Assembly (NCBI GenBank): GCA_947460455.1 | Contig: CANHKG010000024.1 | Span: forward strand, 1 to 33,510 | Direction of reading: 5' to 3' | Length of the DNA: 33,510 bases | Source of the DNA: Rhodospirillales bacterium | GTDB taxonomy: Bacteria > Pseudomonadota > Alphaproteobacteria > Acetobacterales > Acetobacteraceae | In this document: positions 1 to 33,510 of the stretch, piece after piece | Position numbering within the stretch: the stretch's first letter is position 1 | Layout of the letters: the number at the start of each line of letters is the position of its first letter | Notes under the pieces: generated by a model | What the model saw: the letters and a program-made list of their open reading frames with translations, nothing else | Told to the model about the DNA's origin: nothing | The model's database searches: none | Translations under genes and position numbers: made by a program

Positions 1-52
1 AACGCTGAAGCGACAGACGCTCGGCAAGGTTCAACTCGTGATAGCCAGCCAT
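1..52 (-). CDS. N-terminal fragment of an unidentified protein, runs off the window edge
   Basis: An ATG at 52 on the minus strand is preceded by GGAGG with a 5-nt spacer and opens a frame that stays open to base 1 (17 residues, starting MAGYHELNLAERLSLQR). It lies 101 bases downstream of the amidase stop and past hairpin repeat A1, in the same direction. I do not recognise the protein from so few residues. The good ribosome-binding site is the main support. Confidence 0.45.
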   Translation of the reverse strand, partial: MAGYHELNLAERLSLQR

Positions 53-110
53 CCCATCCTCCGAGCAAACGCAAACATCAAAGGCGTTGCACCCGGAGTT
101 GGAAACCGCC

Positions 111-143
111 GTCTTTTTGCTTCTTTTTCTTCAGAAAAAGAAG
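111..143. repeat. AT-rich hairpin repeat, copy A1
   Basis: A perfect 10-bp stem (CTTCTTTTTC pairing with GAAAAAGAAG around a TTCA loop) at 120-143, preceded by GTCTTTTTG. The 33-base unit is identical to the reverse complements at 21725-21757 and 25859-25891. It lies 10 bases past the amidase stop codon. Relative to the upstream gene its orientation matches that of the other two copies, which suggests a 3'-end function such as termination or mRNA protection. Confidence 0.8.
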
Positions 144-153
144 GCGCTTTCCT

Positions 154-1647
154 TCAGTTGAAGCCCATGAAATGCGGCATGCCAGAGATCGGCGGTGCCG
201 CCTTCAGCCCGATGATGTCCGGCACCGGCCGCCGCGTGCGCGGGTCGTTCGCCAGCGCTTCCTCCAGCGCCGCCGCCACGCGGATCACGGTGGCATCGCC
301 GCCGCGCGGGCCCACGATCTGCAGGCCGAACGGCATGCCAGCCCGATCGCGCCCCACCGGCAGGCTCAGCGCCGGGTGGCCCACCACCGTTACGGCATAG
401 GCCAGCGACAGCCAGTGGAAGTAGGTGCGGGTGGGCTTGCCGTCGATCTCCTTCGGGAACAGCTCCGTCCAGGGCCGCGGGCTGATGGTGATGGCAGGGG
501 ACAGGATCACGTCGTAGTCGCGGAAGAATTCCTGCCAGCGCTGGTACAGCTGCGTCTGCAGCGCGCTGGCGCGGGAGACGTCGGCGATGGTGTATTTCAG
601 CGCCTCGGTCATGTTGGCCACGATGTTCGGGCCGAGCTTGTCGCGCGCCGTGTGCCACTTCTCGATATGCCCGGCGACGAAGTTGGTGCTGCGCAGCACC
701 TCGAAGGCGTCATCCGTGCCGGTGCAATCGGGCGTTGCGATGTCGGCGCTGCGGAAATGGTGGCGCAGGAGGGCGATCTTGTCGGCGAACACCTCGCGGA
801 TGTGCTGCTCGGTGGGCGCGAAGCCGAAATCGGGCGTGATCGCCACGCGCAGCCCGCCGAGGTCGATCGGCTGGATCGGGTAGAAATCGCCGGGCTCGCG
901 CACGCGCTTGTTGTGGATGGTGGTGGCCAGCGGGTCATGTGCCTGGTTGGTGGCCATCACCGACATCAGCAGCGCGAGGTCAGGCACATTGCGCGCCATC
1001 GGGCCCTGCACGCCCAGGCCGGACCAGCCGAGCTTCTTCTCCTCGTCCGGCACCGCGCCCGGGGTGGGGCGGAAGCCGACGATGCCGTTGAAGGCGGCGG
1101 GGTTGCGAAGCGAGCCACCCATGTCGCTGCCGGAGCACAGCGGGAACTGGCCCATGGCCAGCGCCACGCCTGATCCGCCCGAGGAGCCGGCCGCGTTCTT
1201 GGTCGGGTCGAACGGGTTGCCGGTGGCGCCATAGACGGCGTTGCGGGTGTTGGCGCCGGCGCCGAATTCCGGCGTGTTGGTCTTGCCGGCGATGATGCCG
1301 CCGGCGGCGCGGATATTGGCCACCAGCGAGTGGTCTTCCTCCGGCACATGGTCGCGGAACAGCGGCGAGCCCCAGGTGGTGCGGAGGCCCTTCGTCGCCG
1401 TCAGGTCCTTGATGCCCACCGGCAGGCCGTGCAGCGGGCCCAGCTCCTCACCGTTCACCACCATCTGCTCGGCGGCCTTCGCCGCGGCGCGGCTGGCGGC
1501 ATCGTCGCGCGCCACCACGGCATTCACCGCGTGGTCGGTCTCGTCGATGCGGGTGAGGCAGGATTCCAGCAGCTCCACCGGAGACAGCGCGCGGCGGCCG
1601 ATGAGGCGGCGTGCCTCGATGGCGGTGAGGTCGCAGGGTTCGGTCAT
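154..1647 (-). CDS. Amidase (amidase signature family)
   Basis: A 497-residue enzyme of the amidase signature family, which hydrolyses amide bonds through a Ser-cisSer-Lys triad. The triad is visible: Lys80 in GLPVGIKDL, cis-Ser155 in the AGSSGGSG glycine/serine stretch, and nucleophile Ser179 in GSDMGGSLRNP. Length is typical. There is no signal peptide, so it should be cytoplasmic. The ATG at 1647 has a GAGGA-type site about 8 nt upstream, and only 10 bases separate it from the GST stop, so the two are probably cotranscribed with the gamma-glutamyltransferase further upstream. The substrate cannot be read from sequence. The neighbours suggest an amide released during catabolism of glutathione conjugates or peptides, which is inference only. 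Confidence 0.93.
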   Translation of the reverse strand: MTEPCDLTAIEARRLIGRRALSPVELLESCLTRIDETDHAVNAVVARDDAASRAAAKAAEQMVVNGEELGPLHGLPVGIKDLTATKGLRTTWGSPLFRDHVPEEDHSLVANIRAAGGIIAGKTNTPEFGAGANTRNAVYGATGNPFDPTKNAAGSSGGSGVALAMGQFPLCSGSDMGGSLRNPAAFNGIVGFRPTPGAVPDEEKKLGWSGLGVQGPMARNVPDLALLMSVMATNQAHDPLATTIHNKRVREPGDFYPIQPIDLGGLRVAITPDFGFAPTEQHIREVFADKIALLRHHFRSADIATPDCTGTDDAFEVLRSTNFVAGHIEKWHTARDKLGPNIVANMTEALKYTIADVSRASALQTQLYQRWQEFFRDYDVILSPAITISPRPWTELFPKEIDGKPTRTYFHWLSLAYAVTVVGHPALSLPVGRDRAGMPFGLQIVGPRGGDATVIRVAAALEEALANDPRTRRPVPDIIGLKAAPPISGMPHFMGFN

Positions 1648-1657
1648 CGGTGGGTCC

Positions 1658-2272
1658 TCAGGCGGAAGCGGAAGGCCGCGCCTTCATGCGGGCGTGGTGG
1701 GCGACGATGTTGGCGTTCGCCTCGTTGATCGGTTGGCCGACCTTGGCGCCGAAATCGAGGAAGCAGAACAGCAGGATATCCGCCAGCGTCAGGCGGTTGC
1801 CGCAGATGAACTCCCGGCCTTCGATCAGGCCGTTCAGCCAGGTCAGCTTCTCCTGCGCGATCTGCTTCAGGTCGTCGGCGGCTTGCGGGATCACGTGGAT
1901 GCGCGGGGCGAACAGCTTCAGCCCCTCGGCGAAGCGGAACCCGTTGGCCAGCGGCTCGAGGATGTTGAGGTCCAGCCGGCGCACCCACATCCGCGTCTCG
2001 GCCCGCTCCTGCGCGGTGGCGCCGATCAGGGTGGTGCCAGCCGGGCCGACCTCATCCAGGTACTCGCAGATCGCGGTGATCTCGGCGAGCACGAAGCCAC
2101 CATCCAGCTCCAGCGCCGGCATCTGGCCGGAGGGGTTCTTGGCCATGTAGGCCGCCTGGCGGTTCTCGCCGCCGCGCAGGTCGATGGTGGTCTTGGGCAG
2201 GTCCACGCCACGCTCGGCGGCGAAGATGCGGACAACCTGCGGGTTCGGGCCGACCGAGTCATAGAAGAGCAT
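1658..2272 (-). CDS. Glutathione S-transferase family protein
   Basis: About 204 residues with the GST layout. The N-terminal thioredoxin-like half carries the glutathione-site segment NPSGQMPALELDGGFVLAEITAICEYL (cis-Pro, then the E-I/S turn). The C-terminal half is all-helical with NRLTLADILLF, the usual N-capping/ADI motif. The start is ambiguous: AGGGAGGA is followed at once by ATG at 2278, while a second ATG at 2272 sits 7 nt from the GGAGG core and is better spaced, so I use 2272. It lies between the gamma-glutamyltransferase (102 bases upstream, separated by three GC-rich hairpins) and the amidase (10 bases downstream). A role in conjugation or isomerisation of electrophiles with glutathione is inferred from the family. 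Confidence 0.92.
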   Translation of the reverse strand: MLFYDSVGPNPQVVRIFAAERGVDLPKTTIDLRGGENRQAAYMAKNPSGQMPALELDGGFVLAEITAICEYLDEVGPAGTTLIGATAQERAETRMWVRRLDLNILEPLANGFRFAEGLKLFAPRIHVIPQAADDLKQIAQEKLTWLNGLIEGREFICGNRLTLADILLFCFLDFGAKVGQPINEANANIVAHHARMKARPSASA

Positions 2273-2295
2273 TTTCATTCCTCCCTGAAGAAAGG

Positions 2296-2375
2296 CCAGG
2301 GCTCTGCCCTGGACCCGCTGGGGCCTTAGGCCCCAGACCCCTTAACTCATGCGGGTCCAGGGGCCTCAGGCCCCT
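2296..2375. repeat. Triple GC-rich palindrome cluster (GGGGCC type)
   Basis: Three perfect hairpins fill the gap between the gamma-glutamyltransferase stop and the GST start: CCAGGGC/GCCCTGG at 2296-2312, CTGGGGCC/GGCCCCAG at 2318-2336 and AGGGGCC/GGCCCCT at 2359-2375, each with a 3-base loop. A 12-bp inverted repeat (GCGGGTCCAGGG at 2351-2362 against 2307-2318) links the outer two, so alternative folds are possible. From memory, such palindromes are common in Acetobacteraceae intergenic DNA. The cluster may act as an intercistronic mRNA stabiliser or attenuator. Confidence 0.75.
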
Positions 2376-2379
2376 CGCC

Positions 2380-3969
2380 TTAGTACCCCAGCGCCAGCCC
2401 GTCCTTGCGCGGCTCGCTGCCGCCCATCAGCACGCCGCGCTTGCGATCGATGAAGATCGCCTGGCCACCGCCATGCGGCCCGCCGGCTTCCACCACCTGG
2501 TGGCCGAGGCGCGACAACTTGTCCACCATCGCCGGCGTGAAGCCGCGCTCGGCCTCCACCTTGCCGCCGTAGGGGAAGATGCGCGGCAGGTCGAGCGCCT
2601 CCTGGATGTCCAGACCGTATTCCAGGAAGTTGGTCAGGAACCAGGAATGGCCCATCGGCTGGTAGTGCCCGCCCATCACGCCATAGGGCATCACCGCCTC
2701 GCCATCCTTCGTGACCATGCCCGGGATGATGGTGTGCATCGGGCGCTTGTTCGGCGCGATGGTGTTGGGGTGGCCGCGGGTGAAGCGGAAGCCGAAGCCG
2801 CGGTTCTGCAGCATCACGCCGCTGTCCTTGGCCAGGATGCCGGAGCCGAAGCCCTGGAACAGCGAGTTGATGAAGGAGCAGGCGTTGCCGTCCTTGTCCA
2901 CCACGCAGAGATAGACGGTATCGGCATGCACCGGCACGCCGCTCTCGCCGGCCGCGGGCAGCACGGCCATCGCCTTGTCGTCGCGGATCAGCCCGGCCTG
3001 GGCGTTGAGGTACTGGCGGCTCAGCAGGTGGTCGAGATCAACCGGCGCGAAAGCGGGGTCGGCCAGGAAGGCATCGCGGTCGCGATAGGCCAGGCGCGCG
3101 GCCTCGATGTGGCGGTGCACGCGGGTGGTGCCCAGCGGGCCATCGGGCGCGATGCCGAGCTTCTCCAGCATGCCGAGGATCATCAGGTTGACCATGCCCT
3201 GGCCGTTCGGCGGGCACTGCCAAACCTCATAGTCCTTCCAGGCGATCTTGATCGGGTCCACGAACTCCGCCGCGGTGCGGCCGTTGAAGAAATCCTCCTC
3301 GGTCTGCAACCCGCCGCGGGCGCGCAGGGTGGCCACGATATCGGCGGCGACGGAGCCCTCGTAGAAGCCCTTGGAGCCTTCCTTGGCGATCTTCTTCAGC
3401 GTCGCGGCCAGCTGCGGCTGGTAGAACATGTCGCCCACGGCCGGCGGCGGCAGGAAGTAGTCGGCGCCGCCCTTGGTGAGCTTGTCCACCGCGCCAGGCC
3501 AGTCGCGGCCCACCTTCGGATGGATCGGGTGGCCCTTCTCGGCATAGGTGATGGCGTGCTGCAGCACGCTGTCCAGGCCCTTGGTGCCGAAGCGGGCCAG
3601 CAGCGTTTCCCACGCCGAGATGGCGCCCGGAATGGTCACGGCATGCGGCGAGGTGGCCTCGATGGCGGAGATGCCCTGGCTTTCATACCAGTCGATATTG
3701 GCCGCGGCCGGTGCGCGGCCGGAGCCGTTCAGCGCGTAGACCTTCTTCTCCCCGGCCGGGGCATACAGGCAGAAGCAATCACCGCCGATGCCGGTGCTGG
3801 CCGGCTCGATCACGCACAGCGTGGCCACCGCGGCCACCGCCGCGTCCAGCGCGTTGCCGCCGGCGCGCAGCACGTCCAGCGCGGCCAGCGTGGCGCCGGG
3901 CATGGAGGTGGCGGCCATGCCGTGAACGGAATAGACCGGGCTGCGGCCCGGGAAGTGAAAATCGCGCAT
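2380..3969 (-). CDS. Gamma-glutamyltransferase family protein
   Basis: A 529-residue member of the Ntn-hydrolase gamma-glutamyltransferase family, which cleaves the gamma-glutamyl bond of glutathione and related compounds after autocatalytic processing. Thr351 in HADTVYLCVVDKDGN is the expected cleavage site and nucleophile. Other family segments are RAGGNALDAAVA (35-46), IEPASTGIGGDCF (54-66) and NGSGRAP (81-87). The start used is the ATG at 3969, with AGGGG about 6 nt upstream. The frame is open further upstream, but that part overlaps the divergent csaA gene and looks non-coding. Unlike periplasmic Ggt enzymes, the N-terminus (MRDFHFPGRSP) has no signal peptide, so a cytoplasmic enzyme is likely. 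It is first of a GGT-GST-amidase run. Confidence 0.93.
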   Translation of the reverse strand: MRDFHFPGRSPVYSVHGMAATSMPGATLAALDVLRAGGNALDAAVAAVATLCVIEPASTGIGGDCFCLYAPAGEKKVYALNGSGRAPAAANIDWYESQGISAIEATSPHAVTIPGAISAWETLLARFGTKGLDSVLQHAITYAEKGHPIHPKVGRDWPGAVDKLTKGGADYFLPPPAVGDMFYQPQLAATLKKIAKEGSKGFYEGSVAADIVATLRARGGLQTEEDFFNGRTAAEFVDPIKIAWKDYEVWQCPPNGQGMVNLMILGMLEKLGIAPDGPLGTTRVHRHIEAARLAYRDRDAFLADPAFAPVDLDHLLSRQYLNAQAGLIRDDKAMAVLPAAGESGVPVHADTVYLCVVDKDGNACSFINSLFQGFGSGILAKDSGVMLQNRGFGFRFTRGHPNTIAPNKRPMHTIIPGMVTKDGEAVMPYGVMGGHYQPMGHSWFLTNFLEYGLDIQEALDLPRIFPYGGKVEAERGFTPAMVDKLSRLGHQVVEAGGPHGGGQAIFIDRKRGVLMGGSEPRKDGLALGY

Positions 3970-4078
3970 CGGGGCCCCTGTGGCGGCGGAATGAGGCGCG
4001 GACCGTCGCATTTGTGACACCCCTTGGCAACCGCACGGGGGGCTGGCAACAGGGCGGAACGGCAAGGGGCAGGGCAGC

Positions 4079-4411
4079 ATGGCGACGATCGAGGAGTTCG
4101 AGGCGCTGGATATCCGGGTAGGCACCATCGTGGCCGCCGAACCGTTCCCGGAAGCACGCAAGCCCGCCATCAAGCTGCGCATCGATTTCGGCGGGGAGAT
4201 TGGCGTGAAGCGCTCCTCCGCCCAGATCACCAAATACTACACGCCGGAGGAGATCATCGGCCGCCAGGTGCTGGCCGTGGTGAACTTCCCGCCGCGCCAG
4301 ATCGGCAAGTTCATGAGCGAGGTGCTCACCCTGGGCGTGCCGGACTCGGAGGGCGCGGTGGTGATGATCCGGCCGGACCTCGCCGTGCCGAACGGGGGGA
4401 AGCTGTTCTGA
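4079..4411 (+). CDS. csaA: CsaA-type tRNA-binding protein / chaperone
   Basis: A 110-residue single-domain protein matching CsaA along its whole length: a small OB-fold tRNA-binding domain (EMAP/Trbp111 type) that forms dimers and has been described as an export-related chaperone in Bacillus. Recognisable segments are [24 protein letters not shown] near the start, [25 protein letters not shown] in the middle, and [12 protein letters not shown] near the end. The ATG at 4079 follows a purine-rich AGGGGCAGGG tract. Its TGA stop overlaps the gpt ATG by one base, so the pair is translationally coupled. Confidence 0.93.
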
Positions 4412-4890
4412 TGGCGCAGCACTACTTCACCGTCACCTGGGACCAGCTGCACCGCGATGCCCGCGCGCTGGCCTGGCGGTTGATGCCGAAGGGTCCGTTC
4501 AAGGGCGTGGTGGCCATCACCCGCGGCGGCCTGATCCCGGCGGCGATCGTGGCGCGCGAGCTGGAAATCCGGGTGATCGAAACCGTCTCCGTCGTCACCT
4601 ACGACGAGGAGCAGAAGGGCGCGCCGGTGGTGGCCAAGCTGCCCGTCGCCGCCGGGGATGGCGAAGGCTGGCTGCTGATCGACGACCTGGTGGATACCGG
4701 CACCACGGCCAAGGTGGTGCGTGCCCTGCTGCCCCTGGCCCACTTCGCCACCGTCTATGCCAAGGCCGCCGGCAAGCCGCTGGTGGATGATTTCGTGACG
4801 GAAGTGAGCCAGGACACCTGGATCCTGTTCCCCTGGGATACGGAGCCCCAGTTCTCCCCGCCCTTGGCACGGCGCGACACGAAAGGGTGA
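4411..4890 (+). CDS. gpt: Xanthine-guanine phosphoribosyltransferase
   Basis: 159 residues, closely resembling E. coli Gpt throughout ([62 protein letters not shown]). It transfers the phosphoribosyl group of PRPP to guanine, xanthine or hypoxanthine in purine salvage. The PRPP-binding motif [13 protein letters not shown] is at 88-100. The start ATG shares one base with the csaA stop. After the stop come a short GC hairpin and the AT-rich control region of the next gene. The link with csaA is operonic; no functional connection is obvious. Confidence 0.95.
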
Positions 4891-4959
4891 TCGGGCCTCC
4901 GGGCCCGGCGCGCGGCCAGCAAGCCTCGCCCGGCCCGGCGTGATCCGCCATTCTGTCGG

Positions 4960-4971
4960 AATGCATTACAC
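4960..4971 (+). promoter_or_regulatory. Possible activator-binding motif (AATGCATTACAC)
   Basis: This 12-mer recurs with one change (AATGCTTTACAC) at 6066-6077. Both copies lie upstream of sigma-54-type promoters on the same strand, 136 and 63 bases before the -24 element. That placement fits an upstream activator site for a sigma-54 enhancer-binding protein such as PrsR, but binding is inferred. Confidence 0.4.
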
Positions 4972-5106
4972 ATCGCTGTCTATCATTGTATGGCAATCAA
5001 GCGGTTGCGCGAAATAATGCGCTTTTGATGGTCGTTTTATTTTACATAAATTCCAACATACATAGGTAATCGTGCCTAGTTATTTGTTTTAATTCAACAT
5101 AATATC

Positions 5107-5121
5107 TGGCACATATTTTGC
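5107..5121 (+). promoter_or_regulatory. Sigma-54 (-24/-12) promoter of the PEP-CTERM gene
   Basis: TGGCAC, five bases, TTGC: the invariant GG and GC dinucleotides have the required spacing, and TGGCAC and TTGC both match consensus exactly. The predicted start of transcription is near 5133, which leaves a 69-base leader before the GTG at 5202. It rules out any translation start before 5133. PEP-CTERM/exosortase systems commonly encode PrsK/PrsR, whose regulator is of the sigma-54 activator type, so this control is biologically sensible. Confidence 0.75.
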
Positions 5122-5201
5122 GAAGCGCACGCCGGTTCAGCCGTGCCGTGCACGCATGCATGCGCATGAGGCCGCACCATTGTATTCCATTGGAGGCTTA
5201 C

Positions 5202-5990
5202 GTGCGAAATACAATTCTCAAGACAACAACAGCCCTTGCGGCATTGGTGGCCATCGGGCTCGCGGCACCGGGTGCTGCCAGGGCGGACACCATTCAGCTG
5301 GGCTTCATCCTCGATGAGTCCGGCAGCATCTCCTCGTCCTCGTGGACCCAGATCACCGGCGGGCTCGCCAACGCGATCAACACCCTGATCCCGATCGGTG
5401 GCCCGAACACCTATGAGATCTCGGTCGTCAAGTTCGACAACACGGCCGAAGTGGTGGTGAACCGCCAGGTGGTGTCCACGGCGGCCCAGCGTACCGCGGT
5501 GGCCAACGCGGTGTCCGCAGCAGCGCAGGGGGGCGGAGTCACCAACTACCAGGTCGCCTTCAACCTGATGCAGACAGTGCTGACCACCGGCGGCAACCTG
5601 CCCACGCTCTCCTTCGTGAACTTCGCGACGGACGGCGAGCCGAACCAGCCCAACAACGCCCAGGCGGCCGCGGTCACCGCGCGCAACGCGCTGATCGCGG
5701 CCGGCATCGACAACATCAGCATCGAGGGCATCGGCGTGAACGCCGCGGCCGCGAGCTTCCTGCAGAACTCGATCTGCTACCCGGGCCCCTGCGATATCAC
5801 GGCGCCATACAACTTCCCGGCGCAGGGCTTCTACATCGGCGTTGCCGATGCCCAGGGCTACGTCAACGCCATCGGCAACAAGATCCAGGTGGTGACCCAG
5901 CAGCAGGTGCCGGAGCCCGCCAGCATGGCGCTGCTCGGTGCCGGCCTGCTGGGCCTGGCGGCGCTGCGGCGCCGGGGTGCGAAGGCCTAG
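5202..5990 (+). CDS. PEP-CTERM sorting-signal protein with von Willebrand A (DUF1194-like) domain
   Basis: 262 residues from a GTG at 5202, set by GGAGG with a 5-nt spacer and by the sigma-54 promoter just upstream. Residues 1-28 form a Sec signal peptide ending APGAARA. Residues ~31-230 are a VWA fold with a complete metal-binding MIDAS: D38-x-S40-x-S42 in ILDESGSIS, Thr114 and Asp144 in ATDGE. The tail is a PEP-CTERM signal: VPEP at 236-239, a hydrophobic helix 240-255, then RRR. Such tails are removed by exosortase, which delivers the protein to the cell surface or matrix. No exosortase is in this window. Two cysteines (ICYPGPCDI) could form a disulfide. A role in surface or matrix adhesion is inferred. 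Confidence 0.9.
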   Translation: MRNTILKTTTALAALVAIGLAAPGAARADTIQLGFILDESGSISSSSWTQITGGLANAINTLIPIGGPNTYEISVVKFDNTAEVVVNRQVVSTAAQRTAVANAVSAAAQGGGVTNYQVAFNLMQTVLTTGGNLPTLSFVNFATDGEPNQPNNAQAAAVTARNALIAAGIDNISIEGIGVNAAAASFLQNSICYPGPCDITAPYNFPAQGFYIGVADAQGYVNAIGNKIQVVTQQQVPEPASMALLGAGLLGLAALRRRGAKA

Positions 5991-6009
5991 CTCCCGGGCG
6001 CGCGGGAGG

Positions 6010-6030
6010 GCCGCTGCTTGCGGCTTTCCT
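6010..6030 (+). terminator. Weak intrinsic terminator after the PEP-CTERM gene
   Basis: Two hairpins follow the stop codon: CTCCCG/CGGGAG at 5991-6008, then GCCGC-TGCTT-GCGGC at 6010-6024 followed by TTTCCT. The T-run is short, so termination may be partial. Confidence 0.45.
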
Positions 6031-6065
6031 GCGCCAATGCGGCGCGCCGATCCCCGGCATGCCGC

Positions 6066-6077
6066 AATGCTTTACAC
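6066..6077 (+). promoter_or_regulatory. Second copy of the AATGC(A/T)TTACAC motif
   Basis: AATGCTTTACAC, 11 of 12 bases identical to 4960-4971, lying 63 bases before the second sigma-54-type promoter. See that entry for the interpretation. Confidence 0.4.
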
Positions 6078-6139
6078 CCTTCGCATAGTCCAACAAATAC
6101 AGACACAGTAACGCATTGAATCAACGACTGTTAAGGTTT

Positions 6140-6155
6140 TGGCATGGTGTTTGCT
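6140..6155 (+). promoter_or_regulatory. Second sigma-54-type promoter, with no protein gene downstream
   Basis: TGGCATG, four bases, TTGCT: one mismatch (T for C at the sixth position) to the sigma-54 consensus, with correct GG-to-GC spacing. The predicted start is near 6166. The next annotated gene on this strand does not begin until past 10 kb, and a strong terminator lies at 6271-6303, so the promoter would make a short transcript. Confidence 0.6.
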
Positions 6156-6165
6156 TTGTTCTATG

Positions 6166-6303
6166 CCACACGCACCGGTCTCCTGGTCCGTCGCGATGAA
6201 GATGCCGTTTGCGGCCCTTCGTCCCCTGGTCCGGTTTGGGGTGCGTGAGACGATTTGAGGCGGGAGCGGGGGCCGTCGGCGCAAGCCGGCGGCCTCTTTT
6301 TTT
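6166..6303 (+). ncRNA. Candidate sigma-54-dependent small RNA (~138 nt)
   Basis: Bounded by a sigma-54-type promoter and a strong intrinsic terminator. Near its 5' end CACGCACC (6169-6176) can pair with GGTGCGTG (6240-6247), closing a domain that contains a 13-base direct repeat with one mismatch (6178-6190 and 6221-6233, sharing CCTGGTCCG). Alternatively it could be the mRNA of a tiny peptide: ATG at 6196 to TGA at 6258 gives 20 residues, but no ribosome-binding site is visible. It matches no RNA family I can recall. Confidence 0.45.
6271..6303 (+). terminator. Strong Rho-independent terminator
   Basis: GGCCGTCGGC (6271-6280), loop GCAA, GCCGGCGGCC (6285-6294), i.e. a 10-bp stem with one G-U pair and a tetraloop, then TC and seven T residues. 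It points along the plus strand, against the convergent hydrolase gene ending at 6314, and so belongs to the transcript from 6166 or read-through from the PEP-CTERM gene. Confidence 0.85.
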
Positions 6304-6313
6304 GCGCCGCGCC

Positions 6314-7357
6314 TCAGCGCCGCGGCAGCGCGCCCATGAAGCGGCGCAGCGGCGCCTCCCACTTCGCGGCATCGGTGCCGGAGGCGAGGTGGCCGTGCTC
6401 GCTGTCGATCTCGAAGTAGTCGGCATCCACGCCGGCGGCCTTCAAATCCGCCATCACGCCCGGCGCCAGGCTGGGCGGGAACAGCGCATCGGTGCGCGAC
6501 AGCACATAGAGCAGCTTCGCCTTGATCTTGTTGAACCCAGGCGTCGCGTCCCAGCCCTGCAGCACCCGGCCCAGCACCAGCAGCGAATGCCCGTCGAACG
6601 CATCGGCCCAGGCCTCGGCGCGGGCGCGGATGGCGGCATCCAGTGCGGCCTTCTCCGGATACAGCGGCGCCAGTTCCGCCTCCGCGCCGTAGCGCCGCAG
6701 CGTCTCCTCGCGGATATCGGCCATGGTCGCGCGGATGCCGCCGGCCTCGTAGTAGTGGCCGCCATTCCAGTTCGGCGACTTCGCCATGCCCGCTTCCAGC
6801 TTGTCCGGCCCGCCATCCGCCGGGCGACGCGGCGCGGTCACCGCCGGCACCAGCCCGTCCATGAAATCGGGGAAGGTGATGCCCCAGGCGAAGGCCTGGA
6901 ACCCGCCATAGGAGGGCCCAACCACGGCGGCCAGGTGCTTCACCCCCAGCAGGTCCAGCAGCTTCTTCTGCGCCGTTACGATGTCCGTCAGCGTGATCGC
7001 CGGGAAATCCGGGCCATAGGCCCGCCCGGTCGCCGGGTTGAAGCTCATCGGCGCCGTGGAGCCATAGGCCGAGCCGATCATGTTCGACGACACCACGAAG
7101 AACCGGTCGGTATCGATGGCCTTGCCAGGCCCCACCAGGTCCGCCCAGGACCCCTCGGACGATACCGCCCCGGTGGGGTGCGCGAACATGTGGCTGCTGG
7201 TGTAGCCATGCGTCAGCAGCACCGCATTCATCCCGTTGGGGGCGAGCCGCCCGTAGGTGACGAAGGCAAGCCGCGCATTGGGCAATACCTTGCCGCTTTC
7301 CAGCGGAAGGTCGCCGATCTGGCCGAGGAGGGTGCCGGGAAGGAGGGTTTGGGTCAT
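6314..7357 (-). CDS. Alpha/beta hydrolase, homoserine O-acetyltransferase (MetX)-like
   Basis: 347 residues from the ATG at 7357, which has AGGA 8 nt upstream; a GTG 24 bases earlier is the alternative. It has the fold and landmarks of the MetX-like acyltransferase group: LTHGYTSSH, nucleophile Ser149 in GPSYGG, Asp290 in SRTDALFP and His323 in SEHGHLA. Genuine MetX proteins acetylate homoserine in methionine synthesis. This one is slightly short and lacks the usual ARxx(I/V)-type lid sequences I would expect, so the acceptor may differ and an esterase or hydrolase role is possible. It sits 42 bases downstream of the CNNM/CBS gene, on the same strand. Confidence 0.85.
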   Translation of the reverse strand: MTQTLLPGTLLGQIGDLPLESGKVLPNARLAFVTYGRLAPNGMNAVLLTHGYTSSHMFAHPTGAVSSEGSWADLVGPGKAIDTDRFFVVSSNMIGSAYGSTAPMSFNPATGRAYGPDFPAITLTDIVTAQKKLLDLLGVKHLAAVVGPSYGGFQAFAWGITFPDFMDGLVPAVTAPRRPADGGPDKLEAGMAKSPNWNGGHYYEAGGIRATMADIREETLRRYGAEAELAPLYPEKAALDAAIRARAEAWADAFDGHSLLVLGRVLQGWDATPGFNKIKAKLLYVLSRTDALFPPSLAPGVMADLKAAGVDADYFEIDSEHGHLASGTDAAKWEAPLRRFMGALPRR

Positions 7358-7399
7358 GCCGCGATCCTGCGGGGGCGCCACCGCGAAGGCAAGCCGGCT

Positions 7400-8698
7400 T
7401 CACCCCTCCGCCAGCTTCTCCCGGCTCGCCCTTACCCGCTCCACGCGGCGGCCATCCATCGCCGCCACCTCGAACATCCAGCCGCCGAAGGCGATCCGGT
7501 CGCCCTGGCGCGGCACCCGGCGCAGCAGCGCCAGCACCAGCCCGGCCAGGGTGTGATACGTGCCGGTGGAGGGCAGGGCGGGCAGGTTGAGGCGGGCCTT
7601 CACCTCGTCCACCGGCATCATGCCATCGAGAATCAGCGCGCCCTCATCCTGCTCCGTGCCGCGATCCGACGCCGGGGCCGCACTTTCGGGGTCGCCGACG
7701 ATGGCTTCCAGCAGGTCATGCGCCGTCACCAGCCCCTCGAAGCTGCCGTATTCGTCCATCACCAAGGCGAGGCCGAGGTCGTCGCTGCGCAGCCGCTCCA
7801 GCGCATCCAGTGCCGTGACGGTATCCGGCATCACGATCGGCTGGCGCAGCGCCGCCCCGATCGCCAGCGGCCGGCCATCCAGCACCGCGTCCAGCAGCGT
7901 TTTGGCCTGCACCACGCCCACCACATTGTCCACGCTGCCGTTGCACACCACGAAGCGCGAGCGTGGCCAGCGCTTCAGCGCGGCGGCGATTTCCGACTGG
8001 CTGTCGGTGATGTCCACCCAGGCCACCTCGTTGCGCGGGGTCATGATCGCGCGCACCGGCTTGTCGGCCAGGCGCAGCACGCGCTCGATCATGTCGCGCT
8101 CTTCGGTCTCCAGCACGCCGGTCTGCTCGCCTTCCACCAGCAGCGCCTTGATCTCCTCTTCGGAGACGGTCTGCTGCCCGGTGCTGTGGATGCCGGCCAG
8201 ATGCATCAGCAGGCGGGAGGACAGGCCGAGCAGCCACACCACCGGGGCGGCGGCGCGCGCCAGCCATTCCAGCGGGGCGGCGGCGTGGCAGGCCAGCCGC
8301 TCCGGGTTCTGCAATGCGATCTGCTTGGGTACCAGCTCGCCGATCACCAGCGAGAAATAGGTCAGCACCACCACCACCAGCGTGACGGCCAGCGTATCGG
8401 CGAAGGGTGCCAGCAGCGGGATGCCTTGAAGAACAGGCGTGAGTGAGGCGGCCAGCCGGGCACCACCGAAGGCGCCGGAGAGAATGCCGATCAGCGTGAT
8501 GCCCACCTGCACCGCGGGCAGGAAGCGCTGCGGATCCTCCGCCAGGCGGCGCGCGCGATCGGCGCCGCGAACCCCCTGGGCTTCGAGGATGCCGAGGCGG
8601 CTGCGGTTGGATGAAGCCAGTGCCATCTCGCTGAGGGCGAAAAACCCGTTGAGCACGATCAGCAGGAAGATGACGAGGATATCGAGCGCGGCGGCCAT
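7400..8698 (-). CDS. Hemolysin-family CNNM/CBS domain membrane protein (CorC/TlyC type)
   Basis: 432 residues. Residues 1-~190 form a DUF21/CNNM transmembrane domain starting with LDILVIFLLIVLNGFFALSEMAL, the typical entry helix, followed by VQVGITLIGILSGAFGG and LVIGELVPKQIAL. A pair of CBS domains covers ~205-330 (the IMTPRNEVAWVD linker, then LVMDEYGSFEGLVTAHDLLEAIVGD). A C-terminal CorC/HlyC transporter-associated domain ends the protein. CNNM proteins are linked to magnesium/cobalt efflux with adenine nucleotide sensing by CBS. The old hemolysin label is historical. The ATG at 8698 has GAGGGA very close upstream. Confidence 0.93.
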   Translation of the reverse strand: MAAALDILVIFLLIVLNGFFALSEMALASSNRSRLGILEAQGVRGADRARRLAEDPQRFLPAVQVGITLIGILSGAFGGARLAASLTPVLQGIPLLAPFADTLAVTLVVVVLTYFSLVIGELVPKQIALQNPERLACHAAAPLEWLARAAAPVVWLLGLSSRLLMHLAGIHSTGQQTVSEEEIKALLVEGEQTGVLETEERDMIERVLRLADKPVRAIMTPRNEVAWVDITDSQSEIAAALKRWPRSRFVVCNGSVDNVVGVVQAKTLLDAVLDGRPLAIGAALRQPIVMPDTVTALDALERLRSDDLGLALVMDEYGSFEGLVTAHDLLEAIVGDPESAAPASDRGTEQDEGALILDGMMPVDEVKARLNLPALPSTGTYHTLAGLVLALLRRVPRQGDRIAFGGWMFEVAAMDGRRVERVRASREKLAEG

Positions 8699-8779
8699 TC
8701 CCTCGGGGTCCAGCGGCAGGGCAGAACCCTATACAGGATATCGGCCGCTGGCCCCAAATCGTTGTCGCGCAGGGCTGGT

Positions 8780-10120
8780 TCAGGCCGCCTTGAGCGAGGT
8801 CACGAAGCCGGCCACCGCGCGCTGCAGCGTGGCGGCCTGGGTGGAAAGCTCCGTGGCGGCCTGCAGCACGGTGGCCGCGGCATGCCCGGCCTCGCCCGCG
8901 CCCTGATGCACGCCCGCGATCGTGGAACCGACATCACCGGTGTGGCGCGCCGCCTCGTGCACGTTGCGCGCGATCTCGGCGGTGGCCGCGCCCTGCTCCT
9001 CCACCGCGGCGGCGATGGCGGTGGAAATGCTGCGGATTTCGCCGATCACGGCCGCGATGCCCTGGATCGCGCCCACCGTCTCCTTTGTGGCGGTCTGGAT
9101 ATGGCCGATCTGGCGGCCGATCTCCTCGGTGGCCCGTGTGGTCTGGGTGGCCAGGGCCTTCACCTCGCTGGCCACCACCGCGAAGCCCTTGCCGGCCTCC
9201 CCGGCCCGCGCCGCCTCGATGGTGGCATTCAGCGCCAGCAGGTTGGTCTGCCCGGCGATGGAGCCGATCAGCCCCACCACGTCGCCGATCCGCTGCGCGG
9301 CATCCGACAGGCGGCCCACCACGCCATCGGTGCGCTCGGCATCATCGGCCGCGCGCGCGGCCACCTGGGTGGCCTGCGTCACCTGGCGCGAGATCTCGGA
9401 GATCGAGGCCGAAAGCTCCTCCGCCGCCGCGGCCACGGTCTGCACGTTGCCGCTGGCCTGCCCGGCCTGCTCGGCGGCGGCGGCGGCGCGGCTGGAGGTA
9501 TCGCCGGCGATCGCATCCAGGTTCTCCGCCGTGGCCTGCAACTCGGTGGAGGCCCCGGCGATGCCGGTCACCAACCCGCTGGCCTCGCCGATGAACGCCT
9601 CGGAGGCCCGGGCCATCTGGTCCGTCCGCGCCTTCGCCTCGGAGGCGGCCTTGCCGTCGAGATAGACGGAGATCGCCACGTCCATGTCCATCATCACCGC
9701 CGTGGTCACCGCGGCGGCGGTCTCGGCGGTGCGGGTGGGGCTCATCCGGTGGGCCTTGGCGGCCAGGCGGATCAGCTTGTCCAGCACGTGGTTGTAGCCG
9801 GCGATGTACCAGCGCGGCTCCAGCCCGATGCGGGCATGCACGTCGCCGATGGTGCGCACGCTGGCATGGTAGTCGTCGTCGAAGGTGCCGGAGAACAGCC
9901 GCGCCCAGTGCCGCCCCTGCGCCGCCTTCAGCCCATCCACCCGCGTGCCGATCATCGTGGCCAGCGCTGGCACGCTGCGGGCATGGGCGTAGAAGGAATC
10001 GAGGATCTCGGGCAGCGCCTTTTCCACATGCGGCCAGAAGGCCCGCAGCGCCGCGCGGGTTTGCGGCGTGATGCCCATGAAGGCCACGCGTTGCTGCCAA
10101 GCGTCCAGTTTCGGATCCAT
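8780..10120 (-). CDS. Globin-coupled methyl-accepting chemotaxis protein (HemAT-like)
   Basis: 446 residues without transmembrane segments. Residues ~10-165 are a protoglobin-type sensor domain; His95 in [19 protein letters not shown] is at the position of the proximal heme ligand in HemAT and YddV proteins. Residues ~175-440 are a long helical MCP signalling domain with the conserved hairpin tip ([30 protein letters not shown], 291-320) that contacts CheA/CheW. It should be a soluble aerotaxis or gas-sensing receptor. No C-terminal CheR-tethering pentapeptide is seen. The ATG at 10120 has GGGAGG 10 nt upstream. No che genes are nearby, so it is an orphan receptor. Confidence 0.94.
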
Positions 10121-10270
10121 GCTTATCGTGCCTCCCGGAGCGGTAAGCGACCGTGCGGCACAAGGATTAACCGGGTGTCACTCAGCGTGGCAGAGCACCT
10201 GTGGGCGCGAAAAATCTCTTCTCAAGAGACGTTTTACCATTCATTAATCTTGTGTCTCAGGAGCCATTCG

Positions 10271-10678
10271 ATGTCCGACATTTCCAGCGCCCGCATCATT
10301 CCCTTTCCCAGCCGGCCCGCGCCCAATGCGGCCACACCCGGTTCGGCCGCGCCCAGGCCTGCAGCGCCCAGGCCTGCAGCGGTCGTGCCCGATCATCCCC
10401 CCGAAATGGACAACCCCACCGAGCGCCTGCAGCGCGCCCTGGCCGCGCTGGAGCGGGCCGTGGCGGCGCAGCGGGAGGCGGTGGGCCAGTGGCGCGGCGC
10501 GCTGCAGGGCCTGCGCGGCAACGTGGAGGCGCTGCGCGGTTCGCTCACCGAATACGACCAGAGCCTCGGCACGCTGCGCGGCCAGGTGGACCAGGTGAAC
10601 CGCACCGCCCGCGGGCTGGAATCCTGGGCCGACGGTGCGCTGGAAGTGGCGCGCGCGAAAGGCGATCAGCCGAAGTAG
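10271..10678 (+). CDS. Small coiled-coil protein of unknown function
   Basis: 135 residues from the ATG at 10271, with CAGGAG 8 nt upstream. Residues 1-50 are disordered, rich in Pro and Ala, and contain a short repeat (PRPAAPRPAA). Residues ~52-125 form one long amphipathic helix (RLQRALAALERAVAAQREAV ... LRGQVDQVNRTARGLESWA) with heptad character, probably a coiled coil. No signal peptide or membrane segment is present. It is divergent from the globin-coupled chemoreceptor 150 bases away, and its last 13 bases overlap the convergent isocitrate lyase-family gene. Function unknown; a structural or adaptor role is a guess. Confidence 0.8.
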   Translation: MSDISSARIIPFPSRPAPNAATPGSAAPRPAAPRPAAVVPDHPPEMDNPTERLQRALAALERAVAAQREAVGQWRGALQGLRGNVEALRGSLTEYDQSLGTLRGQVDQVNRTARGLESWADGALEVARAKGDQPK

Positions 10679-11475
10679 CCGGTGATCTCCCCGGTGGGCA
10701 GCGAGGTGTCGATGTAGCCCATCGTGCCGCCCTGCTGCACTTCGCGCGCGGCCAGGATCAGCCCGGTCATCGCGGCGCGATACAGCGAGGTGGCGAGGCT
10801 CACGCGCCGCACGCCGCAGGCGGCCAGCGCCGGCACGGTGTGGGAACGCTTGGGGATTCCGGCCATGAAGTTGAACGGCTTATTCAGCGCGGCGCAGACG
10901 GTACGCACGGCATCGAGGTCCGTCACCCCCGGGGCCATCAGCACATCCGCCCCGGCGGCTTCATAGGCCTGCAGGCGGCGGATGGTGTCATCCAGGTCCG
11001 TCACGCCGCGAAGGTGGTTCTCGGCGCGCGCGGTCAACACGAAGCCGGTGCCGCGCACTGCTTCCGCCGCGGCAGCCACGCGGGCCACGGCGAGGTCGAA
11101 ATCGTAGATCGGGCGGGCCGCGTCCCCGCTGGCATCCTCGATCGAGCCGCCGGCGAGGCCAGTGGCCAGCGCCAGGCGGTAGGTCTCGGCGGCCTCCGCG
11201 GGCGAATCGGCGAAGCCCTTTTCCAGGTCGGCCGAGACCGGCAGGTCGGTGGCGGCCACCACATCGCGGGCGTGCTGCAGCGCTTCCTCGCGCGTCACCT
11301 GCCCGTCGCGGCGGCCCAATATGCCGGCGCTGGCGCCGCTGGAGGTGGCCAGCGCGGGGAAGCCGAGCCCGGCCAGCACTTTGGCGGAGCCGGCATCCCA
11401 GGCATTGGCGATCACGAAGCACCCGCTCTCATGCAGGGCGCGGAAGGTGGCGATCTTGTCCTGCTGCGTGGCCAT
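10666..11475 (-). CDS. Isocitrate lyase / PEP mutase family enzyme
   Basis: 269 residues from the ATG at 11475, preceded by AGAGAGGA about 9 nt upstream. The superfamily landmarks are present: NAWDAGSAKVLAGLGFPALATSSG (24-47), SADLEKGFAD (81-90, Mg-binding acidic residues) and GGSIEDA (109-115). The catalytic K-K-C-G-H loop of true isocitrate and methylisocitrate lyases is absent, placing it among the broad PEP-mutase/oxaloacetate-hydrolase-like enzymes that act on C-C or P-C bonds of 2-oxo acids. The precise substrate is unknown. It is divergent from the KDPG aldolase gene (137-base gap) and overlaps the convergent coiled-coil gene by 13 bases. Confidence 0.9.
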   Translation of the reverse strand: MATQQDKIATFRALHESGCFVIANAWDAGSAKVLAGLGFPALATSSGASAGILGRRDGQVTREEALQHARDVVAATDLPVSADLEKGFADSPAEAAETYRLALATGLAGGSIEDASGDAARPIYDFDLAVARVAAAAEAVRGTGFVLTARAENHLRGVTDLDDTIRRLQAYEAAGADVLMAPGVTDLDAVRTVCAALNKPFNFMAGIPKRSHTVPALAACGVRRVSLATSLYRAAMTGLILAAREVQQGGTMGYIDTSLPTGEITGYFG

Positions 11476-11612
11476 GGCGGCGGTCCTCTCTATTTTGGTC
11501 AACCTCGCGCGCGGCGGTGGCGGCGGCAATCTCCACCCGGTGCCGCAACGGCCAGACCACTCCTTGCCCAGGCGGGATGGCATGGTATCCCTGGCACCAG
11601 GAGGGCCCGCCG

Positions 11613-12230
11613 ATGACCAAGGCCGAGATGATGCAGGCGCTGCGCGCCGCCCGCGTGGTGCCGGTGGTGCGCACCAGCACCGCCGCCCACGCCGCCACCG
11701 CCGTGCGCTGGCTGCGCGAGGCTGGGCTGCGCATCTTCGAACTCACCATGACCATCCCCGACGCGCCGGCCCTGATCCGCGAGCTTTCGGCCGACAAGGA
11801 CCTGCTGCTGGGTGCCGGCACCGTGCCCGATGCCGCCACCGCCGAGATCTGCCTGGCCGCCGGCGCTCGCTTCGTGGTGGCGCCCTGGACCGACCCGGCC
11901 CTTGCCGCCCCGTGCCGCGCCGCCGGGGCGCTGCTGATGCATGGCGCGCTGACGCCCACCGAGGTGCGCGCGGCGCTGGCGGCCGGGGCGGATGTGGTGA
12001 AGATCTTCCCGGCCTCCTCCGTGGGCGGTCCCGGCCACATCAAGGCGCTGCGCAGCGTGTTCCCCGGCGTGGATTTCTGCCCCACCGGCGGGGTGGAGCC
12101 GGGCAACGTGGCGGCCTACCTCGCCGCCGGGGCCAGCTTCGTCGGCATGGGCGGGGCGCTGGTGGATGAGAAGCGCATCGCCGCCGGGGACAAGGAGGCG
12201 ATCCAGGCCGCTGCGAGGGCGATCCTGTGA
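11613..12230 (+). CDS. eda: 2-dehydro-3-deoxy-phosphogluconate (KDPG) aldolase
   Basis: 205 residues, a class I aldolase of the KDPG/KHG family that splits KDPG into pyruvate and glyceraldehyde-3-phosphate. Schiff-base Lys130 lies in DVVKIFPAS, catalytic Glu43 in IFELTMTIP, and the phosphate-binding segment CPTGGV is at 156-161. The ATG at 11613 has AGGAGG about 8 nt upstream. Its stop overlaps the next gene by 4 bases (GTGA), so aldolase and kinase are translationally coupled, as expected for consecutive steps (kinase makes KDPG, aldolase cleaves it). KDPGal cannot be excluded as substrate. Confidence 0.93.
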   Translation: MTKAEMMQALRAARVVPVVRTSTAAHAATAVRWLREAGLRIFELTMTIPDAPALIRELSADKDLLLGAGTVPDAATAEICLAAGARFVVAPWTDPALAAPCRAAGALLMHGALTPTEVRAALAAGADVVKIFPASSVGGPGHIKALRSVFPGVDFCPTGGVEPGNVAAYLAAGASFVGMGGALVDEKRIAAGDKEAIQAAARAIL

Positions 12231-13159
12231 CGGACATCGTTTGCATGGGCGAGCCGCTGCTGGAGTTCAACCAGCAGCCCAGCGGCCCCGATGGCCGGCG
12301 GATGTATCTGGAAGGCTTCGGCGGCGACACCTCCAACGCCGCCGTCGCCGCCGCGCGGCAGGGGGCGAATGTGGCGTACCTGACTGCTGTCGGGCAGGAC
12401 GTGGCGGGGGAGCGGTTCCTCGACCTGTGGCGCGGCGAGGGCATCGATGTCTCCGGGGTGCGGCTTTCGGGCGAGCGGCCGACCGCCGTTTACTTCGTGA
12501 CCCATTCGGCCGCGGGCCATGCCTTTCTCTATTATCGCAACACATCGGCCGCCGCCGGCTATGGGCCGGGTGACGTGGATGCCGCGAAGGTGCGGGGGGC
12601 GAAGGTGTTCTACGCCTCCGGCATCTCACTCGGCATTTCTGCCTCGGCCGCTGATGCGGTGTTCCATGCCATCGATCTGGCCCGCAGCGCCGGGGCAATC
12701 GTGGCGTTCGATACCAACTACCGCCCGCGCCTGTGGCCGGCCGCACGCGCTGCGGCGGTGATCCATGCCGCGATCGGGCGGGCTGATATCGCCTTTCCGG
12801 GGCTGGAGGATGCCCAGGCGCTGACGGGGCTTTCGGAGCCCGATGTGATCGCCGATTTCTACCTGCGCATGGGCCCGCGCCTGGTGGTGCTGAAGATGGG
12901 TGACCAGGGCGCGCTGGTGGCGACGCCGGGCACTCGCCTGCGTATTCCGCCGTTTCCCTGCACGCCGGTGGACGCCACCGGGGCGGGCGATGCCTTTTGC
13001 GGCAGCTTCCTGGCCCGCACCGTGGCCGGCGATTCGCCGGAGCAGGCTGCCCGCTATGCCGCCGCCTGCGCCGCGCTGAAATGCCAGGGCTATGGCGCCG
13101 TTGCCCCGATCCCGACTGCGGCCGAGGTTCGTGCCGCCATGGAGGCCGCATGCTGGTAA
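12227..13159 (+). CDS. kdgK: 2-keto-3-deoxygluconate kinase (PfkB family)
   Basis: 310 residues of the ribokinase/PfkB family. The second PfkB signature, VDATGAGDAFCGSF (248-261), carries catalytic Asp255. The N-terminal GGDTSNAAVAAARQG (32-46) is the sugar-binding glycine region. FDTNYRPRLW (161-170) is typical of KDG kinases rather than fructokinases. It phosphorylates 2-keto-3-deoxygluconate to KDPG, feeding the coupled aldolase just upstream in hexuronate or gluconate catabolism. The GTG start at 12227 lies inside the aldolase stop (4-base overlap). Confidence 0.9.
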   Translation: MTDIVCMGEPLLEFNQQPSGPDGRRMYLEGFGGDTSNAAVAAARQGANVAYLTAVGQDVAGERFLDLWRGEGIDVSGVRLSGERPTAVYFVTHSAAGHAFLYYRNTSAAAGYGPGDVDAAKVRGAKVFYASGISLGISASAADAVFHAIDLARSAGAIVAFDTNYRPRLWPAARAAAVIHAAIGRADIAFPGLEDAQALTGLSEPDVIADFYLRMGPRLVVLKMGDQGALVATPGTRLRIPPFPCTPVDATGAGDAFCGSFLARTVAGDSPEQAARYAAACAALKCQGYGAVAPIPTAAEVRAAMEAACW

Positions 13160-13707
13160 CCGAACGCTTGATGCTCCGGCCCTGGTGGGATGATGACTGG
13201 GAGCGGATGGCCGCGATCAGTGGCGATCCCGAGACGATGCGCTACTACCCCGCGCCGCTGACGCGCGAGGAATCGGACCGGGCGATGGCGCGCATGCTGG
13301 TGCAGATGATGCAGGACGGCTTCGGGCCGTTCGCGGTGGAGGCGCCGCGCGTCTCGCCGTTGATCGGGCGCGTGGGCGCCCGACGGGTGAAGACCGGGCT
13401 GCCGTGTGCGCCCTGCGTGGAAGTGGTGTGGCGTATCGGCAAGGAATGGTGGGGCCAGGGCTATGCCACCGAGGCGGCGCGTGCGGCGATCAGCGAAGTG
13501 TTCGAGGTGCACGGCGTGCCGGAGGTGGTGGCCGTGACAGCGGTGCAGAACAAGCCTTCCATCCGGGTGATGGAGAAGCTGGGCATGGTCCGTGACCCCG
13601 ATGGTGATTTCGATCACCCCGACGTGCCGGAGGGGCATGAACTCAGGCGCCACGTGCTCTACCGGCTGAAGCGGCCGGCGGGTGGCGTGCCGGTCTGGAG
13701 CCGCTAG
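13150..13707 (+). CDS. GNAT family N-acetyltransferase (RimJ/RimL-like)
   Basis: 185 residues with the GNAT fold of the RimJ/RimL subgroup: TERLMLRPWWDDDWERMA at the N-terminus, then the acetyl-CoA-binding motif A region VVWRIGKEWWGQGYATEAARAAISEVFE (~93-120), and NKPSIRVMEKLGMVRD (~136-151). It would transfer an acetyl group to an amine of a protein or small molecule; the substrate is unknown. It overlaps the end of kdgK by 10 bases, so it is probably the third gene of that operon, and it shares a CTAG with the convergent transporter gene, where both stop codons overlap. Confidence 0.9.
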   Translation: MLVTERLMLRPWWDDDWERMAAISGDPETMRYYPAPLTREESDRAMARMLVQMMQDGFGPFAVEAPRVSPLIGRVGARRVKTGLPCAPCVEVVWRIGKEWWGQGYATEAARAAISEVFEVHGVPEVVAVTAVQNKPSIRVMEKLGMVRDPDGDFDHPDVPEGHELRRHVLYRLKRPAGGVPVWSR

Positions 13708-14573
13708 CGGCGCTCGGCCGTTGCCGCCCAGGTAACGGCCGCGATCACCACGGCGCCACCGATCAGCGTGAGGGTGCCGGGGTCTTCGCGGAACACCAGC
13801 CAGACCCAGATCGGCGCCAGCACGGCTTCCAGCACCGAGATCAGCCCGGCATCGGCCGAGGGGATCAGGCGGATGCCGGTGGTGAACATGATGAGCGCCA
13901 GGCCCATCTGGAAGATGCCGAACACGGCCAGCAGCGCCATGTCCGTGGCAGGCACGGAGAATTTTGCCATCGGCGCGCTGACCAGGGCGACGACGAGGAC
14001 GCCCAGCAGGGTGGCTTCCGTGGTGGGCACGTGGCGTTCCATGCGGGCGAGCACGACGGTGAGCGCGTAGGTGAGGCCCATCACCGCCGAGATCAGGTTG
14101 CCCCACATCCGGCCGGCGTCACCGGAGCTTGAGACGATCAGGCCGACGCCGAGCATGGTGAGCGCGATGGCGATGGCGGTGCGGCGGGTGACGCGCTCGT
14201 GCAGGAAGAAATAGGCGAGCACGGCGGCGAACAGCGGGGCCGCGGCCTGGAAGACGAGTACGGCGGCCACCGTGGTGAGGGCCAGTGCGTTGATGAAGCA
14301 GATCATCGAGGCGGCGAAGCACAGGCCCATGGCGACGCCGACGCGGCCGAGGCGGCGGAAGCCGTTGGTCCAGCGCGTGCCGTCGCGCCAGACCAGGTAG
14401 GCGAGCAGGCTGGCGGCGGCGAAAACGGAGCGCCAGAACAGCGTGGTCCAGGGATCGACATCCACCCAGCGCGCCAGCACGCCGGCGGTGCTCCAGACCA
14501 CGATGGCGCCGGTGACGAGCAGGGCGCCGCGGCGGTAGTCGCTGGCGGAGACCGGTTGGGTGGCGACGGACAT
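13704..14573 (-). CDS. EamA/DMT-family transporter
   Basis: 289 residues with ten predicted hydrophobic helices arranged as two EamA repeats (first ~17-150, second ~158-285), each with the usual short loops. ALLVTGAIVVWSTAGVLARWV and ISVLEAVLAPIWVWLVFREDPGTLTLIGGAVVIAA are family-typical; the E-x-P/A-(x)3-W segment in helix 9 is characteristic. These drug/metabolite transporters export amino acids, nucleotides or other metabolites; specificity is not readable. It is transcribed towards the GNAT gene with a 4-base stop-stop overlap. The dehydrogenase gene starting at 15693 runs in the same direction upstream, with 37 bases between. Confidence 0.92.
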   Translation of the reverse strand: MSVATQPVSASDYRRGALLVTGAIVVWSTAGVLARWVDVDPWTTLFWRSVFAAASLLAYLVWRDGTRWTNGFRRLGRVGVAMGLCFAASMICFINALALTTVAAVLVFQAAAPLFAAVLAYFFLHERVTRRTAIAIALTMLGVGLIVSSSGDAGRMWGNLISAVMGLTYALTVVLARMERHVPTTEATLLGVLVVALVSAPMAKFSVPATDMALLAVFGIFQMGLALIMFTTGIRLIPSADAGLISVLEAVLAPIWVWLVFREDPGTLTLIGGAVVIAAVTWAATAERR

Positions 14574-14610
14574 GGGGTTCCCTAGCCCGTCGCCTGCCCG
14601 GTGGGAAGGC

Positions 14611-15693
14611 TCAGCGCCAGGGCTCGATCAGCACCTTGGCGTGGGTTTCGGGGTTGGCGAGGTCGGCGAAGGCCTGCTTGACGCCATCGAGGCCGATGCG
14701 GCCGGTGATGAGGGGGGCGACGTTCAGGCGGCCCTCGGCGATGTATTGCAGCGTGTCTGCGAATTCCTGGGCGGTGTAGGCCAGGACGAACTGCAGGCTG
14801 AGCTGCTTCACGATGCCGAAGAAGGGATAGGAGCTGTCGGGCTCCATGCAGACGCCGACGACGACGATGCGGGTGCTGGCGGGCGCGCCCTCCATAATCT
14901 CGTTGATCACGCCGGGGACGCCGACGCATTCGAACACCACGGCTGGGCGGCGCTTGGGGCCGGTGCCGAAGAGGGCGGCATAGCGGCTGGAATCGAAGCC
15001 CGGCGGGGTGATGCTGTCGGACAGTTGGGCGTAGGGGCTGGCCTGCTTGGGGTCGATCACGATGTCCGCGCCCATCTGGCGGGCGAGGTCGCGGCGACGG
15101 GGGGAGAAGTCTGACGCGATGATGGGGCTCACGCCGCGCATCTTGAGGGCGGCGATGACGGCGAGGCCAATGGGGCCGCAGCCGACGACCAGCGCCACGT
15201 CATCCGCGCGCAGGTTGGCGAAGTTCACGGCGTGGACGCCGACGGCCATGGGTTCCACCAGGGCGGCGTGGTCCGGGTTCATGCCGGCGGGCACGGGGAG
15301 CAGCATGCGCTCGGCGAGCGGGATGTATTCGGCGTAGGCGCCGGCGATTTCCGGGTTGTAGCCGAGGCCGTGCACGGTGGTGCCGGCGATGGTCATGGGC
15401 ATGGAGGTGACCATGGTGCCCGGGGCGAAGCGGCCGGTGGTGCCGGGGCCATAGCTGACGATCTCGCCGACGAATTCGTGGCCGAAGACCACGTCCTTGT
15501 CGGGGGAGATGGTCCAGCGGCTGCCGCCGCGGCGGGAGAGTTCGGCGAACTGCTCCGGGAACTTGGCGGCGTGCAGATCGGAGCCGCAGATGCCGCAGGC
15601 GCGGGTGCGGACGAGGACCTGACCTTCCTGGAGGACGACATCGGGAATGGTGTCGACCACCAGATCACCCTTGCGGAATACCGCGGCGCGCAT
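14611..15693 (-). CDS. Zinc-type alcohol dehydrogenase family (MDR) protein
   Basis: 360 residues of the medium-chain dehydrogenase/reductase family. Catalytic-zinc ligands are visible as Cys36 in GICGSDLH and His72-Glu73 in FGHEFVGE. The Rossmann fingerprint VGCGPIGLAVIAALK lies near 168-182. The four-cysteine lobe that binds the structural zinc in classical enzymes is missing; that region reads TIAGTTVHGLGYNPEIAG. It should oxidise or reduce a secondary alcohol or polyol with NAD(P). The ATG at 15693 has AAGGG 8 nt upstream. It is divergent from the family 5 binding protein gene, 63 bases away, and probably cotranscribed with the downstream EamA gene. Confidence 0.92.
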   Translation of the reverse strand: MRAAVFRKGDLVVDTIPDVVLQEGQVLVRTRACGICGSDLHAAKFPEQFAELSRRGGSRWTISPDKDVVFGHEFVGEIVSYGPGTTGRFAPGTMVTSMPMTIAGTTVHGLGYNPEIAGAYAEYIPLAERMLLPVPAGMNPDHAALVEPMAVGVHAVNFANLRADDVALVVGCGPIGLAVIAALKMRGVSPIIASDFSPRRRDLARQMGADIVIDPKQASPYAQLSDSITPPGFDSSRYAALFGTGPKRRPAVVFECVGVPGVINEIMEGAPASTRIVVVGVCMEPDSSYPFFGIVKQLSLQFVLAYTAQEFADTLQYIAEGRLNVAPLITGRIGLDGVKQAFADLANPETHAKVLIEPWR

Positions 15694-15756
15694 GGCATAA
15701 CCCTTTCTTGGACGGCGCAGCCTACCAGAGTGCGCGCCGGTGCAGAAGGAGACGGG

Positions 15757-17334
15757 ATGATGAAACGCCGCAGCTTCCTTGCCGCTTCGGCCGCCGCGCT
15801 GGCGGCACCGAATGTGGCCCGTGCGCAGGGGCGTTCGGTGCTGAAGATTATCCCCGAGGGGGATCTGGCGATCCTGGATCCCGTGTTCACCACGGCCACG
15901 GTGGCGCGCAACCATGGCTATGCGGTGTTCGACACGCTGTATGGGCAGGATGACAGCTACGTGGTGCGGCCGCAGATGGTGGCCGGGCATGTGGTGGAGA
16001 ATGACGGCAAGCAGTGGACGCTGACGCTGCGCGACGGGCTGAAGTTCCATGATGGCGAGCCGGTGCGCGGGCGGGATGCGGTGGCGAGCATAAGGCGGTT
16101 TTCGCCGCGCGATGCGTTCGGGCAGGCGCTGATGGCGGCGACCGACGAGTTGAGCGCGCCGGATGACAAGACGATCCGGTTCCGGCTGAACAAGCCGTTC
16201 CCCTTGCTGCCGAATGCGCTGGGCAAGACCGGCACGCCGATGCCCTGCATCATGCCGGAGCGGCTGGCGATGACCGATCCGAACCGGCAGGTGACGGAGA
16301 TGGTGGGCAGCGGGCCGTATCGGTTCGTGACCAATGAGCGGGTGCCGGGCAGCCGGGTGGTGTACGAGAAGTTCGCCGGCTACGTGCCGCGGGCGGATCA
16401 GCCGGCGACGTTCACCTCCGGCCCCAAGGTGGCGCATTTCGACCGCGTGGAGTGGCATGTGATCCCCGACAGCGCCACCGCGGTGAACGCGCTGGTGAAC
16501 GGGGAGGTGGACTGGGTGCAGAATCCGGCGACCGACCTGATGGAGGTGATCCGCAAGAACCCCAGGCTGGCGACGCTGCCGGATGTGATCGGCGGGATTG
16601 CGGTGATGCGGTTCAACCATTTGCTGCCGCCGTTCGACAACCCGCTGCTGCGCCGCGCGCTGCTGGGGGCGATCGAGCAATCCGAGTTCATGACGGCGGC
16701 GATGGGTGAGGACAAGACGCTGTGGAAGGACCGGGTGGGGCTGTTCACCCCGGGGACTCCGCTGGCGAGCGAGGCGGGGCTGGAGCCGCTGATCGGCAAG
16801 CGGGACCTGGCCAAGGTGCGGGCCGACATCGCGGCGAGTGGCTACAAGGGCGAGAAGATCGTGATGCTCGGGGCCGTCGATTATCCGGCGACGAACGGGC
16901 TGGCGCTGGTGGGGAGCGATCTGTTCAAGAAGCTTGGGCTGAACGTGGATTATCAGGCGGTGGACTGGGGGACGACGATCCAGCGGCGGGCGAACAAGGG
17001 GCCGATCGACCGCGGCGGGTGGAACATCTTCTATACCTACCTGACGGGGACCAACAATTTCGACCCGGCGGCAAACCTTGGGCTGCGGGCCAATGGCGAC
17101 AAGGCGTGGTTCGGGTGGCCCGACAATCCGAAGATCGAGGCGCTGCGGGCGGCGTGGTTCGATGCGCGGGACATTCCTTCGCAGAGGAAGATCTGCGAGG
17201 AGCTGCAGGTGGAGTTCATGAAGGCGCCGGCGCATATGCCGCTGGGGATCAATTTCGGGCCGACGGCGTTCAGCAAGGCGTTGAGTGGGGTGCGGATGGG
17301 GTTCCCGCAATTCTATGACGTGAAGCGGGCGTGA
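15757..17334 (+). CDS. ABC transporter substrate-binding protein, family 5 (peptide/opine/nickel type)
   Basis: 525 residues. The N-terminus MMKRRSFLAASAAALAAPNVARA is a signal peptide with a twin-arginine motif (RRSFLA), so Tat export is likely. The mature protein has the SBP_bac_5 architecture: WTLTLRDGLKFHDGEPVRGRDAVASIRRF (~89-117), the VGSGPYRF hinge segment (~186-193) and RALLGAIEQSEFM. AAGGAG lies 6 nt before the first ATG. No cognate permease or ATPase genes follow; instead a terminator comes 37 bases after the stop. It is therefore an orphan binding protein whose transporter must be encoded elsewhere. The ligand could be a dipeptide, opine or similar; not determinable here. Confidence 0.93.
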   Translation: MMKRRSFLAASAAALAAPNVARAQGRSVLKIIPEGDLAILDPVFTTATVARNHGYAVFDTLYGQDDSYVVRPQMVAGHVVENDGKQWTLTLRDGLKFHDGEPVRGRDAVASIRRFSPRDAFGQALMAATDELSAPDDKTIRFRLNKPFPLLPNALGKTGTPMPCIMPERLAMTDPNRQVTEMVGSGPYRFVTNERVPGSRVVYEKFAGYVPRADQPATFTSGPKVAHFDRVEWHVIPDSATAVNALVNGEVDWVQNPATDLMEVIRKNPRLATLPDVIGGIAVMRFNHLLPPFDNPLLRRALLGAIEQSEFMTAAMGEDKTLWKDRVGLFTPGTPLASEAGLEPLIGKRDLAKVRADIAASGYKGEKIVMLGAVDYPATNGLALVGSDLFKKLGLNVDYQAVDWGTTIQRRANKGPIDRGGWNIFYTYLTGTNNFDPAANLGLRANGDKAWFGWPDNPKIEALRAAWFDARDIPSQRKICEELQVEFMKAPAHMPLGINFGPTAFSKALSGVRMGFPQFYDVKRA

Positions 17335-17335
17335 T

Positions 17336-17800
17336 TTAGATACGATAACGCAACAAAATCGGCGTGCGGCGGCGGAGCGGGGGAGGACCCCGTTCCGCCG
17401 TTTTCGTTTGTGCGGGCCGGCGCGGGCGGGGTGGGTCGCGGGCCTGGCACGGGCGGGCGGGGGGCATGCGGGCGGGGCGCGACGGGTTGCGCGGCGGGGG
17501 GCGGTGGGCGAGGGCGATGATGATTTCATCGGCGCCGCGGGCGCGGGTGGGGAGGAGGACGGACTCGTCCTGTTCGGTGGTGGCGGCCAGGGTGGCGAGG
17601 ATTTCGCGCAGGCGGGGGGAGAGGGAGAGCGCGCGGGCGAGGCCGGCGGCGTGGGGGGAGCGGGCGAGGAGCAGGGCGAGGAGGTGCAGGAGGATCAGCT
17701 GCAGCGGGCCCGGAATGCGGACGCAGTTCTCCCACCCGGCCACGGGGGCGCGGTCGAGCGGGCTGGCTTGCAGCTGGGGCTCTGTGGGGATTTCTGACAT
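17336..17800 (-). CDS. Hypothetical protein, Leu/Ala-rich helix with Pro/Arg-rich tail
   Basis: A 154-residue frame on the minus strand. Residues 1-~95 look like a real small protein: SEIPTEPQLQASPLDRAPVAGWENCVRIPG, a leucine-rich helix (LQLILLHLLALLLARSP) and a helical SLSPRLREILATLAATTEQDESVLLPTRARGADEIIIAL part. Residues ~96-154 are low-complexity Pro/Arg sequence and run across the terminator of the convergent binding-protein gene, so the true C-terminal sequence may be non-conserved. No ribosome-binding site precedes the ATG at 17800. Instead a TAGTAT box lies 6 bases before it, so a leaderless mRNA is possible. I do not recognise a family. Confidence 0.6.
   Translation of the reverse strand: MSEIPTEPQLQASPLDRAPVAGWENCVRIPGPLQLILLHLLALLLARSPHAAGLARALSLSPRLREILATLAATTEQDESVLLPTRARGADEIIIALAHRPPPRNPSRPARMPPARPCQARDPPRPRRPAQTKTAERGPPPLRRRTPILLRYRI
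17371..17407 (+). terminator. Intrinsic terminator of the family 5 binding-protein gene
   Basis: GGCGGAGCGGGG (17371-17382), loop GAGGA, CCCCGTTCCGCC (17388-17399): a 12-bp stem with one G-U pair, followed by GTTTTCGTTT. It lies inside the 3' part of the convergent hypothetical frame. Confidence 0.75.
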
Positions 17801-17876
17801 GCAGATATACTAACATCGATGGTCGCGTCGGTGCAAAGGATTTTTTTTCGGCAGCGGGCGTTTTTGATGCGCGGTG

Positions 17877-17898
17877 GCGGATCCGCTTCGCGATCCGC
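17877..17898. repeat. Small REP-like palindrome (GCGGATC...GATCCGC)
   Basis: GCGGATCCGC, loop TTC, GCGATCCGC: a 9-bp stem with one bulged C, followed by TCTACG. It lies 16 bases past the stop of the CPT-like gene. The pattern resembles short palindromic repeats ending in CTACG that I recall from many proteobacterial genomes. Only one copy is seen here. Confidence 0.5.
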
Positions 17899-17913
17899 TC
17901 TACGAGGGGGATG

Positions 17914-18468
17914 TCAGAGGTTGAAGTGGTCGCGGATGCGCTGGGCGGTTTCGGTGGGGGTGAGGGTGGCGGTGTCGATTTCCAGATCGTAGGCGACGCC
18001 CTGGTGGACGCGGCCCCATTGCCAGCGGGCGAGGCCGAGTTCGCGGTCTCCGCGGGCTTTCTCGCGGGCTTCGAGGATATCCAGCGGGGCGTGCAGGGCG
18101 ACGAGGTGGAGGCGGTAGGGGGCGAGGAGGGTTTTGTAGGTTTCGACCTGGTCGGGGGAGGTGAGGACTTCGTCCAGGATGAGGTTGTTGCCCTGGGCGG
18201 CGAGGGCGACGACGGCGTGGCGCATGCCGGCCAGGGCGCGGTGGAGGACGGGGCCGGTGTGGATGGCGATGCTGGGCTGGCCGTTTTCGGTGATGCGTTC
18301 GAAGAGCAGGCCATCGGGGTGGGAGAGGTATTTCTCCGGCAGCATGTAGATGAACGTGTCCATCGAGACGTGGAGGAGGGGGGTGGTGGACAGGGATTGG
18401 AGGGCGTGGGCGGTGGAGGATTTGCCGACGCTGCCTATGCCGTTCAGGAGGATGATGGTGGGGGGCAT
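17914..18468 (-). CDS. Chloramphenicol phosphotransferase-like kinase (CPT family)
   Basis: 184 residues from the ATG at 18468. A P-loop is at the N-terminus (NGIGSVGKSS, 9-18), as in the chloramphenicol 3-O-phosphotransferase of Streptomyces venezuelae, and Asp37 in VSMDTFIYMLP is at the position of the catalytic base of that enzyme. The DEVLTSPDQVETYKTLLAPY and LVALHAPLDILEAREKARGDRELGLARWQ segments are also family-typical. Many CPT homologues are not resistance enzymes, so the substrate here is unknown. The frame is open 72 bases further upstream, but that part looks like translated repeat DNA. No strong ribosome-binding site is seen. Confidence 0.85.
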   Translation of the reverse strand: MPPTIILLNGIGSVGKSSTAHALQSLSTTPLLHVSMDTFIYMLPEKYLSHPDGLLFERITENGQPSIAIHTGPVLHRALAGMRHAVVALAAQGNNLILDEVLTSPDQVETYKTLLAPYRLHLVALHAPLDILEAREKARGDRELGLARWQWGRVHQGVAYDLEIDTATLTPTETAQRIRDHFNL

Positions 18469-18511
18469 TCGGCGCCTATGGGAGAGGAAGGAAAGCAAGA
18501 AAGAAAGTGGC

Positions 18512-18535
18512 CACAGAGGCACAGAGACACAGAGG
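18512..18535. repeat. Three tandem copies of CACAGAG(G/A)
   Basis: Three 8-base units in exact register: CACAGAGG, CACAGAGA, CACAGAGG. The surrounding ~100 bases upstream of the CPT-like gene are purine-rich on the plus strand and have no gene. From memory, CACAGAG-type short tandem repeats turn up between genes in many unrelated bacterial genomes. Confidence 0.7.
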
Positions 18536-18603
18536 AGCAAGGCAAGGGAGAAGGAAGATGGCGGAACCGATTTGGTTTCCGTGTTGCCCCGGGTGCGGTT
18601 GAA

Positions 18604-18640
18604 TGAAGTTTTTTTGCTTCTTTTTGTTCACAAAAAGAAG
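18604..18640. repeat. AT-rich hairpin repeat, copy B1
   Basis: TGAAG, seven T, G, then a perfect 10-bp stem (CTTCTTTTTG/CAAAAAGAAG around TTCA) at 18617-18640. The 37 bases are identical to 21831-21867. It lies 11 bases past the stop of the minus-strand Lrp/AsnC-like gene, in a position like that of the A copies. Confidence 0.8.
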
Positions 18641-18651
18641 GCCTTGCTTTC

Positions 18652-18900
18652 TTATGTTCCCACGAACGCATTGAAGGTGATGAGCGTGTAGGTGTCTTTC
18701 ACGCCCGGGATGGTTTGGAGTTTTTCGGTGACGAAGAGGCCGGTGTCCTGGGTGGGGGCGAGGTAGAATTTGCCCAGGAGGTCGTATTGGCCGGAGGTGG
18801 AGTGGAGTTCCGAGAGCTCCTCGATGCCGTCGGCGGCGGTTTGGGCGACCTTGTAGGCTTGGCCCATCTCGCACTTGATCATGACATAGATGGCTCGCAT
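18652..18900 (-). CDS. Stand-alone Lrp/AsnC ligand-binding (RAM) domain protein
   Basis: 82 residues, [20 protein letters not shown] to the end, corresponding to the C-terminal ligand-binding/oligomerisation domain of Lrp/AsnC regulators. The beta-alpha-beta layout and the [11 protein letters not shown] and [16 protein letters not shown] segments are typical. The helix-turn-helix half is absent, so it cannot bind DNA by itself. Such proteins form decamer-like rings, and some bind amino acids. The ATG at 18900 has GGAG about 8 nt upstream. It lies upstream of the CPT-like gene on the same strand, but repeat B1 and the CACAGAG repeats separate them, so an operon is uncertain. Confidence 0.88.
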
Positions 18901-19001
18901 GGCGCCGCTCCGCTGGTTCCGGCCTTAGCATAGCGCGGCGGCTGCCTCGCGGAACAGGCGGGGCTGTGCTACCGGCGGCTTGGTTGGCTGGAGGGTGCGG
19001 C

Positions 19002-19976
<975 letters not shown>

Positions 19977-20034
19977 CGCGGCGCGGGCGCGTGGGTATCC
20001 TGCGCGGCAGAATAAGGTCCGGGAGTCGGGGAAA

Positions 20035-21720
20035 ATGGCCAAGTCGGGTGGGAAGCCGGGTGCGCGCAGCGGCGGGCGGCTGATCGCGGATGCGCTGGTG
20101 GCGCAGGGGATCGAGCAGGTGTTCGCGGTGCCCGGGGAGAGCTACCTGGATGTGCTCGACGGGCTGTATGCGGTGCGGCAGCGGCTGCATTTGACGACGT
20201 GCCGGTTCGAGGCGGGCGCGGTGAACATGGCCGAGGCCTATGGCAAGCTGACCGGCAAGCCGGCGGCGGCGTTCGTGACGCGTGGGCCTGGCGCCTGCCA
20301 TGGCGCGATCGGCGTGCACACGGCGATGCAGGATTCGACGCCGCTGCTGCTGTTCGTCGGCCAGATCCCGTTCGAGGAAACCGACCGCGAGAGCTTCCAG
20401 GAGGTGGATTACCGGCGGATGTTCGCGCCGCTGGCGAAGTGGGTGACGCAGATCGACGATGAGCGCCGCATTCCGGAGCTGATCGCGCATGCGGTGGATG
20501 TGGCGGTTTCCGGCCGGCCGGGGCCGGTGGTGATCGCCATTTCGGAAGAGATGCAGAAGCGGATGGCCGATGTGCCCGATTTGGGCCCGGTGGCGGTTTC
20601 GCCGGCGCATCCGGACCCCGCCGCGATTGCCAAGATGATGGCGATGATCGGCCGCGCGAAGAAGCCGCTGGCGATCCTGGGTGGTTCGCGCTGGAGCGAG
20701 CAGGCGCGGGCGGATATTCGCGAGTTCCTGGTGGCCAACAACATTCCGACCACCGTCAGCTTCCGGCGCCAGGCGCTGTATGACGGGACGCGGGACAATT
20801 TCGCGGGCGATCTTGGTGTGGGCAGCGACCCGGCGCTGGTGGCCAAGGCGCGCGAGGCGGACCTGATCCTGGCGATCGGGACGCGGCTGGGGGAGCCGGT
20901 GAGCCAGGGCTACACGTTGTTCGGGGCGGGGCATGAGGCGCCGATCGTGCATGTGCATCCCGATGGCAGCGAGATCGGGCGGGTGACGCGCCCCGCGCTG
21001 GGGATTGTTTCGGATGTGAATACGTTTGCCGCGGTGGTGGCGGGCGAGCGTTCGGCGCGGATGCCGTGGAAGACCTGGACGAAGGAACTGCGCGCGATCC
21101 GCATGCAGGGGCTGGCGCGGCAGGAATACGAGGGGCTGAACCTTTCGGACGTGATGCACACGCTGGCCGAGTTGCTGGAGGACGATGCGATCCTGACCTG
21201 CGATGCCGGGAATTTCGCGACCTGGCCGCCGCGGTTCATCAACTTCAAGGACAACCAGCGCTTCATCGGGCCGACGAACGGGGCGATGGGGTATGGCGTG
21301 CCGGCGGCGATCGGGGCGGCGATTGCGTTCCGCAACCGGCAGGTGGTGTGCTTCGTGGGCGATGGCGGGTTCCTGATGACCGGGCAGGAGCTGGCCACCG
21401 CGTTCCACCATGGCGTGGCGCCGATCATCCTGGTGTTCAACAACGCGATGTACGGCACGATCCGGATGTACCAGGAGCGGACCTATCCCGGGCGGGTTTC
21501 TGGCACCGAGCTGACCAACCCGGATTTCGCCAAGTTCATCGAAAGCTTCGGTGGGCATGGCGAGGTGGTGGACGATGCCTCCCAGTTCGCGGATGCGTTC
21601 AAGCGGGCGGCTGCCTGTGGGCGGGCGAGCGTGATCGAGCTGCGGATGAACCCGGAGCAGATTACCTCGCGCGGGACGATCACGCAGCTTCGCGGCGGGC
21701 CGGCACCTAAGAAGAAGTAA
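20035..21720 (+). CDS. Thiamine pyrophosphate-dependent enzyme, acetolactate synthase-like
   Basis: 561 residues with the three-domain ThDP enzyme layout. The N-terminal PYR domain has the activating Glu59 in CRFEAGAVNMAEAYGKLTG. The middle domain spans ~190-320. The C-terminal PP domain has the GDGGFLMTG...FNN ThDP/Mg motif beginning at 442. It resembles the catalytic subunit of acetolactate synthase, but no regulatory small subunit follows, and it could equally be a benzoylformate decarboxylase-, glyoxylate carboligase- or sulfoacetaldehyde-type enzyme. The ATG at 20035 follows a GGGAG/GGGGA purine tract. The protein ends APKKK, and repeat A2 begins 5 bases after the stop. It lies 58 bases after the UXS-like gene and may be cotranscribed. 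Confidence 0.9.
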   Translation: MAKSGGKPGARSGGRLIADALVAQGIEQVFAVPGESYLDVLDGLYAVRQRLHLTTCRFEAGAVNMAEAYGKLTGKPAAAFVTRGPGACHGAIGVHTAMQDSTPLLLFVGQIPFEETDRESFQEVDYRRMFAPLAKWVTQIDDERRIPELIAHAVDVAVSGRPGPVVIAISEEMQKRMADVPDLGPVAVSPAHPDPAAIAKMMAMIGRAKKPLAILGGSRWSEQARADIREFLVANNIPTTVSFRRQALYDGTRDNFAGDLGVGSDPALVAKAREADLILAIGTRLGEPVSQGYTLFGAGHEAPIVHVHPDGSEIGRVTRPALGIVSDVNTFAAVVAGERSARMPWKTWTKELRAIRMQGLARQEYEGLNLSDVMHTLAELLEDDAILTCDAGNFATWPPRFINFKDNQRFIGPTNGAMGYGVPAAIGAAIAFRNRQVVCFVGDGGFLMTGQELATAFHHGVAPIILVFNNAMYGTIRMYQERTYPGRVSGTELTNPDFAKFIESFGGHGEVVDDASQFADAFKRAAACGRASVIELRMNPEQITSRGTITQLRGGPAPKKK

Positions 21721-21724
21721 GGGT

Positions 21725-21757
21725 CTTCTTTTTCTGAAGAAAAAGAAGCAAAAAGAC
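21725..21757. repeat. AT-rich hairpin repeat, copy A2
   Basis: Reverse complement of A1 (111-143), 33 of 33 bases identical; perfect 10-bp stem at 21725-21748. It begins 5 bases after the stop of the ThDP enzyme gene and faces copy B2 at 21831 in inverted orientation across 73 bases. Confidence 0.85.
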
Positions 21758-21830
21758 TTTTGTTTATTTTGCGGTTTTGGGCGCCCGGTTCTCCGTTTGG
21801 AGGGCCGGGCGTTTGCCATTGGCGGACTCA

Positions 21831-21867
21831 TGAAGTTTTTTTGCTTCTTTTTGTTCACAAAAAGAAG
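21831..21867. repeat. AT-rich hairpin repeat, copy B2
   Basis: 37 of 37 bases identical to B1 (18604-18640); perfect 10-bp stem at 21844-21867 with loop TTCA. It forms an inverted pair with A2. The whole 204-base gap between the ThDP gene and the CapA-like gene is occupied by this A2-spacer-B2 structure and the CapA leader; there is no gene in it. Confidence 0.85.
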
Positions 21868-21924
21868 AGTCTTTCTTTCTTCCCTGGGTTGGCTAGAGTT
21901 TGGGTTCGAGCCTGGAGGTTTTTG

Positions 21925-23214
21925 ATGTCTCTTCCCCCGATGCGTTTCGTTGCCACCGGTGACAGCTTCATCACGCGGCGGTTGGCCTCATCCGAGGCGT
22001 TGTGGCAGTTGGCGGATATCGTGCGCGATGCGGATGCGCGGTTCACGAATTTCGAGGTGTTGACGCCCGGCGATGCGTTTCCGTTCGCGGTGAGCGGGGG
22101 GACGTGGGCGAAGGCGCCGGAGGGCGTGATCCACGATCTGCAGACCATGGGCTTCAACATGCTCACGTGGTCGAACAACCATACGTTGGATTACGGCTAC
22201 GAGGGGCTGGCCAATACGCAGGCGGCGCTGGATCGGGCGGGGATTCTGCATGCGGGGGTGGGGCGGAATTTGGCCGAGGCTTCGGCGCCGCAGTATTTGG
22301 AGTGCCCGCAGGGGCGGGTGGCGCTGATCGGGATCTGCTCGACGTTTCATGAGACGTCGGCGGCGGGGCAGCAGCGGCCGGATGCGATGGGGCGGCCGGG
22401 GATCAACATGCTGCGGTTCACGACGACCTACACGCTGCCGCGCGAGCAGCTGGCGGCGCTGGAGGCGATTGCGGCGTCGTGCGGGGTGAATGACGGGCAC
22501 GCGATGCGGGTGAAGGCGGGGTTCGGGCGGGCGCCGGAGGCGGGGACGGTGCTGTTCGGGCAGCACACGTTCAAGGAAGGGCCGGTGGGCGTGGTGACGG
22601 AGGCGAACAAGGCCGATGTGGCGCGGACGCTGGCGGGGATTTCGGAGGCGAAGCGGCAGGGCGACTATGTGCTGGTGAGCCTGCATGCGCATGAGGCGCT
22701 GGGGACGGACAAGGCGGTGCCGGCTTCGTTCCTGGTGGATTTCGCACGGGCCTGCATCGATGCCGGGGCGCATGCGGTGATCGGGCATGGGCCGCACGTG
22801 CTGCGCGGGGTGGAGATTTATAAGAAGCGGCCGATCTTCCATTCGCTGGGCAACTTCATCTTCCACAACGAGACGATTCCGCATCTGCCGCAGGATTTCT
22901 ACGAGAAGTTCGGGATGGGGCTGACGGAGAACGTGGCGGATGCGATCGACAAGCGGTCGGATTCGAATACGAAAGGGTTTGCGGCGGATCCGTGGGCGTG
23001 GAAGTCGGTGGTGGCGCGCTGGAACATGGTGGGGGACGAGGCGAACCTGATCGAGCTGATTCCGGTGGAGCTGGGGTTCGGGGTGGAGCGGTCTCGGCGC
23101 GGGACGCCGCGGCTTTCGGAGGATGAGGATATCCTGCCGCATTTGGCGAAGCTGTCGGAGGCGATGGGGACGAAGATCGAGATCGACGGGAATATCGGGA
23201 GGGTGGTGCTGTGA
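21925..23214 (+). CDS. CapA family protein (metallophosphoesterase-like, poly-gamma-glutamate capsule type)
   Basis: 429 residues. CapA/PgsA-family motifs run in order: TGDSFITR (11-18), NFE (42-44), SNNHTLDYG (83-91), SLHAHE (252-257), GHGPHVLRG (287-295) and FHSLGNFIFHN. These Asp, Asn and His residues form the metal site of the calcineurin-like fold. The family includes poly-gamma-glutamate synthesis proteins, but many members are free-standing enzymes of unknown substrate. There is no signal peptide or membrane anchor, so this is a cytoplasmic form, unlike membrane-bound PgsA. The ATG at 21925 has GGAGG 6 nt upstream. It is coupled to the M20 peptidase gene by a 4-base GTGA overlap, implying a joint pathway. 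Confidence 0.9.
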   Translation: MSLPPMRFVATGDSFITRRLASSEALWQLADIVRDADARFTNFEVLTPGDAFPFAVSGGTWAKAPEGVIHDLQTMGFNMLTWSNNHTLDYGYEGLANTQAALDRAGILHAGVGRNLAEASAPQYLECPQGRVALIGICSTFHETSAAGQQRPDAMGRPGINMLRFTTTYTLPREQLAALEAIAASCGVNDGHAMRVKAGFGRAPEAGTVLFGQHTFKEGPVGVVTEANKADVARTLAGISEAKRQGDYVLVSLHAHEALGTDKAVPASFLVDFARACIDAGAHAVIGHGPHVLRGVEIYKKRPIFHSLGNFIFHNETIPHLPQDFYEKFGMGLTENVADAIDKRSDSNTKGFAADPWAWKSVVARWNMVGDEANLIELIPVELGFGVERSRRGTPRLSEDEDILPHLAKLSEAMGTKIEIDGNIGRVVL

Positions 23215-24644
23215 CGGGGGGAAATACCGAGCAGGTTTGGCGGCTGGTGGATGGGCACCGGGACGAGTTTATCGGGCTGGCGGACCGGGTGTGGGAGATG
23301 CCGGAGCTCGGCTACCAGGAGCATCGCTCGGCGGCGGAGCATGTGGCGATGCTGGAGGAGCAGGGCTTTCGGGTGACCACCGGCGTTGCGGGGATTCCGA
23401 CGGCGATCGTGGGGGAGGCCGGGGATGAGGGGCCGGTGATCGCCATTCTGGGCGAGTTCGATGCGTTGCCGGGGTTGAGCCAGGAGGCGGGCGTGGCGGA
23501 GAAGCGGCCGCGGGCGGGCGAGGGGGCGGGGCATGCCTGCGGGCACAATCTGCTGGGCTCGGCGGCGATGCTGGCGGCCACCGCGGTGAAGGATTGGCTG
23601 GCGGCGCAGGGGATCAAGGGGCGGGTGCGCTACTATGGCTGCCCGGCGGAGGAAAGCGGGGCGGGCAAGCTGTTCATGGTGCGGGAGGGGGCGTTCAGGG
23701 ATGTGGATATTGCGCTCTCGTGGCATCCGGCGCCGTTCTGTGCGGTGAACCCGGCGCTTTCGCTGGCGCTGGTTTCGTATGATTTCGTGTTCACGGGGCG
23801 GGCTTCGCATGCCGCGGCTTCTCCGCATCTGGGGCGCTCGGCGCTGGATGCGGTGGAGCTGATGAATGTGGGCGTGAACTATATGCGCGAGCATATGCCG
23901 AGCGATGCGCGGGTGCATTACGCGACGATCGATCCCGGCGGGATTGCGCCGAACGTGGTGCAGAGCCGCGCGGTGGTTCGCTACATCGTGCGGGCGCGGG
24001 AGTTGCCGGAGCTGAACGGGCTAGTGGCGCGGGTGCAGAAGATCGCGCAGGGGGCGGCGCTGATGACGGAGACGGAGGTGGCGTGGAAGGCCATTTCCGG
24101 CATGTCTAACCTTCTGGGCAATTCGCCGCTGGAGCAGGCGATGTTCGACAATTTGATGCATCTGGGGCCGCCGGAGTGGGATGAGGCGGACCGGAAGTTG
24201 GCGCGGGAGATCCGGGCGACGTTGCGGCCGGATGATATCGCGGGGGCGCATCTGCGGTTCGGGCTGGCGCCGGATATGGAGACGGAGCTGTGCGACCGGA
24301 TCGTGCCGCTGGGCAGCAATGGCGGCGGGAAGGGGATTGGCTCCACCGACGTGGGGGATGTCTCCTGGGTGGTGCCGACGGCGCAGATCCGCGGGGCGAC
24401 CTATGCGATTGGCACGCCGGGGCATTCCTGGCAGCTGACGGCGCAGGGCAAGAGCGGGATTGCGCATAAGGGCATGGTGCATGCGGCCAAGGTGATGGCG
24501 GCGACGGCGGTGGATGTGATCCGCGATCCCGAGCTGCTGGCCAAGGCCAAGGCGGATTTCGCGGCGCGGACCGCCGGCAACCCCTATGTGTGCCCGCTGC
24601 CGGATGACGTGAAGCCGGCGCTGGATATGGCCGCGGGGGGCTGA
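23211..24644 (+). CDS. M20 family amidohydrolase (AbgB-like)
   Basis: 477 residues of the M20D peptidase/amidohydrolase group. The zinc motif GHACGHNLLG falls near 107-116, the catalytic Glu-Glu in CPAEESGAGK, a dimerisation-domain GRASHAAASPHLGRSALDAVELMNVGVNYMREHMP, and the C-terminal His in GTPGHSWQ. Length and sequence style match the B subunit of p-aminobenzoyl-glutamate hydrolase (AbgB), although the A subunit is not next to it. It would hydrolyse an N-acyl or aminoacyl amide, perhaps one with a glutamate. The GTG start at 23211 overlaps the CapA-like stop by 4 bases. Confidence 0.92.
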   Translation: MTGGNTEQVWRLVDGHRDEFIGLADRVWEMPELGYQEHRSAAEHVAMLEEQGFRVTTGVAGIPTAIVGEAGDEGPVIAILGEFDALPGLSQEAGVAEKRPRAGEGAGHACGHNLLGSAAMLAATAVKDWLAAQGIKGRVRYYGCPAEESGAGKLFMVREGAFRDVDIALSWHPAPFCAVNPALSLALVSYDFVFTGRASHAAASPHLGRSALDAVELMNVGVNYMREHMPSDARVHYATIDPGGIAPNVVQSRAVVRYIVRARELPELNGLVARVQKIAQGAALMTETEVAWKAISGMSNLLGNSPLEQAMFDNLMHLGPPEWDEADRKLAREIRATLRPDDIAGAHLRFGLAPDMETELCDRIVPLGSNGGGKGIGSTDVGDVSWVVPTAQIRGATYAIGTPGHSWQLTAQGKSGIAHKGMVHAAKVMAATAVDVIRDPELLAKAKADFAARTAGNPYVCPLPDDVKPALDMAAGG

Positions 24645-24769
24645 AGCCGTGGCGGTTTGCTGACCATTGCGTGAAGTTGATGCCGATCCCGTGAGAGCGG
24701 GCTGCCGGGTGCTTCGCCGGCCGGGTGGGCGAGGCTATCCTGCTGCATGAGGCGCGCGAGGAGTGCGGG

Positions 24770-25477
24770 ATGAGCAGGTTCGAGTCCTGGGCGGTGACGC
24801 ATCCTGGTGCCGTGCGGCGGCACAATGAGGACAGCTTTGTGGACCGGTCCGACCTCGGCCTGTGGGCAGTGGCGGATGGGGCCGGGGGGCATGACGCCGG
24901 CGAGGTGGCGGCCGCGATGCTGAAGCAGGCGCTGGAGGGCGTTCCGGCGGGGCTGGCGCCAGGCGCGTTGATGGCCGAGGTGCGGGCGCGGATGGACGGC
25001 GTGCACCAGGCGTTGCGCGTGGAGGCGGCAAAGCGGGGGCCGCGGTCGATCATCGCTTCCACATTGGTGGTGCTGTTGGCGCAGGGCGGCGAGGTGGCGT
25101 GCCTGTGGGCCGGGGATGCGCGGGCCTATCGGCTGCGGGATGGGGTTCTTTCGCAGATGACGCGCGATCACTCGCTGGTGCAGGCGCTGGTGGATGCCGG
25201 CGCGATCACCGCGGCGGAGGCGGAGCGGCATCCGCGTGCCAATGTGATCACGCGGGCGGTGGGGGCGGAGGCGGCGTTGGAGCTGGAGGAGGTTCGCCAA
25301 GCCCTGGCCGCCGGGGACCGGTTCCTGCTGTGCAGCGACGGGCTGAACAAGGCGGTGCCGGAGGCCGAGTTGGCGGCGTTGCTGGCGGGCCCGCTGCCGG
25401 CAGAGCGGCTGGTGGATGCGGCGCTGGCGCGGCGGGCGAGCGACAACGTGACCGCCGTGGCGATCGCGGTGGGCTGA
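24770..25477 (+). CDS. PP2C-family serine/threonine protein phosphatase
   Basis: 235 residues covering a minimal PPM/PP2C catalytic domain. The metal-binding motifs are HNEDSF (18-23), VADGAGGHDAGEVA (34-47), AGDARAYR, CSDGL and the C-terminal SDNVTAV. The Asp residues of NED, DG, SDG and DN coordinate the two Mn/Mg ions. There is no transmembrane segment or sensor domain. The compact form resembles Stp/PppA phosphatases that counteract Hanks-type kinases, but no kinase, FHA or type VI genes are nearby. The ATG at 24770 has GAGGAG 7 nt upstream. The 125 bases before it contain no gene. Confidence 0.92.
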   Translation: MSRFESWAVTHPGAVRRHNEDSFVDRSDLGLWAVADGAGGHDAGEVAAAMLKQALEGVPAGLAPGALMAEVRARMDGVHQALRVEAAKRGPRSIIASTLVVLLAQGGEVACLWAGDARAYRLRDGVLSQMTRDHSLVQALVDAGAITAAEAERHPRANVITRAVGAEAALELEEVRQALAAGDRFLLCSDGLNKAVPEAELAALLAGPLPAERLVDAALARRASDNVTAVAIAVG

Positions 25478-25592
25478 CGGTTTTGCGGCATCACGACGCC
25501 GGAATGGCGCAACTGCATCGCGGTTGCCGCGTTGGTTGCCTGTTGTGGACCGGTGGGGCGCGGTGCCCCGGACCATTCAGGAGCACTGCACC

Positions 25593-25850
25593 ATGTCGAT
25601 CATCGGGTGGCTCGTTCTCGGGCTGATGTCTGGCTTCATTGCCAGCAAGTTTGTGAACGACAGTGGCCAGGGGCTGGTGTTGAACATCGTGCTGGGCATT
25701 GTGGGTGCGATTGTGGGCGGCTTCATTTTCTCCTCGCTCGGTGGTGCGGCGGTGACGGGAGTGAACATCTATTCGATGTTTGTCTCTGTGGTTGGGGCGA
25801 TCTTGGGGTTGTTCCTGTACCATGTGATTGCGGGGCGGCGGATGGCGTAA
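25593..25850 (+). CDS. GlsB/YeaQ/YmgE family small membrane protein
   Basis: 85 residues, three hydrophobic helices with the Gly-rich pattern of the transglycosylase-associated (GlsB/YeaQ/YmgE) family: IIGWLVLGLMSGFIASKFV, LNIVLGIVGAIVGGFIFSSLG and YSMFVSVVGAILGLFLYHVI. Members are stress-induced inner-membrane proteins without proven enzymatic activity. The ATG at 25593 has AGGAG 9 nt upstream. Repeat A3 begins 8 bases after the stop. Confidence 0.9.
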   Translation: MSIIGWLVLGLMSGFIASKFVNDSGQGLVLNIVLGIVGAIVGGFIFSSLGGAAVTGVNIYSMFVSVVGAILGLFLYHVIAGRRMA

Positions 25851-25858
25851 GCAAGAGT

Positions 25859-25891
25859 CTTCTTTTTCTGAAGAAAAAGAAGCAAAAAGAC
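25859..25891. repeat. AT-rich hairpin repeat, copy A3
   Basis: 33 of 33 bases identical to A2 in the same orientation (reverse complement of A1). It begins 8 bases past the GlsB-type stop and forms an inverted pair with the diverged copy B3 at 25941-25975. Confidence 0.85.
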
Positions 25892-25940
25892 TTTTATTTG
25901 CTAGGGCGCGTGCTGGGGGATTGGCTTCAGTGCAAATGAA

Positions 25941-25975
25941 TGAAAGTTTTTTGGTTCTTTTTTTCAAAAAAGAAC
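25941..25975. repeat. AT-rich hairpin repeat, diverged copy B3
   Basis: TGAAAG, six T, G, then GTTC, seven T, C, six A, GAAC: a B-type element in which both arms changed together (CTTC/GAAG became GTTC/GAAC), so pairing is kept. The compensatory change argues that the hairpin itself is selected or spreads as a unit. Confidence 0.65.
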
Positions 25976-25995
25976 ACTCTTCCTTCGCGTTGACC

Positions 25996-26005
25996 ACGTA
26001 TGCAA
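25996..26005 (+). promoter_or_regulatory. Candidate operator decamer ACGTATGCAA with adjoining palindrome
   Basis: The decamer recurs exactly, in the same orientation relative to transcription, upstream of the second SnoaL-type gene (30801-30810, minus strand). Here it overlaps a perfect palindrome, ATGCAACC, 6 bases, GGTTGCAT (26000-26021). TTGACC directly precedes it. It lies 67 bases before the ATG at 26072. A LacI-family gene follows that gene, so this may be its operator (inferred). Confidence 0.4.
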
Positions 26006-26071
26006 CCGCAGCAGGTTGCATCGCGATGCCATGGCGGGCACAGAATGCTGCCTGCTGACCCAGGAGGCATC

Positions 26072-27208
26072 ATGGCCGAGCGAGACCAGAGCGACCGCAT
26101 CACCCCGCTGGCGCCGGCGACCCATCCTGGCCAGGGGGTGTTGCAGGTGGAGCGGCGGGACTTCACCGACCTGGTGCCGGAGGATCGGCCGCGGGCGCAG
26201 CCGATGCGCGGGTTCGATCCGATCTATACCGACATCGTGGACTACATCGTGCGCTGCACGCACCGGATTTGGGATGAGCGCGATATCGGGCTGATCTACA
26301 GCCACTACACCCACAATGCCGCAGTGTACTACAACCTGGGCGCGGTGCATGACCGCGAGGCGATCGTGCGCGATACGATCCAGCGGCTGGTGAGTTTTCC
26401 GGAACGGCGCGGGATGGCGACGCAGGTGGTGTGGCGCGGGAACGACGTGGATGGGTTCTACACCTCGCATTTGGTGACCGGGGCGGGGCGGCATACGCAG
26501 TATGGGCATCTGGGCGCGCCGACGGGGCGCAGCTTCACGTCGCGGACGATTGCCGACTGCATGATCCTGAACAACCGCATCTATCGGGAGTGGATCGTGA
26601 GCGACAGCATGGCGCAGCTTCGCCAGCTGGGGCTGGATCCGCATCCGATCGCGGAGAAGATGGCCAAGGAGTTGCACGCGAAGGGGCAGGGGGCGCTGGA
26701 TTTCGGCGAGAACCGGCGCCTGCTGGGGCAGTATCCGCCGGAGGCCGAGGCGGATACCTCGCTGGCACATTCGGACAGCGAGGCGGAGTGCCTGCGCTGG
26801 ATGCATGAGGCGTACAACAAGCGGATGCTGGGGGTGATCAGCAAGGTTTACGCGCCGACGGTGCTGTACCATGGGCCGAACATGCGCGAGCTTTATGGGT
26901 CTGCCGCGGTGCTGCAGGCGACGCTGAAGCTGATCGGGACCTTGCCGGATTGCGCCTTCGTGCCGCAGCACATCTGCTCCGTGCCGTGCGAGGAAGGCGG
27001 CGAGAAGATTGCGGTGCGCTGGAACCTGGAGGGGCATCACCTCGGTTGGGGCCTGCTGGGCGAGCCGACCGGGCACCGGGTGTTCCTGATGGGTGTTTCG
27101 CAGTTCCACGTGATCGACGGGAAGATCGTGGAGGAGTGGACGGTGTACGACGAGCTGGCGATGCTGGCGCAGATCAAGCTCGGTGCGATGGGGACCGTTC
27201 CAACCTAG
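26072..27208 (+). CDS. Double SnoaL-like (NTF2-fold) domain protein, copy 1
   Basis: 378 residues from the ATG at 26072 (AGGAGG 5 nt upstream). It appears to contain two SnoaL/NTF2-like domains in tandem. Domain 1 (~45-190) includes VDYIVRCTHRIWDERDIGLIYSHYTHNAAVYY and ends with ILNNRIYREWIVSDSMAQLRQLG. Domain 2 (~230-375) includes ISKVYAPTVLYHGPNMRELYGSAAVLQATLKLIGTLPD and ends FHVIDGKIVEEWTVYDELAMLAQIKLG. Each domain ends with the W-x-x-x-D segment usual for SnoaL-like lids. The fold hosts small-molecule isomerases, cyclases and dehydratases. No signal peptide, so cytoplasmic. A second double-domain protein lies at 29752-30771, and a LacI regulator follows directly; together with the ABC importer they look like one catabolic locus of unknown substrate. 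Confidence 0.8.
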   Translation: MAERDQSDRITPLAPATHPGQGVLQVERRDFTDLVPEDRPRAQPMRGFDPIYTDIVDYIVRCTHRIWDERDIGLIYSHYTHNAAVYYNLGAVHDREAIVRDTIQRLVSFPERRGMATQVVWRGNDVDGFYTSHLVTGAGRHTQYGHLGAPTGRSFTSRTIADCMILNNRIYREWIVSDSMAQLRQLGLDPHPIAEKMAKELHAKGQGALDFGENRRLLGQYPPEAEADTSLAHSDSEAECLRWMHEAYNKRMLGVISKVYAPTVLYHGPNMRELYGSAAVLQATLKLIGTLPDCAFVPQHICSVPCEEGGEKIAVRWNLEGHHLGWGLLGEPTGHRVFLMGVSQFHVIDGKIVEEWTVYDELAMLAQIKLGAMGTVPT

Positions 27209-27232
27209 GCGTTCCTGGGCCAGAATGGCCGC

Positions 27233-28237
27233 ATGCCAAAAGGTGGGGTGACATCGGGCGACGTGGCGCGGCTGGCGCGGGTTTCGCAATCCGCGGTGAG
27301 CCGCACCTTCTCGCCGGGCGGCAGTGTTTCGCCGGAGATGCGGGCGCGGGTGCTGGCGGCGGCGCAGCAACTGGGCTACCGGCCGAATGCGTTGGCGCGG
27401 GCGATGATCTCTGGGCGGTCGGGGCTGATCGCGCTGCTGGTGGCGTATCTGGACAATCATTTCTATCCGCAGGTGCTGGAGATGCTGTCTCGCGCCTTGC
27501 AGAACCGTGGCTTCCAGGTGCTGCTGTTCATGACCGATCGCGGGCGGCAGGACATGGTGGTGCAGCGGATGCTGCAGTATCAGGTGGAGGGGATCGTGAT
27601 GGCATCCGCCACGCTGTCTTCCAGCCTGGCGCGGGAATGCGCCAAGACGGGCACGCCGGTGGTGCTGTTCAACCGCACCGTGCCGGGGCTGCCGGTGAGT
27701 TCCGTGACATCGGACAATGCCGAGGGCGGGCGGCAGGTGGGGCGGCTGCTGGCGCAGGCGGGGCACAAGCGGATCGCGTTCATTTCGGGGCAGGAAGACT
27801 CTTCCACCAGCCGGGACCGCGAGGCCGGGTTCGCGCGCGGGCTGGCTGAGTGCGGGGCGGCGGTGTTTGCGCGGGCAGTGGGGGGTTACACGCGCGAGGG
27901 GGCGGCGCAGGCGGTGCATGCATTGTTCGGGGGGGCGGTGCGGCCGGATGCGGTGTTTGTCGCCAATGATCACATGGCGTTTGCGGCGATGGATTTGTTG
28001 CGCGGGCAGTATGGGCTGCGGATTCCCGAGGATGTCTCCGTGGTGGGGTATGACGACGTGCCGGAGGCGGGCTGGGCGGCGTATGACCTGACCACCGTGG
28101 CGCAGCCGGGGGCGGAGATGGTGGAGGCGACGGTGGCGATGCTGCTGGAGCAGGTGGAGCGGGGCGAGGTGTCTCGCCGGGCGGCGCTGTTGCCGAGCCG
28201 GCTGGTGCTGCGGGGGTCGGCGCGGCTGCCCGGGTAA
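27233..28237 (+). CDS. LacI-family transcriptional regulator
   Basis: 334 residues. The N-terminal LacI helix-turn-helix reads TSGDVARLARVSQSAVSRTFSPGGSVSPEMRARVLAAAQQLGYRPNALARAM (~7-58), including the hinge helix. The rest is a periplasmic-binding-protein-like sensor (LIALLVAYLDNHFYPQVLEML; VFVANDHMAFAAMDLLR; PEDVSVVGYDDVPEAGWAAYDLTTV), which should bind a sugar or sugar-like effector. It begins 25 bases after the first double-SnoaL gene and is likely cotranscribed. Plausible targets are its own operon and the ABC importer/second SnoaL gene, whose promoters share ACGTATGCAA. The start context is weak, but the ATG fits the family N-terminus. Confidence 0.93.
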   Translation: MPKGGVTSGDVARLARVSQSAVSRTFSPGGSVSPEMRARVLAAAQQLGYRPNALARAMISGRSGLIALLVAYLDNHFYPQVLEMLSRALQNRGFQVLLFMTDRGRQDMVVQRMLQYQVEGIVMASATLSSSLARECAKTGTPVVLFNRTVPGLPVSSVTSDNAEGGRQVGRLLAQAGHKRIAFISGQEDSSTSRDREAGFARGLAECGAAVFARAVGGYTREGAAQAVHALFGGAVRPDAVFVANDHMAFAAMDLLRGQYGLRIPEDVSVVGYDDVPEAGWAAYDLTTVAQPGAEMVEATVAMLLEQVERGEVSRRAALLPSRLVLRGSARLPG

Positions 28238-28273
28238 GGTTGCGGGCGCGGCGGCTGGGGCCATTTGGCTGAC

Positions 28274-29755
28274 ATGGTTCAGGTGGTTTGGTTCAAGCGC
28301 GATTTGCGGACGGTGGATCATGCGCCGTTGGCGCTGGCGGCCGTTTCGGGGCCGGTGCTGCCGCTGTATGTGGCGGAACCGGCCTATTGGGCGCAGCCGG
28401 ATGCCTCGGCGCGGCAGTGGCAGGCGGTGCGTGGGGCGCTGGGGGAGCTTTCGGGGCGGCTGGCGTGGCTGGGGGCGCCGCTGGTGGTGCGGGTGGGCGA
28501 GGTGGTGGCGGTGCTGGCGCGCATCCATGCCGCCGTTGGGATCACGCGGCTGCTGGCGCATGAGGAGACCGGCAACCTTTGGACCTTCGCGCGCGACAGG
28601 GCGGTGCACCGGTTCTGCCGGGAGGCGGGGATACCGTTTCTGGAGGTGCCGCAGTTCGGCGTGGTGCGCGGGTTGCGCGACCGGGACCGTTGGGCGGCGG
28701 CGCATCATGGGTTCCTGGCCGCGCCTTTGGTGATGGAGCCCGGCCGGTTGGTGCCGGTGGCGGGCGCGGTGCCGGGGCGGGTGCCGGAGGCGGGGGAGTT
28801 GGGGTTGGCGCCGGATGGGTGCGCGCGGCCGCAGCCGGGCACGCGGGAAGAAGGCTTGGCGCAGTTGGAGAGTTTCCTCGCAGGTCGTGGCGCGGGGTAT
28901 CGGCGGGCGATGTCCTCGCCGGAGGGTGGGGCGCGGGCGTGCTCCCGGCTTTCGGTGCCGTTGGCGACCGGGGCGGTTTCGGTGCGGGAAGTGTTGCGGC
29001 GGCTGAAGGGCGAGGCTTCGGTGCCGCGGGAGGCGGTGGCGAGCTTGGTCTCACGGTTGCACTGGCATTGCCATTTCATCCAGAAGCTGGAGCGTGAGCC
29101 GGCGCTGGAAATGCGCTCGGCGCATGCGCTGCATGAGGCGGCGCGGGCGCGCACGGCGGTGGATGATCCCGTGCTGGCGGCCTGGGCGGAGGGGCGGACG
29201 GGGTTGCCGTTCCTGGATGCCTGCATGCGGTCGCTGATGGCGACAGGGTGGTTGAATTTTCGCATGCGGGCGATGGTGGTTTCGGTGGCGTGCCAGCAGC
29301 TGGGGCTGGATTGGCACGCGGTGGGAATTCGGCTGGCGCGGTTGTTCACCGACTATGAGCCCGGCATCCATTGGCCGCAGGTGCAGATGCAGGCGGCGCA
29401 GACGGGGATCAATACGCCGCGCCTCTACAACCCGGTGAAGCAGGGGCTGGACCATGACCCCGATGGGCGCTTCGTGCGGCGCTGGGTGCCGGAACTACGC
29501 GGTGTGGCCGGCGCGATGGTGCATACGCCGTGGCTGCTGGAGGGGTATGCTCGGCCGCTGGTGGATCCCGCGGAGGGGTTGCGCGCGGCGCGGGAGCGGC
29601 TTTCGGCGGTGCGGGCGCAGCCGGGGTATCGGGCGATCTCGGAGCAGGTCTATGCGCGGCACGGCAGCCGGGCGCGGCGGATCGATGACGACGATCCGCC
29701 GAAGACGGCGGCGAAGGCCCGCGTGGAAAAACGCCAGTTGGCGCTTGGGCTTTAG
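28274..29755 (+). CDS. FAD-binding photolyase/cryptochrome family protein, atypical FAD-site motif
   Basis: 493 residues from the ATG at 28274. The N-terminal photolyase alpha/beta domain starts VVWFKRDLRTVDHAPLALAA. The C-terminal helical FAD-binding domain has GRTGLPFLDACMRSLMATGWLNFRMRAMVVSV, a clear photolyase segment, and later YNPVKQGLDHDPDGRFVRRWVPEL. In E. coli PhrB the connecting stretch is N-N-G-G-W-Q-W-A-A-S-T-G with Trp382. Here it reads GIHWPQVQMQAAQTGIN (W367), so the flavin-proximal Trp is displaced or replaced. This marks a distinct subgroup, and I cannot say whether it repairs CPD or (6-4) lesions or is a photoreceptor. The stop overlaps the convergent SnoaL gene by 4 bases. 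Insertion between LacI and transporter genes is probably incidental. Confidence 0.85.
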   Translation: MVQVVWFKRDLRTVDHAPLALAAVSGPVLPLYVAEPAYWAQPDASARQWQAVRGALGELSGRLAWLGAPLVVRVGEVVAVLARIHAAVGITRLLAHEETGNLWTFARDRAVHRFCREAGIPFLEVPQFGVVRGLRDRDRWAAAHHGFLAAPLVMEPGRLVPVAGAVPGRVPEAGELGLAPDGCARPQPGTREEGLAQLESFLAGRGAGYRRAMSSPEGGARACSRLSVPLATGAVSVREVLRRLKGEASVPREAVASLVSRLHWHCHFIQKLEREPALEMRSAHALHEAARARTAVDDPVLAAWAEGRTGLPFLDACMRSLMATGWLNFRMRAMVVSVACQQLGLDWHAVGIRLARLFTDYEPGIHWPQVQMQAAQTGINTPRLYNPVKQGLDHDPDGRFVRRWVPELRGVAGAMVHTPWLLEGYARPLVDPAEGLRAARERLSAVRAQPGYRAISEQVYARHGSRARRIDDDDPPKTAAKARVEKRQLALGL

Positions 29756-30771
29756 CCGCCGCGGCGGAACAGGCTGCCCATGCGGGCGAGGACGTCTACG
29801 CCCAGCTGGTGCAGCATGTGCAGGATGTCGATGGGGACCCAGTTCTCGCGGATCAGGCCTTCGTGGTGGGCGTAGAAATCCATCACGCGGCAGGTGATGG
29901 CGCGGCCCGTGGGCGGGATGCCCATGAAGTCGCCGCCGCTGTGTTCCGTGGTGATGCTGGGCCAGCCGCCGGTGGCGGAGAACGGGCCGTCGCCGATGCG
30001 GACGTAGTGCTGGCCGCCCTTGATGTTGCGGAAGCTGTCGCGCCAGGGGATGCGGTGCCAATCGACGAAGCCGGCGACGCCGCGGGTGCTGCCGATGCCG
30101 GAGGGGCCATACCACATCATTTGCGGGTGCCAGTGTTCCACCTGGTGCGGCTCGAAATAGGTGGCGCGGCCCATCGCCTCGTAATCTGCGAGGCCCAGCT
30201 TGTTCTGCATGTCGCGCATCTGGGCGAGGTTGGCGGCCCCCTCGGCGGGGTTGGTTTCGTGCAGCACGATGCCGTTGCCGGTGATGGGGCCGGGCCACAT
30301 GCCCTCGGTGCCCAGGCTGGGGGCGACGGGCCAGAAGCCGGCCTGGCGGATGACATCGAGCACGTCGATCAGGACGGTGCTCTGGTCGATCTTGCCCGCG
30401 CGCACGCGGTGCATTTCGCCGTAGCGGATCCAGATCGGGCGGCCGGTGGCGGGGATGCCGAGCCAGCTTCGCGTGAAGGTGCCGCAGTAATGGCCCATGG
30501 CGCCGACGAACTCCGCGCCTTCGTAGCTGCCGCCGATGAGGATGGAATCGCGGCGTTCCAGATCGGGGAAGGCGGCGAGCAGGGGGCGCCAGACGGTGGC
30601 GGCGATGGCATCCAGCCCGCGCATTTCGTTGAGCGGGTGGGAGCCGCGCCATTCCGCATCCGGGTGGTAGGCGTGTTCCAGCCGTTGCATCAGCGTGCCT
30701 GGCGTGGCGCGGGCGAGGTCGTAGAGGGCCGCGTGGGCGAAGCGTTTGTTCGCCAGGTTTTGGTCGCCCAT
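29752..30771 (-). CDS. Double SnoaL-like (NTF2-fold) domain protein, copy 2
   Basis: 339 residues from the ATG at 30771 (GGGAG 7 nt upstream). Like the protein at 26072-27208 it seems to hold two SnoaL-like domains. Domain 1 (~15-150) includes LMQRLEHAYHPDAEWRGSHPLNEMRGLDAIAATVWRPLLAAFPDLERR and IWIRYGEMHRVRAGKIDQSTVLIDVLDVIRQAG. Domain 2 (~190-325) includes WHPQMMWYGPSGIGSTRGVAGFVDWHRIPWRDSF and RVMDFYAHHEGLIRENWVPIDILHMLHQLG. It lacks a signal peptide. It is divergent from the ABC ATPase gene over a 118-base shared control region. Sequence similarity to copy 1 is low but the architecture matches, suggesting consecutive or alternative reactions on the imported compound (inference). Confidence 0.82.
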   Translation of the reverse strand: MGDQNLANKRFAHAALYDLARATPGTLMQRLEHAYHPDAEWRGSHPLNEMRGLDAIAATVWRPLLAAFPDLERRDSILIGGSYEGAEFVGAMGHYCGTFTRSWLGIPATGRPIWIRYGEMHRVRAGKIDQSTVLIDVLDVIRQAGFWPVAPSLGTEGMWPGPITGNGIVLHETNPAEGAANLAQMRDMQNKLGLADYEAMGRATYFEPHQVEHWHPQMMWYGPSGIGSTRGVAGFVDWHRIPWRDSFRNIKGGQHYVRIGDGPFSATGGWPSITTEHSGGDFMGIPPTGRAITCRVMDFYAHHEGLIRENWVPIDILHMLHQLGVDVLARMGSLFRRGG

Positions 30772-30800
30772 GCGCTGTCTCCCGCCTTGTGGATCGGTCC

Positions 30801-30810
30801 TTGCATACGT
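30801..30810 (-). promoter_or_regulatory. Candidate operator decamer ACGTATGCAA in the divergent SnoaL/ABC promoter
   Basis: Reads ACGTATGCAA on the minus strand, identical to 25996-26005. It lies 30 bases before the ATG of the second SnoaL gene and 80 bases before the ABC ATPase ATG. A TTGACA (minus strand, 30826-30821), a good -35 candidate for the minus-strand gene, lies just upstream, so a repressor bound at the decamer would sit in the promoter. Confidence 0.4.
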
Positions 30811-30889
30811 AGTCGGCATCTGTCAACGTAATGGCAAGCGGGGAAGGCCGGGCCGATGCCGGGGGCGCCGCAGTGGGGGCTGAAGGCGG

Positions 30890-31939
30890 ATGGTGCAGGT
30901 GACGCTGCGCGGCGTGACCAAGCGGTGGGGCTCGTTCGTGGGTGTGCGCGAGGTGGATCTCGCCATTGCCGACCGCGAGTTCATTGTGCTGCTTGGGCCC
31001 TCGGGCTGCGGCAAGACCACGACCATGCGGATGATCGCCGGGCTGGAGGACCCCACGGAAGGGGACATCCTGATCGGCGACCGGGTGGTGAACAAGCTGG
31101 AGCCCAAGGACCGCGACGTGGCCATGGTGTTCCAGAACTATGGGCTGTACCCGAACCTGACCGTGTACGAGAACATCCGCTTTCCGCTGAAGGTGCGGCG
31201 GGTGGATGCCGCCACGCATGATGCGCGGGTGCGCCGTGCCGCGGCGATGGTGAAGCTGGGCGACCTGCTGCACCGGCGCCCGCGCGAGCTTTCCGGCGGG
31301 CAGCGGCAGCGTGTGGCACTCGCCCGGGCGATTGTGCGCGAGCCGGCGGTGTTCCTGATGGATGAGCCGCTTTCCAATCTGGATGCCAAGCTGCGGGTTT
31401 CCACCCGGGCGCAGATCAAGAACCTGCAGCATGAGTTGCAGGTGACCACGATCTACGTGACGCACGACCAGGTGGAGGCGATGACGCTGGCCGACCGCGT
31501 GGTGGTGATGAACAAGGGCGTGATCCAGCAGGTGGGCGCGCCGATCGAGATCTATGACCGGCCGGCCAATACCTTTGTTGCCGGCTTCATCGGATCGCCG
31601 GCGATGAACCTTGTTGAAGGCGTGCTGGAAGGCGGCGTGTTCACCGCGCCGTGCGTGCGCATGGCGGGGATCGCCGGGCCCGAAGGGCGCGTGACCCTGG
31701 GCTTTCGCGCCGAGGATGCGCGCATCGTGCCGGCGGCGGAGGCGGAAATCTCGGCCCCGATCTACACCGTGGAATTGCTGGGCGATGCCTCGCTGGCCAC
31801 GGTGCGTTCCGGCGAGGCGCTGGTGACGGTGAAGGCCGAGAAGACCTTCCGCGGCACCATTGGCGAGACCATTGGCTTCACCGTGCCGCGCCCGGCCGTG
31901 CATCTGTTCGATGCAGGCAGCGGCGAGCGGCTTTCCTGA
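30890..31939 (+). CDS. ABC transporter ATP-binding protein, CUT1 sugar type (UgpC/MsmK-like)
   Basis: 349 residues. Walker [10 protein letters not shown] is at 36-44, the Q-loop in [10 protein letters not shown], the signature LSGGQ at 135-139, Walker B VFLMDEP with Glu160, and the switch His in YVTHDQ. The extra ~110 C-terminal residues form the OB-fold/TOBE domain typical of sugar importers of the CUT1 group ([11 protein letters not shown] is its linker). It energises uptake with the binding protein and permease encoded next. The ATG at 30890 is preceded by a purine-rich GAAGGCGG. Likely promoter and operator are in the divergent gap upstream. Confidence 0.95.
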
Positions 31940-31977
31940 TCAACCCCATGACACACCCCGAACGCCGGAGACCCAAC

Positions 31978-33201
31978 ATGTTCAAGCGCACGCTTCTGGC
32001 CACCGCGCTGGCCGCCAGCCTTGCCGCCCTGCCGGGTGCGGCTGAGGCCGCCTGCGCCATCAAGAACACCGTGCCGATCAAGACGCTGTCGGCCAGTTTC
32101 GATGCCTGGAAGGCCGTGACCGCGGCGTGGGCGGAATGCGGCAACGTGCAGTCCGAGATGGACATGAACTTCCGCACCAAGCAGCCCACGGCGTTCGCGG
32201 CCAATCCCTCGCTGTACCACATCGGCGGTGTGGCCAATAACACCGTGGTGCCGCTGCTGAATGCCGGCACGGTGCGGCCGCTGGACGAGTACATCGCGAA
32301 GTATGGCCAGATCCTGTCGCCGAACCAGCTGATCAAGGTGGACGGCAAGACCATGGCGGTGGCCATGATGGTGAACGCCCAGAACTTCATGGTGCGCGAG
32401 GATGCGCTGAAGGAAGCGGGCATCGCCGTGCCCACCACCTGGGACGAGGTGCTGGACGCGGCGGCGAAGCTGAAGGCTTCCGGCAAGTTCGCCACCCCGC
32501 TGGGGGCCACGATGAAGCCGGGCTTCGATATCAGCCAGGAGTTCCTCAACGTGTTCCTGGGCTTCGGTGGCGTGCCCACCAAGCCGGACAACACGCCGAG
32601 CATCAATTCCGAGGCCGGCATGAAGACGCTGGCGCTGATGAAGCGCATGACGGATTTCATGGACCCGGAATACCTCACCTCTGACAGCACCTTCGTGGCG
32701 CGGCAGTTCCAGCAGGGCAAGATCGCCATGGCGGTGCTGTGGGCCACGCGCGCCGGGGCGGTGAACGATCCGAAGGAGAGCCAGTTCGCCGGCAAGATCC
32801 TGCAGGCGGCCGCGCCCGCCGCGGTGAAGGGCGGCAAGCCCGCCACCACGCTGTGGTGGGACGGGTTCGTGATTGCCAAGAACCTGCCGGATGCCGAGGC
32901 CGAACTGGCCTTCCGCATCGCCATGGAAGGGATCGACGAGGAGATGGTGAAGGGCGCGAACAACGCCGCGGTGTGGCTGGTGAAGGGCTACCAGCCCGGC
33001 CCGGCCGCCAAGGGCGCCATTGAATCCGCCATGGGCGGAGCGCCTGCCTACCCCTCCACCTCTGCCATGGGCCTGGTTTCCGCCGTGCTGGCGGAGAACG
33101 TGGCCGACTTCCTGAGCAGCAAGAAGACCGCCGAGCAGACGCTGCAGGCGATCGAGGCGGCCTACCTCACCCGCGCCAAGGAACAGGGCCTGGTGAAGTA
33201 G
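31978..33201 (+). CDS. ABC transporter extracellular solute-binding protein, family 1 (CUT1 sugar type)
   Basis: 407 residues. A Sec signal peptide (MFKRTLLATALAASLAALPGAAEA) ends at about residue 24, and the mature protein starts ACAIKNT. The body has the SBP_bac_1 layout: AANPSLYHIGGVANNTVVPLLNAGTVRPLDEYIAKYG early, IAVPTTWDEVLDAAAKLKASG (~149-169), and FQQGKIAMAVLWATRAG (~243-259) shortly past the middle. Cysteines near the mature N-terminus (in ACAIK and AECGN) could form a disulfide. It delivers a sugar or related polyol to the permease. GGAG lies 8 nt before the ATG at 31978. The 38-base gap from the ATPase gene indicates one operon, followed by a strong hairpin before the permease gene. 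Confidence 0.93.
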   Translation: MFKRTLLATALAASLAALPGAAEAACAIKNTVPIKTLSASFDAWKAVTAAWAECGNVQSEMDMNFRTKQPTAFAANPSLYHIGGVANNTVVPLLNAGTVRPLDEYIAKYGQILSPNQLIKVDGKTMAVAMMVNAQNFMVREDALKEAGIAVPTTWDEVLDAAAKLKASGKFATPLGATMKPGFDISQEFLNVFLGFGGVPTKPDNTPSINSEAGMKTLALMKRMTDFMDPEYLTSDSTFVARQFQQGKIAMAVLWATRAGAVNDPKESQFAGKILQAAAPAAVKGGKPATTLWWDGFVIAKNLPDAEAELAFRIAMEGIDEEMVKGANNAAVWLVKGYQPGPAAKGAIESAMGGAPAYPSTSAMGLVSAVLAENVADFLSSKKTAEQTLQAIEAAYLTRAKEQGLVK

Positions 33202-33213
33202 CCAGCGGAGAAC

Positions 33214-33248
33214 GCCGGCGCTGCCCCCTTCTGGGGTTTAGCGCCGGC
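33214..33248 (+). terminator. Intercistronic hairpin between binding-protein and permease genes
   Basis: GCCGGCGCT (33214-33222) pairs with AGCGCCGGC (33240-33248); inside, CCCC pairs with GGGG around TTCT. Only CTTTCG follows, so termination would be partial. Such hairpins often protect the binding-protein mRNA and lower permease expression in sugar operons. Confidence 0.65.
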
Positions 33249-33268
33249 CTTTCGAGGCGGATCGCGAT

Positions 33269-33510
33269 ATGAGGCTGCGCACGCTGCTGTTCTTCACCGC
33301 CCCTTCCGCGGTGCTGATGCTCGTGTTCATCTTCGGGCCGTTGGTTTCGGTGGCGATCCAGAGCCTGCATACCACCACGGTGGTGCGGGAGATGGTGAAG
33401 GTGGAGACCTGCTCGCCGGGGTTCCTGGCGCAGATCTGCACCACCACCGAACGCTCCCAGGTGAAGATGGGGCCGGACGGCAAGCCGCTGACGGAAACCC
33501 GCTTCACCGG
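33269..33510 (+). CDS. ABC sugar transporter permease, N-terminal part (truncated by the window)
   Basis: An ATG at 33269 with GAGGCGG 8 nt upstream opens a frame that continues to the window end (80 full codons). It begins MRLRTLLFFTAPSAVLMLVFIFGPLVSVAIQSL, a first transmembrane helix with the positive cytoplasmic end and the P-S-A/L start usual for CUT1 permeases (MalF/UgpA type). The next ~48 residues are polar (VETCSPGFLAQICTTTERSQ and KMGPDGKPLTE), a sizeable periplasmic loop with two cysteines. Position in the operon and the helix support the call. Confidence 0.85.
   Translation, partial: MRLRTLLFFTAPSAVLMLVFIFGPLVSVAIQSLHTTTVVREMVKVETCSPGFLAQICTTTERSQVKMGPDGKPLTETRFT

Follow-up and report, generated by a model that had tools for sequence, protein, structure and literature searches.

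A predicted sigma-54 transcription unit ahead of a hydrolase gene

The stretch of DNA analysed here (the window, 33.5 kb) is part of a 5.2-Mb genome in 356 contigs (G000). On its plus strand, a xanthine phosphoribosyltransferase gene (4411-4890) is followed by the gene for a vWA-domain PEP-CTERM protein (5202-5990). A convergent gene for a MetX-like alpha/beta hydrolase lies beyond them on the minus strand (6314-7357), and it and the phosphoribosyltransferase gene served as synteny markers on either side. Between the vWA gene and the hydrolase gene the intergenic DNA holds, in this order, a PEP-CTERM box (6060-6076), a sigma-54 site (6140-6155), a segment of about 138 nt and a terminator.

The sigma-54 -24/-12 promoter TGGCATGGTGTTTGCT (6140-6155, plus strand) has no mismatch to TGGCAYRNNNNTTGCW and is kept in seven genomes of the genus. 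An earlier note on this DNA had located it correctly but counted one mismatch, which exists only against the stricter TGGCACG. Two TGGCAYNNNNNTTGC sites occur in the window, against 0.29 expected from shuffles, and the second, at 5107, is the promoter of the PEP-CTERM gene. That gene, with a box at 5030-5046 and a sigma-54 site at 5107-5122 to itself, belongs to the same regulon. A terminator scan bore out the strong intrinsic terminator of the earlier note, with a GCAA-loop hairpin at 6268-6297 and a run of seven T on to 6303 (6268-6303 as a whole, plus strand); in G008 the T run is weak (CTATTCC). Counting from the -12 element places the RNA start at about 6165/6166 and gives a predicted small RNA of about 138 nt (6165-6303, plus strand).

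The earlier note had named conservation of promoter, stem and terminator in relatives as one test of its proposal and a covariance search as one way to apply it. All three elements are present in seven congeners, an outcome that favours the note. A DNA search followed by covariance model R1 recovered the unit in 7/9 genomes of the genus (G000, G003, G004, G005, G006, G007 and G008), always in the same position ahead of the convergent hydrolase gene. In G000, G003, G004 and G008 the RNA lies 3' of the vWA PEP-CTERM gene. G005 and G007 have no PEP-CTERM gene at this place, and the immediate neighbours of the RNA are the phosphoribosyltransferase and hydrolase genes. In G006 the contig starts just ahead of the RNA. 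The adjacency to a PEP-CTERM gene reported for G000 is incidental, since two genomes carry the RNA without that gene.

In G001 (L040 690-960, G001:C205) the hydrolase junction is intact but the promoter and hairpin of the RNA are gone, and the leftover terminator directly ends the vWA PEP-CTERM gene. Because only the terminator remains at an intact junction, the RNA is absent from this genome, and it is therefore not essential. The G002 assembly is 68% complete and yielded no hydrolase orthologue, too little for a call on the presence of the RNA.

Outside the genus, the best covariance-model matches in 397 genomes of the family were gene-end terminators without a promoter. A search of 397 genomes of the order gave no homologue outside the genus at E 1e-5, and the unit had no match in a plasmid collection. 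By these searches, the predicted RNA family is restricted to one genus of the Acetobacteraceae. No Rfam family matched at its gathering score, the sub-threshold matches being terminator-like. One of these, the Bradyrhizobiaceae sRNA BjrC68 (RF02353), was rejected at 19.2 bits (E 0.012), far under the 39-bit gathering score; its weak resemblance runs across linker and terminator and lies mainly in the GC-rich terminator.

The PEP-CTERM control element

Most proteobacterial PEP-CTERM genes are preceded by a 17-nt motif ending in TTTACA, then a spacer and a sigma-54 site (Haft 2006, PMC1569441). The spacer measures 62.8 +/- 10.6 nt, and the element is co-inherited with PrsR, PrsK and PrsT (PMC1569441). 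A few sites ahead of other genes are mentioned as well, but no RNA (Haft et al., PMC1569441). A scan for this composite element identified the box TGCCGCAATGCTTTACA at 6060-6076 (plus strand) as motif 1 of Haft 2006 (PMC1569441), a predicted PrsR binding site. Its TTTACA (6071-6076) is followed by a spacer of 63 nt and the sigma-54 site at 6140-6155. The box half in G000 is GCCGC, unlike the usual GTCGG, and CTTTACACCCTT (6070-6081) in the box region is identical in six genomes.

We searched the nine genomes of the genus with the pattern TTTACAN{48,78}TGGCAYNNNNNTTGC, using the reversed pattern as control. There were 40 matches, against 0 for the reversed pattern. Each site was read individually: 33 lead to a PEP-CTERM gene (two of these are cut by contig ends but still recognisable as the vWA gene) and the remaining 7 to this RNA. 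Because it carries this cis-element, we place the predicted RNA in the PrsR/sigma-54 PEP-CTERM regulon as a putative non-coding member. Upstream, the RNA locus has the features that define the regulon: a motif 1 with TTTACA at its end, then a spacer within 32-92 nt and a sigma-54 site. PrsR itself is encoded in G000 (G000:C57), where TIGR02915 scores 625 bits against a cut-off of 502.6, and lies above the curated cut-off in 8/9 genomes of the genus, the G005 assembly being the exception. The locus departs from the regulon in its product, which is not a PEP-CTERM protein, as there is no conserved reading frame.

The earlier note had also suggested a nitrogen- or surface-regulated sRNA. With PEP-CTERM motif 1 and a sigma-54 site as its control element, the RNA is expected to be activated by PrsR rather than by a nitrogen regulator, and control by NtrC was dropped as unnecessary.

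Across the genus, distances from TTTACA to the sigma-54 site fall into discrete classes of 51, 60-64 and 73-74 nt. The steps between them are about one helical turn, which would be expected of an activator that must bind on one face of the helix. In G000 the strict element accompanies just 4 of roughly 38 PEP-CTERM matches, so most are controlled otherwise or through looser sites.

We also read about 90 PEP boxes elsewhere in the family. Those with a GTCGG or GTCAG half lead to frames for PEP-CTERM or other secreted proteins, run off the stretch, or, in one case, lead to a response regulator gene. In this last case, in another genus (L189, G245:C150:300-1300), a good PEP-CTERM box (about 9-26) and a sigma-54 site precede an OmpR-type response regulator gene, a possible regulatory cascade. 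No second orphan RNA behind a PEP box was seen among these boxes, which are a part of the family's sites.

RNA fold, linker and competing explanations

Folding gave all seven homologues (7/7) a shared plan, in which a linker joins a hairpin near the predicted 5' end to the terminator. All are more stable than their shuffles (z -2.4 to -4.3). For G000 this plan is that of the centroid structure; in the minimum-energy structure, some of the linker is base-paired. The 5' hairpin (6169-6247, plus strand) comprises helix 1 (6169-6176/6240-6247), helix 2 (6183-6190/6227-6234) and helix 3 (6195-6207/6212-6223). Helix 1 is the 8-bp long-range stem of the earlier note, and covariation analysis indicates that it is real and conserved. 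The 13-base direct repeat described there (at about 6180 and about 6226) is present too, but is better read as the two strands of helix 2, because CTGGTCCG is nearly self-complementary.

The hairpin is shorter in G005 and G007, with its position unchanged. The five long forms show 94.9% pairing over 40 pairs, and five pairs have changed on both sides, for example from C-G to U-A and from A-U to G-C. The covariation score of the hairpin is higher than that of any of the 500 shuffles or any slid control. With n=5 related sequences, these compensatory changes are support for the predicted hairpin rather than proof.

Between hairpin and terminator lies the single-stranded linker (6248-6267, plus strand), a candidate pairing or binding region. 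Its core ATTTGAGGCGGGAGC (6253-6267) is identical in six genomes and the seventh keeps ATTTCAGGCG. Among those six genomes only 39% of the four-fold sites of the neighbouring hydrolase gene are invariant, and 15/15 invariant linker positions are thus very unlikely under neutral drift (roughly 0.39^15 if sites are independent). The conservation pattern speaks for selection on linker, box and fold.

The best overall explanation, to which we give a probability of about 70%, is a non-coding sRNA of some 138 nt that belongs to the PEP-CTERM regulon, is driven by PrsR and sigma-54, and acts in trans through its linker. We looked for targets of such a linker. Near-perfect complements were few, and all lay mid-gene or in an intergenic repeat, with none recurring near a start codon. 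With leaders from the PEP-CTERM regulon the linker paired no better than shuffled linkers did, which argues against simple linker-mediated feedback on co-regulated genes. The intergenic repeat is palindromic (…AAAAAGACTT…GAAAGTTTTTTGGTTCTTTTTTT…) and occurs at the ends of unrelated genes, in G000:C55 (L245 about 1440-1600) and G003:C11 (L240 about 1440-1580). An arm of its inner hairpin, CCCGCCTCAAAT, agrees with the complement of the RNA linker, either by chance or as a real partner.

The lack of recurrent mRNA complements near start codons would also suit a linker that titrates rather than pairs with mRNAs. The purine-rich, Shine-Dalgarno-like GAGGCGGGAG might sequester an RNA-binding protein or another sRNA whose loop carries CCUCC, since the predicted folds leave the invariant linker unpaired and its sequence is like that of a ribosome-binding site. 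The idea is argued from reasoning only, and GGGAG is not kept in G005; we consider it unlikely.

The strongest rival, albeit an improbable one, is that the unit is a remnant, in which promoter and terminator have outlived a deleted gene of the PEP-CTERM regulon and the short transcript has no function. The layout of G005 and G007 is what one would expect if the reading frame of the vWA PEP-CTERM protein had been deleted, in G001 the vWA gene ends at the terminator of the unit, and the hairpin body evolves fast; yet that hairpin is maintained by compensatory changes, and four genomes have both the RNA and an intact vWA gene under a separate promoter. A functionless transcript also sits poorly with a box and linker that stay invariant in six genomes despite the low four-fold invariance. 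A derivation of the RNA body from the vWA leader was considered and rejected, homology between the two being no greater than chance.

We regard an action in cis as very unlikely. Transcription toward the hydrolase gene, or antisense to its 3' end, could regulate the hydrolase, which is the constant neighbour of the unit, and a scan found no minus-strand terminator between the convergent genes. However, with its end at 6303 the RNA stops 11 bases short of the hydrolase stop codon, and the invariant linker and covarying hairpin would be left unexplained.

A short peptide, the alternative product in the earlier note, can practically be dismissed: although the 20-codon frame (6196-6258, plus strand) exists, and a frame with the same TGA end is open in G000, G003, G004 and G008, its first ATG (6196) is ACG in G003 and G004, a frame-shift breaks its upstream part in G008, nothing but GTG starts is left in those three genomes for the 18-codon frame from 6202, G005-G007 have no such frame, G000 and G004 differ by 3 non-synonymous to 1 synonymous changes, and the changes within the frame are compensatory base-pair changes, as expected of a paired RNA. 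The homologues share no conserved reading frame, in agreement with the earlier view that the unit holds no convincing protein gene.

Proposed role and relation to known systems

We return to the regulon sRNA acting in trans. With promoter, hairpin and terminator all conserved, the description of the locus as an orphan sigma-54 transcription unit, most likely for an sRNA, holds at the level of sequence. It has the marks of the sRNA class, with its own sigma-54 promoter and terminator and a conserved, structured and apparently non-coding transcript. The locus very probably encodes a real structured sRNA switched by the control element of PEP-CTERM surface proteins. The chaperone Hfq is encoded in 9/9 genomes of the genus.

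In the mechanism we propose, PrsR phosphorylated within the PrsK/PrsR two-component system would bind the box and activate sigma-54 polymerase, as the motif implies. The RNA would then be made together with the PEP-CTERM proteins. Its linker ATTTGAGGCGGGAGC would be the active part and would work in trans, the likeliest way being to pair with mRNAs with the help of Hfq, and the RNA would add a post-transcriptional arm to the surface and exopolysaccharide programme. More tentatively, PrsK/PrsR may also deploy a dedicated RNA to reshape other functions, such as motility, exopolysaccharide or rival surface genes, whenever PEP-CTERM proteins are made; we put this at somewhat under even odds.

Small RNAs driven by sigma-54 and an enhancer-binding protein include Qrr (LuxO), GlmY (GlrR) and CrcZ (CbrB). 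Like the RNA described here, these have a dedicated sigma-54 promoter with an upstream activator box, and are short stand-alone transcripts with hairpins and a terminator. They differ from it in activator and regulon, and Rfam shows no sequence relation. The RNA is thus placed as a new, genus-restricted family among the known sRNAs driven by sigma-54 activators.

Among the closest known systems is the PEP-CTERM/PrsK-PrsR regulon itself (PMC1569441; Aquincola pepA, PMC9850573; Desulfovibrio DVUA0057, PMC3333781). The RNA locus has the same cis-element with the same spacer of about 63 nt, and PrsR is present in the genus, but the known product is a PEP-CTERM protein and here it would be a structured non-coding RNA. 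A pairing of a two-component response regulator with an sRNA of unassigned function is seen in Dv_sRNA2, a mapped target of the response regulator DVU0679, according to PMC3333781. There, regulator family, organism and binding motif all differ from those of the RNA described here. That source, in the passages considered here, links the PEP-CTERM regulator DVUA0057 to PEP-CTERM genes and mentions no sRNA among its targets (PMC3333781).

PEP-CTERM/exosortase systems have been linked to biofilms and flocs of environmental bacteria, and the literature searched describes no layer of regulation for them other than PrsK/PrsR with sigma-54. No sRNA or other non-coding member of the regulon was found in that literature, which was largely without subscription papers. 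We know of no other such member having been described. If the proposal is true, the RNA gives the exosortase/PEP-CTERM programme a post-transcriptional arm that was so far undescribed. A non-coding regulon member, with selection on its box, promoter, fold and linker, would be a direct handle on what else the PEP-CTERM system controls. Orphan PEP boxes in other PrsR genomes, otherwise passed over as unannotated intergenic matches, are thus worth scanning.

Elsewhere in the window, a minus-strand gene at 8783-10120 encodes a fusion of a protoglobin domain with a methyl-accepting chemotaxis signalling domain. Its product is likely a soluble haem-based sensor of oxygen or another gas.
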